Shown piece by piece: positions 1 to 64,000 of a stretch of 64,000 nucleotides of DNA (positions are counted from its first letter, which is position 1; the number at the start of each line of letters is the position of its first letter). The DNA is taken from contig NZ_CP062983.1 in the NCBI RefSeq assembly GCF_015500095.1, positions 2,666,001 through 2,730,000 of the forward strand. Direction: 5' to 3'. A program made the position numbers and the translations under genes. This stretch comes from Phototrophicus methaneseepsis. GTDB lineage: Bacteria > Chloroflexota > Anaerolineae > Aggregatilineales > Phototrophicaceae. The notes under the pieces are model-generated. The model was not told where the DNA came from and did not search any database. It was given only the letters and a program-made list of their open reading frames with translations.

Positions 1-994
1 AGGCCACGCTCAGCCAATAATAGCTGCTGATGCCTTGTAACAGCCCACGGTCCGGTCCCATGCGCACAAAGAAGGGAATGGCGACAACGACAGGCAGTAA
101 GATATTGAGGCCATCGAGTTGAAAAAGCTGAATCATGAGGGGCGACAGAATGAGCATGATCACACCCACCACAAGGCCAATGATCCAGCTAAAGCGCCCG
201 ATTTGATGGTATAGAACGGTGAGCAACGACTCTTCATTGTGGGCCTGGTATCGTGCTGTGAAGCGTGCAGCGACAGTTTGGAGCGCTGTTGGCAGTAAAC
301 CAATCAGTAATTGCAGTGTGATGATAAAAGTCAGTTGACTGTAATCTGCCGGAGAGAGCAGGCGTCCCATCAGTACATTGTGAATCAGGTTCAGCCCACT
401 GACGCCTGTACTCGCCACCAGGAAAACGAGGCTCCCCTGACGCAACAGCCCCAGGATACGCTGAGGTAAGGGGACATTGGCCGCGAGCGTTTGTTCAACG
501 AGCCAGTCGGCGGCGCTTTGTAACGTATGCTGCGCCTGCTGTGCGATTTCAGATGTTTCGCCAATTTCAAGGCGCTCAGAGATGGAAAAGGGAAATGTGA
601 AGCGCAGTGGCAAAATAGGAATATCCGTACTACCTGTGGTCTCTAACGTGAGTTGTAACTCTTCGTCGGTAATCCAGATGGCACCTGCTAAACGCCGGTG
701 GGCTTCGTCAATGAGGGGTTCGACTGCGCGCACAGCTTCCAGGATGCGTTCATTAGAAAGGGCGGTTTCGCTTTCATAAAGCGCGGCGAGTGCATCACGT
801 GTGTATGACGAGAGCGGGAATGTATGGTTATCAGTCGTCCGGAGCCAACCGCTATCTAGATCAACTTGTGCTTGAGCTAAATCTTCAATTTGATAGATTT
901 GCAGGCCATTTAACAGCAGTAGCGCCATGACAGCATAATGATACGGGTCTGATTGGGCCTGTTGCCATCGTTGTCGCCAGGTTTTTTCACTCAT
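1..994 (-). CDS. Polysaccharide flippase-like membrane protein, N-terminal part
   Basis: Open from an ATG at 994 to the window edge without a stop, so the C-terminus is missing. About the first 160 residues form a soluble, mostly helical region starting MSEKTWRQRW. Membrane segments follow, beginning around SLVFLVASTGVSG, then the stretch NVLMGRLLSPADYSQL and several hydrophobic helices. The order 'conserved Gly/Leu helix, short RxLSPxDY loop, repeated helices' is typical of the MATE/Wzx/MurJ-like oligosaccharide flippase superfamily, which moves lipid-linked sugars across the membrane. The long soluble N-terminal extension is unusual, because Wzx proteins normally start almost directly with a membrane helix. 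Family placement is from pattern recognition; substrate is unknown. It follows the histidine kinase at 1227-2861 on the same strand after about 230 bases with no evident terminator. Confidence 0.7.
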   Translation of the reverse strand, partial: MSEKTWRQRWQQAQSDPYHYAVMALLLLNGLQIYQIEDLAQAQVDLDSGWLRTTDNHTFPLSSYTRDALAALYESETALSNERILEAVRAVEPLIDEAHRRLAGAIWITDEELQLTLETTGSTDIPILPLRFTFPFSISERLEIGETSEIAQQAQHTLQSAADWLVEQTLAANVPLPQRILGLLRQGSLVFLVASTGVSGLNLIHNVLMGRLLSPADYSQLTFIITLQLLIGLLPTALQTVAARFTARYQAHNEESLLTVLYHQIGRFSWIIGLVVGVIMLILSPLMIQLFQLDGLNILLPVVVAIPFFVRMGPDRGLLQGISSYYWLSVA

Positions 995-1226
995 TGTGCG
1001 CCAGTTCGTAACAGGTCATGTCCTCATCCCATCCATTGTAAGGTGTATTCAGCATTCTAAAAGCAGTTACATCTCAATCTTTCTGTTTTTTATAACGATT
1101 GTTCATATTACTTGCTGCTCATGTCTTGCTGGCGGCTGGCTTGTGGCGGTGCATCATATGCGCCTACGAATGGCTTAGTGGCGGTGGCATAGGATGTTAT
1201 AGGGGCTGCGATGGATAGCCTACAAG

Positions 1227-2861
1227 CTAGTTGCCAGTTAGGATGGATGAGTCTGGCTCAAGCGTGAAATAGAATGTCGCTCCTTTGTTGACCTCAGCAT
1301 CTGCCCACACTCGGCCTCCATGGCGGTGGATAATCCGCGCCACAATAGAGAGGCCCACACCAGTGCCTTCGAACTGGCTTTCAGAATGCATGCGTTGAAA
1401 GACGCCGAACAGCTTCTTCGCATAATCCATATTGAAGCCAACTCCATTGTCTTTCACGAAATAGATAGTTTCTGAAGGGGACTTGTCGTAGCCTACCTCG
1501 ATGATGGTATGCGAATTATTGCGCGTATATTTCAGGGCATTGGAGATCAAGTTAGTGAGGACTTGGTGTAAGAGGGCTTCATCAGCGTTTGCTGAGGGGA
1601 GATCACCAACGATAAATTCGATATCGCGTCCGGATTGTTCGTCGTGCAGCTCATTGAGCACGTCGGCGACGAGTGCATTCATATCGACGGTCGCTTTGTT
1701 CAAGGGTACCTGGTTGAAGCGAGAGAAGATTAAGAGCTTTTCGATCATATTCTCAAGGCGGTTCACTTCTTTGCTTATAATATCAAGGCTTTCACGACCT
1801 TCTTGGGGTAACAGGTCCTCATAGTCTTCAGCAATAATCTGAAAGAAGCCGCTAATGGCCCGTAGCGGTGCCCGCAAATCATGTGATATCGAATAGCTAA
1901 ATGCTTCCAGCTCTTTATTGGCGTGTTCTAGTTGTGCGGTCCGCTCAATAACGCGCTGTTCCAGTTCACTATGGGATTGTTGAAGAGCGGCTTCCACATT
2001 CAGGCGCTTGAGATCAACCTGATGTAAATAGTTGCCAATGTAGATAATGACGATTGCCAGGACGACCATGACGAATACGGTGACGATGGCTGCACCAAAT
2101 GCAAAATCATAAAGGCCCATATACTGGCCCTGAAAGCGCAGTAAGTTCGAGCCGATGATGACCGCAAACGAGAGTGGTAGCAGCCATCGTATGACGACCC
2201 CGCCAGCCGTATCACTGACGCTCGTTTTCATAAACGAGTAATCGGTTGTTTGGGCGAGGATAGCGATAGAAGTTGCGAGGAAGCTACAAGCTGTATGTAA
2301 TGCCATAGACGAAAAAGGCACGATGCTGTAGAGCGAGTTAACATTATACATATAGCCGACCAGAGCCAGTAAGGCGATGATACCTATGATGATAGCCAGA
2401 CCCTGGGCTGCGATTGGCATCGGGTGTAAGAGCACAAGTGCGCTGCCGACGAGCATAAAGCTCACAGCTGTCATAACAGACATGCGTCCCGGGTTAACCC
2501 CGCTCTGGAGGCGTGTTTTTACATCTGTGATGATGAGTTCATCTATGGATAACTGCCAGCCAAAGATGTCTTGAGCTAATGTCAGCGTTGCCAGGATGAT
2601 GATGACGGCACCCATAAGGTAGCGGTAAGGCGTTGGCATATGGTGAAATGTGACGAGAATGCCGGAGAAGACAAAGAGTAATGCGGTATTGAACTTCATA
2701 CTCGCTAGTTCAGGGCGAATGCTCTTGAGCATATCAATATTTAGAAACCACCCAAAAAGCACAGCCAGGCCGAGCAAGGTAACGCAGATACCAACAGTAC
2801 GAGCACCCAGCTCGCATATGTGAACGAGTTTAGGATTTGTGCCGTCTAAATTCAGTGTCAT
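1227..2861 (-). CDS. Membrane sensor histidine kinase
   Basis: A 544-residue kinase. The first 280 or so residues contain eight or so hydrophobic helices with short loops and form an integral-membrane sensor, with no large extracytoplasmic loop and no HAMP or PAS domain that I can see. A coiled-coil linker (HSELEQRVIERTAQLEHANKELEAF) leads to the H-box SYSISHDLRAPLRAISGF, where the phospho-accepting histidine sits. An ATPase domain follows with the N-box NLISNALKYT, the G1 box DNGVGF and the glycine-rich GTGVGLSIV. The HDLRAPLRAISGF and KLFGVFQRMHSE patterns are those of phytochrome-like kinases. It has no adjacent response regulator, so it is an orphan kinase whose partner must be elsewhere. 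The signal sensed cannot be told from sequence. Confidence 0.9.
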   Translation of the reverse strand: MTLNLDGTNPKLVHICELGARTVGICVTLLGLAVLFGWFLNIDMLKSIRPELASMKFNTALLFVFSGILVTFHHMPTPYRYLMGAVIIILATLTLAQDIFGWQLSIDELIITDVKTRLQSGVNPGRMSVMTAVSFMLVGSALVLLHPMPIAAQGLAIIIGIIALLALVGYMYNVNSLYSIVPFSSMALHTACSFLATSIAILAQTTDYSFMKTSVSDTAGGVVIRWLLPLSFAVIIGSNLLRFQGQYMGLYDFAFGAAIVTVFVMVVLAIVIIYIGNYLHQVDLKRLNVEAALQQSHSELEQRVIERTAQLEHANKELEAFSYSISHDLRAPLRAISGFFQIIAEDYEDLLPQEGRESLDIISKEVNRLENMIEKLLIFSRFNQVPLNKATVDMNALVADVLNELHDEQSGRDIEFIVGDLPSANADEALLHQVLTNLISNALKYTRNNSHTIIEVGYDKSPSETIYFVKDNGVGFNMDYAKKLFGVFQRMHSESQFEGTGVGLSIVARIIHRHGGRVWADAEVNKGATFYFTLEPDSSILTGN

Positions 2862-3178
2862 ACGCAGCTCCTAGAGTGGTGGTTAAAATGGCGAAGCTGT
2901 AGTGTGTGTGAGGTGTTTCGTTAAGTTTTGTTTTATGAATGTCACTTCGTACGCTCATAGGAGCGCTCGTTTATTGCCTTCATTTTATCATGGTATGGCA
3001 AAAGGCTATGAATTAGAGTGTTCTGGAAAGCTATCGTAAAAATATTAGCGATGTTTTCGGTCGTAATCCGAGGATAGCAGGTTTATGTATTTGTGCTGTC
3101 TAGAAGGGGGATAGAGATCTGAAAAACGCTGTGTTTTAGCCAAGCTGTGTTCAGCTAAGAGGTGTTCTGATAAAAAAG
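2862..3178. other. Intergenic region with no recognisable gene
   Basis: About 320 bases between the start of the histidine kinase and the terminator of the peptide transporter operon. It must hold the kinase promoter, but I found no convincing -35/-10 pair, palindrome or RNA structure here. Confidence 0.6.
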
Positions 3179-3210
3179 TAAAAGAGCCAAATGGCCCAAT
3201 GGCTCTTTTA
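3179..3210 (-). terminator. Intrinsic terminator of the peptide ABC operon
   Basis: An 11-bp perfect stem (TAAAAGAGCCA with its complement at 3200-3210) around a 10-base loop, lying 12 bases after the stop codon of the OppC-type permease. A- and T-runs on both sides let it work in either direction. Confidence 0.85.
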
Positions 3211-3221
3211 CTGGGAAATGC

Positions 3222-4136
3222 TTACTCTCGCACATTTGGATCAAGAGCATCACGTACGGCATCGCCAATAATGTTGAGCATGAGGACGACGAATGTGATT
3301 GCCAGACCAGGGAAAACGGCCATCCACCACTGTGTACGTAAGTAACTGCGTCCGTCGGCTAGCATAGCGCCCCATTCTGGCGTGGGTGGGCTAACGCCTA
3401 AGCCTAGAAAGCTAAGGCTCGCGCCTGTGATGATCGCGCCGGAAACATCCAATGTTGTGACGACGATCATTGAGCCAACGACGCCGGGTAGAATGTGATT
3501 GAACATCAGGCGTAAAGAGCCTGCGCCCATACTGCGCGCCGCGATGACATAGTCCATCTCGCGTATCGACAGCGTAAGTCCGCGTACGAGCCGCGCATAC
3601 GTTGGGATTGAAAAGAAAGCAATCGCCAAAATCACGTTGATAATATTGGAGCCAAGCAAGCTTACCAGCCAGATCGCCAGGATGAGGCCGGGGAATGCGA
3701 GGATGACATCCATCATGCGCATAATCGCGTTATCGACCCATCCGCCCGAAAAGCCCGCGAGCAAACCTAGCGGCATGCCCACTGCCAGCGCGAGGGCAAC
3801 AGAAAAGAAGCCAACCTGTAAGGAAATCCGGCCACCATAAAGGACGCGGCTGAGGATGTCGCGCCCAAGGGTATCCGTGCCCATCAGATGGGCAACGCTA
3901 GGCGGTTGGTTGCGTTCTGGGGTGCTGCGTTCGATCGGATCATAGGGTGTGATGAGTGGTGCAACCAAGATCGCCACGATGAAAGCAATGAGCGCGACTG
4001 AACATAGGACAGCAACATAATTGTTGAAAAACTTCCGTAGAATCCGCGTATGGAGCGCTGTCGAACGAGCTTCGCTTTCGAGCTGGCCCACTGAGTTGGA
4101 TGATTGTTCTTGCTGGGACATAGGTTCAAATCTCAA
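3222..4136 (-). CDS. Peptide/nickel-type ABC transporter permease (DppC/OppC family)
   Basis: Inner-membrane permease of a binding-protein-dependent importer of the peptide/opine/nickel class. It has an N-terminal membrane helix (YVAVLCSVALIAFIVAILV), the DppC hallmark GTDTLGRDILSRVLYGGRISL, five further helices, and the EAA-loop that docks the ATPase (RSMGAGSLRLMFNHILPGV). The C-terminal DALDPNVRE is usual for the family. The longest frame begins at a TTG (4136) that overlaps the stop of the upstream permease by 4 bases. An ATG five codons in (4121) is equally possible; neither has a clear Shine-Dalgarno sequence, which fits translational coupling. It is the last gene of the operon. No OppD/OppF ATPase gene is nearby. 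Confidence 0.93.
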   Translation of the reverse strand: MRFEPMSQQEQSSNSVGQLESEARSTALHTRILRKFFNNYVAVLCSVALIAFIVAILVAPLITPYDPIERSTPERNQPPSVAHLMGTDTLGRDILSRVLYGGRISLQVGFFSVALALAVGMPLGLLAGFSGGWVDNAIMRMMDVILAFPGLILAIWLVSLLGSNIINVILAIAFFSIPTYARLVRGLTLSIREMDYVIAARSMGAGSLRLMFNHILPGVVGSMIVVTTLDVSGAIITGASLSFLGLGVSPPTPEWGAMLADGRSYLRTQWWMAVFPGLAITFVVLMLNIIGDAVRDALDPNVRE

Positions 4137-5056
4137 TCATAACGAATACGTGGATCCACAACGGCATAAATGATGTCAACAAACATATTCACCAGGATGA
4201 AAGTAGTGGCGACGAGAATTACCGTCCCCTGGATCATAGGATAATCTCGGTTGTTGATGGCATTGATTGCCAGACTGCCGACCCCAGGCAAGCCGAAAAT
4301 ACTCTCTGTCACGACGGCGCCGCCTAATAACCCCCCAACAGATAGACCAACGACCGTAATCACGGGGATGAGCGTATTTTTGAGCGCGTGCCCAAGCATA
4401 ATCCGGCGTTCATTGAGGCCCTTGGAACGAGCCGTACGGATATAATCCGTGCTGAGGACTTCGATCATGCTGGAGCGAGTTAATCTGGCAATGAGTGCAC
4501 TCTGACCAATGGCGAGCGTTGCTGTTGGCAGGATCATATGCTGCCATGTGCTGGAGCCCTGTACGGGCAGGGCGCGCAGCCCGACCGAGAAGATCAGGAT
4601 GAGCACAAGGCCCAGCCAGAATGTGGGGATCGAATAGAAAAAGACGGTGATCAGGATGCCCAGGCGATCAATCCATGTGCGCTGGTACATCGCTGTGACC
4701 ACGCCAATAATCAGGCCGATCATTGTGCCGATTGTGACGCTTAAAAAGGTTAGCAGCGCTGTGAAAGGGAAGGCCTTAGCAATGACATCAATCACAGGTT
4801 CTCTGAATTTGACCGACAGCCCTAAATCCCCCTGAGCGAAGTTCTTCAGAAAGATGAGATACTGCTCAATAATTGGGCGGTCCAGGCCGAGGTTGCTGCG
4901 AATTTGCTCTATGAGTTCGGGCGTTGCCCGGTCCCCCGCCATAATCTGGGCTGGATCGCCGGGTAGAGCCACGCGCAGCATCACAAACACAACGGTGGTT
5001 ACTGCCAGGATAAGTGGGATTGTCATCAAGACACGCCGCAGTAGATATTTGCTCAT
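4133..5056 (-). CDS. Peptide/nickel-type ABC transporter permease (DppB/OppB family)
   Basis: A 307-residue inner-membrane permease that pairs with the DppC-type protein encoded right after it. The N-terminal helix MSKYLLRRVLMTIPLILAV and the segment ALPGDPAQIMAGDRATPE are standard DppB/OppB features. The ATPase-docking loop reads RSKGLNERRIMLGHALKNT, and the protein ends DIIYAVVDPRIRYD, also typical. Full length for the family. The operon order on this strand is binding protein, this permease, then the second permease, so the substrate is probably a peptide or another oligomeric solute delivered by the SBP at 5256-6854. The ATPase must be supplied from elsewhere. Confidence 0.94.
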   Translation of the reverse strand: MSKYLLRRVLMTIPLILAVTTVVFVMLRVALPGDPAQIMAGDRATPELIEQIRSNLGLDRPIIEQYLIFLKNFAQGDLGLSVKFREPVIDVIAKAFPFTALLTFLSVTIGTMIGLIIGVVTAMYQRTWIDRLGILITVFFYSIPTFWLGLVLILIFSVGLRALPVQGSSTWQHMILPTATLAIGQSALIARLTRSSMIEVLSTDYIRTARSKGLNERRIMLGHALKNTLIPVITVVGLSVGGLLGGAVVTESIFGLPGVGSLAINAINNRDYPMIQGTVILVATTFILVNMFVDIIYAVVDPRIRYD

Positions 5057-5198
5057 GATGACACTTTCTATGATGGCGCTTTGAATGACGATACGATGAG
5101 TAACAAGACTTTCAAGTTAGAGGTCCCTCTCGTCAGCTTTTCGTGCAGGCTTCTGTGACAGCCTGTTATAGAAGGATGTCGCGTACGGGCAAGGGCGA

Positions 5199-5253
5199 GG
5201 AAGACGGCATACACCATCTTCCTCATACCCATACTGACGCTGTCGAAAGCGTC
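5199..5253 (-). other. Intercistronic hairpins behind the binding-protein gene
   Basis: Two short stems lie just after the binding-protein stop: 5236-5253 (GACGCT with AGCGTC, 6 bp) and 5199-5222 (GGAAGA with TCTTCC, 6 bp). Neither is followed by a T-run, so they look like partial attenuators or mRNA-stabilising structures that keep binding protein more abundant than permeases, rather than full terminators. The effect is inferred. Confidence 0.4.
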
Positions 5254-5255
5254 TG

Positions 5256-6854
5256 TTATTCAGTTGGGAAGTAAGCGTTCCAGTAAAGGAAGGACAGATC
5301 CGGGTAGATTTCCCATCCATCGAGCTCGGTACGGACACCGGTCAGTGACGGCGGTACTGCCAGGAAGATCCACGGTGACTGTTCGATGATGTAACGGCTG
5401 ACTTCTGTCACAGCTTCGTAGCGCAGGTCAGGATCAAGCTGGGTATCGGCTGCGGTCAGCAGTTCGGATAGTTCTTCTGTAGCATACCACGCACGGTTGC
5501 TGCCGCCCATACGATCCGGGTCAAAGAAGTAGGTCAGGATGCTGGGGTCGCTGTAGCCATATTGCAGCAGGAACAGGTCATGTTCGCCGGTTGTGGTCAG
5601 GTCGATGAGAGCGGAGAATTCCATCAGTTCAATTTCGACCGGGATACCAGCGTCACGCCATTGGGCTTCAATGACTTCGGCCTGACGACGCCATTCATCT
5701 GTGTTGGCGGAGCTCAGGCGGACAACCCAGGGGTTCCCATCCGGGTCTTCGCGCATGCCATCGCCATCAACATCGACATAGCCGAGTGTATCGAAGATTT
5801 CCGCAGCACGATCCGGCTCGTAGTGATAGGATTCAGCGTCCAGTTCAGGATTGTGGCCCCAGATTGTTTCTGGCAGCGGTTGGTACAGCGGCACAGCCAG
5901 GTCATCCCAGGCCAGCGTCACGAATTCTTCGCGGTTGGTGGCATAAGCGAAGGCGCGGCGCAGTTCAGGATCGGACCATTCCGGCTTGGAGGTGTTGAAG
6001 CCGATGTAACGAATCTGGTTGAGCAGGGCGCGATCAACGTCGATATCGGGGTTGGCTTCTGTACTTTCGATATTCTGGGTCGGGATACCCGCAACGGAGA
6101 TTTCACCAGTTTCCAGCGCGGCGAGGATGGTCTGCTCTTCACCGATGAACAGGATTTGCAGTTCTTCCAGCAGGACCGGGCCAGGATGTTCGTACAGTTC
6201 TTCTGGTGCCCAGGTGAAATCAGGGTTACGGGAGAAAAGGACGTAGTTATCCGTCACCAATTCTTCCAAGATGAATGGGCCACCACCAACGGGGTCGATG
6301 CCGAACGCATCCGGGCCCATTTCTTCGTATGCGGTCGGCGAGACAATTTCCAGGCTAGAGAGCACATAGAAGAGCGGGGCAAAGGGCGTCGCCAGGTTGA
6401 GCGTGAGGGTGTAGTCATCGACAACATCCACGCTTTCCAGCAGCCCGATCAGGTCCGCACCCTGAGAAGCGCCAGTTTCAGGATTGGCGTATTTTTCCAG
6501 GTTCCACTTAATGGCTTCTGCGTCGATAGGCGTGCCATCGGTGAAGGTTGCGTAATCAATGAGCGTGATGGTAAGTGCTGTTCCATCTTCCGCAATTTCC
6601 CAGCTATCTGCCAGGAAACCCACATAGCTCAAGTCTTCCGCACGTGTAAACAGGGTTGAATACAGGGCATAATGCGGCCAACTGTGCCATGATGAAACAA
6701 ACGGATCCAGTGATGTGTTGGAGTTGGCGTCAGCGACAACAAGACGACCGCCCTTACCGGCGAAGATGTCTTCCTCTTGGGCCATGACATTGACGCTAAA
6801 GGCCAACATGGCGAATACGACAACGGTTAAGATGATACTTCTGACTTTGAACAC
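5256..6854 (-). CDS. Peptide-type ABC transporter substrate-binding protein (SBP_bac_5)
   Basis: An extracytoplasmic solute receptor of 532 residues, normal for the peptide/nickel SBP family. A Sec signal peptide occupies residues 1-25 (charged MFKVR, hydrophobic core, cleavage near NVMAQ). The mature protein has the family pattern LDPFVSSWHSWPHYALYSTLFT near the start, then DNYVLFSRNPDF, and RRAFAYATNREEFVTLAWD in the hinge region. The start is a GTG at 6854 preceded at 7 bases by GGGAG; a nearby ATG (6859) is in a different frame. It is first in an operon with the two DppB/DppC permeases. No lipobox is visible, so anchoring may be by other means. Confidence 0.92.
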   Translation of the reverse strand: MFKVRSIILTVVVFAMLAFSVNVMAQEEDIFAGKGGRLVVADANSNTSLDPFVSSWHSWPHYALYSTLFTRAEDLSYVGFLADSWEIAEDGTALTITLIDYATFTDGTPIDAEAIKWNLEKYANPETGASQGADLIGLLESVDVVDDYTLTLNLATPFAPLFYVLSSLEIVSPTAYEEMGPDAFGIDPVGGGPFILEELVTDNYVLFSRNPDFTWAPEELYEHPGPVLLEELQILFIGEEQTILAALETGEISVAGIPTQNIESTEANPDIDVDRALLNQIRYIGFNTSKPEWSDPELRRAFAYATNREEFVTLAWDDLAVPLYQPLPETIWGHNPELDAESYHYEPDRAAEIFDTLGYVDVDGDGMREDPDGNPWVVRLSSANTDEWRRQAEVIEAQWRDAGIPVEIELMEFSALIDLTTTGEHDLFLLQYGYSDPSILTYFFDPDRMGGSNRAWYATEELSELLTAADTQLDPDLRYEAVTEVSRYIIEQSPWIFLAVPPSLTGVRTELDGWEIYPDLSFLYWNAYFPTE

Positions 6855-6976
6855 TTCATTTCTCCCGAGTTACTTAAATAAATAGCGTCGGACTGGGCGT
6901 TTGTCTTTGGTGCGAACTCCTTGGCGTGAATAGCGTGTGGTAAATGGCCTTGATGACGTTTATCGACATAATAGAA

Positions 6977-6988
6977 CTGATATATCAG
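6977..6988. promoter_or_regulatory. 12-nt perfect palindrome downstream of the transporter promoter
   Basis: CTGATATATCAG, self-complementary, placed about 15-27 bases downstream of the predicted transcription start of the peptide transporter operon, where a bound repressor would block elongation. No other copy was noticed in the window. The function is inferred. Confidence 0.35.
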
Positions 6989-7010
6989 ATAAATCGTACT
7001 GATGGAGCAC

Positions 7011-7038
7011 ATTATAGCAACAAACGTTCCAGTTCCAA
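7011..7038 (-). promoter_or_regulatory. Promoter of the peptide ABC transporter operon
   Basis: Reading on the minus strand, TTGGAA (7033-7038), a 16-base spacer and TATAAT (7011-7016) preceded by TGC (an extended -10). The predicted start is near 7004, giving a leader of about 150 bases before the GTG at 6854. The rest of 6855-7256 shows no gene. Confidence 0.6.
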
Positions 7039-7256
7039 AAGATTTATGCACAATATGTTGTTATTGGTGTATTCAGTTGGTTAAACTGTTCACATCTCTG
7101 TTTTATGATGCAACAAGGCAGGAAATAGGGGGATTCACTAGGAGATTTATACAATCTCACGTCGTTAAAATGACCATGCTAGCGATGAGTATGTCTAGCG
7201 GTGAATGGTTGAATAGCCTATTTTGATGTCATTTGAGGGTCACGCGAATATAAAAG

Positions 7257-7295
7257 AAAAGGGCCGATCATCGCAATAAATTGATCGGCCCTTTT
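7257..7295 (-). terminator. Intrinsic terminator of the first sulfatase operon
   Basis: A 14-bp perfect stem (AAAAGGGCCGATCA with its complement at 7282-7295) and an 11-base loop, about 20 bases after the sulfatase stop codon, with T-runs on both sides. Confidence 0.92.
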
Positions 7296-7317
7296 GGTTT
7301 GCATCTGTTGTAGCTCG

Positions 7318-8775
7318 TTACAGGGCGTCCCCTGGTCCCCAGGGCGCCAGTGCAACCGTCCCATAGGGGTTAAAAAGTCGGTCGTCTTTTTCTTCCGCAG
7401 CGAATCGCCACATCTTCTGGACGAGTTCATGCTTGATTTCGTCATAAGCTGTATCAGTCGCCAGATTGTTCATCTCAAGCGGGTCGTTTTTCAGGTCGTA
7501 TAGCTCGTCAAAATCAAAGCCGTTATAGACGTACTTGTATTCTTTGGTGGTGACGGCACGCTGCGTGTAATACAGTTCAACGCCATTGAACTGCGTGTAG
7601 TGGGCGTCGCGCCAATCTGAGGGGGCATCGTCCTGGAGGAAGGGTACCAGGCTGTGGCCTGTTGTCGCATCTGGGATTGGCTGGCCTGCTAATTCGATAA
7701 ACGTCGGTGCAAAATCCGCCAGTGAAATGAAATGATCGACATCGCGGCCCGGGTTCTGAATGAGCTGCGGGCCACGCATAATGACCGGGACATTGTAAGC
7801 TTCTTTAAAGGCAGGGACGCCTTTCATATACAATCCGTGCGCCCCGCAGTATTCGCCATGATCGCTCATGAAGATCACCAGTGTGTTATCAGCTTGGCCG
7901 CTTGCTTCCAGGGCGTCCAGCACTTCGCCAAACATGGCATCTTCCATCGTGCAATAGGCGTAGTAATGACGCAGAGCATCTCTGACTTCTGTTTCTGTCA
8001 GTTGGTTCCAATATTGCTGGCGCATACGCTGATAGATGGCTGGTTTGTCTTTGAGCGTATCATGGTAGCTGGCTGGCAGCTCGATGTCGTCCAGGTCGTA
8101 CATATCGACGAATTGTTTGGGTACGATGAAGGGGTCATGCGGGCCAAGCGGACCGACATAGAGCACCCAGGGCTGATCTGACGAGGCCAAACGCGGCAGG
8201 GCTTCGCAGGCGGCAGCGATAGCCGGGTAATCAGAATGATCTTCGTAGCCTTTTTCGCCCGTGCTTTCGTAGGAATCAAATAGTTGATAATTGCCCCACC
8301 CGGGCCGGATAACCTCGCCGTGCTTCCGTTGATGATCTTCATCCGCCTGTTTGAGGGCCTGCCAATCTGCCGTGGAACGGTGCATATAACTGCCTGCACC
8401 TGCTGTCACGACAAGTTCTTCCCAGCCACGATCAGATGGGTTTTCCTCATTGGTGACGTGCCATTTGCCGGAAAATGCCAGGTGATAACCGCCATCTCGT
8501 AGCACTTCGCTAAAGGTGATGACGCCTTCAGCAAGGCCCGTGTTGATTGCAGTCGGTGTGCTCACATTGTTGAAGATACCGTGTTTGCTAGGGTAAAGGC
8601 CCGTCATGAACGTTGCTCGTGACGGGCAGCAATGAGCCGTCGGGCAATATGCCTCCCGGAATGTGACCCCCTCTTGAGCAAGTCGTGCTGCATTGGGCGT
8701 GATGCAGGGTGATTCCGGTAAGACCACATCGCCCCGTTCCTGATCTGTCATAAAAATGAGTATATTGGGCTGCAT
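7318..8775 (-). CDS. Sulfatase (formylglycine-dependent, cytoplasmic)
   Basis: Hydrolyses sulfate esters, probably on sugars. The N-terminus NILIFMTDQERGD is the metal-binding beta-strand of type I sulfatases. The signature CCPSRATFMTG holds the cysteine that is oxidised to formylglycine (CxPSR rule). GKWHV, DHGEYCGAHGLYMKG and the C-terminal YDLKNDPLEMNNLA are also family motifs. There is no signal peptide, so the enzyme should stay in the cytoplasm. It lies about 40 bases behind a CUT1 sugar importer on the same strand (8816-11928), which suggests that sulfated oligosaccharides are imported whole and desulfated inside. A formylglycine-generating enzyme is not in the window. Substrate position and sugar are unknown. 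It resembles the second sulfatase at 36110. Confidence 0.93.
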   Translation of the reverse strand: MQPNILIFMTDQERGDVVLPESPCITPNAARLAQEGVTFREAYCPTAHCCPSRATFMTGLYPSKHGIFNNVSTPTAINTGLAEGVITFSEVLRDGGYHLAFSGKWHVTNEENPSDRGWEELVVTAGAGSYMHRSTADWQALKQADEDHQRKHGEVIRPGWGNYQLFDSYESTGEKGYEDHSDYPAIAAACEALPRLASSDQPWVLYVGPLGPHDPFIVPKQFVDMYDLDDIELPASYHDTLKDKPAIYQRMRQQYWNQLTETEVRDALRHYYAYCTMEDAMFGEVLDALEASGQADNTLVIFMSDHGEYCGAHGLYMKGVPAFKEAYNVPVIMRGPQLIQNPGRDVDHFISLADFAPTFIELAGQPIPDATTGHSLVPFLQDDAPSDWRDAHYTQFNGVELYYTQRAVTTKEYKYVYNGFDFDELYDLKNDPLEMNNLATDTAYDEIKHELVQKMWRFAAEEKDDRLFNPYGTVALAPWGPGDAL

Positions 8776-8815
8776 GGTGTGTCTCTTCTGGTTGGTACCT
8801 TTGAAATTAATGGAT

Positions 8816-9664
8816 TTATTTGATGCCTGTACGGGCGATACCGGCGATAAAGTAACGCTGGAATGCCAGGAAAACCACGATGATCGGGATAATGGAAACC
8901 AGCACCATCGCGATGATGGCAGGCCAATCCGTGTAGTAGTATCCCTTCATGAAGTTGATGCCTAGCTGCACCGTCAACATTTCTTTCTTCGTAAGGGCAA
9001 CGAGCGGCCATGCAAAAGCATTCCACCGCGTGGAAAAGCCGAGGATGACCAGGACCGCAATCGCGGGTTTGGCGAGCGGTACGACGATTTTACGGAAAAT
9101 CGTAAACTCGCCAGCGCCATCCAACCGGGCAGCTTCTAGCAGTTCATCAGGGATATCGAGCATGAACTGACGCATGAAAAACAAGCCGAAAGGCTCCGCC
9201 ATGTGTGGGCCGATCACGCTCCAATAGGAATTGACCCATCCTAATGAGGAGATGATCAGGAAGCGCGGAACGAGCAGCACTTGCAAAGGGATCATCAGGG
9301 TGGCGATGATCGAGAAGAAGATGACGTTACGCCCGCGAAATTCAAATTTGGCGAAGGTATAGCCCGCCAGCAAGTTCATGAAGACGGAACCCGTCACGGA
9401 TGTGATAACGATGAAGAAGGTATTGGCATACCAGCGCGGCCATGGCGAGTTATTCCAGCCCTCAATGAAGTTTTCCAGGGTTGGGGATTCTGGGAAGAGG
9501 ATTAAGCTGCGCGAGAATGCCTCTGACTGCGGCATGATCGTTGTCATAATCATCCAGTAAATAGGGAAGACCATGACGAGTGCACCCAGTATCAGGGCAA
9601 GCCATAGCACGATCTGGCTCAGGATGGAGCGTTCGTTTGGGTTTGAGCTTTTCGTCTTTGCCAT
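8816..9664 (-). CDS. CUT1 sugar ABC transporter permease (MalG type)
   Basis: A 282-residue inner-membrane permease with six helices. An N-terminal helix (IVLWLALILGALVMVFPIYWMIMTT) is followed by a short periplasmic loop PTLENF and the ATPase-docking EAA loop EAARLDGAGEFTIFRKIVVP. The C-terminus QRYFIAGIARTGIK is typical for MalG-like proteins. It partners the MalF-type permease whose gene ends one base upstream (9666). Length is normal. The substrate is probably a sulfated oligosaccharide, judging from the sulfatase that follows. Confidence 0.94.
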   Translation of the reverse strand: MAKTKSSNPNERSILSQIVLWLALILGALVMVFPIYWMIMTTIMPQSEAFSRSLILFPESPTLENFIEGWNNSPWPRWYANTFFIVITSVTGSVFMNLLAGYTFAKFEFRGRNVIFFSIIATLMIPLQVLLVPRFLIISSLGWVNSYWSVIGPHMAEPFGLFFMRQFMLDIPDELLEAARLDGAGEFTIFRKIVVPLAKPAIAVLVILGFSTRWNAFAWPLVALTKKEMLTVQLGINFMKGYYYTDWPAIIAMVLVSIIPIIVVFLAFQRYFIAGIARTGIK

Positions 9665-9665
9665 G

Positions 9666-10604
9666 TTAAATTCTCCCGCCCTGGTTCGACATACGCCATT
9701 GAACCACTGTGAAGGCCATAATAATCATCATAAAAACGAGGCCAATCGCGCTGGCATAGCCGAATCGCTGCGTTTCGAAAGCCATGTTATAGATATAGAT
9801 GGGGACGACGGTCGTGCTGTAACCGGGGCCACCATTAGTCATCACATAGATCAAATCGAACGATTCGAAGGAATAGATGACGTTCAGGATCAACAGTAAG
9901 AAGGTTGTTGAGCGCAGGAGTGGCAGCTTGATATAGAAGAGCTGCTGCCAGGGCAGCGCACCATCAACGCGCGCAGCTTCCAGCATATCGTTAGGGATAG
10001 ATTGCAGCCCCGCCAGATAGATGATCATACAGAAGCCTAGACGCACCCATATGGTGGCGATAATCACTGTCAGCATGGCTGTATCCGGGCTTGAAAGCCA
10101 CTGTACTTTGGCCAGCCCAAGGAGCGCGAGTAACTTATTGATGATGCCGAAGCTGTCATTGAACAGCCAGGAAACTGTCGTTGCAGTTGCGACGGCTGAA
10201 ATCACAAAGGGTATGAAATAGATCGTACGCAGGAGGGCACGCCCAGGAACACGTGGCTGATTCAGGCCCAGCGCGACCATAAGGCCGAATAACATGCTGA
10301 AGGGCACGGCACCCATGGCGAAGACAATCGTATTGGTGACAGAGGTCCAGAAAACCGGGTCCTGGAATAGTTCCGTATAATTTTGGAGGCCAATGAACTC
10401 CGGTACGCCGATGCCTTTCCATTCAAAGAGGCTCATATAGAGCGCATAGAGGATTGGAATAAAGACAAAGAGCGTAAATATCGCCAGGTTGGGCGCGATG
10501 AAAATGTAAGGAATATATTTCTTCTGATTCTGGCGCCACCATTCTTGTAAGGGATTAAGTGCTTCTGGTGGTGGCGCGGTTCTCTCGACATTGATTTGTG
10601 TCAT
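9666..10604 (-). CDS. CUT1 sugar ABC transporter permease (MalF type)
   Basis: Inner-membrane permease with a cytoplasmic N-terminus and six membrane helices, starting with YIPYIFIAPNLAIFTLFVFIP. It has the family pattern LYALYMSLFEWKG, the loop FIGLQNYTELFQDPVFW, and the ATPase-docking loop EAARVDGALPWQQLFYIKLP. I place the start at the ATG at 10604, which has GAAGG seven bases upstream, rather than at an in-frame TTG six codons earlier. Binding protein precedes it and a MalG-type permease follows. Confidence 0.93.
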   Translation of the reverse strand: MTQINVERTAPPPEALNPLQEWWRQNQKKYIPYIFIAPNLAIFTLFVFIPILYALYMSLFEWKGIGVPEFIGLQNYTELFQDPVFWTSVTNTIVFAMGAVPFSMLFGLMVALGLNQPRVPGRALLRTIYFIPFVISAVATATTVSWLFNDSFGIINKLLALLGLAKVQWLSSPDTAMLTVIIATIWVRLGFCMIIYLAGLQSIPNDMLEAARVDGALPWQQLFYIKLPLLRSTTFLLLILNVIYSFESFDLIYVMTNGGPGYSTTVVPIYIYNMAFETQRFGYASAIGLVFMMIIMAFTVVQWRMSNQGGRI

Positions 10605-10668
10605 GTCAATACCTTCATACAAAAAGGGAAATCAGCAGGGACCATAAGCCCCTGCTGATCTGGCGTGC

Positions 10669-11928
10669 TTAGTCTTCGAGGACGCGAGTAATCTTATCGG
10701 CGATATTTTGGGCGGTTTGCTCTGCGGATTGGCCGCTGGTAAAGGCCAACTCAAGCTCATCGCGCAGGATCAGGTCGATTTCCGGGAAGATTTCCATACC
10801 CTGTACGGCGGCTTTCTGAGGGTTCGTCGTCTGGGCAACTTCACCGAACAGCGTCATTTCATCGGAGAACTCTGGATATTCAATACCTTCCAGTGCTGAG
10901 TAGCGCACCGGGGTGAAGAAGCCAGTAACAGCGTAGTTCTGCATATTTTCTGTATTGGTGGCGAACTTGATGAAATCGGCGGCGATCTCAGGATATTCGC
11001 TGTCTTTGGTCACAGCGAGGCCCGTACCGCCGAGGTCAGCATCCTGGCCGTTGCCACTGCATGGCAGATAAGTGACACCCCATCCGTAGTTAGTCATGTT
11101 CTCTTGCAGCCACGGAATCCACCAGCTACCGGTGATCATCATGCCAGCAGCGCCGTTGATGAAGAGCAGTTGCCCTTCTACAGAGTACTTCATGGATGTG
11201 CTCAGCGGGGCGAGGCCATCCTGATACCAACCCTGCGTCCATTCAATCGTTTCGATGCCTTCTGGAGAGACGATGGCGGGTTCGGTGTGGTCTTCGTTCA
11301 GCAGTTGGCCGCCGTTCCCATAAAGGAACATCAGCCAGCGTTTGCCGTTCCACAGCATGACATGACCATAGTCGGCGTCTGTTTCGTCGCGTAGACGGGC
11401 TGAAACTTCGTTGAATTCGTCCCAGGACCAGCATTCGTCCATCGTTTGCGGGACTTCGACACCGATTTGCTCAAAGTAATCTTTATTGTAGAAGATAGCA
11501 TGGGTGTCGCTGTGTAGTGGCAGGCTGTAGGGTGCGCCATCGTAATTGCTAATCGTCCAGGCACCTTCGAAGAAGTCATCGCTGAAGCCTTCTTCCAGGT
11601 AAGGCGATAGGTCGATAACACCACCCGCTGAGGCGTAGAACGCGACATCACCACGGAAACCCGCGCGGACGATGTCGGGTGCTTCTCCGGCGGCCATTTC
11701 TGCGACGACCTGCTCACGCATCCCGTCGCCAGGACGTTCCAGCAAGTTGATGGTCACATTCGGATGATCAGCTTCATAGGCATCAATGATGTCCTGGAAG
11801 CCCTGTAATTCGGCACTGTTGCCCCAGACAGCAAGGTCCAATTCGACCGCTTCGTCCTGGGCAAGGCTGAGCCCTGATATCATGATAAGCAACAATGTAA
11901 CAACGAATGACCTGAATAGTTTGTTCAT
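10669..11928 (-). CDS. CUT1 sugar ABC transporter substrate-binding protein
   Basis: Extracytoplasmic sugar receptor, 419 residues. A Sec signal peptide covers residues 1-23 (MNKLFRSFVVTLLLIMISGLSLAQD). The mature protein shows the CUT1 SBP pattern AVWGNSAELQGFQDIIDAYE, then GEAPDIVRA, SLPLHSDTHAIFYNKDYFEQIG and GAAGMMITGSWWIPWL. GAGG lies six bases before the ATG. It is the first gene of the operon SBP, MalF, MalG, sulfatase, transcribed away from the HTH/receiver gene at 12064. No lipobox cysteine is visible. Confidence 0.93.
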   Translation of the reverse strand: MNKLFRSFVVTLLLIMISGLSLAQDEAVELDLAVWGNSAELQGFQDIIDAYEADHPNVTINLLERPGDGMREQVVAEMAAGEAPDIVRAGFRGDVAFYASAGGVIDLSPYLEEGFSDDFFEGAWTISNYDGAPYSLPLHSDTHAIFYNKDYFEQIGVEVPQTMDECWSWDEFNEVSARLRDETDADYGHVMLWNGKRWLMFLYGNGGQLLNEDHTEPAIVSPEGIETIEWTQGWYQDGLAPLSTSMKYSVEGQLLFINGAAGMMITGSWWIPWLQENMTNYGWGVTYLPCSGNGQDADLGGTGLAVTKDSEYPEIAADFIKFATNTENMQNYAVTGFFTPVRYSALEGIEYPEFSDEMTLFGEVAQTTNPQKAAVQGMEIFPEIDLILRDELELAFTSGQSAEQTAQNIADKITRVLED

Positions 11929-11954
11929 AAAAAACCTCTCTACTTATAATGAAC

Positions 11955-11973
11955 GGCCATCTTGCCAATGGCC
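11955..11973. promoter_or_regulatory. Inverted repeat between divergent genes
   Basis: GGCCAT and ATGGCC flank a 7-base spacer, in the 135-base gap between the sugar-transporter operon and the HTH/receiver gene. A site for a dimeric regulator is plausible. The regulator is not known; the neighbouring HTH protein is one candidate. Confidence 0.35.
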
Positions 11974-12063
11974 TTTAACACCTTACTCGATGCATATGAT
12001 ATACTTTTATATAGTGGTCAGTTGGGACATGTTTGGACATTTTGTGCCAAAAATGGAACACGT

Positions 12064-13296
12064 ATGAATAAAATAACCAAAGAACTTTTTTTTGAAGAAA
12101 CCTTCAATGTTTACCAGAATCTCTACAATCGGGTATATCTACGGCAGAGCCCACTTGCGGAGCTGCTGGTACCCAATACCAACCCCAAATTAAAAGCCCA
12201 AAATCTCCATAGTTTGCTGCTGAAGTCCATTAATGATATGCGGCCTAGCCCGGGCGCGCCGGTGACGTCCAATGAATGGCGTCAGCATCGGTTGCTCGTC
12301 CTGCGTTATGTGGATGGGCTAGAACCGCAGGCTGTAGCGGATCAACTTGCAATCAGCCGTCGGCATTTTTACCGCGTTCATAAAGAAGCTGTAGAGATCA
12401 TCGCGGAAGTGCTATGGGAGAGTTACATTGCTCGTGGAGATGTCTCTGTCGCTGACGTGCCAAAGCGGGCAAATGTACAAGGCGACGATCATTTAACGTC
12501 GCTGCGGGCGGAAGTCGAGCATTTGACAGGCCAGAAAAGTAACCAGCGCTGTCGTTTACAGGATGTGGTCGAGAGTGTAATCCCGCTTGTGCGTATTATG
12601 GCGCACCAAAAAGGTGTGGTGCTCGATGTTCATCTGGAATCAGAATCTATCTACTTTGGCGTAGACGCTGTCATATTGCGGCAAATCTTGTTAGGCATTA
12701 TCAATCATCTGGTGACGCTCTTAGAGGGTGGCAAAATCTTCATTACGATTGAACCTGAAGCCGATACGTATCAATTGCGTATTGTCGGGCATGGTTACCG
12801 CACGCAGACTGTCGACCTGACGAAGTTGACAACTGTGAACGAACTGGCTTCTATCAACCAAATTGTGCTCTATCTGGCAGAGCAAACGGCGCATTATGCG
12901 GAGTTCCGTCTACAGGCACCTACGGTCTCGCCAAGAGCCGTGCTGGTCGTTGATGATAATGAAGAAGTCGCCCAGTTATTTAAGTCTTATTTAAACAAGA
13001 ATGACTATCGTTGTATGATCGCAAATTCTGGCGAAGAAGCGATCCAACTTGCGAAGACGATGCAGCCTTATGCCATTACGCTGGATGTTATGATGCCGGA
13101 TATTGACGGCTGGGCGGTGCTCCAGATGCTGCATAACAATATTGAGACGCGCCATATTCCCGTCATTATCTGTACCGTGATCGGGGCCCAGGAACTCGCT
13201 TTAGCCCTGGGCGCACATGCTTTGTTGGAAAAGCCCGTGACCGAGCAGGTGCTCATCGCCACGTTGGAAGGGCTTGGTTATCCAGCCGTGACATAA
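12064..13296 (+). CDS. HTH / degenerate HATPase-like / receiver protein
   Basis: A regulator of about 410 residues with three parts. The N-terminal 110 or so residues carry a sigma-like helix-turn-helix (LRYVDGLEPQAVADQLAISRRHFYRVHKEA). The middle (from about LQDVVESVIPLVRIMAHQKGV to RIVGHG) has the strand/helix order of a histidine-kinase ATPase domain, with LRQILLGIINHLVTL where LRQVLxNLLxNAIK is expected; the Asn needed for Mg-ATP is displaced and no proper G boxes follow. The C-terminus is a canonical receiver domain: VLVVDDNEE, phospho-acceptor Asp in TLDVMMPDIDG, then LLEKP. I chose the ATG at 12064; the frame is open further upstream but into the divergent promoter region. It faces the hybrid kinase at 13310-15412, with only 13 bases between their ends, so the two may form a signalling pair. 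Output targets are unknown; the divergent sugar operon is a candidate. Confidence 0.75.
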   Translation: MNKITKELFFEETFNVYQNLYNRVYLRQSPLAELLVPNTNPKLKAQNLHSLLLKSINDMRPSPGAPVTSNEWRQHRLLVLRYVDGLEPQAVADQLAISRRHFYRVHKEAVEIIAEVLWESYIARGDVSVADVPKRANVQGDDHLTSLRAEVEHLTGQKSNQRCRLQDVVESVIPLVRIMAHQKGVVLDVHLESESIYFGVDAVILRQILLGIINHLVTLLEGGKIFITIEPEADTYQLRIVGHGYRTQTVDLTKLTTVNELASINQIVLYLAEQTAHYAEFRLQAPTVSPRAVLVVDDNEEVAQLFKSYLNKNDYRCMIANSGEEAIQLAKTMQPYAITLDVMMPDIDGWAVLQMLHNNIETRHIPVIICTVIGAQELALALGAHALLEKPVTEQVLIATLEGLGYPAVT

Positions 13297-13309
13297 TGCC
13301 TTTATTTCC

Positions 13310-15412
13310 TTATAAAGCGCTGATGATCTGTCCCATCCACGTTAAGATGTTCGAAGCTGGTAAATTGGCAGGTGGGATGAGATACAGCGGCTGCTCTATA
13401 GACTCAATATCGCCAATCGTGTCCTGGCTGGTCAGGGTAACGATGGGTAAATCCGCATAATCTGCATTGGCTCGGATACGCTGAATGGTATCCAGGCCTT
13501 GCCGATCAGACATATCCAGGTCCACAAAGACAAAATGCGGCTGATGTAGTTCCAGCATTTCTAGCCCTTCTGTTTTGCTGAAAGCATCAATAACGTGGAA
13601 GCGCCGGATCGGGTGATCCAGCATCCGGTTAAACAGGCGGACGAAATCTTCGTCTTCCGCGATAATCAGCACTTTGTCGATATTAGCCCCGTAGCGGCGC
13701 ATGACATTCCACAGAGCCTCACGTTCCAACGGCTTGTATAAATAGCCGCCAATCGCGAACTGGTCACTCCTCGGTGTGGCAAAGCAAAGCGTCATAAGCA
13801 GAACATTGGTTGTATCAAATATCGTTTGCAGGTCCTCGGGCGGCGGGACTTCGATGCTGCCCTGATCAAAGATGATGGCATCGGGTAGGGTCTTGCCAAC
13901 TACCGAGAGCGTCTCTTCCAGGTCCTGGACCACATGAATCTGGCAGTCGCTTAAATACTGTGAGATGAGAGAAATTGTAAAGTGGCTTTGTGTGACGACG
14001 ATGACTGTGTGAGACCGTGTGACGCGCGTCGAAAATGGTGCTGTTTCCTTTGGTTTAGAAATGCTAGAAACGCTGGATTCAAAGCCTTTATAAGGAATGA
14101 AAAAACGGATGGTTGTGCCGCCGTTGACTGTGCTTTCAACATCAATTTGCCCATTGTGCAGTTCAATAAATTGTTTGCTGATCGCCAGCCCAAGCCCCGT
14201 GACGCGCTGCTGATGAATATCCGATTGGTGGAAAGCCTCAAAGATCGTTTTCACCTGTTCCTGGGACATGCCAACGCCCGTATCCTGAATAATAAATTGG
14301 ATGCCATCTTCCAGGCATTTTGTCGTAAAGTTGATGCTGCCACTATCCGTAAAGCGGATGGCATTGTTCAATAAATTCAAGATGATTTGCCTGAATCGTG
14401 TTTGATCCAGCCACATATCCGGCATATGGTCTTCTAGTTGGAGGTTCATCTCAAGCGACTTTGCATCCGCCAGGCTGCGGATGGTATCCACGGCTTGGAT
14501 AATGAGTTGTTCAGGGTTGCTCTTGGTGGGCTTGATAGAAAGCTGCGCGGCTTGTATCCGTGCCATATCCAGCACATCATTGATTAGGCCCTGTAGGTGT
14601 GTGGCGTTGCGATGAATGATGCTAAGGTCGCGTACATAGGCAAAGGGCAATTCTGCGCCATAATGTTCCGGCGAATCGATCATCAAGCTCGTGAAGCCAA
14701 CGATCAGGTTAAGCGGGGTTCGTAATTCATGGCTGACGTTCTGGGCAAATTCTTGTTTCAGCCGTGTTGCTTCGTAAGCTCGGTCTAATGCTGCGGCAAG
14801 GCGCTTGTTGATGTGGCTTACACGGGTGCGCGCTTCGTCTAGCTGCTTGGAGACGCGTCGCAGCTCTGCTTCTCGGTCCCTCGCGTGGACCTGATCTTGA
14901 TACACCGATGTGAAGGCGGACCAGATCGTCAGGAGTGTATCGTTGAGATGCAGCGGGAGCACCGTCTGATAGATGACCACAAGATAAAGCACAAACAGGC
15001 TGGAAATACTGATGCGGCTGTAAAGGGTGATAATGCCAGCCAGCAGCAGCACGCTTGCAACGACGGTAATGCGGTGTTCGTTGTTGTAAACGAGTTGGTG
15101 CGTCACAACGGTTGGCAGAATAAACAGAAAGAGGGCGGCTTCAGTATTAAAGGCGATTGCGGCACAGCTTACGGCGGCGATACCACCCCAGATGAGGCTT
15201 GCCACAGCGATAGAATAATATTTGGAGCGGGCAAAAGATGCGATTAAGGTGGCCCCGGCTAGCAAACCGATACTGAGCCAATGCATGAGCGTGCTGGTAT
15301 GTGTCGGGTAGAGCAACCAGAACAGCCAGCAATAGATGACAAAGCCATTTAAGATCGTAATTAGATGGATCGTACTTTTATTTGAAACAGCAAGTTCAGA
15401 ATCTAAGTTCAA
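13310..15412 (-). CDS. Hybrid sensor histidine kinase with two receiver-like domains
   Basis: A 700-residue membrane kinase. About six hydrophobic helices (residues 15-170) are followed by a coiled coil (ARDREAELRRVSKQLDEARTRV). The H-box is QEFAQNVSHELRTPLNLIVGF. The ATPase domain has the N-box NLLNNAIRFT, G1 DTGVGMS and GLGLAISKQFIE. Two receiver-like domains follow. The first (about 475-590) lacks the usual acidic pair and has FDQGS at the acceptor position. The second (about 595-700) keeps IIAEDED and an acceptor Asp in FVFVDLDMSDRQG, but the conserved C-terminal Lys-Pro is replaced by LIPPAN. The start is a TTG at 15412 with no nearby ATG. It converges on the HTH/receiver gene at 12064-13296. 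The sensed signal is unknown. Confidence 0.88.
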   Translation of the reverse strand: MNLDSELAVSNKSTIHLITILNGFVIYCWLFWLLYPTHTSTLMHWLSIGLLAGATLIASFARSKYYSIAVASLIWGGIAAVSCAAIAFNTEAALFLFILPTVVTHQLVYNNEHRITVVASVLLLAGIITLYSRISISSLFVLYLVVIYQTVLPLHLNDTLLTIWSAFTSVYQDQVHARDREAELRRVSKQLDEARTRVSHINKRLAAALDRAYEATRLKQEFAQNVSHELRTPLNLIVGFTSLMIDSPEHYGAELPFAYVRDLSIIHRNATHLQGLINDVLDMARIQAAQLSIKPTKSNPEQLIIQAVDTIRSLADAKSLEMNLQLEDHMPDMWLDQTRFRQIILNLLNNAIRFTDSGSINFTTKCLEDGIQFIIQDTGVGMSQEQVKTIFEAFHQSDIHQQRVTGLGLAISKQFIELHNGQIDVESTVNGGTTIRFFIPYKGFESSVSSISKPKETAPFSTRVTRSHTVIVVTQSHFTISLISQYLSDCQIHVVQDLEETLSVVGKTLPDAIIFDQGSIEVPPPEDLQTIFDTTNVLLMTLCFATPRSDQFAIGGYLYKPLEREALWNVMRRYGANIDKVLIIAEDEDFVRLFNRMLDHPIRRFHVIDAFSKTEGLEMLELHQPHFVFVDLDMSDRQGLDTIQRIRANADYADLPIVTLTSQDTIGDIESIEQPLYLIPPANLPASNILTWMGQIISAL

Positions 15413-15525
15413 CTTGAAGGTGCCTAATTCTCTATTTGTATGTCTTGTATGTCGCTTGATTTTATCAGCAGGTGAGGCGGATCGCAGGCAAAATGTCTGT
15501 ATTGGTATGTGAAAAGCAGGAAATG

Positions 15526-15559
15526 AAAAAGGGCGAGATCACACGATCTCGCCCTTTTT
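15526..15559 (-). terminator. Intrinsic terminator of the second sugar-transporter operon
   Basis: A 15-bp perfect stem (AAAAAGGGCGAGATC with its complement at 15545-15559) and an ACAC loop, 22 bases after the stop of the binding-protein gene. It is flanked by T-runs in both directions. Confidence 0.93.
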
Positions 15560-15581
15560 GTGCTAACTATGCATGCGGAAG

Positions 15582-16898
15582 TTACTTGACGATCAGTCGT
15601 TCGATCAAGGCTTGCAAGTCCGCAGCGGCTTGCTCAACGCTAGATTGACCGTAAGCAACTTGCTGACCAATCAGTTCAAGCTCGTTCACGAACTCCTGGT
15701 CATTCGGCAGGTTTGGCCCTTGTGGGACGGTGCGGTCGGCGACTGCATCGTAGATATGATACACTGCCGCGTCAATGTCAGTCGCTTGTTCTGAGATGGA
15801 CTGACGAACAACCGGTGAGGAAGGTACACCACGGTTGGTTTCAAGGATCGCGCCGGCTTCAGGGCTGGTCACGAAGAAATTAACGAACAGGGCTGCTGCT
15901 TCTTTGTTTGCACTGTTGTTATTGATGCCAAGGTATTGGCTCATCTGGATGGCATAGGCAGGCTCGCCGCCGGAGGGCAGTGTCGTCATGCTGAGCTCAT
16001 CAGTCGTTGCTGCCTGGTAGGCCGCGACCTGGTTGCTCCAAACAAGGTTGATTGCTGCATCGCCCGCAATCAGTGCTGAGCTATCCGGGCCATCTTCTGT
16101 GTAGGTGTAGGTGGTATCCGCGTCGGGGATCAGGCCTTCTTCGCGCATATCTGCCCACATTTGCAGCCATGCTTCTGCTGTTTCAACGGTTGCATAGGAT
16201 GTGCCGCCATCGTCCAGCGTCCAGATCGGCTCACCTTGCTGGGTGTAGAAGTAGCTGAGGTAGTTCGCCTGGTTCATGCTGTTATCCACGAAGGGAGCAA
16301 CGCCTTCTGGCAGTGCTTCTTTCAGGGTTCTACCGTATTCGATAAGTTCTTCCCAGGTCATATTGTCTTCAGGCAGATCAACACCTGCGGCCTCGATCAT
16401 TGTCTTGTTGTAGACGAGGACGAGGGTGTTCGTGCCAAGGCTCACCGCGTACAGATTGCCATCAAGGTCTGTGGCCGGGGTCAGTGCAGCCTGGTCGAAT
16501 GTTTCAGGCGTATCGATCATGAGCTGCTCGCCGAGATAGTCATTGAGCGGTTCAAGATACTGAACGTAATCGGGCCAGTTGCCGCCGAACTGGATGACGT
16601 CGGGGGCGTTATCGGCTGCAAGCTGAGTATCCAGAATCTGGAAGTGATCGCCTGCGCCACCGTTTGGCTCGCCGATGACAGTGATATCAGGATATGCAGC
16701 TTCAAACAACTCGATAACTGCGAGTGTTCTTTCTGCGCGGTCGTCGTTACCCCACCAACTCATGCGGATTTCCGCGGGGCCACCTGTGTATTCCGGGAGT
16801 TCTTCGGAATCAGTCTGTGCGCCTGCGGGCACAGCATAGATGATCATCATCAGCGCGAGTAAGGCTGTGAGCGCGATTGTGTTAATTTTTCTCATCAT
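15582..16898 (-). CDS. CUT1 sugar ABC transporter substrate-binding protein
   Basis: A 438-residue extracytoplasmic sugar receptor with a Sec signal peptide (MMRKINTIALTALLALMMI, cleavage after VPAGAQ). CUT1 features are IRMSWWGNDDRAERTLAVIELF, NAPDVIQFGGNWPDYV, LVYNKTMIEAAGVDLPEDNMTWEEL and AINLVWSNQVAAYQ. GGAG precedes the ATG at a normal distance. It is the last gene of an operon whose order is LacI regulator, two permeases, binding protein, which differs from the binding-protein-first order of the other two CUT1 operons in this window. A GH78 rhamnosidase is transcribed divergently from the same cluster, so rhamnose-containing oligosaccharides are a reasonable guess as ligand. Confidence 0.92.
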   Translation of the reverse strand: MMRKINTIALTALLALMMIIYAVPAGAQTDSEELPEYTGGPAEIRMSWWGNDDRAERTLAVIELFEAAYPDITVIGEPNGGAGDHFQILDTQLAADNAPDVIQFGGNWPDYVQYLEPLNDYLGEQLMIDTPETFDQAALTPATDLDGNLYAVSLGTNTLVLVYNKTMIEAAGVDLPEDNMTWEELIEYGRTLKEALPEGVAPFVDNSMNQANYLSYFYTQQGEPIWTLDDGGTSYATVETAEAWLQMWADMREEGLIPDADTTYTYTEDGPDSSALIAGDAAINLVWSNQVAAYQAATTDELSMTTLPSGGEPAYAIQMSQYLGINNNSANKEAAALFVNFFVTSPEAGAILETNRGVPSSPVVRQSISEQATDIDAAVYHIYDAVADRTVPQGPNLPNDQEFVNELELIGQQVAYGQSSVEQAAADLQALIERLIVK

Positions 16899-16998
16899 TG
16901 AATTCTCCAGTTTTGTAATAGTTTCTAATTTCTGCGGAAGAGACCAAAATACGTGTCCTAAATCAAACCATGTATAAAAACTCCTTTCATTGATGAAT

Positions 16999-17844
16999 CT
17001 AACCCTTTAAGCCCGTGGTTGTAATACCTTGGACGAAGTATTTTTGCAGAGAGAAAAACAGGATGAATGCGGGAACAATGGACAGTGTCGACATTGCCAA
17101 CGCGCCGCCCCAGTTGGAGACTGCACCTGCATCACCAACGAATGTGCGCAAGGCTCTTGATACGGTGTAGGTATCTGGCCTTGTGAGGTATAGCAGATGA
17201 TTGAAAAAGTCGTCCCACGTCCATAAGAATGTGAATAGCGCGGTTGTGACGAGGGCAGGGCTGGCGAGCGGTATGATCACGCGTAGGAAGACGCCAACTT
17301 TGCTGCACCCATCAATGATCGCTGCTTCTTCAATCTCTTTTGGCAGGCTGCGCATGAACTGCACAAGCAGAAAGACGAAGAATGCATCTGTTGCCAGGAA
17401 CTTCGGCACAAGGATCGGCAGATAGGTTCCGACCCAGCCAAAGGTATTGAACATGATATAGCGGGGTACAAGCGTAACGTGCCCCGGCAGCATCAACGTC
17501 GCCATCATCACGGCAAACCAGAACCCTTTGCCAGCGAATTTGAGGCGTGCGAATGCATAAGCTGCCATGGAGCAGGATATTAAGTTACCCACGATTGCCA
17601 CGGCACACATCAGGAGCGAATTTGTAAAGAATGTGCCGAAGGATGTCCCGGCGTAGCCCTTCCACCCTGTGACGTAGTTTTCAAAGGTTACCGTTTGTGG
17701 TATCAGCCCAGGATCGCTAAAGATCAAATTGTTGGGCTTGAATGAGCTGACAATCATCCAGGCAACTGGATAGATCATGAACAAGCCCAGTGCGATGATA
17801 AAGATATGCGTCATTGCGTGGCGTACAAACGTGCCGTTTTTCAT
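16999..17844 (-). CDS. CUT1 sugar ABC transporter permease (MalG type)
   Basis: Inner-membrane permease of about 281 residues with six helices, the first being IFIIALGLFMIYPVAWMIVSSF. The ATPase-docking loop reads EEAAIIDGCSKVGVFLRVIIP, and the protein ends QKYFVQGITTTGLKG. The reading frame is open for another 23 codons upstream, but that would overlap the previous permease. I chose the ATG at 17844 because GGAG lies six bases before it, and the previous stop codon ends one base before the ATG, an arrangement that suggests translational coupling. Confidence 0.93.
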   Translation of the reverse strand: MKNGTFVRHAMTHIFIIALGLFMIYPVAWMIVSSFKPNNLIFSDPGLIPQTVTFENYVTGWKGYAGTSFGTFFTNSLLMCAVAIVGNLISCSMAAYAFARLKFAGKGFWFAVMMATLMLPGHVTLVPRYIMFNTFGWVGTYLPILVPKFLATDAFFVFLLVQFMRSLPKEIEEAAIIDGCSKVGVFLRVIIPLASPALVTTALFTFLWTWDDFFNHLLYLTRPDTYTVSRALRTFVGDAGAVSNWGGALAMSTLSIVPAFILFFSLQKYFVQGITTTGLKG

Positions 17845-17845
17845 C

Positions 17846-18814
17846 TTATTCTCCGACCCCATAAGATACCCACCAACTTGATGATCTGAATACGAGCAGG
17901 GTGAACCCGCCAATAATGAGCAGCAGCACCCACGCCATCGCTGAGGCGTATCCCATCTCGTGATAGGTCCATCCCTGGATATACATATGTAAGGTATAGA
18001 ATAGGGTTGAGTTCAGCACACCGCCCTTGCCGCCGCCGATGATATAGGCCTGCGTAAATGCCTGGAATGCAGATATGATCTGTATGATCAGATTAAACAG
18101 GATGACTGGCGAGAGTAGAGGAATCGTGATGGCGAAGAACTGCCGGACCTTATTGGCCCCATCAACGCTGGCAGCATCATAATATTCTTGTGGGATTTGC
18201 TTCAGGCCCGCCAGGAAGATGATCATGGATGACCCGAACTGCCACACAGTCAGCAAGATGAGCGTCCCAAGCGCGTAATTCGGGTTTGTAATCCAGCCAG
18301 GGAGGTCTACAAATCCAAGGACTGCGAGGAATCCATTAACCAGGCCATCTTTCTCGAATAATTTGCGCCATAATACCGCAATCGCTATAGAACCACCGAG
18401 GAGCGTCGGAATGTAGTAAACAGCGCGGTAGAAAGGCACGCCGCGCAGCTTCTGGTTCATCAACATGGCGACGGCGAGCGCGAAGATCATCTTCAGGGGG
18501 ACAGATACAAACACATATGTAAAAGTCACGGATAGTGACTTCATGTAATATGGGTCTACTCGGATCACTTCACCTGTCGATGCGGTGAACTCCGACAGCC
18601 CGAAAGCAGACCCGAACATCTTTACGTAATTACCCAGCCCGATAAATTGCGTTGCATCAGGCTGCGTAAAGTCATAATCCGTGAAACTGAGTCCCAGAGA
18701 ATAAATCATTGGGTAAAGCGTCAGGATGATAAAACCCAGGAGCCACGGCGTAAGAAACATATAGGCGACGGCGTTGCGCCTGAAAAACGTGACGATACCG
18801 GACATTTTGTTCAC
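17846..18814 (-). CDS. CUT1 sugar ABC transporter permease (MalF type)
   Basis: A 322-residue inner-membrane permease. It begins near NAVAYMFLTPWLLGFIILTLYP and continues with LGLSFTDYDFTQ, FIGLGNYVKMFG and the docking loop DAASVDGANKVRQFFAITIP. The start is a GTG (18814) or an ATG three codons later; AGGA lies about 11 bases upstream of the GTG. It sits about 145 bases behind the LacI regulator on the same strand and directly before the MalG-type permease. Confidence 0.93.
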   Translation of the reverse strand: MNKMSGIVTFFRRNAVAYMFLTPWLLGFIILTLYPMIYSLGLSFTDYDFTQPDATQFIGLGNYVKMFGSAFGLSEFTASTGEVIRVDPYYMKSLSVTFTYVFVSVPLKMIFALAVAMLMNQKLRGVPFYRAVYYIPTLLGGSIAIAVLWRKLFEKDGLVNGFLAVLGFVDLPGWITNPNYALGTLILLTVWQFGSSMIIFLAGLKQIPQEYYDAASVDGANKVRQFFAITIPLLSPVILFNLIIQIISAFQAFTQAYIIGGGKGGVLNSTLFYTLHMYIQGWTYHEMGYASAMAWVLLLIIGGFTLLVFRSSSWWVSYGVGE

Positions 18815-18871
18815 GAATAAAATTCCTTAATCTTTATAGGTGTTCAAAATCTATCAATTAGAGCTGTGTTC

Positions 18872-18940
18872 CAGCCGTTAAGCTTCAGAAGTAACGAAGA
18901 AATCTTTTTAACGATAGCTACCTCCTATATATAACGGCTG
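18872..18940. promoter_or_regulatory. Spaced inverted repeat in the leader of the second sugar operon
   Basis: CAGCCGTTA (18872-18880) and TAACGGCTG (18932-18940) are exact complements 51 bases apart, in the gap between the LacI gene and the first permease. They could be paired half-sites for looping by the LacI regulator, or the base of a long RNA hairpin. A strong Shine-Dalgarno-like AGGAGG lies within the interval on the minus strand but is not followed by a usual start codon. Confidence 0.35.
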
Positions 18941-18959
18941 CTTGAGCACTTGTTTTATC

Positions 18960-19979
18960 TTATGGAACGGACCCCGTTGATTCTCTGATAATCAATTGCA
19001 CTTCCGCCGTCGCGACCTGCTGCGGTAGATCGGGCTCCGCAATACGCTTAAGGAGCAACTTTACGGCACTGTGCCCGCTGCCGACCGCATTCCCTGAAAC
19101 TGTCGTGAGGCGGGGCAGGGTATAGCTTGAAAAAGGAATATCATCGAAGCTGGCAACGGATAGATCATCTGGCACCGTCAGGCCCATGTCGGCGGCGGCA
19201 CGCATAACAGCCACGGCCAGCATATCGTTAATCACCAGTAAGGCCGTTGGGCGTTCCGGCTGATTCAGTAAATCGTATGCCGCCTGATACGCGTCCTCTA
19301 GCTCGACCCCACAGTACACCTCAAAACGGCGGCTGTCGGATAATCCGGCATTGTCCAGCATCTCACGATAAGCGAAGAGGCGATCCGAACCCTGCGCTTC
19401 TTCCGCGACGCCGTAGACAAACCCAATACGCTTATGGCCCAGTTCAAAAAGATGGGTCATCAAGTCTCGCGTACCGCTGGCATAACCATGGATGACGTGA
19501 TCAAACTCAGCCTGGGTGGCAGTGATTTCTACAATGGGGCGGCCCGCTTTACGGAGATAGTCGGCTATGTTCGGCAAGAAATATCTCGTCGCTGCCAATA
19601 GGATAAAGCCATCTACACGGTGCCGCTTAAGCTCACGGATTGCCGTCTCTGCCTGGTTCGTATCTTCCAGATGAGGCGCCAGATAAAGGCCGTAGCCTGC
19701 TTCTTGGAGCGCGTCGGAAATGCCCGTTAGCATTTGCCAGAAAAACGGATTCTGGATAACGGGGATGATGACGCCAACGATGTTCGTACTGCCCGAACGC
19801 AGGGATTGGGCGCGTGCATCCGGTTCATAACCGAGTTCTGCAATCGCATCCATGACCCGCTGCCGGGTTTCGTCCGAAATCGGAATTTTCAGTTGCGTTT
19901 GATCGTTCAACACGTAGGATACTGTAGACCGCGAAACGCCAGCCTTACGTGCAACGTCTTTTTGAGTAGGTCTTTTCAT
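18960..19979 (-). CDS. LacI-family transcriptional regulator
   Basis: A 339-residue repressor-type regulator. The N-terminal HTH and hinge helix are canonical: QKDVARKAGVSRSTVSYVLND, then DEPDARAQSLRSG-type hinge (YEPDARAQSLRSGSTNIVGVIIP). The sugar-binding core shows NPFFWQMLTGISDALQEAGY, HRVDGFILLA, HKRIGFVYG, TALLVINDMLAVAVMRAA and LSVASFDDIPFSSYTLPRLTTV. It is first in the operon with the CUT1 importer and divergent from the rhamnosidase at 20369, so it probably controls both. An imperfect 16-nt palindrome (20012-20027) lies just upstream and may be its operator. Effector sugar is unknown. Confidence 0.93.
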   Translation of the reverse strand: MKRPTQKDVARKAGVSRSTVSYVLNDQTQLKIPISDETRQRVMDAIAELGYEPDARAQSLRSGSTNIVGVIIPVIQNPFFWQMLTGISDALQEAGYGLYLAPHLEDTNQAETAIRELKRHRVDGFILLAATRYFLPNIADYLRKAGRPIVEITATQAEFDHVIHGYASGTRDLMTHLFELGHKRIGFVYGVAEEAQGSDRLFAYREMLDNAGLSDSRRFEVYCGVELEDAYQAAYDLLNQPERPTALLVINDMLAVAVMRAAADMGLTVPDDLSVASFDDIPFSSYTLPRLTTVSGNAVGSGHSAVKLLLKRIAEPDLPQQVATAEVQLIIRESTGSVP

Positions 19980-20011
19980 AAACTCAATGTTTTTATTATA
20001 ATTAACTTTAT

Positions 20012-20027
20012 CGTGTCAATTGGCACG
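20012..20027. promoter_or_regulatory. Candidate LacI-type operator
   Basis: CGTGTCAATTGGCACG, a 16-nt palindrome with one mismatched pair and a central AATT, 33 bases upstream of the lacI-type gene and in the intergenic region shared with the rhamnosidase. Size and position fit an operator of that regulator. No second exact copy was found in the window. Confidence 0.45.
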
Positions 20028-20191
20028 TGTGAATTGAGTGTAGCGTCAGTTTTGATGCACGTCAAGTGATTTGCGCAGGTTCGCTCAAACAAGGCGCGCA
20101 TTGTATGCTAGTGGATCTTGCCGACGAGAAGAAATTTGCAGACAATCGCTAAAAATGCCCATTCCGCTGTCGATATCTGGTAGCATGAGCG

Positions 20192-20218
20192 CTCAGCAGG
20201 GTGGTTAACCACGCTGAG
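20192..20218. promoter_or_regulatory. Nested palindrome in the lacI-rhamnosidase intergenic region
   Basis: GTGGTTAACCAC (20201-20212, perfect) is flanked by CTCAGC and GCTGAG, with three extra bases on the left side. It could be an operator or a short RNA hairpin in the rhamnosidase leader. Apart from this and the palindrome at 20012, I see nothing in the roughly 390 bases between 19980 and 20368. Confidence 0.4.
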
Positions 20219-20368
20219 TAATGATTCTTATCGGCTCGTTGGATGATGTCCTGAGAATAGATGGTCTGTGCCTGAGCAGATAAAAAGCTACTGGTAAAGA
20301 TCTATAGGACAAGGGACAATCCAGAACATAATGCTTAGATGATCAATACCGCACCCACGAGGTCAATC

Positions 20369-23008
20369 GTGAAAATAAGCCATCTCAAAACCAACCATAT
20401 TGTCAATCCCCTGGGATTTGCGATAGACACACCCACCTTTTCCTGGATCGTTGAGGAGACTGACGATACGGTACAAACGGCTGCTCAGGTTCTGGTCAGT
20501 TATGACAGCGATTTTAAGCAAATCATTTTTGATAGCGGCAAGGTGGATGGCTCGCTCATCGACAGCGTGGCATATTGCCCGCCTATTACTCTGCAGGCGC
20601 GCACACGTTATTTCTGGAAGGTCCGCATCTGGGGCGAAAGTGAAAATGCGGAGAGCGACCCTGCCTGGTTCGAAACTGCGAAGATGGACGAAGGCTGGCA
20701 GGCAGAATGGATCACGCCGGATTGGGAAGACAATCAGACGCATCCGATCCTGTTTCATTCATTTGAGTTGGATGCCCGGCCTGTTGCAGCGCGAGCCTAT
20801 ATCTCTGGATTGGGATTGTATCATTTTGAACTGAACGGTCAGAAGGTCGGGGATGAATATTTAACGCCTTATTGCAATGCCTACGACCAGTGGATTCAGT
20901 ATCAAACATACGACATTTTAGAGCATATAGCGACTGGCGCGAATCTTATTTCGGTCATGCTTGGCAGCGGCTGGTATAAGGGTCGTTATGGTGCAGATAG
21001 AGGCGAGACGGACTTTTACGGTGATCGTTTCGCCTTGATCTGTGAGCTGCATATCACGTTGGAAAATGGTGAAGATGTGATCATTAGCAGCGACTCATCG
21101 TGGCAGGCGCAGGCATCGCCCGTACTTGAAAGCAGCATCTTCGACGGTGAAACGTACGACGCTCGTATTGGTCAATCGGTGCCTGCTTCTGGTGCGATTG
21201 CTGGTACTCAACCCGTGGTTATAGATATGGCTTTATTGGAAGCGCGACGGTCGCTGCCGGTGAAGATTATGGAGGTGTTGAAGCCTATCGCTGTGCTCCA
21301 GACACCTGCCGGAGAAACAGTCCTCGATATGGGGCAAAACATGACGGGATGGCTTCGTTTTAAGACGAATGCACCCGCCGGGACGCGCCTCCATTTACAG
21401 TTTGGCGAGGTGCTGCAAGGGGGAAATTTCTTCCGCGATAACCTGCGTACGGCATTAGCGGAGTACATCTATATTGCTGATGGTACGGAGGCGATTGTCG
21501 AGCCGTATTTCACTTTTTACGGGTTCAGATATGTCAAAATTTCTGGATGGGTTGGCGAACTGAACATCGATGATTTTACAGGGTGTGTCGTTTATTCGCA
21601 GATGGATGTCATCGGCGAGATTAAAACATCGAACGATAAAGTTAACCAGCTATTTAAAAATGCCTTGTGGAGCCAGAAGGATAACTTCCTCGATATCCCG
21701 ACTGATTGCCCGCAGCGTGACGAACGTCTGGGATGGTCAGGGGATATTCAGGTTTTTTCCGGTACGGCCTGTTTCAACATGGATTCTGCGGCTTTCCTCT
21801 CCAAATATGGTTATGACCTGGGGAAAGAACAGGCCAAATGTGACGGCATGGTGCCTCATATTGTGCCGATGGCTAACCTGAACAAAGGCGGTTCTGCTGC
21901 GTGGGGGGATGTCGCAACCATTCTGCCGTGGAATCTGTACGAGTTTTACGGTGATGTCGCTATTCTGGATCAGCAGTTTGAGAGTATGCGCGCCTGGGTC
22001 GATTACATCAAAGATATTGATGAATCGTCAGGGGGCAAACGCCTCTGGACAGGTGGCATTCACTTTGGCGATTGGCTGTCGCTGGATGCTTCTGATCCCA
22101 CTTCGCGCCGAGGTGGAACGCCTCACGATTTTATTGCTTCGGCATTTTATTGCTATTCTGCCGGGTTGGTGGCAAAAGCCGCGAAGGTGCTCGGTAAGGA
22201 TGACATCGCCGAAGCATATGAGCAGCTATCCGCAGAAATCAAAGCAGCCATTCAGAAAGAATACTTCACAGCGACTGGACGTTTGGCTGTCCCTACCCAG
22301 ACGGGCTATGTACTGGCACTGTTTATGGACCTTGTGCCGGATGCGTTCCGAGAGCGGGTGCAGGATGATCTCATCGCGAGACTGGAAGAAGATAACACCC
22401 ATCTGAGGACGGGTTTTGTCGGTACCCCATATCTTTGCCGGGTGCTATCGAATATTGGGGCCAATGATTTGGCTTACAAATTGCTGCTTAATGAAGATTT
22501 TCCATCATGGCTGTATGCCATCAACCTGGGTGCGACGACGATCTGGGAGCGGTGGAATTCTATTAATCCTGATGGCTCAATCAGTTCAACAGGCATGAAT
22601 TCGCTCAATCATTACGCTTATGGCTCTATTGTCGAGTGGATGTTCCGGGATATGTGCGGGCTGAATCCATCAACGGGTGACGGTACGGGTGCCGGTTTCC
22701 GTCACGCGTATATTGCCCCTAAGCCGGATCAATCATTGCAATGTGCTAGGGGGCGTTATCGCTCGGCGGCTGGCTGGTACGAAAGCGGCTGGCGTATCGA
22801 CGAGGGAGACAAACTCACTGTCGAGCTCGTTATCCCATTCAATGCATCAGCCACTGTCGTGCTACCAGATGCACATCTGAGTGAACTCACGATCAACAAT
22901 CAGCCTTTGCAGGATGGTGTGCAAGATGGTGATCAGGTGATATTCACCCTGGGAGCAGGGCACTACGAGATTGCCTATCTAAACTGGCAAGCGAGCAGCC
23001 GCCCCTGA
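20369..23008 (+). CDS. Alpha-L-rhamnosidase (GH78)
   Basis: Removes terminal alpha-L-rhamnose from glycans or glycosides. The protein follows the GH78 domain order: N-terminal fibronectin-like domain (HIVNPLGFAIDTPTFSWIV), a rhamnose-binding beta domain (RAYISGLGLYHFELNGQKVGDEYLTP, NLISVMLGSGWYKGRYG), the (alpha/alpha)6 catalytic barrel and a C-terminal beta domain. The catalytic acid loop is DCPQRDERLGWSGD. There is no signal peptide, so it should act in the cytoplasm on imported oligosaccharides. I chose a GTG at 20369, preceded by GAGG at six bases and giving the usual family start (KISHLKTNH). An ATG ten codons upstream (20339) is the alternative but has no clear ribosome-binding site. 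It is divergent from the LacI gene and its sugar importer. Confidence 0.93.
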   Translation: MKISHLKTNHIVNPLGFAIDTPTFSWIVEETDDTVQTAAQVLVSYDSDFKQIIFDSGKVDGSLIDSVAYCPPITLQARTRYFWKVRIWGESENAESDPAWFETAKMDEGWQAEWITPDWEDNQTHPILFHSFELDARPVAARAYISGLGLYHFELNGQKVGDEYLTPYCNAYDQWIQYQTYDILEHIATGANLISVMLGSGWYKGRYGADRGETDFYGDRFALICELHITLENGEDVIISSDSSWQAQASPVLESSIFDGETYDARIGQSVPASGAIAGTQPVVIDMALLEARRSLPVKIMEVLKPIAVLQTPAGETVLDMGQNMTGWLRFKTNAPAGTRLHLQFGEVLQGGNFFRDNLRTALAEYIYIADGTEAIVEPYFTFYGFRYVKISGWVGELNIDDFTGCVVYSQMDVIGEIKTSNDKVNQLFKNALWSQKDNFLDIPTDCPQRDERLGWSGDIQVFSGTACFNMDSAAFLSKYGYDLGKEQAKCDGMVPHIVPMANLNKGGSAAWGDVATILPWNLYEFYGDVAILDQQFESMRAWVDYIKDIDESSGGKRLWTGGIHFGDWLSLDASDPTSRRGGTPHDFIASAFYCYSAGLVAKAAKVLGKDDIAEAYEQLSAEIKAAIQKEYFTATGRLAVPTQTGYVLALFMDLVPDAFRERVQDDLIARLEEDNTHLRTGFVGTPYLCRVLSNIGANDLAYKLLLNEDFPSWLYAINLGATTIWERWNSINPDGSISSTGMNSLNHYAYGSIVEWMFRDMCGLNPSTGDGTGAGFRHAYIAPKPDQSLQCARGRYRSAAGWYESGWRIDEGDKLTVELVIPFNASATVVLPDAHLSELTINNQPLQDGVQDGDQVIFTLGAGHYEIAYLNWQASSRP

Positions 23009-23027
23009 GCTGGCCTGTTGTAGCTTA

Positions 23028-25202
23028 TTATCGGACTTCATCTGCTGTCGTGAGTGCCTGATTGAGGTGCCTTGCCGCGATATAAGCAAAGGTCATCCCG
23101 ACGCTGAGTGTGCCGCCACCCCCTGGATAGCTCCCTGCGAATGGGCTGGCGGCCGTGTTCCCTGCCGCATACAGGCCGCCTAGGGGCTTGCCCCAGACAT
23201 CTAAAACCTGACCATTTGCATTGATCTGTAAGCCGCCGCTGGTCCCCAGTGCCCCAGGCCAAATTGATGCGCCATAGAAGGGCGGCTCAATGAGAGGGCC
23301 CAGGCATGGGTTGATGAGGTCATCGCGCGTTGGATCGCCGCCTGTTTGCCGGTCAAAGGCTGATTCGCCTCGTCTGAAGTCCGGGTCGTGGCCTGTTCGC
23401 GCATATTCATTGAATACCTCCACAGTCTCAACGAGGTTGCACGGATTGATATTGAGCATATTCGCCAGTTCTTCTAAGGTATCGGCGCAGACAAACCAAG
23501 TTGAAGGCTTCTGTCCTTCTTTGGCGCGTGTCTGATTCGTGCGGCGATAATGATCTGCATCGGTAATCACAAAGGCCGGGATATTGCTATATTCGAACCG
23601 CCCGGAATCGAAGGCATAGAAAGCGCGCGTTACCAGATCATAAGGCCCGGCTTCGTTCATGATGCGGTGTCCGGTGCGATTTACCACAAGGGCCCCTGGT
23701 TTGCCCAGTTCCGGTGCTAGCGCTGGATACGCCGATTTTGTCTCTCGGTCGAAGTAAACAGGCCAGCCCCATCGTTCATTCATATGGCCCAGGCCAGCCC
23801 CGACCGCCATACCCATGATCTGACCGTCGCCCGTGTTGCCTTCTGCGGCACTGCTGTAGTAAAGCGGTCCTCTTAGGAAGCTCTCGACCATGGCTTTATT
23901 ATGATCAAAACCGCCGCTGGCGAGCACGACGCCACCTCGGGCCTTGATATTCGTCGGGATGCCATCAACCTCTGCGACCACACCTGTCACGATGCCGTTA
24001 TGTTCTATGAGGCGCTTCGCCGGACTATTGAGCCATACCTGGGCGCCGCGCGCCAGCGCAGCTTCATAGATAGTACTCAGCAAGAATCTGCCATGAAGGA
24101 CTGTTCCGTTGCGGGTTGGGCTAATGCCGCGCCCGTAATCGACCCCACCAGCGAACTCTGGATAGTAGTCCTGGAAGTTGGGCATAAAAGTCCAGTCGAT
24201 GCCGATTTCACGAAACAAATCAATGACTTCATGGCAGTGATTAACGAAAGCATAAGCCAATTCATGGTTGATGCCGCCTGAAGTGATGATATTCAGATAT
24301 GTGAGGGCATCCTCCGTAGAATCCTGAATGCCGGCTTCTTTCATACAATAGTTGTTTGGCACCCATAAACCGCCCCCAGAAAAAGCCGTTGTGCCGCCCA
24401 CAGTCGATTGTTTTTCCAGGACGAGCACTCGCATCCCCAGATCAGCCGCTTTCAAAGCGGCAACCATGCCGATCCCAGAGCCGACGACGACCATGTCAAA
24501 CTCTTCGTCCCAGGCGATATGTGCGTTATGTTCAGGCGCTTTTTCTTCCGGTGTAGGATCAACGAGGCCGCGTTGGATCGCATAGCGGATGATGTCTGCG
24601 CGGTGTTCGAGGTTGAGCTTTTCCCCGATGCGCTGGCGATAGGTATCCACCGTGCGCGGACTGATTGAAAAATGGGTGCTGATTTCACCGCGTGATTGAC
24701 CCAGTGCTGTCCGGATCAAGACTTCGTATTCACGGTCGCTCAGTTCTTCTAAGGGGTCTGCCTTCAGTGTATCGGGTGATTGGCGTGCACTCAGGATGAC
24801 GCTCAGGGCTTCCATCGAAAAGACTGCTTCACCTGCCGCAGCACGCCGGATAGCCGTGACAAAATCTTGCTGACTGGTATCTGATGGAATTAGACCCGAT
24901 GCCCCGGCTTTACTGATGTGCAAGATCGTATCGCCATTGGTTTGATCCCCATAGACGAGAACGCGAGTATGCGGGTTGTGTCGGCAGATATGCGCTATGG
25001 GATAGTAAATGCTCATGACAGAAGAGGGCAATTTAATGACAACCACGTCGATGCGCTTTTTGTCGACTGCTTCAATCAGGGAAAAACTTCTGTCTGTTTC
25101 ATAAACAATATCAATATCGCTCTCGGTTTGCAGCCATGTGCGCAAGCCAGCACGCGATAAAGGTTGAGGATCCGCTAGGGCAATCCGAATATTCTGTTTC
25201 AT
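23028..25202 (-). CDS. Fusion regulator: pseudo-receiver, LuxR-type HTH and KstD-like flavoprotein
   Basis: One uninterrupted frame of 724 residues. Residues 5-125 have the fold pattern of a NarL-type receiver, but the phospho-acceptor Asp is replaced by Lys (VVVIKLPSS, residue 57), the acidic pair is reduced to ALADPQP, and the conserved Lys near the end is lost (GASGLIPSD), so phosphorylation is unlikely. Residues 153-212 are a LuxR/NarL HTH (LSDREYEVL, ISPRTVDTYRQRIGEKL). After a short Pro/Glu linker, residues 235-720 form a complete FAD-dependent oxidoreductase: GSGIGMVAA dinucleotide fold, VLEKQSTVGGTTAFSGGG, WVPNNY, DYYPEFAGG, GGFDHN, NTGDGQIM and the C-terminal YPGGGGT. It is a clear paralogue of the exported flavoprotein at 26351, which lies divergent to it. 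The Tyr-Pro-Gly-x-Gly motif and the absence of a fumarate-reductase His-Pro-Thr point to the 3-ketosteroid-dehydrogenase type. No internal start codon with a ribosome-binding site lies at the junction, so a true fusion is likely. Role as a substrate- or redox-sensing transcription factor is inferred. Confidence 0.9.
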   Translation of the reverse strand: MKQNIRIALADPQPLSRAGLRTWLQTESDIDIVYETDRSFSLIEAVDKKRIDVVVIKLPSSVMSIYYPIAHICRHNPHTRVLVYGDQTNGDTILHISKAGASGLIPSDTSQQDFVTAIRRAAAGEAVFSMEALSVILSARQSPDTLKADPLEELSDREYEVLIRTALGQSRGEISTHFSISPRTVDTYRQRIGEKLNLEHRADIIRYAIQRGLVDPTPEEKAPEHNAHIAWDEEFDMVVVGSGIGMVAALKAADLGMRVLVLEKQSTVGGTTAFSGGGLWVPNNYCMKEAGIQDSTEDALTYLNIITSGGINHELAYAFVNHCHEVIDLFREIGIDWTFMPNFQDYYPEFAGGVDYGRGISPTRNGTVLHGRFLLSTIYEAALARGAQVWLNSPAKRLIEHNGIVTGVVAEVDGIPTNIKARGGVVLASGGFDHNKAMVESFLRGPLYYSSAAEGNTGDGQIMGMAVGAGLGHMNERWGWPVYFDRETKSAYPALAPELGKPGALVVNRTGHRIMNEAGPYDLVTRAFYAFDSGRFEYSNIPAFVITDADHYRRTNQTRAKEGQKPSTWFVCADTLEELANMLNINPCNLVETVEVFNEYARTGHDPDFRRGESAFDRQTGGDPTRDDLINPCLGPLIEPPFYGASIWPGALGTSGGLQINANGQVLDVWGKPLGGLYAAGNTAASPFAGSYPGGGGTLSVGMTFAYIAARHLNQALTTADEVR

Positions 25203-25218
25203 AGAGGACTATGTCCCT

Positions 25219-25238
25219 GTTACTTTCACTTAAGTAAC
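25219..25238. promoter_or_regulatory. Inverted repeat in the leader of the fusion regulator
   Basis: GTTACTT and AAGTAAC flank a 6-base spacer, 17 bases upstream of the regulator's start codon and downstream of its predicted TATAAT (25261-25266, minus strand). Could be an autoregulatory operator or a hairpin near the ribosome-binding region. Confidence 0.4.
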
Positions 25239-25532
25239 TTCTAAGAGTTTTTATAGCTTCATTATACAAATGCTGCTTAATAAATCTTTGTTTCTTTCGA
25301 CACATTGTTTTGATGACGTGCGTTTATATCGGGCTTTATCTCGACTTCTATGTCTTTAAATAGGGCTATTTTTTCGGCCATTCTGTTATTTAGCGTCATT
25401 TTCAACAGTTTAATTTGTTTTATGGTCAATTAAGCGCGGGTTGTATGTATTTTACGGACAGGCCATACCGTAGTTCTCGTATCTCATATGCAGCATAACC
25501 TCGATACACAAGTAAGTGCTTGGATAGTATCT

Positions 25533-25556
25533 TATTTGTGTAAATTTACACAAATA
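25533..25556. promoter_or_regulatory. Perfect 24-nt palindrome upstream of the cytochrome operon
   Basis: The half-site TATTTGTGTAAA is followed directly by its exact complement. Its centre is about 70 bases upstream of the predicted start of the cytochrome operon, the distance at which class I activators bind. It resembles a CRP/FNR-like TGTGT-N6-ACACA site, but the divergently encoded LuxR-type fusion regulator is an equally good candidate to bind it. Binding is inferred. Confidence 0.65.
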
Positions 25557-25578
25557 GAAGTGTCTCAAATTTAGCAGC

Positions 25579-25607
25579 ATTGAGATAACTCAATTTGTTT
25601 GTATAAG
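25579..25607 (+). promoter_or_regulatory. Promoter of the cytochrome operon with overlapping FNR-like site
   Basis: TTGAGA (25580-25585), a 16-base spacer and TATAAG (25602-25607) give a predicted start near 25614, only about 10 bases before the first ATG; no Shine-Dalgarno sequence is seen, so translation may be nearly leaderless. The -35 overlaps ATTGAG-ATAA-CTCAAT (25579-25594), which resembles an FNR-family site (TTGAT-N4-ATCAA). The remaining roughly 420-base divergent region (25203-25623) is A+T-rich with no gene. Confidence 0.5.
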
Positions 25608-25623
25608 GGTCAAGCTACAACTT

Positions 25624-26295
25624 ATGAGTGAACAAGAAATATCACGACCGAGCCGCTTTCGCATCCTAAGACGTATCTTCACGTTCATTTTTCTGTTTAT
25701 TGGGCTGGTTGTACTGATCGGCGGAATCGGTGTTGTGGGAGTTTGGAGCCATTTCTGGGGGTTTAACATTGGCAACCCCTCTTCAGATTCCTGCGCGAGC
25801 TGCCATGTGATGGAGACCTACGAGAGCTCCCTGAATCAGCCGGAAATGCTCGTTAGTCTGCACAGTGATAAGGAAGTCGGCTGTGTGGATTGTCACTCTA
25901 TGAGCTTTGAACAACAACTCCATGAAACAGTGGCTTACCTGCAAGACGATTATACCCAGCCTTTTACACGGGCTGAATACGGCATGGAGACCTGTTTCCA
26001 ATGCCATGAACACGGTAGCTACGACCAGATCGCCTGGCGCACAACAGACCTTGGCGTGACGGATGGTAAGACGAAGGGCCACGAAGCCAACCCGCATCAG
26101 TCGCCACATTATGATGACCTGGAATGCAATACCTGCCATCGTATGCACCGTGAATCCGTTTTGTTTTGTTCAGAGTGTCACGCATTTGAATTTAGAATCC
26201 CGGTCCCTGTTCCTTCAGATTCTACAGATTCCACAGATTCTACCGACGAACCAGCCGATGATTCTGTCGTCGAAGATTCTACCGAAACACCCTGA
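25624..26295 (+). CDS. Membrane-anchored pentaheme c-type cytochrome (NapC/NrfH-like)
   Basis: A 223-residue protein with one N-terminal membrane helix (residues 17-42, IFTFIFLFIGLVVLIGGIGVVGV) after a basic cytoplasmic tail, as in quinol-oxidising NapC/NirT/NrfH proteins. Five CxxCH heme sites follow: CASCH (57), CVDCH (87), CFQCH (124), CNTCH (168) and CSECH (182). Many free histidines (HYDD, HRMH, HEH) could supply distal ligands. The C-terminal 30 residues are a low-complexity acidic Ser/Thr/Asp tail encoded by a short tandem DNA repeat around 26213-26245. It is first in an operon with an exported flavoprotein, a nonaheme cytochrome and a cytochrome b, so it probably carries electrons between the quinone pool and the flavoprotein. 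Direction of flow is not shown by sequence. Confidence 0.9.
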   Translation: MSEQEISRPSRFRILRRIFTFIFLFIGLVVLIGGIGVVGVWSHFWGFNIGNPSSDSCASCHVMETYESSLNQPEMLVSLHSDKEVGCVDCHSMSFEQQLHETVAYLQDDYTQPFTRAEYGMETCFQCHEHGSYDQIAWRTTDLGVTDGKTKGHEANPHQSPHYDDLECNTCHRMHRESVLFCSECHAFEFRIPVPVPSDSTDSTDSTDEPADDSVVEDSTETP

Positions 26296-26350
26296 TACAG
26301 ATTAAAGACATTCATCTTAATAGAGCGTTACCTATATAGGAGTCCTAATC

Positions 26351-27943
26351 ATGAGTCAAAAAAGTCAACTTTCTCGCCGCGATTTTCTTCGCAATGCTGC
26401 TGTTGCTGGTGGCGCAGCTGCAACGGGGTTCGCTGGCTTCGGCGTACAGTCTGTTCAGGCCCAGGATGTCGAATGGACCTATGAAGCTGATGTGGTCGTG
26501 CTTGGCAGTGGTACAGGCCAGCTCGCCGCGATCCGCGCTGCGGAACTGGGTTTGTCCGCCATTTTGCTAGAAAAAGCACAATTTGGTGGTGGCACGACAG
26601 GCATTTCCGGTGGTGGTATCTGGGTCCCCAACAACTACCGTATGCAAGAAGTCGGCATTCCGGATTCCCGCGAAAATGCCATTGAATATTTGAAGCATGC
26701 AACCTTTGGCCAGAGCAGCGACCTGCTGATCGAAACCTACGTTGATAACGCCAATGTCATGGCTGAATACCTGCGTTCCATTGGTATCGACTGGACACTG
26801 ACCCCTGCCTTCAATGACTATTATCCTGAATTCCCCGGTGGCATCCCAGAAGGCCGTGCCTTGATGCCAATCTCAACCATTGAAGGTGCTACCAATGGTG
26901 GTGCACTTGCTCGTATGCTGACCCAGGCTGGTGAAGAACGTGGCGTTGAATATCACTATTCAACTGCGGGCAAACGCCTGATCCAGGATGAAAGCGGCAA
27001 AGTTATCGGTGTCGTGGCAGAAGCTGACGGCCAGGAAATCAACGTTCACGCGCTGAAGGGCGTTGTGATTGCTACAGGTGGCTTCGACCACAATGCTGAG
27101 ATGGTCGCTGCCTTCTTGCGTGGCCCCGTCTACTATCCGAGTGCGGTAGCTACCAACACAGGCGATGGTCAGATTATGGCTATGGCGATTGGTGCCAACC
27201 TGCGCAATATGAACGAAATCTTTGGCTGGCCCGTTTACTACACAGAAGAACTTGGTTACGGCAGCCCGGCTCTAACATTGGAACTCGGCAAGCCGGGTAC
27301 CATCGTTGTGAACCGCTTCGGCAAGCGCTTCTTCGATGAAGCTAGTGCTTACGACCCGGCAGCACGTACCTTCTACGATTATGACAATGGCACCCATGAA
27401 TACGAGAATATCCCGGCCTATGCCATCTTCGATTCCAGCCATCGCAGCCGTTACAGCATGGCAGGCATCCCCGCAGGTGCAGAAGTTCCTGAATGGGTTG
27501 TCACAGCAGATACCATCGAAGGTATTGCAGAAGCCCTGGGCATTGATGCTGCTGGCCTGACTGCAACGGTGGAAAGCTTCAATGAAAATGCGGCTCAGGG
27601 TGTTGATCCTGAGTTCAAGCGTGGTGTCTCGGCCTTTGATCAACTGACAGGCGGCGACCGTACCCGCACCGATGTTGCGAATCCTTGCCTCGCCCCCGTC
27701 GCAGAAGCACCCTTCTATGCGATCCCTGTTTGGCCGGGCGCGCTGGGCACCTGTGGTGGTATCCAGATCAATGAACATGGGCAGGCACTGAACGTTTGGG
27801 GTGAGACAATCCCAGGTCTGTACGCAGCGGGTAACGCCAGCGGCAGCGTGATGGGTGCTGGTTACCCTGGTGGTGGTAGCACGATTGGCGCAGGTCTGAC
27901 GTTCTCATTCCTGGCAGCCAACCATATGGCAGAACAAGCATAA
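26351..27943 (+). CDS. Tat-exported FAD oxidoreductase, 3-ketosteroid-dehydrogenase type
   Basis: A 530-residue flavoprotein with a twin-arginine signal (SRRDFLRN, hydrophobic segment, cleavage near SVQAQD), hence folded with FAD before export. The FAD-binding fold starts at VVVLGSGTGQLAAIRAAELG. The family blocks are GGTTGISGGGIWVPNNY, IGIDWTLTPAFNDYYPEFPGG, IATGGFDHN, NTGDGQIM, ELGKPG, WPGALGTCGGIQIN and GLYAAGN, ending in GYPGGGSTIG. The WVPNN, DYYPE and Tyr-Pro-Gly-x-Gly blocks are those of 3-ketosteroid delta-1-dehydrogenases. The His-Pro-Thr and Arg pattern of fumarate reductases is absent. No heme site is fused to it, so partner cytochromes in the operon probably exchange its electrons. 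AGGAG precedes the ATG. Substrate may be a steroid or another cyclic ketone; this is not determined by the sequence. The regulator at 23028 contains its paralogue. Confidence 0.88.
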   Translation: MSQKSQLSRRDFLRNAAVAGGAAATGFAGFGVQSVQAQDVEWTYEADVVVLGSGTGQLAAIRAAELGLSAILLEKAQFGGGTTGISGGGIWVPNNYRMQEVGIPDSRENAIEYLKHATFGQSSDLLIETYVDNANVMAEYLRSIGIDWTLTPAFNDYYPEFPGGIPEGRALMPISTIEGATNGGALARMLTQAGEERGVEYHYSTAGKRLIQDESGKVIGVVAEADGQEINVHALKGVVIATGGFDHNAEMVAAFLRGPVYYPSAVATNTGDGQIMAMAIGANLRNMNEIFGWPVYYTEELGYGSPALTLELGKPGTIVVNRFGKRFFDEASAYDPAARTFYDYDNGTHEYENIPAYAIFDSSHRSRYSMAGIPAGAEVPEWVVTADTIEGIAEALGIDAAGLTATVESFNENAAQGVDPEFKRGVSAFDQLTGGDRTRTDVANPCLAPVAEAPFYAIPVWPGALGTCGGIQINEHGQALNVWGETIPGLYAAGNASGSVMGAGYPGGGSTIGAGLTFSFLAANHMAEQA

Positions 27944-27999
27944 GTACGCGACGACGTATTGAGCAAACGTAACAAATCGTCGCTGCAAAGCCTATCTAT

Positions 28000-28019
28000 G
28001 GGGGCGTGTAAGCGCCCCC
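28000..28019 (+). other. Intercistronic hairpin after the flavoprotein gene
   Basis: GGGGGCG pairs with CGCCCCC around a 6-base loop. Only two T residues follow, so it is a weak terminator at best. It may protect the upstream mRNA or lower expression of the downstream cytochrome genes. Confidence 0.5.
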
Positions 28020-28057
28020 AATTCTAAGCATGAGGGTCAACGTGGATCGAAACAATC

Positions 28058-29662
28058 ATGAAGAAGTCTAAAATATCCCTATTCATGTTGCTAGTTGTTA
28101 TGAGTCTTATTGGTATTGATGGGGGTTGGAACCTTCTTACACTTCGGGCTCAGGAAAATACGACGGTAACGCCCGCTCCTCCCACCCCTTATGTTTCGAT
28201 CTTTGACTTAACGGAAGGGCCCAGTGCGACAGAGCTGGCTCCCACACAACCGGACCCAACAGGGGAGACTGAAGTATCCCCCACGACGGCAGTCAATCAG
28301 CCGGATGCGACATCAGCCGCACCCGCGCGTATTCCGTCCATCTTCGATCCACCTTCCGCCAATACAGATCAGTCAAACACAGGCCAGACGGCCACTGAGC
28401 AGGCAAATCCTGCGCAACCCACGCGTATTCCGTCAATTTTCGACCCGCCTTCTGAATCCGGGTCATCAGGACAGCCCTCTGCGGAGCCTACGCGCATTCA
28501 ATCGATTTTCGATTCTTCAACAGGTACTGGTGGGAGCACGACAGGGGGCACGACAGACCCGGCCCAACCGACGCCTTATGTCTCCGTATTCGACATGATG
28601 CAGTCGTCCGTCATTCGCTTTGAGGGCGAAGAAAGGCCGGATAAAGAATATTGCTTGAGCTGCCATGCCAACCCATATTTACAATTGGCGCTGCCTTCCG
28701 GCGAGATTATCTCCGTCACAGTTGATGAAGAAGAATATGCGGAATCGGTACATGGTCAACATGGCACTGAGGGTTACCGCTGTATTCGCTGCCATGACGG
28801 TATGAACGAATATCCGCATGAAGCGGTCACAGCGACTACCGCTCGTGAACTCCAGATAGAGTATTCTGCGAGCTGCGTGGAATGCCACACGGATATGTAC
28901 GACGATACCCTGGATGGCGTTCATTTTGATCTGTTGGCGAATGGCAATGAGAATGCTGCTGTCTGTGCGGATTGCCATACAGGGCATGGGGTGCAACGTC
29001 TGAATGATGAGACTACCGATGAGCCGCTGCCGGAATCTGGCATTACGAGCGTTGAAATGTGCACGACCTGCCATGCTGATGTCTTTGAACATTATGCAAG
29101 CAGTGTCCATGGCGAAGCTTTACTAGCAGGCAATAATGATATGCCGACCTGCGCCGACTGTCATGGCATCCATAATACAGAGGGGCCAACGAACGATTCT
29201 AGCTTCCGCCTATTCTCGCCTCAGACGTGTGCCAAGTGCCACTCTGATGAGCAGTTGATGGCGAAATACGACGTCAGCACCGATGTTTTCGATACTTATG
29301 TATCGGATTTCCACGGCACGACGGTCATGCTCTTCCAGAAAACGGCGGCTGATCAAGACTTTAACGCACCTGTTTGTGTCGATTGCCATGGCGTACATGA
29401 TATTTCGCCCATTGATGCAGCCGACAGCCCGGTCCTGCGCGATAACCTTATTACGACATGTCGCCGCTGTCACCCGGATGCGTCATCAGATTTCCCGGCG
29501 GCCTGGTTAGGGCACTATCCGCCCACCCTTGAGCGTACGCCGCTGGTTGCCCTGGCGCAGCTTTTCTACAACATCTTTATCCCGGTCGTCATCGGCGGGC
29601 TGGTGTTGTTCGTGATAACAGATATTTACCGGCGATTGAGCAATCGTCGTGAGGAGCACTAA
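28058..29662 (+). CDS. Nonaheme c-type cytochrome with repeat-rich N-terminus and C-terminal anchor
   Basis: A 534-residue exported protein. A Sec signal peptide (residues 1-32, MKKSKISLFMLLVVMSLIG) is followed by about 150 residues of Pro/Thr/Ser/Gln-rich, probably disordered chain carrying five copies of a short motif: PYVSIFD (~44), RIPSIFD (~91), RIPSIFD (~123), RIQSIFD (~146) and PYVSVFD (~173). The heme domain has nine CxxCH sites: CLSCH, CIRCH, CVECH, CADCH, CTTCH, CADCH, CAKCH, CVDCH and CRRCH. A membrane helix near the C-terminus (FYNIFIPVVIGGLVLFVITDIY) and a basic tail anchor it to the outside face. The next gene starts three bases after its stop, and that gene encodes a cytochrome b, so the two probably form a membrane complex. 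The repeats may tether partner proteins; this is speculative. Confidence 0.88.
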   Translation: MKKSKISLFMLLVVMSLIGIDGGWNLLTLRAQENTTVTPAPPTPYVSIFDLTEGPSATELAPTQPDPTGETEVSPTTAVNQPDATSAAPARIPSIFDPPSANTDQSNTGQTATEQANPAQPTRIPSIFDPPSESGSSGQPSAEPTRIQSIFDSSTGTGGSTTGGTTDPAQPTPYVSVFDMMQSSVIRFEGEERPDKEYCLSCHANPYLQLALPSGEIISVTVDEEEYAESVHGQHGTEGYRCIRCHDGMNEYPHEAVTATTARELQIEYSASCVECHTDMYDDTLDGVHFDLLANGNENAAVCADCHTGHGVQRLNDETTDEPLPESGITSVEMCTTCHADVFEHYASSVHGEALLAGNNDMPTCADCHGIHNTEGPTNDSSFRLFSPQTCAKCHSDEQLMAKYDVSTDVFDTYVSDFHGTTVMLFQKTAADQDFNAPVCVDCHGVHDISPIDAADSPVLRDNLITTCRRCHPDASSDFPAAWLGHYPPTLERTPLVALAQLFYNIFIPVVIGGLVLFVITDIYRRLSNRREEH

Positions 29663-29665
29663 CCC

Positions 29666-30805
29666 ATGGAATCCAGACGTAGTTACCTACGCTTTCCTTT
29701 AGCTTATCGCATTGAACACTGGATTATCGTGCTGACTTTTACGACGCTCGCAATCACAGGTTTGATACAAAAATTTGCCATCACGGATATTGCGGTCTGG
29801 ATTGTGGGGCTGCTCGGTGGCATTGAAACGGTGCGCATCATTCATCGCATCGCGGCAGTCGTGCTGATCCTGGAATCGATCTATCATGTGGGGTTGGTCG
29901 GTTACAACTTCTTTGTACGTCGTTACAAAATGTCCTTTCTGCCGACGTTGAAAGACGCGACAAACGCGATCCAGGCCATTCAGTACAATCTCCGGCTGCG
30001 TAATGATCGCCCGCAGCAGGGCCGCTATACCTTTGATGAGAAGTTCGAATATTTCGGCATCGTATGGGGCACCCTGGTGATGATCGTAACGGGTTTTATC
30101 TTGTGGAACCCCATTGCGGCGACGTCCATTCTCCCTGGTGAATTCGTGCCTGCTGCGAAGGTCTTCCATAGTGGGGAGGCTCTGCTCGCTGTGCTGGCGA
30201 TTCTCGTCTGGCACATGTATCACGTTCATATTCGCAAGTTCAACAAGAGCATGTTTACGGGGCAGCTCTCCGAAGAGGAAATGGAAGAAGAACATCCGCT
30301 GGAGTTGGCTGAGTTGAAGCAAGCTGCCCCGGAGGCCCCATCTGTTGAAACGGCTCGTAAGCGCAGAATTTACCTCATGGTTTATGTGCCGATTACGTTG
30401 GTATCGCTCGCTATCGTGTATGTTTTCGTCACTTTTGAGCAGACAGCTATTGATACGGTGGCCCCGCTGGAATCGGTGGAAGTCTATTCACCATTGGAAG
30501 ACGCAGAGCTACAGCCTGTCTCGTTCAATTCACCTATGACGAGTTGGGAAGATGGCATCGGTGAGTTTTTCGATGTGCGGTGTTCTTTCTGCCATGGTAA
30601 GTCAACGGCAATATCTGACCTGGACCTGACGACCTATGATTCCGCTTTGCTCGGTGGGTCCTCTGTGCCGGCTATCGTCCCTAATGATCCTGAGAACAGC
30701 GGCATTATCATTCAGAACAAAGATCGTGATCACTTCGTGGCCTTAACGGATGAAGAGTTTGAAAAGTTGACTGCCTGGGTTGAGGCAGGGGCACCACAAA
30801 ATTAA
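29666..30805 (+). CDS. Cytochrome b (FdhI/b561-like) fused to a monoheme cytochrome c domain
   Basis: A 379-residue membrane protein. The first 215 residues hold four membrane helices of the formate-dehydrogenase-gamma/hydrogenase cytochrome b family (RIEHWIIVLTFTTLAITGLIQ, IIHRIAAVVLILESIYHVGLVG, FGIVWGTLVMIVTGFILW, FHSGEALLAVLAILVWHMYHVHI), with histidines suited to bind two b hemes. A charged cytoplasmic loop rich in Glu follows. A fifth membrane helix (IYLMVYVPITLVSLAIVYVFVTF) leads to an external domain with one heme c site, CSFCHG, and the usual late EKLTAWVEAGAP helix. GAGGAG lies before the ATG. It is the last gene of the redox operon and is a likely quinone/quinol module that passes electrons to or from the multiheme cytochromes. 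Confidence 0.9.
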   Translation: MESRRSYLRFPLAYRIEHWIIVLTFTTLAITGLIQKFAITDIAVWIVGLLGGIETVRIIHRIAAVVLILESIYHVGLVGYNFFVRRYKMSFLPTLKDATNAIQAIQYNLRLRNDRPQQGRYTFDEKFEYFGIVWGTLVMIVTGFILWNPIAATSILPGEFVPAAKVFHSGEALLAVLAILVWHMYHVHIRKFNKSMFTGQLSEEEMEEEHPLELAELKQAAPEAPSVETARKRRIYLMVYVPITLVSLAIVYVFVTFEQTAIDTVAPLESVEVYSPLEDAELQPVSFNSPMTSWEDGIGEFFDVRCSFCHGKSTAISDLDLTTYDSALLGGSSVPAIVPNDPENSGIIIQNKDRDHFVALTDEEFEKLTAWVEAGAPQN

Positions 30806-30893
30806 CCTAGCGGCGTGTGCAGTATCTTCGTCAGGCCAGATGATACTTCGTAAATCAGTGACGGGTGCGACACATTGACCCCTCGCATCTGTT

Positions 30894-30930
30894 TAAAAAG
30901 ACCGACAATTGTAATACGTCGGTCTTTTTA
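30894..30930 (+). terminator. Intrinsic terminator after the redox operon
   Basis: A 13-bp perfect stem (TAAAAAGACCGAC with its complement at 30918-30930) and an 11-base loop. It is bidirectional and sits between the cytochrome b gene and the convergent decayed gene at 30938. Confidence 0.92.
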
Positions 30931-30937
30931 ATTTCTG

Positions 30938-31420
30938 TCATAGGGTGCAGCGCGCTACAGATAAGTGCTTATTGCCATGATTGCCCAAAGAAAATCGGTT
31001 TGTGACTGCCCACATATCGCCTTGAGCGTCGCCTAGTTCGATGGAGCAATATCTGGCGTGGCTTGCCGGGAATGCCCACATCTTTTCGCCAGTTTCGCCA
31101 ATGGGCATGTGTTCCTGTACCTTGCCATCAACGATTAAACGCAACACATCGCCTTTGTGGGCGTCCTGCCATGTGACCATGATCGTAGCGGCCTCATCTG
31201 GAATCAGATCCCCAACCATGGCTTTTTTGCCCGTTTCTGTTTGGGCTGTGAACACTAATTCAGGCCCTGCGCTGACGTAAGAGTGCCCTTGACGAATCGC
31301 ATCTAAAATGCCTTTTTCGCTCAATTCTTCGGCATAGACCACATTTCAACATTAATCAAGCCGATACCACACAGTGCGCTCGTTGTGCCTGCGGGGTGCT
31401 TCAGCAATGAAGATAAGTGT
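30938..31420 (-). pseudogene. Decayed PHP-domain metallohydrolase (CehA/McbA-like)
   Basis: The frame from 31342 to 30938 encodes only the C-terminal part of a CehA/McbA-type protein: VVYAEELSEKGILDAIRQGHSYVSAGPELVF followed by its beta-sandwich tail. Immediately upstream, in another frame, comes a piece of the PHP domain, reading HPAGTTSALCGIGLINVEMW, after which the frame runs into a stop. The normal 60 or more residues between these two blocks are absent, so an internal deletion with a frame change has joined them near 31345. Metal-ligand motifs from the N-terminal half are not found further upstream. The left boundary of the remnant is approximate. It is probably not functional. Confidence 0.6.
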
Positions 31421-31529
31421 CAGGCAACGTGTTCTAGGCCCAGTATTGCAAAACGATGGAGATTGTATCGTCTCAAATCACAGACGCATGAGATAGCGAG
31501 AGCGGTTGCTCTCAAAAAAGACGATTCTC

Positions 31530-31577
31530 TTGACAACCTATTATTTATGGCATAATCTTATGACAGCGCTGTCATAA
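31530..31577 (+). promoter_or_regulatory. Promoter and operator of the lacI-type gene at 31614
   Basis: TTGACA (31530-31535), a 17-base spacer and TAATCT (31553-31558) precede a perfect 20-nt palindrome at 31558-31577 whose half-site is TTATGACAGC. The palindrome touches the -10 and covers the predicted start, so binding would repress. The inner 18 bases recur exactly at 32725-32742, upstream of the transporter operon. Autoregulation by the LacI protein is inferred. Confidence 0.8.
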
Positions 31578-31613
31578 TTTACTTTTTATAGACTTTCTTG
31601 TGAGCAGCTTATT

Positions 31614-32642
31614 TTGGAATCTAAAACCGATAACCTTATTGGCAAAACCATCACGCTTGATGACGTCGCAAAGGAAGCGGGTGTCTCTCGCAAGACTGTT
31701 TCGCGCGTGATTAATGCGAATGGCTATGTGAGCGAAGCAACCCGGCAGCGTGTTGAGGCGGTTGTTCGGAAACTGGGTTATCGCCCCAATCTTGTCGCGC
31801 GTACACTCGCATCTGCCCGCAGCACCGTCATCGGCCTGATGATCCCTGGCATCACCAATCGATACTTCAGCCAGGTGATTGCAGGTGTTGAATCTATTGC
31901 GCAGGAAAATCAGTACAGCGTCTTACTACTGAATACTTACGGCGATTTTGCTCGTGAGCGCGATGCGATCCGTCTGCTGGAAGAGCACCGCGTTGATGGT
32001 CTTGTTTATAATACCCCGACCTTACCTGTTGCAGAACTCAGGCAGTTATTACCACGCCAGAAGGCGGTGGTGATAATTGGTCATGATCCTATTGAGGGCA
32101 TGGCAGGTACAGTAAATGTCGATGTCTATTCTGCCATGATTCAGGCAGTCGAGCATCTGGTGGATGTGGGGCGTCGTCGCATCGCTTACGTCAAACCAGG
32201 CATTGATGAACGCTACCCCCATCGTAAGCGCCTTGAAGGTTTAAGGGAGGCTTTTCGTCGGCTTAAGCTGGACGTGCCACCCTTGATGGTCGAAGCTGTG
32301 GGGGGGAGTATTGAAGATACCAGCAATCAAGTTGAGGCCTGGCTTAGCACAAAGCCGGATGTTGATGCCATCATCTGCTACAACGACGAAGCTGCTGTTG
32401 CAACAATAGATGCATGTGACCGGCTAGGAATCAAAATCCCAGATGACATCGCTATTGTTGGCTTTGATGACATCAGCCTATCCAGAATTCAACGCATTTC
32501 GCTGACGACATTTAGAATACCGCGATACGAAGTCGGCGTTGCTGCCGCTCGTATTTTGTTTGAGCAGATTCATTCGACAGGGGACACATCAGAAGTCATC
32601 CTTCAGTCCGCTTTTGTAAAGCGAAACAGTACCCCTGCATAG
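31614..32642 (+). CDS. LacI-family transcriptional regulator
   Basis: A 342-residue regulator with a canonical HTH (LDDVAKEAGVSRKTVSRVINANGYVS) and hinge (YRPNLVARTLASARSTVIGLMIP), then a sugar-binding core (NRYFSQVIAGVESIAQENQYSVLL, HRVDGLVYN, RRRIAYVKPG, DAIICYNDEAAVATIDACDRLG, IAIVGFDDISLSRIQRISLTTF). The frame begins at a TTG at 31614 with no strong ribosome-binding site; the first in-frame ATG would remove the HTH. Two identical operators, one at its own promoter and one before the sugar transporter at 32806, make that operon its likely target. The inducer is unknown. Confidence 0.93.
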   Translation: MESKTDNLIGKTITLDDVAKEAGVSRKTVSRVINANGYVSEATRQRVEAVVRKLGYRPNLVARTLASARSTVIGLMIPGITNRYFSQVIAGVESIAQENQYSVLLLNTYGDFARERDAIRLLEEHRVDGLVYNTPTLPVAELRQLLPRQKAVVIIGHDPIEGMAGTVNVDVYSAMIQAVEHLVDVGRRRIAYVKPGIDERYPHRKRLEGLREAFRRLKLDVPPLMVEAVGGSIEDTSNQVEAWLSTKPDVDAIICYNDEAAVATIDACDRLGIKIPDDIAIVGFDDISLSRIQRISLTTFRIPRYEVGVAAARILFEQIHSTGDTSEVILQSAFVKRNSTPA

Positions 32643-32724
32643 AAGCCCTACCAACGCAAGCTAGTAACGAGATTGTCCTCATAGAATAGGAGGTGAACAT
32701 GGTGTAAACATATTTTTAGGTCGA

Positions 32725-32742
32725 TATGACAGCGCTGTCATA
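32725..32742 (+). promoter_or_regulatory. Second LacI-type operator, before the third sugar-transporter operon
   Basis: A perfect 18-nt palindrome with half-site TATGACAGC, identical to the core of the palindrome at 31558-31577. It lies 64 bases before the binding-protein ATG. An isolated AGGAGGTGA followed by ATG-GTG-TAA lies at 32688-32707. Confidence 0.82.
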
Positions 32743-32805
32743 CAGGCCTTAGAAGCAAAACTCTGACATTTGCAGTATTTGTCCAAAAGTTTAATTAGGA
32801 GTTAG

Positions 32806-34263
32806 ATGATGAAGCTTTCTCGGCGTGAGTTTTTGAAAATTTCCGGCATTGTTGCAGCGACAACCGCAAGTGGTGGTTTAACTTCCTTGATGCCAGCGAT
32901 GGCGCAGGATGAAATTGTCATGCAATGGTGGGATCACTTTTTGCCTTTGCAGCCCCTTTCAGAAAGTGTTTTTTCTGCTTATAACGAAGCGAACCCCAAT
33001 GTAAGCGTTGAATACAGCGTCTTCTCACCCCCAGATTTGGGCCAGGCATTACAGCTTGCTTATCCGAATGATCAGGCCCCTGATGTGTTTGCGCTTGCAG
33101 GCATCAATGTGCCGATTTCTGCATTGAAGAACGAAAACTGGTTTTCGCCACTGCAACCTTATGTAACGGAAGAGTGGCTCAACAGCTTGCCAGAATCAAT
33201 CTTCATCGAAGGCCGTACGACGTTCGACGGAGAACTCTACAGCTTCCCGATCTTCAGCTTCCGCGCACACGAGACGTTAGTCTGGTTTGATAAGCAGATT
33301 CTCGAAGCTGCAGGATATGATCCAGAGGTTGGGCCGCGTACATGGGATGAATTCCGCGATGCAGCCCAGAAAATCACGGCAAATGGTGGTGGTACAGTAT
33401 TTGGTTGGACGCAGGGTGTCGGCCATATTGACCGCATGGGGCCGACGCTAACCCGTTTGGCTCAGTTAGCAGGCGTGTCTGGCGATATTGACTTCACGAC
33501 GGGTGAATATGCTTATGGCTCCGATGCGTATGTCAATGCATTGGAATTCCTGGTTTCTATGGAGCGCGATGGCAGTTTGTTCCCGACAAGCGTCACGATG
33601 GATACGCGTAATGCACGCTCCCGTTGGGCTACTGGCAGCGGCGGTTTGTTCTTTGATGGTCCTTGGAACCCTGGCGTCTTGAAGGGGAATTACCCTGAAT
33701 TCCTGGAAGTTGTTGGTGTATCCCAGGCCCCTGTGCCAGACCTGGATACCCCGGCGTATACATATGCTCAGCCTAAGAGTGGTGACTTCTGGATTTCTTC
33801 ACAGTCAGAATATCCAGAACATGCTGCGGCGATTTTGCAGCAATTTACATCTGAAGAATACCAGATTCGCCTGGCCGAGCAGATGGACCAACCGCCGCTT
33901 GACCTGGATACCGTCGCTAAAGCTGACGTACACCCGACTTATAGTAAGTCCATTGAACTGTTCCGTGACATTGTTCGTCTCTCACCGGATCCCCTCGTCA
34001 AGAACCCGGCTGTGTCAGAAGTTCTGTCACGTATGAACGATATTCGTCCGAACCTGGGTGAGATCGTACAGGGCGCTATTGCGGGCGAAGTTTCCGACAT
34101 TCGTGGGACATTACAGTCTTATGCTGACCAGCTCAGCGCAGAACGTGAACGCGCTATCACCGAAGCACAAAGCGAAGGCTTTGAAGTCAGCCAGGATGAT
34201 TGGGTGTTCTCGAATTGGGATCCGTCCGCAGATTATACATCTGACATGTATGGCGAAGCTTAG
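32806..34263 (+). CDS. CUT1 sugar ABC transporter substrate-binding protein with Tat signal
   Basis: A 485-residue extracytoplasmic receptor. The N-terminus carries a twin-arginine signal (LSRREFLKISGIVAATTA, cleavage near PAMAQD), unlike the Sec-type signals of the other two CUT1 binding proteins in the window. Core features are VMQWWDHFLPLQPLSESVFSAYNEANP, DQAPDVFALAG, VWFDKQILEAAGYDPE and ATGSGGLFFDGPWNPG. AGGAG lies upstream of a double ATG (32806 or 32809). It is first in the operon SBP, MalF, MalG, sulfatase, under the LacI operator at 32725. Confidence 0.92.
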   Translation: MMKLSRREFLKISGIVAATTASGGLTSLMPAMAQDEIVMQWWDHFLPLQPLSESVFSAYNEANPNVSVEYSVFSPPDLGQALQLAYPNDQAPDVFALAGINVPISALKNENWFSPLQPYVTEEWLNSLPESIFIEGRTTFDGELYSFPIFSFRAHETLVWFDKQILEAAGYDPEVGPRTWDEFRDAAQKITANGGGTVFGWTQGVGHIDRMGPTLTRLAQLAGVSGDIDFTTGEYAYGSDAYVNALEFLVSMERDGSLFPTSVTMDTRNARSRWATGSGGLFFDGPWNPGVLKGNYPEFLEVVGVSQAPVPDLDTPAYTYAQPKSGDFWISSQSEYPEHAAAILQQFTSEEYQIRLAEQMDQPPLDLDTVAKADVHPTYSKSIELFRDIVRLSPDPLVKNPAVSEVLSRMNDIRPNLGEIVQGAIAGEVSDIRGTLQSYADQLSAERERAITEAQSEGFEVSQDDWVFSNWDPSADYTSDMYGEA

Positions 34264-34272
34264 GTCTACACG

Positions 34273-35235
34273 ATGAGTGCTATATCTTCTCAGAATAGGG
34301 GTGTGCCAGCTCAGCTGGCACCCTCTTCTATCTTCAGCAGATTATGGAACGATCGCCTAATCTATCTGTTTTTGCTGCCTACGATCATCCTTTTTGGGCT
34401 GTTTACGCTGTACCCGATGATCGCCAGCTTCCTGCTGTCATTCCAGGATTGGAATGGCTTTTCCCGAGATGCGACTTACGTCGGTTTAGCCAACTACCAG
34501 GAAGTCATTGCGGACCCACAATTCTGGTTGGCATTTAGAAATACGATTGTCTTTATGCTCGTTACGGTGCCAATCCGCACAATTTTGGCGTTGATCCTGG
34601 CGCTCGTCCTGAATAATCCGAAGCTGCCTTTCGCGGGCATCTTCAGGACGGCGTTATTTTTGCCAGTGGTAACGACAACAGCGATTGTTGGCGTGGTGAT
34701 GACATTCGTCTTTGACCCGGTCGGTGGGCCTGTGAATCAAGTGCTGCTGAATACTAACTTGATTTCGGCACCGATCAATTTCCTGGGGCGCTCGAATACG
34801 GCATTGCCAACGGCGATGGGCGTGCACGTATGGAAATGGTTCGGTGTAACCCTCATTTACTGGTTAGCCGCGCTGCAAACAGTCCCCCAAGAGGTATACG
34901 AAGCAGCCCGCGTTGATGGCGCTAATGTCACCCAAATGTTTTATAACATTACGGTGCCACTGCTCGTGCCGTTTGGCATCGTCATTGTGTTGATTACTGC
35001 CATCGACACTTTGCGCGTCTTCGACCTGATGTTGACATTGACGGGAGGTGGCCCATTCCTCAAAACGGAAGTCGTCGAAGTCTATATTTATCGATGGGCA
35101 TTTAACTCTAGTATTCCGCGTCTGGGCTATGCCTCTGCTGCTGCGGTGTTCTTTGGGCTGACGACGCTGGTAATGGCGATCCTGCAAGCAATAGGATACG
35201 CATTCGTCAGGCGGATGAGAGGTGTCGAATCATGA
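34273..35235 (+). CDS. CUT1 sugar ABC transporter permease (MalF type)
   Basis: A 320-residue inner-membrane permease. A first helix (LIYLFLLPTIILFGLFTLYPMI) is followed by SFLLSFQDWNGF, YVGLANYQEVIADPQFW and the ATPase-docking loop EAARVDGANVTQMFYNITVP. It ends with the aromatic helix of the family. It starts nine bases after the binding-protein stop and overlaps the next permease by four bases, so the genes are co-translated. Confidence 0.94.
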   Translation: MSAISSQNRGVPAQLAPSSIFSRLWNDRLIYLFLLPTIILFGLFTLYPMIASFLLSFQDWNGFSRDATYVGLANYQEVIADPQFWLAFRNTIVFMLVTVPIRTILALILALVLNNPKLPFAGIFRTALFLPVVTTTAIVGVVMTFVFDPVGGPVNQVLLNTNLISAPINFLGRSNTALPTAMGVHVWKWFGVTLIYWLAALQTVPQEVYEAARVDGANVTQMFYNITVPLLVPFGIVIVLITAIDTLRVFDLMLTLTGGGPFLKTEVVEVYIYRWAFNSSIPRLGYASAAAVFFGLTTLVMAILQAIGYAFVRRMRGVES

Positions 35236-36077
35236 TAAGAATTGGCAGATACAATCTACGTTGGCAAACCCTGCTGACGCTCATTGTGCTAACGCTCGTG
35301 TGTGTTATCTGGATTTATCCATTTTTATGGATGGTCTCCGCATCTCTCAAAACACAGAGTGAAATATTCACCAGCGGCCTCAATCTCATCCCGGAATCGC
35401 CCCAATGGCGTAATTACGAGCGTGCCTGGGTTGATGCACAGTTCAGCCGATATATGATCAACACGATTTTAATTACCATTGGCACTGTGATTCTGACAGT
35501 CATCAGTACCAGCCTGGCAGGCTATGTCCTTGGGCGCTATCGGTTTATTGGCCGCCGCCCCATAATGGCAATTTTAGCCGGGACGATCTTCATTCCAGCT
35601 GGCTATACCATCATTCCTACTGTTGAGCTGGCGAATAAGCTTGGGCTGCTCAACTCTTTGTGGGGCGTTATACTAGTGATGGCGGGCACAGGGAATGTGA
35701 TCCACATTTTGCTGTTCTCTGCCTATTTCAGCAGTTTACCGAAAGAGCTAGAAGAAGCCGCAGTGCTTGATGGGGCTGGCTTCCTGACGGTCTTCTTCCG
35801 TGTGATGTTCCCCTTGGCATCTCCGGTCATTGCGACCGTCACAATCCTGAAGTTTTTAGGTGCCTGGAACGACTTCTTCGTGCCCCTTGTTTTCACATTC
35901 AGCCGCCCGGATTTACGGACACTCAGCGTTGGTATGTTCGCTTTCGTTGGGGAAAATGAAACGGATTGGGCAGGCATGGCCGCAGCCGCTACCATCTCTC
36001 TGATACCGGTCGTCCTCATTTTCTTCGCCATGCAGCGCCGCTTCGTTGAAGGTATCGCTGGTGCCGTAAAACAATGA
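35232..36077 (+). CDS. CUT1 sugar ABC transporter permease (MalG type)
   Basis: A 281-residue inner-membrane permease. It has LTLVCVIWIYPFLWMVSASLKTQSEIF, the loop PQWRNYERAWVDAQFSRYMINT, docking loop EEAAVLDGAGFLTVFFRVMFPLASP, and ends QRRFVEGIAGAVKQ. The start overlaps the stop of the MalF-type gene (ATGA). The sulfatase gene follows after about 30 bases. Confidence 0.94.
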   Translation: MIRIGRYNLRWQTLLTLIVLTLVCVIWIYPFLWMVSASLKTQSEIFTSGLNLIPESPQWRNYERAWVDAQFSRYMINTILITIGTVILTVISTSLAGYVLGRYRFIGRRPIMAILAGTIFIPAGYTIIPTVELANKLGLLNSLWGVILVMAGTGNVIHILLFSAYFSSLPKELEEAAVLDGAGFLTVFFRVMFPLASPVIATVTILKFLGAWNDFFVPLVFTFSRPDLRTLSVGMFAFVGENETDWAGMAAAATISLIPVVLIFFAMQRRFVEGIAGAVKQ

Positions 36078-36109
36078 GTTACCGTCATCGACTTTAAAGA
36101 ATTGGAACA

Positions 36110-37564
36110 ATGATGTCAGTTAAGGAACCGCCAAACATATTATGGGTTTGTACCGATCAACAAAGGTGGGACACACTCGGTGCTTATGGCAACCCATTTG
36201 TCAATACACCCGTTGCGGATCGCTTGGCTGAAAATGGTGTTCTCTTTGAGAACGCGTTTTGCCAAAGCCCGATTTGTACGCCGAGCCGTGCATCTTTCCT
36301 GACAGGGCGTTATCCACGTACCACACGCTGCCGCCAGAACGGCCAGGATATCCCCGCAGATGAGCGACTCGTCACACGCTTGCTGAAAGACGGCGGCTAT
36401 GTTTGTGGTCTCTCTGGTAAGCTCCACCTATCGGTATGTAATCCAGAAGTCACCAAGGGTACGGAACGCCGCATTGATGATGGCTATGATGATTTCCACT
36501 GGTCACATCATCCCCCGCCAGATTGGCCGACGAACGAATATACACAATGGTTACGAGAAAAGGGCGTTACCTACAATACGCCGAGCTACAATGGCTCTAA
36601 ATATGTACAGGCAGGCATGCCTGAAGAATATCATCAGACAACGTGGTGTGCAGAAAAGGCCATTACGTTTATCCAAGAGAGTGCTCACTACGATATGCCC
36701 TGGTGCTATACGGTCAACATCTTTGACCCACACCACCCATTCAACCCTCCGGTTGAATATCTAGAGCGCTATCTTGATAAACTGGCGGATATTCCCTTGC
36801 CGAATTATCAATCGGAAGAATTGGGGAATAAACCGGGCTACCAGCAAAATGACCATCACAATGCGTATAACACCGCTGGCTGGTTTGATCATGATGTGAT
36901 GAATGAATCGGATCATCGGCTGGTCACGGCTGCCTATTGGGCCATGTGTGATCTAATTGACGTCCAACTGGGCCGGATGATTGCCGCTGTTGAGGAAAGT
37001 GGTCAGCTAGACAATACCATCATTATCTTTATGTCAGATCATGGTGAGATGCTTGGCGATCATGGTATCTACCTCAAGGGACCGTATTTTTATGAATCAG
37101 CTGTGCATGTCCCGCTGATCATGTCGATGCCGGGTACTATCCAAGCTGGTGTACGCAGTACAGCCATGGTCGAACTTATAGATATTGCCCCGACGTTGCT
37201 GGAAGCGGCTGGTCTGGAAGTTTATGCAGGAATGCAAGGAAAATCCGTCTGGCCTATCCTGACAGGGGCGGCCGATAGCAGCGAACACCGCGGTAGCGTG
37301 TATTGCGAATACTATAATGCGATGCCCTGGCACAAAACGCCAACGGCGCAGGCGACAATGGTCCGCACAGATAAATACAAACTGGTCTCTGTACACAGTC
37401 TTGGGCAGGGTGAACTCTACGATTTGGAGAATGATCCAACTGAAACGCAGAACCAATGGGATAACCCGGATTATATAGGTGTTAAGCTGAATATGCTCCA
37501 GCTTCTATGCGACCGGATGGCCTGGACCGTCGATCCGCTGCCAGTTCGTCAGGCGGATTGGTAA
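36110..37564 (+). CDS. Sulfatase (formylglycine-dependent, cytoplasmic)
   Basis: A 484-residue type I sulfatase. NILWVCTDQQRWDTLGAYG supplies metal ligands, and the signature CTPSRASFLTGRYP contains the cysteine converted to formylglycine. GLSGKLHL, DPHHPFNPP, IIIFMSDHGEMLGDHGIYLKGPYFYE and the C-terminal YDLENDPTETQN complete the family pattern. No signal peptide is present. As in the operon at 7.3-11.9 kb, it closes a CUT1 importer operon, which again suggests intracellular desulfation of an imported sugar. Expression should follow the LacI operator at 32725. Sulfatase subfamily and substrate are not determined. Confidence 0.93.
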   Translation: MMSVKEPPNILWVCTDQQRWDTLGAYGNPFVNTPVADRLAENGVLFENAFCQSPICTPSRASFLTGRYPRTTRCRQNGQDIPADERLVTRLLKDGGYVCGLSGKLHLSVCNPEVTKGTERRIDDGYDDFHWSHHPPPDWPTNEYTQWLREKGVTYNTPSYNGSKYVQAGMPEEYHQTTWCAEKAITFIQESAHYDMPWCYTVNIFDPHHPFNPPVEYLERYLDKLADIPLPNYQSEELGNKPGYQQNDHHNAYNTAGWFDHDVMNESDHRLVTAAYWAMCDLIDVQLGRMIAAVEESGQLDNTIIIFMSDHGEMLGDHGIYLKGPYFYESAVHVPLIMSMPGTIQAGVRSTAMVELIDIAPTLLEAAGLEVYAGMQGKSVWPILTGAADSSEHRGSVYCEYYNAMPWHKTPTAQATMVRTDKYKLVSVHSLGQGELYDLENDPTETQNQWDNPDYIGVKLNMLQLLCDRMAWTVDPLPVRQADW

Positions 37565-37610
37565 GTCGTTATTTTCCAGCGCTAAACAGCCAATCTATTT
37601 CTACAGTTTG

Positions 37611-37639
37611 AACTGGGAAGAATCTCCTTCCCAGTTTTT
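37611..37639 (+). terminator. Intrinsic terminator of the second sulfatase operon
   Basis: AACTGGGAAG pairs perfectly with CTTCCCAGTT around a 6-base loop and is followed by a T-run. It lies about 45 bases after the sulfatase stop. Confidence 0.93.
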
Positions 37640-37712
37640 CTATATATAGCTGGTGAACAAAATTAGCTTCCAAATCGTCATCTGACCAGCCTGGGTAATC
37701 CAGTTCGACAAC

Positions 37713-37746
37713 AAAAAAACCAACACATAGCTGTGTCGGTTTTTTT
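37713..37746 (-). terminator. Intrinsic terminator of the tRNA-Val gene
   Basis: On the minus strand ACCGACACA pairs with TGTGTTGGT (one G-U pair) around GCTA and is followed by seven T. The pairing is complete only in minus-strand RNA (the plus strand would have an A-C mismatch), which assigns it to the tRNA just upstream. Confidence 0.88.
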
Positions 37747-37767
37747 CGATTACTGTCATATGTTTTG

Positions 37768-37841
<74 letters not shown>

Positions 37842-37854
37842 TTCAATGCAATAT

Positions 37855-37884
37855 AGTGTATCATGGCAGCTCTGGACAAATCAA
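37855..37884 (-). promoter_or_regulatory. Promoter of the tRNA-Val gene
   Basis: On the minus strand TTGATT (37879-37884), an 18-base spacer and TACACT (37855-37860), about 13 bases before the mature tRNA 5' end. Confidence 0.55.
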
Positions 37885-37908
37885 GCTGAAATATGCTGAG
37901 AGTGCTGC

Positions 37909-38697
37909 ATGAAACATTATCTTATTGCCCTGATGACCTTCACGAAATTCTTCCTGATTGGGTGTACATCCTTAGGGCAGGCTCTGACACCCAATGCCAC
38001 TACGGAAGCGACCCAAACGCCCGAGGGCTGGCACCAGATCGCACCAGGTGTGGAGCAGCGTGTTTATATACCCAACGGGAATGCATTGGCGCAGTTCATA
38101 ACATTTCGTCTGGATCCGCAGCAAGTGACTTTCAGAGTGCACTATCAGTCAGGCGAACCCATGACATTGCAAAGGTGGCGTGATGCGTTGCCGGATGCGG
38201 ACCTCTTTATCAATGCGAACTTCTTTACGCCGGAAAATGTTGCGCTGGGGTTGGTCGTCAGCGATGGTGTTACTTATAGTCAAAGCTATACTGACCGGGG
38301 CGGTACATTTGGCATCTTGGATGACGTGCCTGTGGTTCGGTCCAATGTATACCAACCCTATCAGGGAGAATCCTATCAGCAGGCGATACAGGGCTTCCCG
38401 ATGCTAGTCATGGATGGACAGCAAGCTTTTACAGATACTCGCTATCCTGAGCGTTCTCGTCGGACGGTGATTGGTATTGATGAGCAGGGGGCTATCATCG
38501 TTATGGCGACCCCTGGTCTGGGCTTGAGCCTGTCAGACTTGAGCGCCTACTTACCAACAACCGATCTGGGATTGGTCACTGCATTTAACCTGGATGGCGG
38601 TCGATCAACGCTCATGTATGCACCATCCGCTGATGTTTTTTTGCCATCATTTGACCCTGTTCCTGCGATTTTAGCTGTTTACTTGCGGGATGACTGA
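37909..38697 (+). CDS. Lipoprotein with phosphodiester glycosidase (NAGPA/DUF2233) domain
   Basis: A 262-residue exported protein. The N-terminus is a lipoprotein signal (MKHYLIALMTFTKFFLIGC, lipobox cysteine at residue 19), so it should be attached to the outer face of the membrane. After a short Thr-rich linker the domain shows the NAGPA-like order: PGVEQRVYIPNGNALAQFITFRLD, DLFINANFFTPEN, GLVVSDGV, GTFGILDD, FPMLVMDGQ, RSRRTVIGIDEQGAIIVMA and AFNLDGGRSTLMY. Members cleave phosphodiester-linked sugars, for example GlcNAc-1-phosphodiesters. Length is normal. It is not linked to an obvious operon. The actual substrate is unknown. Confidence 0.85.
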   Translation: MKHYLIALMTFTKFFLIGCTSLGQALTPNATTEATQTPEGWHQIAPGVEQRVYIPNGNALAQFITFRLDPQQVTFRVHYQSGEPMTLQRWRDALPDADLFINANFFTPENVALGLVVSDGVTYSQSYTDRGGTFGILDDVPVVRSNVYQPYQGESYQQAIQGFPMLVMDGQQAFTDTRYPERSRRTVIGIDEQGAIIVMATPGLGLSLSDLSAYLPTTDLGLVTAFNLDGGRSTLMYAPSADVFLPSFDPVPAILAVYLRDD

Positions 38698-38814
38698 TGA
38701 AGCTCGTTGTTATCATACGGTTATAATGCATGTATGACGTATCCGGGGTACTCTATTGAGAAGGCGATTCATCGGGATAGACTCAACGCGAAATCATCGT
38801 AGGAAGGCTGGTAA

Positions 38815-39258
38815 ATGCCCATCACAACCAAATGGTGGCTAGAAGGTCGTGTGATTGAAGTGAAGATCGTGAACAGCTTTGAAGTGGATGATTTGACACA
38901 AGCTGTCATCCAGGCTCAGGCCCTCATGGATAGCACAAGTGAGCAACGAGTTCATATTCTGGTGGATAACACGCTGATTGGACCAACAAATGCGCATGCC
39001 GCTGATATGAATCGTGAAGCGAAGCCATTGATGCAGGATGAGCGACTAGGATGGGTCATTGTTTATGGCAAAAATAACGTTCTGACGCGTTTTGCAACCA
39101 ATATCGTCATGCAGTTGATGCACCCACGCTTCCGTATGGTGAATACCCTGGCAGAGGCGTTATCTTTTTTGAACCACCTCGATGAGACACTGCCGAGTTA
39201 TGAGCAATGGCGCCAGTCCATACCAGCGCCAGATGCTCAAGACATTACAGAAAATTAG
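38815..39258 (+). CDS. Small protein of unknown function, SpoIIAA/STAS-like pattern
   Basis: A 147-residue soluble protein that I do not firmly recognise. It alternates strands and helices: TTKWWLEGRVIEVKIVNSFEVDD, HILVDNTLIGP, GWVIVYGKNNVLTRF, and a final FRMVNTLAEALSFLNHLDETLP. The strand-helix order and the 'RMVNTLAEALSFL' end recall the SpoIIAA-like/STAS fold of small regulatory proteins, but no catalytic or phosphorylated residue can be pointed out. AGGAAGG lies before the ATG. It stands alone between a lipoprotein gene and the convergent aspartokinase gene. Confidence 0.65.
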   Translation: MPITTKWWLEGRVIEVKIVNSFEVDDLTQAVIQAQALMDSTSEQRVHILVDNTLIGPTNAHAADMNREAKPLMQDERLGWVIVYGKNNVLTRFATNIVMQLMHPRFRMVNTLAEALSFLNHLDETLPSYEQWRQSIPAPDAQDITEN

Positions 39259-39271
39259 CTCATTGATAGGG

Positions 39272-40699
39272 CTAATAAACAGTCTCTTCTACGACGCTTG
39301 CTAATGCCAGATCATGCAGGCTGTGAACAGCTATCTCAAGATCTTTTTCTTCCAATACGAAGGAAATACTGCACTCACTGCCACCCTGGGCGATTGAGAT
39401 CACATTGATGTTTTTGTTGCCCAAAGTGGTGAAGACGCGCCCTGCAACACCGGGCGTGCCGCGCATCCCGCCGCCTACAACGGTCACGATGACGACATCG
39501 CTCATAATATCAATGCCATCCACATCCTGATGGGCAATTTCCGCGCCCAATTCTGATTCTACTGCCGCCTTGACGAAAGGGGCGTTTTCATCGCGCACCG
39601 TATAACAGAAGCTCTGTTCTGATGAGGACTGCGAAATCATCAGGATGTTTGCCCCTGCGCGGGCCGTCGCCAGGAATGTCCTTCCGGCGATGCCTGGTAC
39701 GCCCAGCATGCCTTTGCCACTGACTGTGAGCATACTGATGCTGCGAATGCTCGTCACAGCTTTGATGATAGTCTCTGTCGGGACTGTTTCGGCACCGATT
39801 TGTGTGCCAGGGTGGTCCGGGTTAAATGTGTTACGGACGCGCATCGGGATGTTGCGTGTGACGATAGGTTGTACCGTCTTTGGGTGCAGCACTTTAGCAC
39901 CGTAAAACGCCAATTCACCTACTTCTGTATAGGAGACATAAGGCAGCACTTTAGCACGTTTATCGATACGCGGATCGGTTGTCATGACGCCATCGACATC
40001 TGTCCAGATAGTGAGTTCGTCGCTATCCAGGTAGGCAGCGAGAATGGCCGCGCTGAAGTCACTTCCGCCACGGCCTAGCGTCGTGATGGAGCCATCTGGT
40101 GTGGAGCCGATAAATCCTGTGATGATAGGGGTGATGCCATTCGCAACAATCGGGCGCAGTTTTTCGACAATGCGCTGTTCTGTAGGGCCCCAAAGGGGTT
40201 CTGCATCCTGGTAGTTGTTATCTGTGATGATGAAATCGCCGCTTTCGAGCGCAATAGACTTTGTGCCACGCGCATCAAGGGCAGCAGAGATGACCCGGCT
40301 GCTGAGACGCTCCCCAAATGAGACGATGGCATCAATAATACGGGGTGTGGCTTCGCCCAGTGTGTTGATTGCCTCACACAATTGGATGTGCTCGTCCAAC
40401 AGCCTCGTAATTTCTTGCAGGGTGGATTCCCGCGTTGGTGGTGGTTCTACGAGGCGATGAATGGCGTCTTCGTGGCGATGCCGCAAATCCTGGTTGATTT
40501 GCTGATACGTCCATCTGTCGCCATCTGTCGCGGCTTTAACGGACTTAAGGAGGGCATCTGTCACGCCAGACATCGCAGAGACGACGCTCACGACTTGAGA
40601 GCCCGCAGTAATTTCGCGTTGAATGATGCTGATGACCTGCTCTATAGCTTCTGGCGACCCGACTGAGGTGCCACCAAACTTCATCGTGTGCAATGCCAT
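39272..40699 (-). CDS. lysC: Aspartate kinase
   Basis: Phosphorylates aspartate, the first step to threonine, methionine, isoleucine and lysine. The 475-residue protein has the kinase domain (KFGGTSVGSPEAIEQV, SFGERLSSRVISAAL, FIGSTPDGSITTLGRGGSDFSAAILAAYL, WTDVDGVMTTDPR) and two C-terminal ACT regulatory domains (IRSISMLTVSGKGMLGVPGIAGRTF and VTVVGGGMRGTPGVAGRVFTTLGN). It is a monofunctional enzyme, with no homoserine dehydrogenase domain. AGGAG lies ten bases before the ATG. Upstream is a Thr/Met-rich leader peptide with a terminator hairpin (40753-40873), so transcription is very probably controlled by attenuation in response to threonine and methionine tRNA charging. Confidence 0.96.
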   Translation of the reverse strand: MALHTMKFGGTSVGSPEAIEQVISIIQREITAGSQVVSVVSAMSGVTDALLKSVKAATDGDRWTYQQINQDLRHRHEDAIHRLVEPPPTRESTLQEITRLLDEHIQLCEAINTLGEATPRIIDAIVSFGERLSSRVISAALDARGTKSIALESGDFIITDNNYQDAEPLWGPTEQRIVEKLRPIVANGITPIITGFIGSTPDGSITTLGRGGSDFSAAILAAYLDSDELTIWTDVDGVMTTDPRIDKRAKVLPYVSYTEVGELAFYGAKVLHPKTVQPIVTRNIPMRVRNTFNPDHPGTQIGAETVPTETIIKAVTSIRSISMLTVSGKGMLGVPGIAGRTFLATARAGANILMISQSSSEQSFCYTVRDENAPFVKAAVESELGAEIAHQDVDGIDIMSDVVIVTVVGGGMRGTPGVAGRVFTTLGNKNINVISIAQGGSECSISFVLEEKDLEIAVHSLHDLALASVVEETVY

Positions 40700-40752
40700 T
40701 TTGTCTTACTCCTAAGTGTCTGGCGGATGCTCCAGCCCGCTACCACTAGCCA

Positions 40753-40785
40753 AAATAAAAAGCGCCCAGGAGAGTCCTGAGCGCT
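40753..40785 (-). terminator. Attenuator terminator of the aspartokinase leader
   Basis: On the minus strand AGCGCTCAGG pairs with CCTGGGCGCT (10 bp, one G-U) around a 5-base loop, followed by TTTTATTTT. An alternative 11-bp pairing joins CAGGACTCTCC (40769-40779) to GGAGAGTTCTG in the leader reading frame (40821-40831). The two structures exclude each other. Confidence 0.9.
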
Positions 40786-40810
40786 GTGTTTCCTTCGTTT
40801 GCGTCGCGCC

Positions 40811-40873
40811 TTACGGCGTGCAGAACTCTCCATCCCCTATGTAGGTCGGCATTGTAGTCATCATAGTGGTCAT
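40811..40873 (-). CDS. Thr/Met-rich leader peptide of the aspartokinase gene
   Basis: A 20-codon frame reading MTTMMTTMPT then YIGDGEFCTP, ending in TAA. It contains six Thr and four Met codons, nearly all in the first ten positions, which is the composition expected of an attenuation leader for the Thr/Met branch of the aspartate pathway. Its codons for Gly-Glu-Phe overlap the 5' strand of the antiterminator, and the start region CTCCAT (40872-40877) can pair with ATGGAG (40828-40833) when it is not translated. A ribosome stalled on the Thr/Met codons would free the antiterminator; one reaching the stop would cover it. No clear Shine-Dalgarno sequence precedes the ATG. Between this frame and the aspartokinase ATG there is no other gene. 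Confidence 0.85.
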   Translation of the reverse strand: MTTMMTTMPTYIGDGEFCTP

Positions 40874-40924
40874 GGAGTTGATTGTGTAAACCACGTTCTG
40901 CGCCTTTTTTGAGCGAATGACGAT

Positions 40925-40953
40925 ACGTTACCCTGTTTGTCGCTATGTGTCAA
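40925..40953 (-). promoter_or_regulatory. Promoter of the aspartokinase leader
   Basis: On the minus strand a perfect TTGACA (40948-40953), a 17-base spacer and TAACGT (40925-40930). The predicted start near 40918 lies about 45 bases before the leader ATG. The stretch 40954-41138, upstream of the ATPase gene, shows nothing further that I can name. Confidence 0.7.
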
Positions 40954-41138
40954 GCAGGGGTTTTAATTTTTGTGGATTTTGCCTCATAAAGGCCTGTTTT
41001 ATAGCTTATCAGTATGGCTTATCTATGACGAACTGTGTGACGACTGCACCTTTAACGCGATAGACTATACTGAAAGAGAGCTCATTAAAGAAATAGACCA
41101 AGAAAACGTATTTGGATGCACTTTAGAAAGTTCTTTCA

Positions 41139-42218
41139 ATGACCCGGATTACAGTTGATCACGTCAGTAAATACTATGATTTGAAAGATGGCACGAAACA
41201 GCATGTCAGAGCTGTGGATGATCTGACATTGCAAATAAAATCCGGCGAGAGTGTCGCCATCTTAGGGCCATCCGGCTCTGGTAAAACCACCCTGCTGCGC
41301 CTCATTGCCGGGTTAGAAACCCCTGACTCAGGCGCTGTGTACTATGATGACCTGCCCCTGAGCCAGATCGGCGAGCAAAACCGGAATATTGGGATGGTTT
41401 TCCAGGATTATGCCCTCATCCCGCACTGGGATGCTCAGCATACAATTGGGTTTTTCCTCCGGCTGCGCCGCCGTGAACAAGAAGTTCCCGCGCATGTGCA
41501 TCGCGTCTCTAAAATTACAGGTGTCGGTCTGGATTACCTGTTAGGGCGCTTCCCAAATCAACTTTCTGGCGGGGAGAAACAGCGCGTTGCGATTGCGCGT
41601 GCCTTTGCGCGCGATTTAAACATTTTGCTCTTTGATGAGCCCTTCGCCAACCTGGATGCTAAGTTCAGGGCAACAGCGCGTGTAGAACTGCGCCGCTTGC
41701 TGGACGAATTTTCGGTGACGTCTGTTTTTGTGACGCACGATCAACTCGAAGCAGCCTCACTCTCAGATCGCATCATCTTGATTCGGCAAGGGCATATTGA
41801 GCAGCTTGGGCCTTATGAGCACCTTCATGATGATCCTGAGAATCTCTTTGTTGCGAATTTTGTCGGCGTGCCGCGCTTCAATTTTTTGAGGGGTAAAGTC
41901 GTGGATAGCAATTGGTATCATCCGAGCCTGGGGACCTATCTGCTGCCGCGTGCCGTGCCAGAGCAAACTGACGTCACATTAGCCATACGTCCGGATGCGA
42001 TTTCTCTTGCTGAAGAAGGTGTCGTCGCACGGGTGGAAGCCGTTACACCCTACTTCCCGGAGCGCTATCTGTTGGTGGATGTGGTTTATGGTGATGAATC
42101 CTGGCAATTACAGGTCCCGTTAGAGACGAAGATCAACGTCAATGATGCGGTAGCCTGTCGTTTTGACCAGAAATCCATCTTATTCTTCAATACGCAAACA
42201 GGGGCGCGCATCGCCTGA
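41139..42218 (+). CDS. CUT1-type sugar ABC transporter ATPase (MalK/MsmK-like)
   Basis: A 359-residue ATP-binding subunit that powers sugar importers. Walker A is GPSGSGKTT, the Q-loop lies in GMVFQDYALIPHW, the signature is LSGGEKQRVAIARAFARD, Walker B ILLFDEP, D-loop ANLDA, and the switch His is in VFVTHDQLEA. The C-terminal 120 residues form the OB-fold regulatory domain of MalK-type proteins (FVGVPRFNFLRGKV, LAIRPDAISLAEEGVVARVEAVTPY). The gene is isolated from any permease, whereas all three CUT1 operons in this window lack an ATPase. A shared ATPase, as known for MsmK/MsmX, is the likely role. The stop lies eight bases from the convergent ComEA-like gene. Confidence 0.93.
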   Translation: MTRITVDHVSKYYDLKDGTKQHVRAVDDLTLQIKSGESVAILGPSGSGKTTLLRLIAGLETPDSGAVYYDDLPLSQIGEQNRNIGMVFQDYALIPHWDAQHTIGFFLRLRRREQEVPAHVHRVSKITGVGLDYLLGRFPNQLSGGEKQRVAIARAFARDLNILLFDEPFANLDAKFRATARVELRRLLDEFSVTSVFVTHDQLEAASLSDRIILIRQGHIEQLGPYEHLHDDPENLFVANFVGVPRFNFLRGKVVDSNWYHPSLGTYLLPRAVPEQTDVTLAIRPDAISLAEEGVVARVEAVTPYFPERYLLVDVVYGDESWQLQVPLETKINVNDAVACRFDQKSILFFNTQTGARIA

Positions 42219-42225
42219 TGGGCGA

Positions 42226-42828
42226 TTAATCCAGGGAAATATAGGGCGCGATCTGTTCGAGCGTGCCTTCGCCAATGCCGCTGACTTCGCCAAGCTGTTC
42301 AATGCTAGTAAAGGGACCATGTTCTTCTCGGTAGGCGATGATACGTTCCGCCATGACCTGACCAATACGCGGCAAGGTTTGTAAATCATCGACAGTTGCG
42401 GTGTTGATGTAGACGACAGGCCCGCCTGATGCCGTGGGCAGGGCGGGAGCCGTGTCGACCTGCTCATTATCGGCAGATGTGCTAGGCACGTGTACCTGGT
42501 CACCATCATGGACAATTGCTGCCAGGTTGACCCGTGAAAGATCCGCATCCGCTGTAACGCCACCTGCGGCATCAAGCACATCCTGCACCCGGCTGCCGAA
42601 CGGCACAAGCTGTGTCGTTTCTGGTTGGGCGATGGCCCCGGTCACATAGACCAGTATGGGTTCTGGTGTCGCTGTTGGGATTGGTGTCAGCGTCGGGGCG
42701 GGTGGATTGATGGTGATTGTCACGGGTTCTGGGCGTGATAATAAAATCAGCGCCAGCCCGACGACGATGAGGACCGAAACCACACTGAAGGCAATCAGTG
42801 TGGCACGAGATGATGTGTTATCTGGCAT
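42226..42828 (-). CDS. comEA: ComEA-like DNA-binding protein (SLBB and helix-hairpin-helix)
   Basis: A 200-residue protein with one N-terminal membrane helix (TLIAFSVVSVLIVVGLALILL), a Pro/Thr linker, an SLBB domain (ILVYVTGAIAQPETTQLVPFGSRVQDVLDAAGG), an acidic spacer and a C-terminal double helix-hairpin-helix (VYINTATVDDLQTLPRIGQVMAERIIAYREEHGPF, LGEVSGIGEGTLEQI). This is the domain order of ComEA, the double-stranded DNA receptor of natural transformation, which acts on the outer face of the membrane. Length is normal for the family. No ComEC or ComEB is adjacent, so its role in uptake is inferred from family only. Confidence 0.9.
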   Translation of the reverse strand: MPDNTSSRATLIAFSVVSVLIVVGLALILLSRPEPVTITINPPAPTLTPIPTATPEPILVYVTGAIAQPETTQLVPFGSRVQDVLDAAGGVTADADLSRVNLAAIVHDGDQVHVPSTSADNEQVDTAPALPTASGGPVVYINTATVDDLQTLPRIGQVMAERIIAYREEHGPFTSIEQLGEVSGIGEGTLEQIAPYISLD

Positions 42829-42901
42829 AGATAGTCAGCTTCGTAGCAGTCAATACATAGCAGGCCATTATAGCGTTAACTGGCTATCATGCCTAATCCA
42901 T

Positions 42902-43477
42902 TTACCCTGTAATATGGGCCAGCAGATGCCATGCTAAGCTGCGTGCGAAGATGGTCATCATTGTGCGTAAATCGGGCGTGTTGGGCAGCAAGCGGCTGGC
43001 AACGTGGTCGCCTTTGACGACGAGGATGTCGTCCAGGGAGGTGGTAACAAGCTGAGCCAGCGCTTGATCTGCGGTTTGCTTGCGTTGTGTGCCCTCAAAA
43101 CTCGTCGGCAGGGAGACGACTGCATAGACGTTGGCCGCATTAAATTTGAGCGTTTCTGCGATAATCGGAGCGGCGCCGCTGCCTGTCCCACCCCCTAGGC
43201 CCGCTATGAGATAGGCTCGTTCATAATCTGACCCAAGCTTCTGGCGTATAGCGTCCTGGCTATACTGGGCGGCTTGTGCCCCCATAGAAGGATTCCCTCC
43301 GGCCCCTAAGCCGCTGGTGCCAATATGGAGCGTGTCAAATGTTTTAATCCGTGCCAGCCCGGCGGCATAGGTATTGATACCCAGCAGACGCAGTTGCGTT
43401 AAATTTTCTTTTTCAAGCACTTCCAGGGCTTGGCAGCCAGCATCACCGATGCCAACAACCCATATTCCTTTTGTCAT
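42902..43477 (-). CDS. Truncated FtsZ-like GTPase
   Basis: A 191-residue protein that matches only the N-terminal GTP-binding half of FtsZ. IWVVGIGDAGCQAL is the first loop, LLGINTYAAGL the next, GLGAGGNPSMGAQAA follows, and the tubulin signature AGLGGGTGSGAAPIIAET is intact, then VVSLPTSFEGTQRKQTADQAL. It ends shortly after DDILVVKGDHVASRLLPN. The catalytic T7 loop (NxDFAD) and the whole C-terminal domain of FtsZ are missing, and no in-frame remnant follows. The gene overlaps the upstream 2H phosphoesterase by four bases, so the two are co-translated. It could be a nucleotide-capped regulator of FtsZ-type filaments; the function is unknown. Confidence 0.8.
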   Translation of the reverse strand: MTKGIWVVGIGDAGCQALEVLEKENLTQLRLLGINTYAAGLARIKTFDTLHIGTSGLGAGGNPSMGAQAAQYSQDAIRQKLGSDYERAYLIAGLGGGTGSGAAPIIAETLKFNAANVYAVVSLPTSFEGTQRKQTADQALAQLVTTSLDDILVVKGDHVASRLLPNTPDLRTMMTIFARSLAWHLLAHITG

Positions 43478-44034
43478 TCACATGCTCCGTTTGCACATAG
43501 GGATAGCGTATATTGTGGTATTTGATGGGGTTGATCTTGCTTTGTATCTGTAATTGCGAAGTTGGTGACTTCAATCTCCCATGTAAAACGTCGCTCACTG
43601 AGGAGGCTGATTAACTTAGGGAGGTCTGAGCGTTCTATGCCAGAGTGAGCCAGCGTGATATGGGGCATCCAATGCGTGGGCTGATAATAAGGGCTGGCTT
43701 CGTGCGCATATTTATCGGCAATTTGCCATACGCGCTCGTGGAGTGCCGTCAGCCTGGGGGAACGCACGACAGGGATGTAGAGCACAGGCATGGGAATCGT
43801 GAAAAGCCCCAGGCCACTGGTCGTCACTGTGAAGGGCGCTATCTCCATGGCGAGTGCGGCCATGGCGTGGTTGAGTGCTGTGATATCGTAACGATCTGCA
43901 CCATGATAGGTAAAATGCGGGAATGGCGCGTTTGGTTCAGGATGCTTCCCCAGAAGTGCCGTAATCTCCTGCCATAACGCCTGGATGTGCCGGGTGGTTG
44001 CCTCATCTAGCAACGTCAGGACCCCATTGGGCAT
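43474..44034 (-). CDS. 2H phosphoesterase / 2'-5' RNA ligase-like protein
   Basis: A 186-residue soluble protein with two HxT motifs about 110 residues apart: FPHFTYHG and MPHITLAHSG. These supply the paired His and Thr of the 2H phosphoesterase superfamily, which acts on cyclic or 2'-5' phosphodiester bonds in RNA or nucleotides. GGAGG precedes the ATG by seven bases. It is followed with a four-base overlap by the FtsZ-like gene, and is divergent from trmB with only 34 bases between the starts. Natural substrate is unknown. Confidence 0.82.
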   Translation of the reverse strand: MPNGVLTLLDEATTRHIQALWQEITALLGKHPEPNAPFPHFTYHGADRYDITALNHAMAALAMEIAPFTVTTSGLGLFTIPMPVLYIPVVRSPRLTALHERVWQIADKYAHEASPYYQPTHWMPHITLAHSGIERSDLPKLISLLSERRFTWEIEVTNFAITDTKQDQPHQIPQYTLSLCANGACE

Positions 44035-44068
44035 CTTGGGCCTCCAATCTCAGGTTGAACTGGCCTCT

Positions 44069-45142
44069 ATGACTGATTATAGTTACCAACTGAGTGTTAC
44101 ACGAGACAAATTTGGACAGATTTGGACTGATAACGGAATGCCTTCGACTTTGCCTTTTCAGCATCGCAAACTAAGCACGATGACATTGCCCTGGCCTGTG
44201 GATTGGACGGCACTTTTTGGTACGGTGCGGCCTCTCATCCTGGAGATTGGCTTTGGCAATGGGGATTATTTATTGCATCTTGCTCGCCAGCACCCGGATT
44301 ACAACGTGATTGGTGTAGAAATATCCAATAAATCTTTGGAGAAAGCTGAGCAGAAAATTATCAACAGTGGGCTGCCGAATGTTTGCGCAATTCATGGCCG
44401 CGGTGAGACAGCGCTGCATCATCTCTTTGCCTCTGCGACGATTTCCCAGATTCACGTCAACTACCCGGACCCCTGGTTTAAGTCGCGCCATGCAGGGCGG
44501 CGTTTAATCCAGCGAGATACGCTCGACGCCATAGTCAGCCGGCTTGTGCCGGGAGGGATATTTTACCTGGCGACGGACATCCTCGATTATGCCGAGATGG
44601 CCCATGAGCTATTGGCTGATACACGCAGTTTGACAAATCAGCAGTCTGTACCGTGGGCTGATGAGATGCCAGGGCGCATCATCACCAAGTATGAGCAAAA
44701 AGGCTACCAGGAAGGTCGTCCAGGTCATTTTTTTGTCTATCAACGCAATGAGATTGCCGGGCCTGATGTGCCCGTTATGCAGGAGTTAGAAATGCCCCAT
44801 ATTGTGCTACAAACACCGCTGACGCCAGATGACATGCTCGAAAAATTCGACAAGATGACGCACCATATTGACGATATTCATGTCGCGTATCTTGAAGCAT
44901 TTATGGACCATCGGCGGCGGGCGCTGCTATTTGAGATTAAAATGCAAGAACCAACGATTGACCAGCATTTCTGCCTGACGCTGACGCCACGAGAAGATGG
45001 TGATTATACGCTTATTTACGCCACTATCGGCAACCCACGCCCGACGTTAGGTATGCACATTGCGACCGGGCATCTGGGCGATTGGTTGGCGAGCTTGCAC
45101 CCAGACGCGCAAGTGGTTTCGCGCAAAGTGAAGGAAGCCTAA
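44069..45142 (+). CDS. trmB: tRNA (guanine-N7-)-methyltransferase with extra C-terminal domain
   Basis: Methylates G46 of tRNA with S-adenosylmethionine. The first 230 or so residues are a standard TrmB: LILEIGFGNGDYLLHLARQHPDYNVIGVEISNKSLEKAEQKI (SAM site), VNYPDPWFKSRHAGRRL (tRNA-binding loop) and GGIFYLATDILDYAEM. About 120 further residues follow (from GPDVPVMQEL to RKVKEA), a length not seen in E. coli or Bacillus TrmB. This part has strand-rich stretches (ALLFEIKMQE, FCLTLTPRE, YTLIYATIG) and no family I recognise. I chose the ATG at 44069 because a longer frame would run into the divergent gene and add a non-conserved tail. Its stop overlaps the next start (TAATG). Confidence 0.92.
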   Translation: MTDYSYQLSVTRDKFGQIWTDNGMPSTLPFQHRKLSTMTLPWPVDWTALFGTVRPLILEIGFGNGDYLLHLARQHPDYNVIGVEISNKSLEKAEQKIINSGLPNVCAIHGRGETALHHLFASATISQIHVNYPDPWFKSRHAGRRLIQRDTLDAIVSRLVPGGIFYLATDILDYAEMAHELLADTRSLTNQQSVPWADEMPGRIITKYEQKGYQEGRPGHFFVYQRNEIAGPDVPVMQELEMPHIVLQTPLTPDDMLEKFDKMTHHIDDIHVAYLEAFMDHRRRALLFEIKMQEPTIDQHFCLTLTPREDGDYTLIYATIGNPRPTLGMHIATGHLGDWLASLHPDAQVVSRKVKEA

Positions 45143-45906
45143 TGCAACAAACGTTCACGGATTACGATGTTTATACCCGGCGGGAGAACAGCCCAAAACA
45201 GGACCTCATTTGGGAAACGCATATGTCCGGTGAATGGCCGGAATATATGTATCATGATGTATTTTCTGATATATATATGCCGGATTATTTCCAGCTTTGC
45301 GTGGATAGCATGTTTTACATCTGTGATGGGCTTGATGTGATTGCACATGGTAAGGCAATCCCGGTCTATTGGCCGGATGACTTAGCAGCATTGCCAGATG
45401 AAGGCTGGGATTGGGCACTCAAAAATGGGATTGAACTCGCAAGGATGGGCGGAACACCGAATATGCTGAGTGCGCTGGAGATGGTCATCGCGCCAGCCTT
45501 CAGGGGTAAGGGATTGAGCCAGATAGGTCTGAAGTTGATGCGCCAGATTGCTATCGAACAAGGACTTCATCAACTCATAGCTCCGGTGCGTCCCTCACAG
45601 AAGCACCTTTACCCCCTGATTGATATGCAAGATTACATCACGTGGCGGCGTCAGGATGGCTTCTCGTTTGATGCATGGCTGCGAACTCATGAGCGTATGG
45701 GAGCCAGGATCATCAAAGTGGCACCTCATTCCATGATTATCGAAGGTACTGTCTCTGAATGGGGTGAATGGGCGCAGATGCCATTCCCCGGTAGTGGAGA
45801 CCACATCGTCCCACTGGCGTTACAACCCGTCAGTATAGACCTGGAGGCCGATAAAGGCGTCTACGTTGAGGCTAATGTGTGGATGGTGCACGAACTGGGG
45901 ACATAA
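45142..45906 (+). CDS. GNAT-like acetyltransferase
   Basis: A protein of 254 residues. The only firm motif is the acetyl-CoA-binding loop in SALEMVIAPAFRGKGLSQIGLKLMRQIA, with the R-G-x-G of GNAT enzymes, preceded by a strand and followed by a helix as expected. The N-terminal 100 and C-terminal 100 residues have no match that I recognise. The start ATG overlaps the stop of trmB (TAATG), so the two are translationally coupled; a longer frame upstream lies wholly inside trmB. Substrate is unknown. Confidence 0.75.
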   Translation: MQQTFTDYDVYTRRENSPKQDLIWETHMSGEWPEYMYHDVFSDIYMPDYFQLCVDSMFYICDGLDVIAHGKAIPVYWPDDLAALPDEGWDWALKNGIELARMGGTPNMLSALEMVIAPAFRGKGLSQIGLKLMRQIAIEQGLHQLIAPVRPSQKHLYPLIDMQDYITWRRQDGFSFDAWLRTHERMGARIIKVAPHSMIIEGTVSEWGEWAQMPFPGSGDHIVPLALQPVSIDLEADKGVYVEANVWMVHELGT

Positions 45907-45913
45907 AAGGTCA

Positions 45914-46260
45914 ATCCAGGCCGACCCATAAGCCGCATTCTGTTCTAGAGAATCATCTATCTGGGATGCACGTTACCGTACACCTCGTGCAGTCTACCCG
46001 GTGCTTAAGCGGGACGGGCCGCCCCTATGCACCTGCTTGACTTTGCTCCCGGTGGGGTTTGCCTGGCCGCCGACATCACTGCCAGCGCCGGTGCGCTCTT
46101 ACCGCACCCTTTCACCCTCACGCCACAAATGTGACGCAATTTACTCTCTGTTGCACTATTCCGTCGGGTTCCCCCGCCTGGCTGTTAGCCAGCACCGTGC
46201 CCTATGGAGTGCGGACTTTCCTCGGCGTTTGCACACCGCGATTCTCCGGTCAACCTGGAT
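45914..46260 (-). ncRNA. rnpB: RNase P RNA (bacterial type A)
   Basis: The RNA subunit that cleaves tRNA 5' leaders. On the minus strand the P1 helix pairs ATCCAGGTTGACC at the 5' end with GGTCGGCCTGGAT at the 3' end. Conserved elements in order are GAGGAAAGTCCGCACTCC (CR-I/P4), ACAGAGAGTAAA, GGTGAAAGGGTGCGGTAAGAG, the AAACCCCACCGGGAGCAA region, and the 3' ACAGAATGCGGCTTATGG. Length of about 347 bases is normal. Small open frames on this stretch are not genes. The exact 3' end could be a few bases further. Confidence 0.95.
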
Positions 46261-46266
46261 GTCCTT

Positions 46267-46272
46267 ATTATA
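46267..46272 (-). promoter_or_regulatory. -10 element of the RNase P RNA promoter
   Basis: A perfect TATAAT on the minus strand, ending six bases before the predicted 5' end of rnpB. No good -35 is seen at the usual distance. From 46273 to 46431 nothing else is recognised. Confidence 0.6.
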
Positions 46273-46431
46273 CGCTGGTTATGTTGGACTTTTGTAGGTC
46301 TTGCCCCGGCTGGATAAACCGATTACAGTCAGTTCTCATATGAGAAAGTGCTCCAGGTGTATCTTGATGGCGCGCATTACTTAAGCGCTTTAAACAAGCT
46401 GATTCACGAGCACTACGCAAGAGGTATGTTG

Positions 46432-48264
46432 ATGATAGGATTTGTTCGCCAGCGTCGTGCAGGCTATGCGGCTTTGTTTCTCCTGCTGATCTTCATCAGT
46501 CGGGCAGTGCTCCTCAACCGCCTTGAGATGAATCATGATGAAATCTGGCATGTGTGGCAGACGAGCGGCACCCTGAATGAAACTATGCGCTGGCTGCCTT
46601 ATGATTGGCCGCCGCTGTACTTCGTGCTGTTATGGGGTTGGCAGGGGCTTGTTGGCAGCCATCCCGTCATGATGCGCGTCCTATCTGTGCTGCTATTCAT
46701 GCTGGCGAGCGCCTGGGCCTTTCGCCTGGGGAAACAGCTCTTTGGTACAGATAAAGCAGGCTGGGGGCTGATGCTGGCCTATGCAGCTTTGGGATATACC
46801 ATTTTCCTAAGTACGTATGTGCGCGCCTATGTGCTTATGCTGCTATTGCTGCCGATGACGCTTTATTTTGCGCTGCGTTACTTTGATAAACCGTCGATCT
46901 GGCGGGCGCTGCTGCTGGCGATGGGCATGGCGGCCTTATTCTATACCAATTTGACGGCTGTCGTCGCTTTCGCGGCTATCGGGCTGACGACGTTGATACT
47001 GTATCCGAGACGAATCTGGCGTTGGTGGCTACCAGGTGTTCTGGCTGCTTTGCTCGCCTTGCCAGAAATCCTGGCGAAGGCCGAACTAGCCGGACGGCGC
47101 AATGCGGGCCTGGGGGATACCCTGCCGCCATTCATAGATGGCCTGGTGGAAATCTACAAGACGCATCTGGGCCATGCTGCCCTTGTCTGGCTGGTGGTAT
47201 TCATCGTGTTGGCGGTGGTGCTGCTTTTGCGCCGCCAGATGAAATGGCGTCTTGTGCTGGTCATTGCTGGCTGGTTGTTGATTGTCCCCGTGCTGGTATA
47301 TGCATTGGATAGTGTATTGGGCTTCTTCACGCCCCAGTATGCCTGGTGGGTGATATTGGGCCTGGCGGTACTCTTCGCCTGGGGATATAGCGCTGTAACG
47401 CTGTATGGGCGGGCTGCGCTGGCTGTATTCTTGATCGCTGTCATGTTATACCCTGCAACACAGGGCGAACGGCCTTTCGACAGTTTGAGCTATGGCGGCA
47501 TCCCGACCTTGCCCTTTGAGGAAACCCTACCTGTCGTCGCTGATGCCATGCAAAACGGTGATGTGATCCTGATGGACCCCGCTTGCAATTGTGGTGAACT
47601 TTATGCCTGGGATTATTATCAATCGATTTATTTCCCCCAGGTGCCACAGCATATCACCGAACCGGGTGATTATCGCCGAATCTGGTATGTATATCGCCCT
47701 GAACAGAATGATGAAGCGATTCAGGCTGCATTAGAAGAGACGCATGTATCGGGTAAGTTCGTTGGCCCATGGGAATTATTCTTCCGGCTGTATGAAGCGC
47801 CGCCGGATGTAGCGGGTATCGCCTTTGAAAATGGCTTGCGTTTCCACGGCGTGCAGGTGATGGATGCGGATGGTCAGCTGCAGGTAGAACCACTCGTTTA
47901 CCGAGAGGGCGAGGCTGTTCATTTGCGCTTGTGGTGGTCCGTCGATGAGCTGCTGAACGCGGATTATAGTGTGACGCTGCAAATCCTTAATGCGGATGGT
48001 TTATTGGCTCAGGATGATGGTGCACCTCAGCTGATTAGCCTGGACGTCACTCAACCCGCGCCTCCATCACAGACGAGCCAGTGGCAGCCCGGACAGTATT
48101 ACATTGAAGAACGCACGATCATGCTGCCGTATCCTACCAACCGGGCTGAATATATGTTGTATCTGGGCATTTATAACTGGCAGGATGGCATCCGGCTAGA
48201 AGCGGATGGCACGAATGCCGATACTTTATTACCTTTGCTACCAATCGCTGTGATGGCGTGGTAG
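46432..48264 (+). CDS. GT39/PMT-like membrane glycosyltransferase
   Basis: A protein of about 610 residues. Roughly the first 380 residues have 10-12 membrane helices. The first external loop has the acidic pair of GT-C enzymes (NRLEMNHDEIWHVWQTSG), where the Asp-Glu is catalytic or metal-binding, then RWLPYDWPPLYFVLLWGW and YVRAYVLMLLLLPM. The C-terminal 230 residues are a soluble extracytoplasmic domain with beta-strand character (GLRFHGVQVMDADGQLQVEPLVYREGEAVHLRLWW). Such enzymes transfer sugar from a polyprenyl-phosphate donor to proteins or glycans outside the membrane. I chose ATG 46432, which has GAGG seven bases upstream; the open frame extends 28 codons further without support. Acceptor is unknown. 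Confidence 0.82.
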   Translation: MIGFVRQRRAGYAALFLLLIFISRAVLLNRLEMNHDEIWHVWQTSGTLNETMRWLPYDWPPLYFVLLWGWQGLVGSHPVMMRVLSVLLFMLASAWAFRLGKQLFGTDKAGWGLMLAYAALGYTIFLSTYVRAYVLMLLLLPMTLYFALRYFDKPSIWRALLLAMGMAALFYTNLTAVVAFAAIGLTTLILYPRRIWRWWLPGVLAALLALPEILAKAELAGRRNAGLGDTLPPFIDGLVEIYKTHLGHAALVWLVVFIVLAVVLLLRRQMKWRLVLVIAGWLLIVPVLVYALDSVLGFFTPQYAWWVILGLAVLFAWGYSAVTLYGRAALAVFLIAVMLYPATQGERPFDSLSYGGIPTLPFEETLPVVADAMQNGDVILMDPACNCGELYAWDYYQSIYFPQVPQHITEPGDYRRIWYVYRPEQNDEAIQAALEETHVSGKFVGPWELFFRLYEAPPDVAGIAFENGLRFHGVQVMDADGQLQVEPLVYREGEAVHLRLWWSVDELLNADYSVTLQILNADGLLAQDDGAPQLISLDVTQPAPPSQTSQWQPGQYYIEERTIMLPYPTNRAEYMLYLGIYNWQDGIRLEADGTNADTLLPLLPIAVMAW

Positions 48265-48287
48265 CGTATTCATAGGAGCCAGAAGCC

Positions 48288-49175
48288 ATGCCGATATTGC
48301 AATGGATGCAAATTGATGCATTCACCACTCAGCCTTTTTCCGGCAATCCCTGCGCGGTCGTCTTTGGTGCGGATGACCTGAGTGTTGACCAAATGCAGAA
48401 GATTGCCAGAGAAATGAACCTCTCCGAGACGGCTTTTCTGATGCAGTCTGAAGTCGCTGATTTCCGTGCACGTTATTTTACCCCTGCGGAAGAAATCCCG
48501 TTAGCGGGGCACCCGACGATTGCCAGCATGTTCGCGCTGGTACAGGCCGGGTCGATTATATTGGGCGACCAAGCCCGGACCGTCTCTTTACAGCTCGAAG
48601 CAGGCGTTATTTCCGTTGATCTGGTCCCGGCAGAAGAAGCGCCTTTTATCACAATGACCCAGCTCAAGCCTAAGTTTTTGTCGATGCATGATCCTGAAAC
48701 CGTTATGCCTGTATTTGGCTTATCTGTTGAGGATGCACTGCTAGATGTGCCTATTCAGACAGTGAGCACAGGGACGCCACAACTCATGATCGCCGTCAAG
48801 ACGCTGGATGCCTTACATCGTGTGCGTGTCGATGGCGAAGCTTACCTTGATCTACGCGCCAGGAGCGATTTTTTCAGTCCGCATCTGTTTTGTGTGGAAG
48901 GTATCACCGCGGCAGGGCAGACTTTTGCACGTCACTTTGGTACGCCACCAGATACATATGAAGACCCATTTACAGGTTCAGCAACGGGCGGCATGGCGGC
49001 CTATTTGTGGCACTATGGCTTGCTAGAATCGCCTATCTTCACAGCGGAACAGGGCCATTGGATGAATCGCCCAGGTACGGCAGCTGTGGAAGTGGTTGGC
49101 CCACCAGATGATATTGAATCCGTGCGCGTTGGCGGGCAGGCAGCGCTGGTCATACGTGGCGAAATCTTTATATAA
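48288..49175 (+). CDS. PhzF-family isomerase/epimerase
   Basis: A 295-residue protein of the PhzF/diaminopimelate-epimerase-like fold. QIDAFTTQPFSGNPCAVVF is the N-terminal hallmark, followed by MNLSETAFL with the catalytic Glu, ARYFTPAEEIPLAGHPTIAS, and in the second half FARHFGTPPDTYEDPFTGSATGGMAAYLWHYG. Most members are of unknown substrate; PhzF itself isomerises a phenazine precursor. It starts 23 bases after the glycosyltransferase gene, with AGGAG upstream, so co-transcription is likely. No phenazine genes are nearby. Confidence 0.92.
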   Translation: MPILQWMQIDAFTTQPFSGNPCAVVFGADDLSVDQMQKIAREMNLSETAFLMQSEVADFRARYFTPAEEIPLAGHPTIASMFALVQAGSIILGDQARTVSLQLEAGVISVDLVPAEEAPFITMTQLKPKFLSMHDPETVMPVFGLSVEDALLDVPIQTVSTGTPQLMIAVKTLDALHRVRVDGEAYLDLRARSDFFSPHLFCVEGITAAGQTFARHFGTPPDTYEDPFTGSATGGMAAYLWHYGLLESPIFTAEQGHWMNRPGTAAVEVVGPPDDIESVRVGGQAALVIRGEIFI

Positions 49176-49449
49176 GCGGCTTTGCTGTGCCAGGGGCCTT
49201 GATATGCCAAGGACTTTGTAAGGATTGAGTGGCACGCTGTTTGGGATGATTTTTTAAGATCGTGAGCGGCCTGAACGTGTAGGACACGTCAGGCAAGCGG
49301 CGGTTGTCGCACCGGGTGCCAACCCCTAAAATGGCAGCTATAAATAAAACGCTCAGGCGTTTGACAACCGACCACAGCAAGCAATGCGCAGTGATGATTG
49401 CAGAATGTCGTCTGTAAAGCTATCACTGCGCTGCTTTTGCGGAGTAGGT

Positions 49450-51924
49450 ATGACGACGATTTTATCCGACCCGGCTGTTTTATGGCGGCGCGCGGTGAAC
49501 CGCTGGCGCACGACATTTCAGCAGGGCGACATGATTATCCTGTTTACAACAATTGTCATGCTGATAATGCCAGCGCTCTCACTTCATGCGTCAGATTGGC
49601 CTGTCGCGATAGAGACGATTGTGCCTGTTTTGATTATCAGCGTGCTACTGGGTTTTGTCCTGGCGCGCAGTCATTATGGCGAAGTGGTAGCCCTGCTCTT
49701 AAGTACTTTCTATGCGGGCATCACTATTCTGTTCGTCGCAGCGATCAATGAACCGGGCTATCTCATCCCGAATATGGGGTCTGTCCTGGTTCGCAGCATC
49801 CAATGGCTTATTGATCTTGCAACAGGCGGCATCAATCAGGACAACCTCGTTTTCACTTTAATGATCGCTGTTCTGTTCTGGTACCTGGGCTATAACGCGA
49901 CATGGCATATCTTCAGGATAGACCGCGTCTGGCGTGTGATTGTGCCGCCAGGGCTCATTTTGCTGACCAATATCGTCCTGAACGACGGTGAGGCAAGCCT
50001 CGATCTTTATCTTGTCTTGTTCCTGTTTGGGGCATTGCTCCTCATCGTGCGGTCCAATTTGGATGCACGCCAGTGGGATTGGTATATCAGCGGGATCGCA
50101 GCGCCTAAGAATATTCGCATGCAATTTTTGCGGATTGGTGCAGTCCTGGCTGCTGCCTCTCTTTTTGTTGCCTGGGTTGTGCCAACGGGCGGCTTACAGG
50201 AACGGCTCGATGAGTTCCAGGATTTTTTACAGTCAGATGGTGCCCGGCAGTTTGCAGAGTTCTGGAGTCGGTTGATTTCCCCGGTTGAGGGTGATGGCCC
50301 AGCAACCGCCGATTACTTCGGCGGTGATTCGCTTGACCTGGGTGGGGCAATCCGGCTGGGGGACCAGATTGTCTTCTTGGTCAGTGCGCCACAACAGCCA
50401 GATGCAGATGCGACACGCTATTACTGGCGCTCACGTGTTTTTGAAGAATACGGTAATGGGCGCTGGTTGCCAGCAGCGACGCTGCGTGTGACGGATGCTA
50501 TGGCACCTATGGAAATTCATTACGATCCTAATGTTGTGGGTACGGCGCGCGTTGCAGTGGACCAGGTCTTTACTGTGAGCAGCGCGCCGACGCGCATTAT
50601 TCATACAGCCCCACAACCAGCCGAGGTTAGCGTTGGTGGCCGTATCGACTTGCTGCGTACAGGCACCGACGATAACGAGTCATCTGTGAATATCTCCGTG
50701 ATTCGCCCGCTGCGGGTATTGAATCCTGGCGATACCTATGGTGTGACCAGCTTGCTTAGTACGGCTACGGCGTATGAATTGCGAGAAGCGGGTACGAGTT
50801 ATCCTACCTGGGTAGCTGTGCCCAATGCCCAGATGCCGGCTGGTATTACCAATGATGTCGTCGCACTGGCGCGGCAGATTGTCGATGAGGCCGGGGCCAC
50901 GAATCCCTATGATCAGGCGAAAGCGATTGAAACATGGCTACGGACGAATATTGGCTACAATGAGGCCATTCCAGAGCCGCCTGAAGGCATCGACCCGGTG
51001 CAGTGGTTCCTCTTTGATATTCAAGAGGGCTATTGTACCTACTACGCCACGGCAATGGTCTCTATGTTGCGCAGTTTGGGTATTCCAGCGCGTATGGCGG
51101 CGGGCTTTGCTCAGGGGGAATGGGATGCCAATTTAGGCCAATATGTCGTACGTGAGCGCGATGCTCATACCTGGGTTGAGGTCTATTTTCCCGGTTATGG
51201 TTGGGTAGAATTTGAGCCGACCGCGGCCCAGATGCCCTTAAATCGTGATGGCGATAACCCACTGCCGCCAGAACAGCAGGCGGCAGCACTGGCAGCGACC
51301 GCCGAACCCACCAGTACGCCGACGCTGCTGCCCAGCCCAACTTTTGTGCCGACTAGTACACCACAGAATGATGAGTCGCAACAGCAGCAACCACAGCAGG
51401 AGATGCCATCCCCGACGCCGACATTGACGCCGACGCCAACGGCTACCCCTGTCATCGTGCCGACTGTGCCTCCTCCGGCACAGCCACCCCAGCAGGATAC
51501 GAGCTTCGTATCGTTTATATTCCGTGCTCTGGGTATGGTCCTGGTGGCATTCCTCGCATTTCTCGCTTTGATCATGCTGATGGTCTTTATCTACTGGTGG
51601 TGGGAATGGCGCGGTATGCGTAACCTCAGCCCTGTCTCGCGTGCGTATTCACGCCTACAGCGTTATTTGCCCCTCGTAGGCTTGCGGATGCGCGAAGATC
51701 AGACGCCAGAAGAACGGCGTGGCCAGATTGTTGACAAATTGCCACAGGTGAGCCGTCCGGTGACGGCGATCACACGTAGCTATACAGAAGAACGTTATGG
51801 GCATTATTCGGAAGATAGTCCCCATACGATCCTGAACAATGATGCCGCTGACGAAGCATGGCCGCAGGTCCGGGAGCATATCCTCGTGAAATGGCTTAAA
51901 CGCTTCATCCCATTCTGGAAGTAG
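49450..51924 (+). CDS. Membrane transglutaminase-like protein (DUF3488/TgpA-like)
   Basis: A protein of about 824 residues. Six or so N-terminal membrane helices (residues 30-240) are followed by an external domain with a transglutaminase-like core: EGYCTYYATAMVSMLRSLGIPARMAAG with the catalytic Cys, and ERDAHTWVEVYFPGYGWVEFEPT with the catalytic His; the third acidic position is Glu. A long Pro/Thr/Gln-rich linker (PTSTPTLLPSPT to PPPAQPPQ) leads to one more membrane helix (FIFRALGMVLVAFLAFLALIMLMV) and a cytoplasmic domain ending WLKRFIPFWK, as in TgpA-type proteins. GGAG precedes the ATG at 49450; the open frame continues upstream without a ribosome-binding site. The 274 bases before it (49176-49449) contain nothing I can name. 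Confidence 0.88.
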   Translation: MTTILSDPAVLWRRAVNRWRTTFQQGDMIILFTTIVMLIMPALSLHASDWPVAIETIVPVLIISVLLGFVLARSHYGEVVALLLSTFYAGITILFVAAINEPGYLIPNMGSVLVRSIQWLIDLATGGINQDNLVFTLMIAVLFWYLGYNATWHIFRIDRVWRVIVPPGLILLTNIVLNDGEASLDLYLVLFLFGALLLIVRSNLDARQWDWYISGIAAPKNIRMQFLRIGAVLAAASLFVAWVVPTGGLQERLDEFQDFLQSDGARQFAEFWSRLISPVEGDGPATADYFGGDSLDLGGAIRLGDQIVFLVSAPQQPDADATRYYWRSRVFEEYGNGRWLPAATLRVTDAMAPMEIHYDPNVVGTARVAVDQVFTVSSAPTRIIHTAPQPAEVSVGGRIDLLRTGTDDNESSVNISVIRPLRVLNPGDTYGVTSLLSTATAYELREAGTSYPTWVAVPNAQMPAGITNDVVALARQIVDEAGATNPYDQAKAIETWLRTNIGYNEAIPEPPEGIDPVQWFLFDIQEGYCTYYATAMVSMLRSLGIPARMAAGFAQGEWDANLGQYVVRERDAHTWVEVYFPGYGWVEFEPTAAQMPLNRDGDNPLPPEQQAAALAATAEPTSTPTLLPSPTFVPTSTPQNDESQQQQPQQEMPSPTPTLTPTPTATPVIVPTVPPPAQPPQQDTSFVSFIFRALGMVLVAFLAFLALIMLMVFIYWWWEWRGMRNLSPVSRAYSRLQRYLPLVGLRMREDQTPEERRGQIVDKLPQVSRPVTAITRSYTEERYGHYSEDSPHTILNNDAADEAWPQVREHILVKWLKRFIPFWK

Positions 51925-51952
51925 CCAGCACGCAAACGAAACACGTAAACAA

Positions 51953-51975
51953 AAAGGGGCCGCGCTGGCCCCTTT
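51953..51975 (+). terminator. Bidirectional terminator between transglutaminase and RNase J genes
   Basis: AAAGGGGCC pairs perfectly with GGCCCCTTT around a GCGCT loop. It is flanked by an A-run and a T-rich stretch and lies between two convergent genes. Confidence 0.85.
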
Positions 51976-52009
51976 AAATTTGTCTGATGACGGCGTTTCG
52001 ACGCTATCG

Positions 52010-53683
52010 TTACACTTCGTTGACGATACTAAAGACCATCGGGCGGCGGCGAGTTTCGTTGTATAGCAACTTGCCAACGCTCTCTTCGATGAGGTCTCTA
52101 CGGCGCCCATTAGCGCTGAAGTTCTCTGCCAATGTGGATTCTACGGTGTAACGGACCTGATCGAGCAGGTTATCTGCTTCTCTCAGATAAATAAAGCCGC
52201 GTGAGACAATATCGGGTTGTGAGACCAGCTTGCCCGTCTTCTTATCCACATTTACAGACACAATCAGGAAGCCATCACGCGCCAGAATTTCACGGTCACG
52301 GATGACAGCACGGCCAATGTCGCCAACCCCACGGCCATCAACGAAGACATAACCACCGGGGATACGCTCACCTTTGCGTACATAATGCGTATCGACTTCG
52401 ATAATGGTCCCGTTTTCTACGACGATGATGTTATTTTCCGGGATACCAGCTTCAATACCCAGCTTCTTGTGCTCTACAAGATGGCGTAGTTCGCCATGTA
52501 CGGGCACCAGGAACAGCGGCTGCACCAAGTTGAGCAACAGGCGCATTTCTTCCTGACGAGCGTGACCACTGACATGGACATTTTCCAGTGAATCGTAGAC
52601 TAAGTTCGCACCGCGCTGGATCAGGCGGTTGATGGTGCGATAGACCAGTTCTTCGTTGCCTGGGATCGGGTGCGATGATAGAACAATGGTGTCATTCTTA
52701 CGAATATCCAGGTAGCGATGACGCCCAGCGGCTAGCTTGCCCAGTACGGCGGCTGGCTCACCCTGGGAACCGGTTACCATAATCACGAGCTTATGCGGCT
52801 CTACGCTATTGATCTTGCCAATATCGATGAGCAACTCTTCAGGAATATCCAGATAGCCGATTTCACGGGCGATCTGCACATATTCGCGCATTGTGTGGCC
52901 TGCGATAGCGATGCGGCGGCCGTGCTTTTTGGCTGCATCAGCGGCCTGCTGCACGCGCGACATCAGCGACGCAAAAGTGGCGATCATGATGCGGCCCTTG
53001 GCCTCTTTGAAGACCTTATCGAAAGCGGGTTCAATCGTGCTTTCGGACTCAGTCCAGCCGGGTTTGTCTGAGTTGGTGCTATCGGCCAGCAGCAGCTTGA
53101 CGCCGCGCTTACCGAATTCAGCAAGCTTGGCGTAATCCGGACGCTTGCCATCAACCGGGTTGTTGTCAAATTTATAGTCGCCTGTATGGACGATCAGCCC
53201 ATAGGGTGTATTAATCGCAAAGCCCAGGCAATCCGGGATACTATGCGTCATTCGGAACGGCTCAATCTTGAAAGGGCCGAGATTAAAGTTCGTCCCGGCG
53301 TAGATGATGTTGACTTCCGGGTCATGTTCGATTCGCGCTTCGTTAAAGCGGCGTGCATTGGCGAACTTCACATTAATGAGGCTCGCTGTCAGTTTACTGG
53401 CATACAACGGGACGTCTGGGAAAGCTTCCAAAACGTGTGCAACAGCACCAATGTGATCTTCGTGCCCGTGTGTATAGATTACCCCATGAATTTTGAGGTC
53501 TTTGCGATCGCGTAGATACTGAAAATCGGGGATAATGTAGTCAACGCCATGCATATCGTTAGCCGGGAACATAATCCCGGTATCAATGATGATGGCATCG
53601 TCTCCCAGCTCGATAATGGTCATGTTCTTACCAATTTCACCACAACCCCCGAGCGGGATTACTCGTAGTTTCGCTTTTGCCAT
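52010..53683 (-). CDS. rnj: Ribonuclease J
   Basis: A 557-residue metallo-beta-lactamase nuclease that matures and degrades mRNA and rRNA (5'-to-3' exonuclease and endonuclease). The core metal motif is IYTHGHEDHIGA, after GGCGEIGKNMTIIELGDDAIIIDTG. TGDYKFDNNPVDG and the beta-CASP motifs ADSTNSDKPG, SHPIPGNE and HVSGHARQEE follow, and VPVHGELRHL supplies a further metal ligand. The C-terminal domain is present (length equals RNase J1/J2). GGAG precedes the ATG. It is monocistronic, with a hairpin in the leader. Confidence 0.96.
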   Translation of the reverse strand: MAKAKLRVIPLGGCGEIGKNMTIIELGDDAIIIDTGIMFPANDMHGVDYIIPDFQYLRDRKDLKIHGVIYTHGHEDHIGAVAHVLEAFPDVPLYASKLTASLINVKFANARRFNEARIEHDPEVNIIYAGTNFNLGPFKIEPFRMTHSIPDCLGFAINTPYGLIVHTGDYKFDNNPVDGKRPDYAKLAEFGKRGVKLLLADSTNSDKPGWTESESTIEPAFDKVFKEAKGRIMIATFASLMSRVQQAADAAKKHGRRIAIAGHTMREYVQIAREIGYLDIPEELLIDIGKINSVEPHKLVIMVTGSQGEPAAVLGKLAAGRHRYLDIRKNDTIVLSSHPIPGNEELVYRTINRLIQRGANLVYDSLENVHVSGHARQEEMRLLLNLVQPLFLVPVHGELRHLVEHKKLGIEAGIPENNIIVVENGTIIEVDTHYVRKGERIPGGYVFVDGRGVGDIGRAVIRDREILARDGFLIVSVNVDKKTGKLVSQPDIVSRGFIYLREADNLLDQVRYTVESTLAENFSANGRRRDLIEESVGKLLYNETRRRPMVFSIVNEV

Positions 53684-53709
53684 ATTCTATTTTACTCCAA
53701 ATACAAATC

Positions 53710-53775
53710 CCCGCCTCTAGCAGCATGCTTGGCGGGCCGTTTTATATGGTCTATTTAATAACTCCTGTAATTATA
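53710..53775 (-). promoter_or_regulatory. RNase J leader: -10 element and 5' UTR hairpin
   Basis: On the minus strand a TATAAT (53770-53775) is followed by a leader of about 80 bases. This contains a hairpin with CCCGCC (53731-53736) pairing GGCGGG (53710-53715) around 15 bases, about 15 bases before the GGAG ribosome-binding site. No good -35 is visible. Nothing else is seen up to 53945. Confidence 0.45.
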
Positions 53776-53945
53776 AACAATGGAAGTTCTGTTCTGCGTG
53801 TCGTACGCTTTATCGCCAACATTGGTGCGCGCTCAAGCATATAACCATATGCGAGCTGCGTCATTACGTGCTTATTATACCACACAATCAAATGGCATAG
53901 AACAAGGTGAATATTGGCATCCTATAAGAACTGTGTAACACAGTA

Positions 53946-55097
53946 TTACCAGGCATTAAAGCTCTGGAGTGCCTCTATGACCTCATTTTGTTCACTTGGC
54001 GTCATTGTATTGTAGAAGGGCAGCCTCAGCAGGCGATCACTGACGGATTCCGTAACCGGGCAGTCGCCGATCTGCCCACCATATTGCTGGCCCATCTGTG
54101 AGAGATGCAGGGGCTGATAATGGAAAACAGCCACGATGCCACGTTCTTTCAGATGCTCGATCAGGCGTGAGCGCACATCCAGCGAGGGCAGCACAATGTA
54201 GTACATGTGGTAGGTCTGTTGCACATGATTGGGCACAAAGGGCTGTTCAACGGCATGCTCTTCCGCCCAGGCGCAAAGGGCTTGGTCATAAGTGTGCCAG
54301 ATGTGTTTGCGAGCCTCGAAGATCGTATCCTTGGCTTCTAGCTGGGCGAGCAAATAAGCTGCCAGCATATCCGAGGGCAGGTAGCTTGAGCCAATATCGA
54401 CCCAGGTATACTTATCGACCTGGCCGCGGAAGTAACGGCTGCGGTTGGTGCCTTTTTCTCGTAGGATTTCTGCGCGTTCAATATAGCGCTCATCATTGAT
54501 GAAGAGGGCACCACCTTCACCGCATTGGATATTCTTCGTCTCATGGAAGCTGACCGCTGACATAGCGCCGAATGTGCCGAGCCACTGTCCGCGATAAGTG
54601 CCAAATAATCCTTGAGCATTATCCTCAACAACGGCGATGTCATGCTTGTTGGCGATAGCCATGATGGCATCCATTTCGCAGGGCACGCCCGCATAATGCA
54701 CGGGTACGATTGCCTTTGTACGTGGGGTAATGAGCTTTTCGAGCTGTGTTTCATCGAGGTTTTTTGTGTCTGCACGTACATCCGCGAAGATAGGCTTCGC
54801 GCCACGTAAGACGAAAGCGTTCACGGTGCTGACGAAAGTAAACGATGGCACAATCACTTCATCGCCCGGTTGCGTATCCAGCAAAATGGCGGACATTTCG
54901 AGCGCGTGGGTACAGCTTGTCGTCAGTAGAGTTTTGGGCACGTTGAACGTTTCTTGCAGCAGGGCATGTATTTTTTTGCTGAAGGGCCCGTCGCCGCTGA
55001 TATGCCCATTATCAACAGCCTGCTTGATGTAGGCCATTTCTTCGCCCATGATGGCGGGTTTGTTAAATGGAATTTTGTAATCCATAGAGGGTGTCAT
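53946..55097 (-). CDS. wecE: dTDP-4-amino-4,6-dideoxyhexose transaminase (WecE/RffA-like)
   Basis: A 383-residue PLP-dependent aminotransferase of the DegT/DnrJ/EryC1 family. The sequence is close to enterobacterial WecE: GDGPFSKKIHALL, LLTTSCTHALEMSAILLD, GDEVIVPSFTFVSTVNAFVLRGAKP, VPVHYAGVPCEMD, VVEDNAQGLFGTYRG, SFHETKNIQCGEGGA (the PLP lysine lies in HETKN), AEILREKGTNRSRYFRGQVDKYTWVDIGSSYLPSD. It should transfer an amino group to dTDP-4-keto-6-deoxy-glucose to give dTDP-4-amino-4,6-dideoxygalactose. It follows an acetyltransferase and a glycosyltransferase on the same strand, which supports a role in an aminosugar (Fuc4NAc-like) surface glycan. Confidence 0.93.
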   Translation of the reverse strand: MTPSMDYKIPFNKPAIMGEEMAYIKQAVDNGHISGDGPFSKKIHALLQETFNVPKTLLTTSCTHALEMSAILLDTQPGDEVIVPSFTFVSTVNAFVLRGAKPIFADVRADTKNLDETQLEKLITPRTKAIVPVHYAGVPCEMDAIMAIANKHDIAVVEDNAQGLFGTYRGQWLGTFGAMSAVSFHETKNIQCGEGGALFINDERYIERAEILREKGTNRSRYFRGQVDKYTWVDIGSSYLPSDMLAAYLLAQLEAKDTIFEARKHIWHTYDQALCAWAEEHAVEQPFVPNHVQQTYHMYYIVLPSLDVRSRLIEHLKERGIVAVFHYQPLHLSQMGQQYGGQIGDCPVTESVSDRLLRLPFYNTMTPSEQNEVIEALQSFNAW

Positions 55098-55242
55098 CTT
55101 CTTTGGAATGAATCTCAGTCTTTATGCAGTTCTTTTGTACACTGCTTTTTTACGCTACCATGATTTGGTACTGGGATATATACGCCAATCAGGCCAATAT
55201 CGATGCAGCGCATTTTTGCATCGTATGAGCAGGAAACCCCGC

Positions 55243-55959
55243 TTAGCGATCAAACCATTTATGGAGTGTGTACTCGCTCCGTTGCAAAACACACCCTAAA
55301 CGTCCCCAAACACGTTGAACGGGCGTGTTGGTGATTTGCGTCACGAAAAGCACACGTTCAGCACCCTGTTCACCCAGCCAATGAAGCCCATGTTTGAGAA
55401 ATTCGCGGTAGATGCCGCCGCCACGTGCCTTTTTGGAGACGCCACTCAACACGAGCTGACCTTCTGTAGGGTTATTCATGCGTGCTGTGATGAACCCGAC
55501 AACCTCACCCGCCTGATCTGCGACGAAGACTTGGCTGGTTTCTGTCTCTCGGCGTGCCCAATCGGCATAGATTTCATCAGCGACGGATGGCTCTATATGG
55601 GGGTCGGCGTGATAATGGCCCATATAGCCTTCAAATGCTGCTTTAGCGATGGCGAGCACCGCATCCCGGTCCGCTGGTTGATAGGCTCGTATGGGGTGCG
55701 GCGGCTCCAACACGGGCAGTCCATTGCGCCCGATATCATAAACATGATGCACCATGGTATCCATCAGCCGGAAGCCATCGGCTTCTAATGCCTGGACGGT
55801 GTCTAACTCGCTTGTGTCGCAGCGCGCAATGATGAATTGAATCTGCTCTTGCTCGCAAAAGCGACGAATCTCCGGCAACTCACCAAGTGTGACATCATCA
55901 GCGCGCGCACTGGCAACATCAAATCGCGCTGTATCTAACGGAGAATGCTTAATCGGCAC
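55243..55959 (-). CDS. GNAT acetyltransferase, WecD/RffC-like
   Basis: About 238 residues. The C-terminal GNAT domain shows the acetyl-CoA pattern in ARGGGIYREFLKHGLHWLGEQGAERVLFVTQITNTPVQRVWGRLGCVLQRSEYTLHKWF; HKW near the end is seen in WecD. The N-terminal part (ADDVTLGELPEIRRFCEQEQIQFIIARCDTSE) resembles the N-terminal region of dTDP-fucosamine acetyltransferase. Next to wecE, it is likely to N-acetylate dTDP-4-amino-4,6-dideoxygalactose. I chose the GTG at 55959, which has GGAG seven bases upstream and overlaps the end of the GT2 gene by only 11 bases, rather than an ATG at 56010 that would overlap it by 62. Confidence 0.78.
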   Translation of the reverse strand: MPIKHSPLDTARFDVASARADDVTLGELPEIRRFCEQEQIQFIIARCDTSELDTVQALEADGFRLMDTMVHHVYDIGRNGLPVLEPPHPIRAYQPADRDAVLAIAKAAFEGYMGHYHADPHIEPSVADEIYADWARRETETSQVFVADQAGEVVGFITARMNNPTEGQLVLSGVSKKARGGGIYREFLKHGLHWLGEQGAERVLFVTQITNTPVQRVWGRLGCVLQRSEYTLHKWFDR

Positions 55960-56950
55960 GGGAAGGCTCCAGTGTGGGATGAGTGTTTTGTTCAGTGGCG
56001 GGTGGGACATCTTGTGGCTGGCCGACGCGCTCGCGGACGATATAAGTGGGTTTGTTCATCAAGCGGAAGTGCATCCGCGCCAGATATTCACCGATGATGC
56101 CGATAGCGAACATCTGGGCACCGCTAAAAATGGCGATCATAGAAGCCAGAAACGTAAAACCGGGCACTTCCGACTGCCAGCCAAAGATAATCAGGCGCAC
56201 AACCAGCACGTAAAATAAGAGGACCATGCCGAAAATCGTCATTAGCAAGCCAAGCAAACTGGCTAGACGCAGCGGCACTGTGCTGAAGCCTGTCATCATG
56301 TTAAATGCATGATTGACGAGCTTATTGATCGAATAATTGGATTCCCCATAGGGACGAGGTCGGTGCGTCACGCGTACGGCGGCAAATCGTTTTGTCGCCC
56401 AGGTGAGCAGCACATCAATGATGACATTGGGTTCGTTGTAATTTTCGAAGGCATCGCGTAGTTGAGTACGGAAAACCCGGAAGGCGCTGGCCTCGCGGGC
56501 GACATCGGCCCCCATCGTCTGCTGCAAAAAATACTTGGTCACACGGGATGCAAGCCCTCGCAGCAAGCCGTGCGGCTGTGCCTGTGGGCTGCCATAGACG
56601 ACATCATAGCCTTCTGCCAGTTTATCCAGCAGGAGGTGTAATTCTTCCGGCGGATGCTGTAAATCATCGTCCATCGTTGCGATGATGTCATACTGTGCAG
56701 TGCGGATGCCACATAAGATCGCATTATGCTGCCCATAATTGCGCATCAATTTGATGCCCTGTGCCCAGTCATATTTTTTTGTAATGGCTTCTACGGCTTG
56801 CCAGCTTGCATCACGGCTATCATCTTCAACCATGATGAGTTCGTATTCGTTAGCCACGGTAGGCAAGACGTCCGCCAGCGCGTCCGCTAACTTGCCGATG
56901 CTTTGTTCGCTGTTATAGACCGGTACAATAATAGAAAGAGATACCATCAT
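55949..56950 (-). CDS. GT2 polyprenyl-phosphate glycosyltransferase (ArnC/DPM1-like)
   Basis: A 333-residue enzyme. The N-terminal GT-A domain has SIIVPVYNSEQSIGKLADAL, LIMVEDDSRDASWQAV, ATMDDDLQHPPEELHLLLD (metal-binding DxD) and RVTHRPRPYGESNYSINKLVNHAFNM. Two membrane helices follow (LASLLGLLMTIFGMVLLFYVLVVRLI and GFTFLASMIAIFSGAQMFAIGIIGEYLARM). Such enzymes load a sugar onto undecaprenyl phosphate at the inner face of the membrane. It is the first gene of a three-gene group with a WecD-like acetyltransferase and wecE, so a Fuc4NAc-type donor is plausible. Confidence 0.9.
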   Translation of the reverse strand: MMVSLSIIVPVYNSEQSIGKLADALADVLPTVANEYELIMVEDDSRDASWQAVEAITKKYDWAQGIKLMRNYGQHNAILCGIRTAQYDIIATMDDDLQHPPEELHLLLDKLAEGYDVVYGSPQAQPHGLLRGLASRVTKYFLQQTMGADVAREASAFRVFRTQLRDAFENYNEPNVIIDVLLTWATKRFAAVRVTHRPRPYGESNYSINKLVNHAFNMMTGFSTVPLRLASLLGLLMTIFGMVLLFYVLVVRLIIFGWQSEVPGFTFLASMIAIFSGAQMFAIGIIGEYLARMHFRLMNKPTYIVRERVGQPQDVPPATEQNTHPTLEPSRAD

Positions 56951-57027
56951 GCATTCTCACTTTGCAGATGGCATCATTATGAAGACTTTGCAGTATTTCA
57001 CAAGGGCAGGCTAGCGACGATGTGAGG

Positions 57028-58851
57028 TTAGCTGTAACGCAGCACGAGCGCTTCATGGACCTGATTAGCGACCTTGAGCACGGCTTCTGGGTTATGGCTG
57101 CCAGGGGTGCCGCCTGCTTCGATGAAGGCATTACGCAGGATTTTGCCCCAGTTGCCTGTACTGCGCGTCTTAGGATCTGCGATGTACTGGTGAATTGTTT
57201 CAGCGATGCGCCCGCTGGGTGGCACGAGCATACGGCTCAGGCTCATGTAGACGTCATCAATATCGCGTGGTGCGATCATATCAACATCAATGAGGATGCG
57301 ATGCATATACATGCGCTTCATCTCGTAGAATTCGGCCAGGGACATGCGACGGCCAGCCGCTGTTTCGACAATAATATCCGTGCCTTCGCGATCTGAGTCC
57401 TCTTGCAGCTCAGCGTATTTCTCCATTGAAAGCGGCCCGACGATCTCCCATAAGGTTTGATCGTCCATCATCGGCCCCAGGTCCATGCCATATTGACGAT
57501 AATAATTCTCGATGAGAACATGCGTAAATTCAAAATCTGCCAGGACTGCGGCTTGCCGTGATGCGCTGATATTCACAGGCATACCGGTACTTTCGATGGT
57601 GCAGATGCGCTTGCTCATACCCAGATCAGGACGAATGCGCCCGATGGGATTGTGCATGGCTGAAATATCCGTGCCCAGGCCATCTTCACAGAGCAAGCCG
57701 CGCGCTACCGCGTTGGCGCGCTCAGAGTGAATCAGCTCCGCGTAGCGATTCAATCCATCCGGGATCAGGTGCGGACTGAGCGGCATTTCAATCATACGCC
57801 CCGTAACGGTTGTCCGGCGCAGATACTCTCGCGTGCAGATATATTCCGGGTCGCATGTGCCGTTGACGAAGGGACTGCCCTTGAGCATGGCGGCGTTTGC
57901 GATAGCGGTTGCACTGCGCAGCATGGTGTAGAACGTGAACAGGCCTAATGCTTCTGAGCGGCCTGCAATATCCAGATGAATGTGACACCCTTGGAGGCGG
58001 AATGCCTGTACAAAATTGGTGTCATCGGTCATGTGATAGCGCTTCTTGGTGGTTTCCAGCTTTTCCAGATATTCCGGGAAGCGGCTGTTGATGCTCTGCA
58101 TGACGTCCGTCGCGGAATATACTTTGGGGTCGTCCGTCAGCTTAAAGTCACTTTCAATGGGGTAGGCAGCCAATACAGCCGTATTGAGGTTTGTGGCCTG
58201 GCTTGCCATCACCAAGGATTGCATGATGCCATCTAGCGATTGGCGGACGCGCGTATAACCGACACCCGGCGCAACATGGACTTCAACCTGGTATTGGCAA
58301 GCTTCGCGGTCAACCTGGGGCGTGATGCCCAACCGATGCGCGTGATTACGATAAATATCGGTGAATTCGCGCACACTGGCTTCGTCTGGTGTGGTGCCAT
58401 CTTTATAGAAAAGGCCCAATTCCAGCTCAGCCCCCATCGCCCGCATTTTGGTCTTGGGATTTTCTGTTTCGTGCAGGTTGGTATGGTTAACTGCCGGGTT
58501 GAAGTTATAGGGCACAATGCTTTGCAGTAACGTCTTGCCGAAGCGGAAGCGCTCACTGACGAAACTACCCAGGACGAATGTCTGGCCGTTCTCATGCCCT
58601 AATATGACATTGCCATGTGTATTTTCGGGGTAAACGGTTGTAAGAGGGATACCAACCGCATCAGCGATTTCTTCCAGGGGGAAATGATTATCTTGAGTGG
58701 TTGCTGTAAGCGTCTTAATTGCTTGGTTGAACCGTCGTTTATGTTCTTCAATATCGCGCCAATAGATCGCGTCGCCATAATTTTCTACAGTTTCATTTGT
58801 GGGTATCGGATGTTCCATAGCGACGTTTTCTGATGGCGTTGGGGCGCTCAT
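57028..58851 (-). CDS. Glutamate-cysteine-ligase-like protein (GCS2 superfamily)
   Basis: A 607-residue soluble protein that I place only loosely. The central block MRAMGAELELGLFYKDG, then CQYQVEVHVAPGVGYTRVRQSLDGIMQSL, FRLQGCHIHLDIAGRSEALGLFTFYTMLRSATAIANAA, and RTTVTGRMIEMPLSPHLI follow the order of carboxylate-amine ligases: the E-x-E metal motif, the strand after it, and the His-containing strand. Typical YbdK-like members have about 370 residues; here there are about 140 extra at the N-terminus and about 100 at the C-terminus. The reaction may be ATP-dependent amide formation, but amine and acid are unknown. It stands alone between the GT2 operon and the divergent M32 gene. Confidence 0.65.
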   Translation of the reverse strand: MSAPTPSENVAMEHPIPTNETVENYGDAIYWRDIEEHKRRFNQAIKTLTATTQDNHFPLEEIADAVGIPLTTVYPENTHGNVILGHENGQTFVLGSFVSERFRFGKTLLQSIVPYNFNPAVNHTNLHETENPKTKMRAMGAELELGLFYKDGTTPDEASVREFTDIYRNHAHRLGITPQVDREACQYQVEVHVAPGVGYTRVRQSLDGIMQSLVMASQATNLNTAVLAAYPIESDFKLTDDPKVYSATDVMQSINSRFPEYLEKLETTKKRYHMTDDTNFVQAFRLQGCHIHLDIAGRSEALGLFTFYTMLRSATAIANAAMLKGSPFVNGTCDPEYICTREYLRRTTVTGRMIEMPLSPHLIPDGLNRYAELIHSERANAVARGLLCEDGLGTDISAMHNPIGRIRPDLGMSKRICTIESTGMPVNISASRQAAVLADFEFTHVLIENYYRQYGMDLGPMMDDQTLWEIVGPLSMEKYAELQEDSDREGTDIIVETAAGRRMSLAEFYEMKRMYMHRILIDVDMIAPRDIDDVYMSLSRMLVPPSGRIAETIHQYIADPKTRSTGNWGKILRNAFIEAGGTPGSHNPEAVLKVANQVHEALVLRYS

Positions 58852-59061
58852 AAGTCAATATCCCCGTTTCGCTGGCAGTATGCAGTATTTTCTCAATTTT
58901 CAACGATATACCTTATGCGTGCAAGTGGTAATGTGCACAGCTATCTTCGTTGGTTTGCACGATTTGTGTTTTTTGTCACGCCTTGGTTCGTTTTTCTGGC
59001 GCTGTTCCGCGCTATAATAATGGCCGGATAATCGCAATATTCTTAGAAACGAGTATGACAT

Positions 59062-60579
59062 ATGACTTCCAAATGGCAAGCTCTGCAAACTCGTCTGGCC
59101 GAGCTGCATGACCTCAATATGGCGCACTGGATCCTGCAGTGGGATCAGAATACGTATATGCCGCCCGGCGGTGCAGAAGCACGTGCCTCCCAGATGGCGA
59201 CTTTGCAGAAGATCCGCCATGAGCGCCTGACCAGCGAGGAGACGGCGCGCCTCATTGAAGAGGCTTCTCAGGAAATTGAAGGCGCTCCTTTTGATAGCCT
59301 TGAAGCGAGCCTGGTACGCGTGGCACGTGATGACTATCAGTATGCATCGGGCCTGCCGACTGAATTTGTGGAGCGGTACGCTAATGCTACTGCAACAGCA
59401 TTTGATGTATGGCGTAAGGCAAAGGCTGCTAAAGATTATTCAATCTTCCTGCCTGCTCTGCGGCGCGTGACAGATCTCAAAATGGAAGAAGCACAAATCC
59501 GTGGTTACGGCGATGGGCACCCTTATGATGTCTTCCTGGATGTTTGGGAGCGCGGCATCAGCACGGCGGAAGTGCGCCGCATCTTTGACGCACAGCGCCA
59601 GGGCCTGATTGATCTGCTGGATCAGGTTGAATCGGTTCAGGACCGTGTGGACGATAGCGTGCTGCACCAGCCCTTCGATATTGATGCTCAGCGTAAACTC
59701 TCTAAGCTGGTTTCCACCAAGTTTGGCTTTGATTATGAAAATTGGGCCACATTTGACGAAGCACCGCATCCGTTCTGTTTGCAAATCGCACGAGAAGATA
59801 TCCGCCTGACAACCCGCTTCCGGCCAGATTTTCTTAATCCGGCGTTTTATGGCACGCTGCACGAGACGGGGCATGGCCTGCATGGGCATGGCTTCGCGCC
59901 GGAGATTGACGGCACCTTCCTGTCAGATATGGAAAGTTATTCTCACGCCGTGTGTGAATCACAGTCGCGCACATGGGAAAATCTGGTTGGGCGCAGTCGC
60001 GCTTTCTGGGAATGGCTGTACCCACAGGCGTTGGAAATCTTCCCGGAGCAGTTCGGTGCATCGTCACCGGAGCAGCTCTATAAAGCGGCAAACAAGGCCC
60101 GCAACCAGTTCTTGCGCGTTGAAGCTGATGAACTGACGTATAACCTGCACATCATGCTGCGCTTCGACCTGGAAGTCGCGATTGTGGAAGGGCAGCTCAA
60201 GCTAGAGGATGCGCCGGAAGCTTGGAACGATACCTTCCAACAGTATTTTGGCATTACCCCGGCTGATGACGCTGAAGGCATTATGCAAGATGTCCATTGG
60301 AGTGTCGGCGGGATGGGCGCTTTCAATGGCTATGCATTGGGGAATTTGCTGGCTGTTCAATACTATAATGAGGCCCTCAAAGCCTATCCGGATATGCCTG
60401 ATCGCATCGCAAAGGGCGACTTTGAGACGCTGCTTGGCTGGTTGACGGAGAATATCTACCAGCATGGGCGTAAATTCAATGCAGAGCAACTTACAGAGCG
60501 CATCACAGGCACTTCGATTGATGCACAACCGTTTGTCGAATATTTGAAGGCTAAGTATACAGACGTCTACGGTTTGTGA
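59062..60579 (+). CDS. Carboxypeptidase, M32 (Taq) family
   Basis: A 505-residue, mostly helical zinc carboxypeptidase, full length for the family. The zinc motif is LHETGHGLHGHGF (HExxH), with the third ligand in DMESYSHAVCESQSRTWENLVGRS. Other family blocks are ILQWDQNTYMPPGGAEARASQMATL at the N-terminus, DVWERGISTAEVRRIF, and DVHWSVGGMGAFNGYALGNLLAVQYY near the end. It removes C-terminal residues from peptides in the cytoplasm. A TATAAT lies at 59013-59018, about 45 bases before the ATG. Downstream is the icd gene with its own promoter. Confidence 0.95.
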   Translation: MTSKWQALQTRLAELHDLNMAHWILQWDQNTYMPPGGAEARASQMATLQKIRHERLTSEETARLIEEASQEIEGAPFDSLEASLVRVARDDYQYASGLPTEFVERYANATATAFDVWRKAKAAKDYSIFLPALRRVTDLKMEEAQIRGYGDGHPYDVFLDVWERGISTAEVRRIFDAQRQGLIDLLDQVESVQDRVDDSVLHQPFDIDAQRKLSKLVSTKFGFDYENWATFDEAPHPFCLQIAREDIRLTTRFRPDFLNPAFYGTLHETGHGLHGHGFAPEIDGTFLSDMESYSHAVCESQSRTWENLVGRSRAFWEWLYPQALEIFPEQFGASSPEQLYKAANKARNQFLRVEADELTYNLHIMLRFDLEVAIVEGQLKLEDAPEAWNDTFQQYFGITPADDAEGIMQDVHWSVGGMGAFNGYALGNLLAVQYYNEALKAYPDMPDRIAKGDFETLLGWLTENIYQHGRKFNAEQLTERITGTSIDAQPFVEYLKAKYTDVYGL

Positions 60580-60605
60580 ATCTCCGATGAGCCCTAGTGC
60601 GTGAG

Positions 60606-60655
60606 GGATTGGGGATGTGCTATAATCTGAACTTGTTTGTTGGCATCCCCAATTC
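60606..60655 (+). promoter_or_regulatory. Promoter of icd inside an inverted repeat
   Basis: TGC-TATAAT (extended -10, TATAAT at 60621-60626) gives a start near 60633. It is flanked by GGATTGGGGATG (60606-60617) and CATCCCCAATTCC (60643-60655), complementary apart from one extra base. The repeat could be an operator pair around the promoter. AAGGAG for icd follows at about 60662. Confidence 0.55.
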
Positions 60656-60677
60656 CTTCTAAGGAGATATTGATACA

Positions 60678-61925
60678 ATGGCTTATGACAAGATCGTCGT
60701 GCCCGAAGTGGGCGAAAAAATTACTTTTACGAACGGTAAGATGAATGTGCCTGATAACCCGATCCTCATGTTTATTGAGGGGGATGGCATTGGCTATGAT
60801 ATTATGACCGCCAGCAAGCGCATCTGGGATGCGGCTGTGGAAAAGGCTTATGCTGGTCAGCGTAAAATTAGCTGGATGGAAATCTACTCCGGCGAGAAGG
60901 CCGCCAGCGTTTATGATGGTGACTATATGCCGGAAGAAACGTTCCAGGCCCTGCGCGATTATAAAATCGGCATCAAAGGCCCGCTGACGACCCCGGTAGG
61001 GGGTGGCTTCCGTAGTTTGAATGTGACGCTGCGCCAGGTGCTCGACTTGTACAGTTGCGTGCGTCCGGTGCGCTGGTTTGAAGGCGTCCCAAGCCCCTTA
61101 AAAGAGCCGCAAGATGTCGATGTCGTCATCTTCCGCGAAAATACGGAAGATATTTACGCAGGTATCGAATTTGAAGCAGGCACGCCAGAAAATGAAAAGC
61201 TCGCTAAGTTCCTGCGTGAAGAATTAGGTGCAACGGGCTTCTTCGAAGGCGCTGGTTTAGGTATCAAACCCGTCAGCGAGTTCGGCAGCAAGCGTTTAAT
61301 CCGCGCTGCGATTGAATATGCTATCGACCGTGGCCGTGAATCTGTCACGCTTGTCCATAAGGGCAATATTCAGAAGTTCACTGAAGGGGCCTTCCAGAAG
61401 TGGGGTTATGAAGTCGCTAAGGAAGAATTCCCAGAAGAAACGATCAGCTGGGACGAAGTTGCAGCCAACCATGATGGTAAAGTGCCGGAAGGCAAAATCC
61501 TCATCCAGGATACGATTGCAGACATCATGTTCCAGAAGATGCTGCTGCGCCCGCGTGAACACGATGTGATTGCAACAACAAACCTGAATGGCGATTACCT
61601 CAGCGATGCGCTGGCTGCTGAAGTGGGCGGTGTGGGTATTGCCCCTGGGGCCAATATCGGTGATGAGGTTGCTCTCTTCGAAGCGACACATGGCACTGCA
61701 CCTAAATACACGAATCTGGATAAAGTGAACCCTGGTTCGCTGCTGTTCAGCGGGGTGATGATGCTGGAACATATTGGTTGGTTCGAAGCAGCAGATATGA
61801 TTACCAAAGCCTACGAAAAGACCATCAGCGACAAAATTGTGACGTATGACTTCGCTCGCCAGATGGAAAATGCGACGGAAGTTAAGACGAGCGAGTTCGC
61901 TACAGCGATCATCGACCGCATGTAA
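60678..61925 (+). CDS. icd: Isocitrate dehydrogenase (NADP-type)
   Basis: Oxidises isocitrate to 2-oxoglutarate and CO2 in the citrate cycle. The 415-residue protein aligns along its length with E. coli-type homodimeric Icd: [152 protein letters not shown]. The Ser in [10 protein letters not shown] corresponds to the substrate-binding serine phosphorylated in E. coli; no AceK gene is nearby. AAGGAG precedes the ATG. It is monocistronic, with a terminator at 61965. Confidence 0.96.
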
Positions 61926-61964
61926 GTTGCTGATTGCTTTAAGGTCAGCTCAATTTCCTGATCT

Positions 61965-61994
61965 AAAAGGGCGCGGCAGATGCTGCGCTCTTTT
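61965..61994 (+). terminator. Intrinsic terminator of icd
   Basis: AAAAGGGCGCGGC pairs with GCTGCGCTCTTTT (12-13 bp, two G-U) around a short loop, about 40 bases after the icd stop. The following A+T-rich stretch to 62219 shows no gene. Confidence 0.8.
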
Positions 61995-62219
61995 CGTTTG
62001 CTGTGTTTTGGTACTTTCACGCTTGATATGGGCAGTTCGTATTTGCAGCGTAAGGTTAGCAGATTCAAATTATGTGCGTAATATTGTGACACTATTTTTA
62101 TAGAGTTACGATGTAAAATAGATATATGCCTTTAAAATAATTATGTCGGTTATTTGTTTCTATTGTTTTATGCTTCTGCTGAACTAAATAGTCATTTTTT
62201 AATCTCATCAATCAAGGCC

Positions 62220-63431
62220 ATGACTTTTATGCAAACCCACTATAAAACTCAGGACCTGCCGATACCGCTCGAAGCGCGTTTTCTCATAGATTGCTTGAAA
62301 GTGAGCTTGCAACAAGCGGATCAAGATGTTCTGGAGACATATGCGGATGCTGCCATCGATTGGGATTATGTCCTCGAACTAACGAATGATCACTTGGTGT
62401 ATCCCCTTGTCTATGAAGCCCTCAAAGACACATTCGCTGACGTGATGCCAGAAGAAATTCGCTCGCAGTATCAAGCGATCTATATGCAGAATAAGCTGCA
62501 ATCGATTGTGATAATGCAAGAATTGAAGCGCATTGTGACGTTGCTGGCTGATGAAGGTATTATGGCGGTACCAGTCAAGGGGCCGCTGCTTTCCCAGGTT
62601 TATCCTGAACCTTCTTTGCGCTCAGTAGGGGACCTGGATATCAGCATTGCACGTAACCAGATTGAACGTGCTGTTGATATTTTGATGGCAAATGGCTATG
62701 TCAAAGCTGTCGATATGTCTGCTGGGCAGGAAAGGCTCTGGATTGAAACTAGACAGGGCTATGAACTGGATCATCCTGATTTGAATGTGTCGTTGGATAT
62801 CCACTCGGATATTACCTCCGGGCGCTCACCTATCATGCTGCCTCGCAAACAGATGTTGAAATATCTGCAGGAAGTGCAGATCGACGATGTGACGATGCAT
62901 GTGCCCACGTTGGAATATCTATTTTTCTTCTTGTGTATTCACGGCACCAAGCATCTGTGGATGCAGTTTAAATCGCTATGTGATTTGTCGCAGTTCTTGT
63001 TTCATTATGAGAATCGCCTGGATTGGCGCTGGATACGGAAGATGGCGCGCAGGCGTAGTGGCGAGAAGATGATTTACCTGAGCTTGTATATGTGCGAACG
63101 CATTTTTAATGCCCCTGTGCCTGCAGAGGTTCGCGCTGATTATCCTGATGAGATTATTGCTATTGGGGATCGTCTGATTGAATCGTGGTTATTTGTGCCA
63201 GGATGCACACGCTTTGAAATTACCAAGATTAAACTGACTTTGCTGGGGAATGTCATGAACCAGTTAGATTATTTCCTGCGTCTGGTATGGATCCCTCAGA
63301 AGCATAATATGCCTAATTTGCCTGAGCAAGCAGCTTATTACCCTGTCTATTATGTGATCCGGCCGTTCCAACTGGCCTGGAATATGCTCTTCAAAGAAGA
63401 GAATAAGATGTTCTCAACCTGGACCGAGTAG
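62220..63431 (+). CDS. Nucleotidyltransferase-fold protein (NTP_transf_5)
   Basis: About 403 residues. The core motif is VPVKGPLLSQVYPEPSLRSVGDLDISIARNQIERAVDIL, in which G-D-L-D gives the metal-binding D-x-D of the nucleotidyltransferase fold. HIHGTKHLWMQF-like FFFLCIHGTKHLWMQFKSLCDLSQFL and the WRWIRKMARRR stretch match the usual C-terminal half of this uncharacterised family, often encoded next to lasso-peptide or polysaccharide genes. Here the neighbour is a convergent ABC exporter of the peptide type, ending four bases away. I chose ATG 62220; a second ATG follows three codons later, and the frame is open further upstream without support. Substrate is unknown. Confidence 0.78.
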   Translation: MTFMQTHYKTQDLPIPLEARFLIDCLKVSLQQADQDVLETYADAAIDWDYVLELTNDHLVYPLVYEALKDTFADVMPEEIRSQYQAIYMQNKLQSIVIMQELKRIVTLLADEGIMAVPVKGPLLSQVYPEPSLRSVGDLDISIARNQIERAVDILMANGYVKAVDMSAGQERLWIETRQGYELDHPDLNVSLDIHSDITSGRSPIMLPRKQMLKYLQEVQIDDVTMHVPTLEYLFFFLCIHGTKHLWMQFKSLCDLSQFLFHYENRLDWRWIRKMARRRSGEKMIYLSLYMCERIFNAPVPAEVRADYPDEIIAIGDRLIESWLFVPGCTRFEITKIKLTLLGNVMNQLDYFLRLVWIPQKHNMPNLPEQAAYYPVYYVIRPFQLAWNMLFKEENKMFSTWTE

Positions 63432-63434
63432 CGC

Positions 63435-64000
63435 TCAATTTGCTACAGAGGTGATGTAATATTGCGCTTGAGCGTTAAACATACGTGCATACTGTCCGTT
63501 GTGTGCCATGAGTGCTTCGTGTGGGCCGCTCTCAATGATGCGCCCCTGGTCCAGCACATGGATCGTATCAGCCATCTTAACGGATGAAAGCCGATGGCTG
63601 ATGAGAATGACCGTCTTCCCGGCGGTGAGTTCTCGTATTTTCTTGAAGAGCGCTTCTTCCGCGATAGCGTCAATGGCGCTGGTAGGTTCATCTAAGATGA
63701 TGATCTGGCTATCACGCAAGAAGGCCCGCGCCAGGGCGATCTTCTGCCAGTTGCCGCCGCTGGCCTCTTCGCCATCCTCAAGCCATTTACCGAGCAGCGT
63801 ATCGTAGCCATTTCGCATCTGGGTAATCATCTCATCGACCCCCGCTTTTTGAGCGGCAAGCGAAATTTGCTCAGAATCCTGGGGTAGGTTGATATTGCCG
63901 AACCAGATATTCTCCCGTGCAGTGAGATAATATTGCACAAAATCCTGGAAGATGACGCTGTAGTTTTCCCGCAGGTTTGCCAATTTGATGTTCTGGATAG
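63435..64000 (-). CDS. ABC exporter ATPase domain, C-terminal part
   Basis: The 3' part of a gene that continues past the window edge; the frame is still open at 64000, so a TTG at 63983 is not the true start. Visible features are the Q-loop YSVIFQDFVQYYLTARENIW, signature GEEASGGNWQKIALARAFLRD (ASGGN in place of LSGGQ), Walker B IIILDEPTSAID and the H-loop VILISHRLSSVKMAD. This is the pattern of MsbA/peptide-exporter half transporters, in which the missing N-terminal part would hold six membrane helices and Walker A. Substrate is unknown; lasso-peptide or polysaccharide export is possible, given the adjacent NTP_transf_5 gene. Confidence 0.9.
   Translation of the reverse strand, partial: IQNIKLANLRENYSVIFQDFVQYYLTARENIWFGNINLPQDSEQISLAAQKAGVDEMITQMRNGYDTLLGKWLEDGEEASGGNWQKIALARAFLRDSQIIILDEPTSAIDAIAEEALFKKIRELTAGKTVILISHRLSSVKMADTIHVLDQGRIIESGPHEALMAHNGQYARMFNAQAQYYITSVAN

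Follow-up and report, generated by a model that had tools for sequence, protein, structure and literature searches.

We found that a single gene of the deep-sea bacterium Phototrophicus methaneseepsis joins a receiver, a LuxR-type HTH and a complete flavoprotein. From its sequence we favour, with some reserve, reading the product as a flavoenzyme-fused response regulator that in this species has probably been reduced to a one-component sensor, responding to substrate or redox state through its copy of the enzyme. The window analysed here is the whole 64,000-nucleotide stretch G000:C1:2666001-2730000, G000 being the source genome, which is a single contig of 5,631,885 bases.

Domains of the fused protein

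The fused gene and its parts, and the divergent operon beside it, are as follows.

23028..25202, (−) strand: fused regulator gene, 724 aa, receiver, HTH and flavoprotein in that order (open frame, Pfam, fused homologues in five other genomes)
24837..25190, (−) strand: receiver domain, residues 5-122, with Lys57 at the phosphoacceptor position, codon 25032-25034 (Pfam, residue comparison, folded in model)
24564..24755, (−) strand: LuxR/NarL-type HTH, residues 150-213, core T184-R191 unchanged, K183 changed to Arg (Pfam, alignment)
24507..24563, (−) strand: linker, residues 214-232, shorter than in relatives, with low model confidence at 216-227 (alignment, model)
23058..24506, (−) strand: KstD-like FAD domain, residues 233-715, with Y346, Y521, Y692 and G696 (Pfam, alignment, Foldseek)
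25624..26295, (+) strand: pentaheme cytochrome with five CxxCH motifs, first gene of the divergent operon (open frame, Pfam; remote cytcCgr1 match, 44.9 bits against a cut-off of 340)
26351..27943, (+) strand: flavoprotein with a twin-arginine signal, paralogue of the fused FAD domain (open frame, Pfam, alignment)
28058..29662, (+) strand: nine-heme cytochrome (open frame, Pfam)
29666..30805, (+) strand: cytochrome b561-type membrane protein with a C-terminal heme c motif (open frame, Pfam)

The fused frame is open for 724 codons from its ATG. Pfam matched Response_reg at residues 7-118 (29.7 bits, slightly below the cut-off of 30.2), GerE at residues 153-208 (48.5 bits against a cut-off of 23.5), which is the LuxR-type HTH of NarL/FixJ regulators, and FAD_binding_2 at residues 236-699, with the full profile covered (240.6 bits). 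The original prediction of a receiver, a LuxR HTH and a full FAD oxidoreductase in one frame is borne out by these data and by fused homologues elsewhere. As the same junction occurs in five further genomes, the fusion is not an assembly artefact; chance read-through was rejected likewise.

In an AlphaFold2 model (mean pLDDT 82.0, pTM 0.66), the receiver, HTH and flavin parts were all folded, the receiver mostly at pLDDT 77-94. The low-confidence stretches were residues 141-147, 216-227 and 694-698, the last of which takes in G696. A family profile searched against PDB sequences matched 51 chains at E <= 1e-20, the response regulators within residues 2-209 and the flavoproteins within 203-721, and none of these chains bridged the two halves.

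The C-terminal part has 50% identity to the exported flavoprotein at 26351, in agreement with the proposal that the enzyme half is its paralogue. The FAD part had also been described as full and intact, and alignment located both the GxGxxG motif and the Tyr-Pro-Gly-Gly-Gly block. Chains of KstD and of cyclohexanone dehydrogenase made up the 11 best Foldseek matches to the model (28-33% identity; TM, normalised by target length, 0.75-0.82). The catalytic residues of KstD1, given as Tyr119, Tyr318, Tyr487 and Gly491 in the part of PMC5348764 cited here, map to Y346, Y521, Y692 and G696 in alignments read by eye; all four are identical in the 13 proteins compared. The window protein has the FAD_binding_2 fold and the Tyr/Tyr/Tyr/Gly active site of KstD-type flavoenzymes. 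Its score for the curated KstD-type family was below the cut-off (best 405.3 bits against 789), and the flavin part lay under the cut-offs of all 25 NCBIfam families among the matches listed. Fixed differences between the six fused and the six exported proteins are confined to positions 531 (F/Y), 655 (S/C) and 700 (S/G). The fused protein would be expected to bind FAD; as its flavin domain and the exported enzyme agree in their catalytic residues, it could sense the substrate of that enzyme.

Retention of the four KstD residues in all six known fusions would also fit a trigger enzyme, with a flavin domain that is catalytically active in the cytoplasm and reduces its FAD on turnover, the protein thereby alternating between a catalytic and a DNA-binding state. 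PutA offers a precedent, its flavin redox state controlling its location according to the cited part of PMC5293562. Against this, we identified neither a gene for a soluble second partner nor one for a membrane-binding part, and we consider such a role unlikely.

The fused gene had been placed divergently from the flavoprotein gene at 26351. It does face a divergent operon, but the adjoining gene is that of the pentaheme cytochrome at 25624, with the flavoprotein second in the operon.

Receiver loss and the kinase-coupled relatives

The family search covered sixty relatives together with the source genome, a scan of genome contigs and 154 genomes of the order. Six of the 154 carry the fusion: G000, G001 (= L040), G005, G024, G473 and G478 (= G429 = L039). 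Within the order, matches to the exported flavoprotein (E <= 1e-125) were confined to these six carriers, so that the suggested association of fusion and exported paralogue held in every case. The draws from the class, the phylum and the class of G685 scored two candidates per genome, compared with seven in the order scan, and left out known carriers, so that distant or independent fusions could be missed; full-length fusion matches came only from G000 and G001 among the matches listed for 396 genomes of the class, and only from G000 among 400 genomes of the phylum. There was no fusion in 393 genomes drawn from the class of G685, nor a match in the genome behind L041, which is by itself a weak indication. 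A plasmid match (one of 349 records, 97% of the query at 30.9% identity) was taken as chance, the annotation naming betA and an FAD-binding protein.

Two unfused flavoprotein relatives surfaced in the genome draws (G685 and G1164). Both lie near contig ends, none of the ORFs listed nearby has heme motifs, and a HAMP-type sensor protein is encoded ∼7 kb from the G685 flavoprotein. Unfused relatives in another Chloroflexota class, at L086 10565-12085 and L084 8122-9765, have nearby ORFs without heme motifs; the L086 frame starts near the FAD domain and no signal peptide is visible in it.

In G001, G024, G473 and G478, the genes run in the order pentaheme cytochrome, flavoprotein, nine-heme cytochrome, cytochrome b/c, histidine kinase and fused regulator; G005 has the same operon genes split over two contigs. 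In all five relatives, the kinase stop lies within a 4-base overlap with the fused start. The G024 kinase, the one of the five scanned with Pfam, comprises HAMP, GAF, HisKA_3 and HATPase_c. By comparison, the window has the fused gene as a separate, divergent unit and lacks the kinase.

Compared with eight relatives whose receivers are intact, five of them fused and three unfused, the receiver encoded in the window keeps D11 but has Pro for D12, Lys for D57, Gly for T85 and Ser for K107. The replacement of the phosphoacceptor Asp by Lys and the loss of the conserved C-terminal Lys were thus correctly predicted. The five other fusions have complete Response_reg domains (86.9-98.0 bits in Pfam; residues compared), with the phosphoacceptor Asp and the conserved Thr and Lys of NarL/FixJ regulators that the window protein lacks (K57, G85, S107). 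A cognate kinase, also characteristic of NarL/FixJ regulators, is present in all five, and none was found near the window operon. A dead receiver had been taken as part of the architecture; this did not hold and was rejected as a family trait. With an intact receiver in five of its six members, each preceded by an overlapping kinase gene, the family is one of response regulators with an attached flavoenzyme; the probable one-component state came later, through loss in this species. Receiver loss is therefore a derived state of P. methaneseepsis rather than the nature of the fused family.

No relic of the kinase was found after the cytochrome b gene, where operon-kinase queries gave no match in 30600-31700 at E <= 10. 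Elsewhere in the window the queries matched at 14093-14389 (26%) and 1260-1802 (24%). A membrane kinase with C-terminal receiver-like parts lies at 13310-15412 (−), ∼8 kb from the fused gene, and matches one operon kinase only in part, at 26%. The closest G000 relative of the operon kinase (41% identity; C1:2052835-2054448, at ∼2.05 Mb) is the only one of its kind in that genome and groups in the tree with matching kinases of G001 and G045 (100/100). It adjoins its own intact unfused regulator and two Tat proteins of the Dehalogenase family, a label that for this paralogous system comes from Pfam in G000 alone. As a member of a second system with its own regulator, it was rejected as the missing partner. 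Paralogous kinases with unfused regulators were seen beside reductive-dehalogenase-family Tat proteins at L048 9808-17565 (G000:C1 about 2052808-2060565) and also at L049 and L050.

Divergence differed between the three domains. Identity of the window protein to the other fusions is 32-34% in the receiver, 52-56% in the HTH and 56-59% in the FAD domain, compared with 62-83%, 75-86% and 62-72%, respectively, among the others. In the receiver-HTH tree, its end branch measures 2.42, and those of the other fusions 0.14-0.31. In columns that do not vary among the other five fusions, the window protein differs at 35/58 (60%) in the receiver, 14/41 (34%) in the HTH and 36/235 (15%) in the FAD domain; leaving out each other member in turn gave 4-12%, 0-7% and 4-5%. 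By these comparisons of sequence, the whole window protein evolves faster, with the loss concentrated in the receiver. The roughly three-fold faster FAD domain (15% against 4-5%) indicates some general relaxation and counts against the one-component reading.

Such relaxation would be expected if the regulator were simply decaying, with the kinase lost, the protein drifting, DNA binding constitutive or nil and the flavin domain a passive element for stability or dimerisation. Faster change in all three domains and a promoter without the family operator (see below) favour this account. It has to contend with 724 open codons, with intact FAD-binding and catalytic residues and with the columns that do not vary among the 11 remaining fused and exported proteins, where the window fusion is altered at 9/152 and the six controls examined at 1-8 of 144-151. 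We regard decay as improbable.

One branch separated the fused from the exported FAD domains in each of three trees (89/98, 95/95 and 94/93; recovered every time in 100% of 200 bootstrap trees). The split is compatible with a single duplication and a single fusion that predate the divergence of the six genomes, with the root not firmly placed. The window's exported flavoprotein (26351-27943) groups with G024, G473 and G005 instead of the same-genus relative G001. In AU tests of groups named after the tree was seen, grouping of this protein with G001 and G478 was rejected (p 0.0018), and grouping of the fused domain with G024, G005 and G473 was compatible (p 0.17). The cytochrome/flavoprotein operon may have moved between lineages.

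Candidate operators in the divergent region

A palindrome 5′ of the pentaheme gene was seen in three relatives, from which the 19-bp pattern TGTMRGGRAATTCCYKACA was derived. In the held-out G478, it occurred at the same place with 1 mismatch, as the sole genome-wide match up to 2 mismatches. In the held-out G473, it was again at the same place, with 0 mismatches, and was the sole match in a search of the 20-kb locus that allowed up to 4 mismatches. For G001, G005 and G024, the operon site was the best genome-wide match, the remaining matches carrying 2 mismatches. The palindrome is thus common to the operons of all five relatives, built on three and recovered in two, and in each it is followed by a half-site CYGACAGACA. 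The unfused paralogous system has a similar palindrome (1-2 mismatches) at its locus in the three genomes examined.

Two sites were noted in the window promoter region.

25442..25460, no strand: possible decayed family operator TGTATGTATTTTACGGACA, weak (matrix, mismatch count)
25533..25556, no strand: 24-bp perfect palindrome TATTTGTGTAAATTTACACAAATA, candidate operator (repeat search, shuffles, genome search)

A live family operator was rejected, the best match in the window promoter having 5 mismatches, a level equalled in 61 of 1000 shuffles. The site at 25442-25460 came second when the 64-kb window was scored by matrix, its score of 9.45 comparing with 25.9-30.7 for the relatives' sites, and may be a weak remnant of the old operator. 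The palindrome at 25533-25556 had been singled out beforehand, and it proved to be beyond chance: none of 1000 shuffles reached it, the longest shuffled palindrome being 16, and its 20-base core is unique in the genome within 3 mismatches. It sits in the intergenic region common to the fused gene and the operon. The other binding site put forward, at 25219-25238, is a repeat with 7-bp arms. A G429:C58 match to the 18-base core of the 24-bp palindrome, with 1 mismatch, was set aside, its neighbourhood being uninformative.

The HTH core T184-R191 is unchanged, although the candidate operator differs from the family operator. The link between palindrome and protein is therefore tentative, which counts against the one-component reading; DNA binding by the fused protein, like the direction of regulation, is putative. 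The same mismatch between operator and HTH would be explained if the palindrome served another regulator, for example of the CRP/FNR kind, with the fused protein acting elsewhere or on the weak remnant of the old site. Its TGTG-N8-CACA form, which we take to be CRP-like, points the same way. However, the site is the only one of its kind in the genome within 3 mismatches, unlike those of a global regulator, and the intergenic region is shared by the fused gene, making this explanation rather doubtful.

Near-identical palindromes TTATGACAGCGCTGTCATAA (and its 18-base core) at 31558-31577 and 32725-32742 flank a LacI-type gene (31614-32642) and are likely its operators. In another part of the genome, ORFs of a repeated peptide (FQSPCGEVTFCR-like) at L052 17428-18415 (G000:C1 about 2893428-2894415) look like a translated CRISPR-type repeat array.

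Proposed mechanism and known systems

We read the protein as one of a small set of response regulators that carry, C-terminal to the HTH, a cytoplasmic version of the flavoenzyme of their operon. The kinase gene overlapping the fused start in the five relatives makes two-input logic likely there; the inputs would be phosphorylation and the occupancy or redox state of the flavin domain. In the window protein, a substrate or product would act through ligand occupancy or the FAD redox state. The state of the flavin domain would alter binding of an HTH dimer in the divergent region, where 25533-25556 is the best candidate, and the altered binding would set expression of the cytochrome/flavoprotein operon. 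A possible history, which we offer tentatively, is that of a two-component regulator caught after conversion: the enzyme copy was added as a second input, the kinase, phosphorylation site and old operator were then dropped, and the enzyme copy alone now senses substrate and redox state on a new operator. Ligand-binding atypical receivers are known, and the window receiver is retained and still folds in the model, but it is by far the least conserved part of the protein, and it is very improbable that the receiver itself is the ligand sensor with the flavin domain secondary.

Several known systems resemble the fused regulator. Receiver-GerE order and, in the five relatives, an adjacent kinase gene are shared with NarL/FixJ regulators and their HisKA_3 kinases; the fused family adds a C-terminal flavoenzyme of ∼490 residues, and the window member is without phosphoacceptor or adjacent kinase. 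The FAD domain resembles 3-ketosteroid delta1-dehydrogenase and cyclohexanone dehydrogenase in fold and in the four KstD catalytic residues, but has no Tat signal and is fused to a regulator. MocR/GabR proteins are likewise transcription factors with a cofactor-dependent enzyme fold as effector domain. As outlined in the sources drawn on, they have a GntR-type wHTH and an aminotransferase-type PLP fold and no receiver, whereas the window protein has a NarL-type HTH and an FAD/KstD fold that is a paralogue of its operon's own enzyme; neither a GntR wHTH nor a PLP-dependent fold type I domain is among its Pfam matches. Trifunctional PutA, in the cited part of its description, also combines a flavoenzyme with a DNA-binding domain and governs the genes of its own pathway, but through a ribbon-helix-helix and proline dehydrogenase, the regulator being the enzyme itself (PMC5293562). 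In the present case, the respiratory work falls to a separate, exported enzyme, and neither an RHH domain nor proline dehydrogenase is among the Pfam matches of the window protein. In Eggerthella lenta, LuxR-type HTH regulators adjoin genes of flavin-dependent enzymes, including Cgr2; in the cited part of that account they have a transmembrane N-terminus of 10-12 helices and no fused enzyme domain (PMC9734109). The window N-terminus has a receiver fold instead (Pfam, model).

An enzyme fold as the sensor of a regulator is therefore a principle already known. In the literature searched, with subscription journals mostly outside it, we found no FAD enzyme joined to a response regulator or to a regulator of the LuxR type. 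Nor did we find there a precedent for what the sequences suggest, a response regulator bearing a paralogue of the flavoenzyme from its own operon and a species in which the phosphorylation half has gone.

The family provides a natural before-and-after comparison of the change from a two-component to a one-component system, with the five kinase-coupled relatives as the likely ancestral state. The design would be a simple one, a spare copy of an enzyme sensing the compound on which the enzyme acts, so that the specificities of regulator and enzyme match. As sensor and enzyme would have their active site in common, the regulator could serve as a lead to the substrate on which the exported flavoprotein/multiheme cytochrome system acts.
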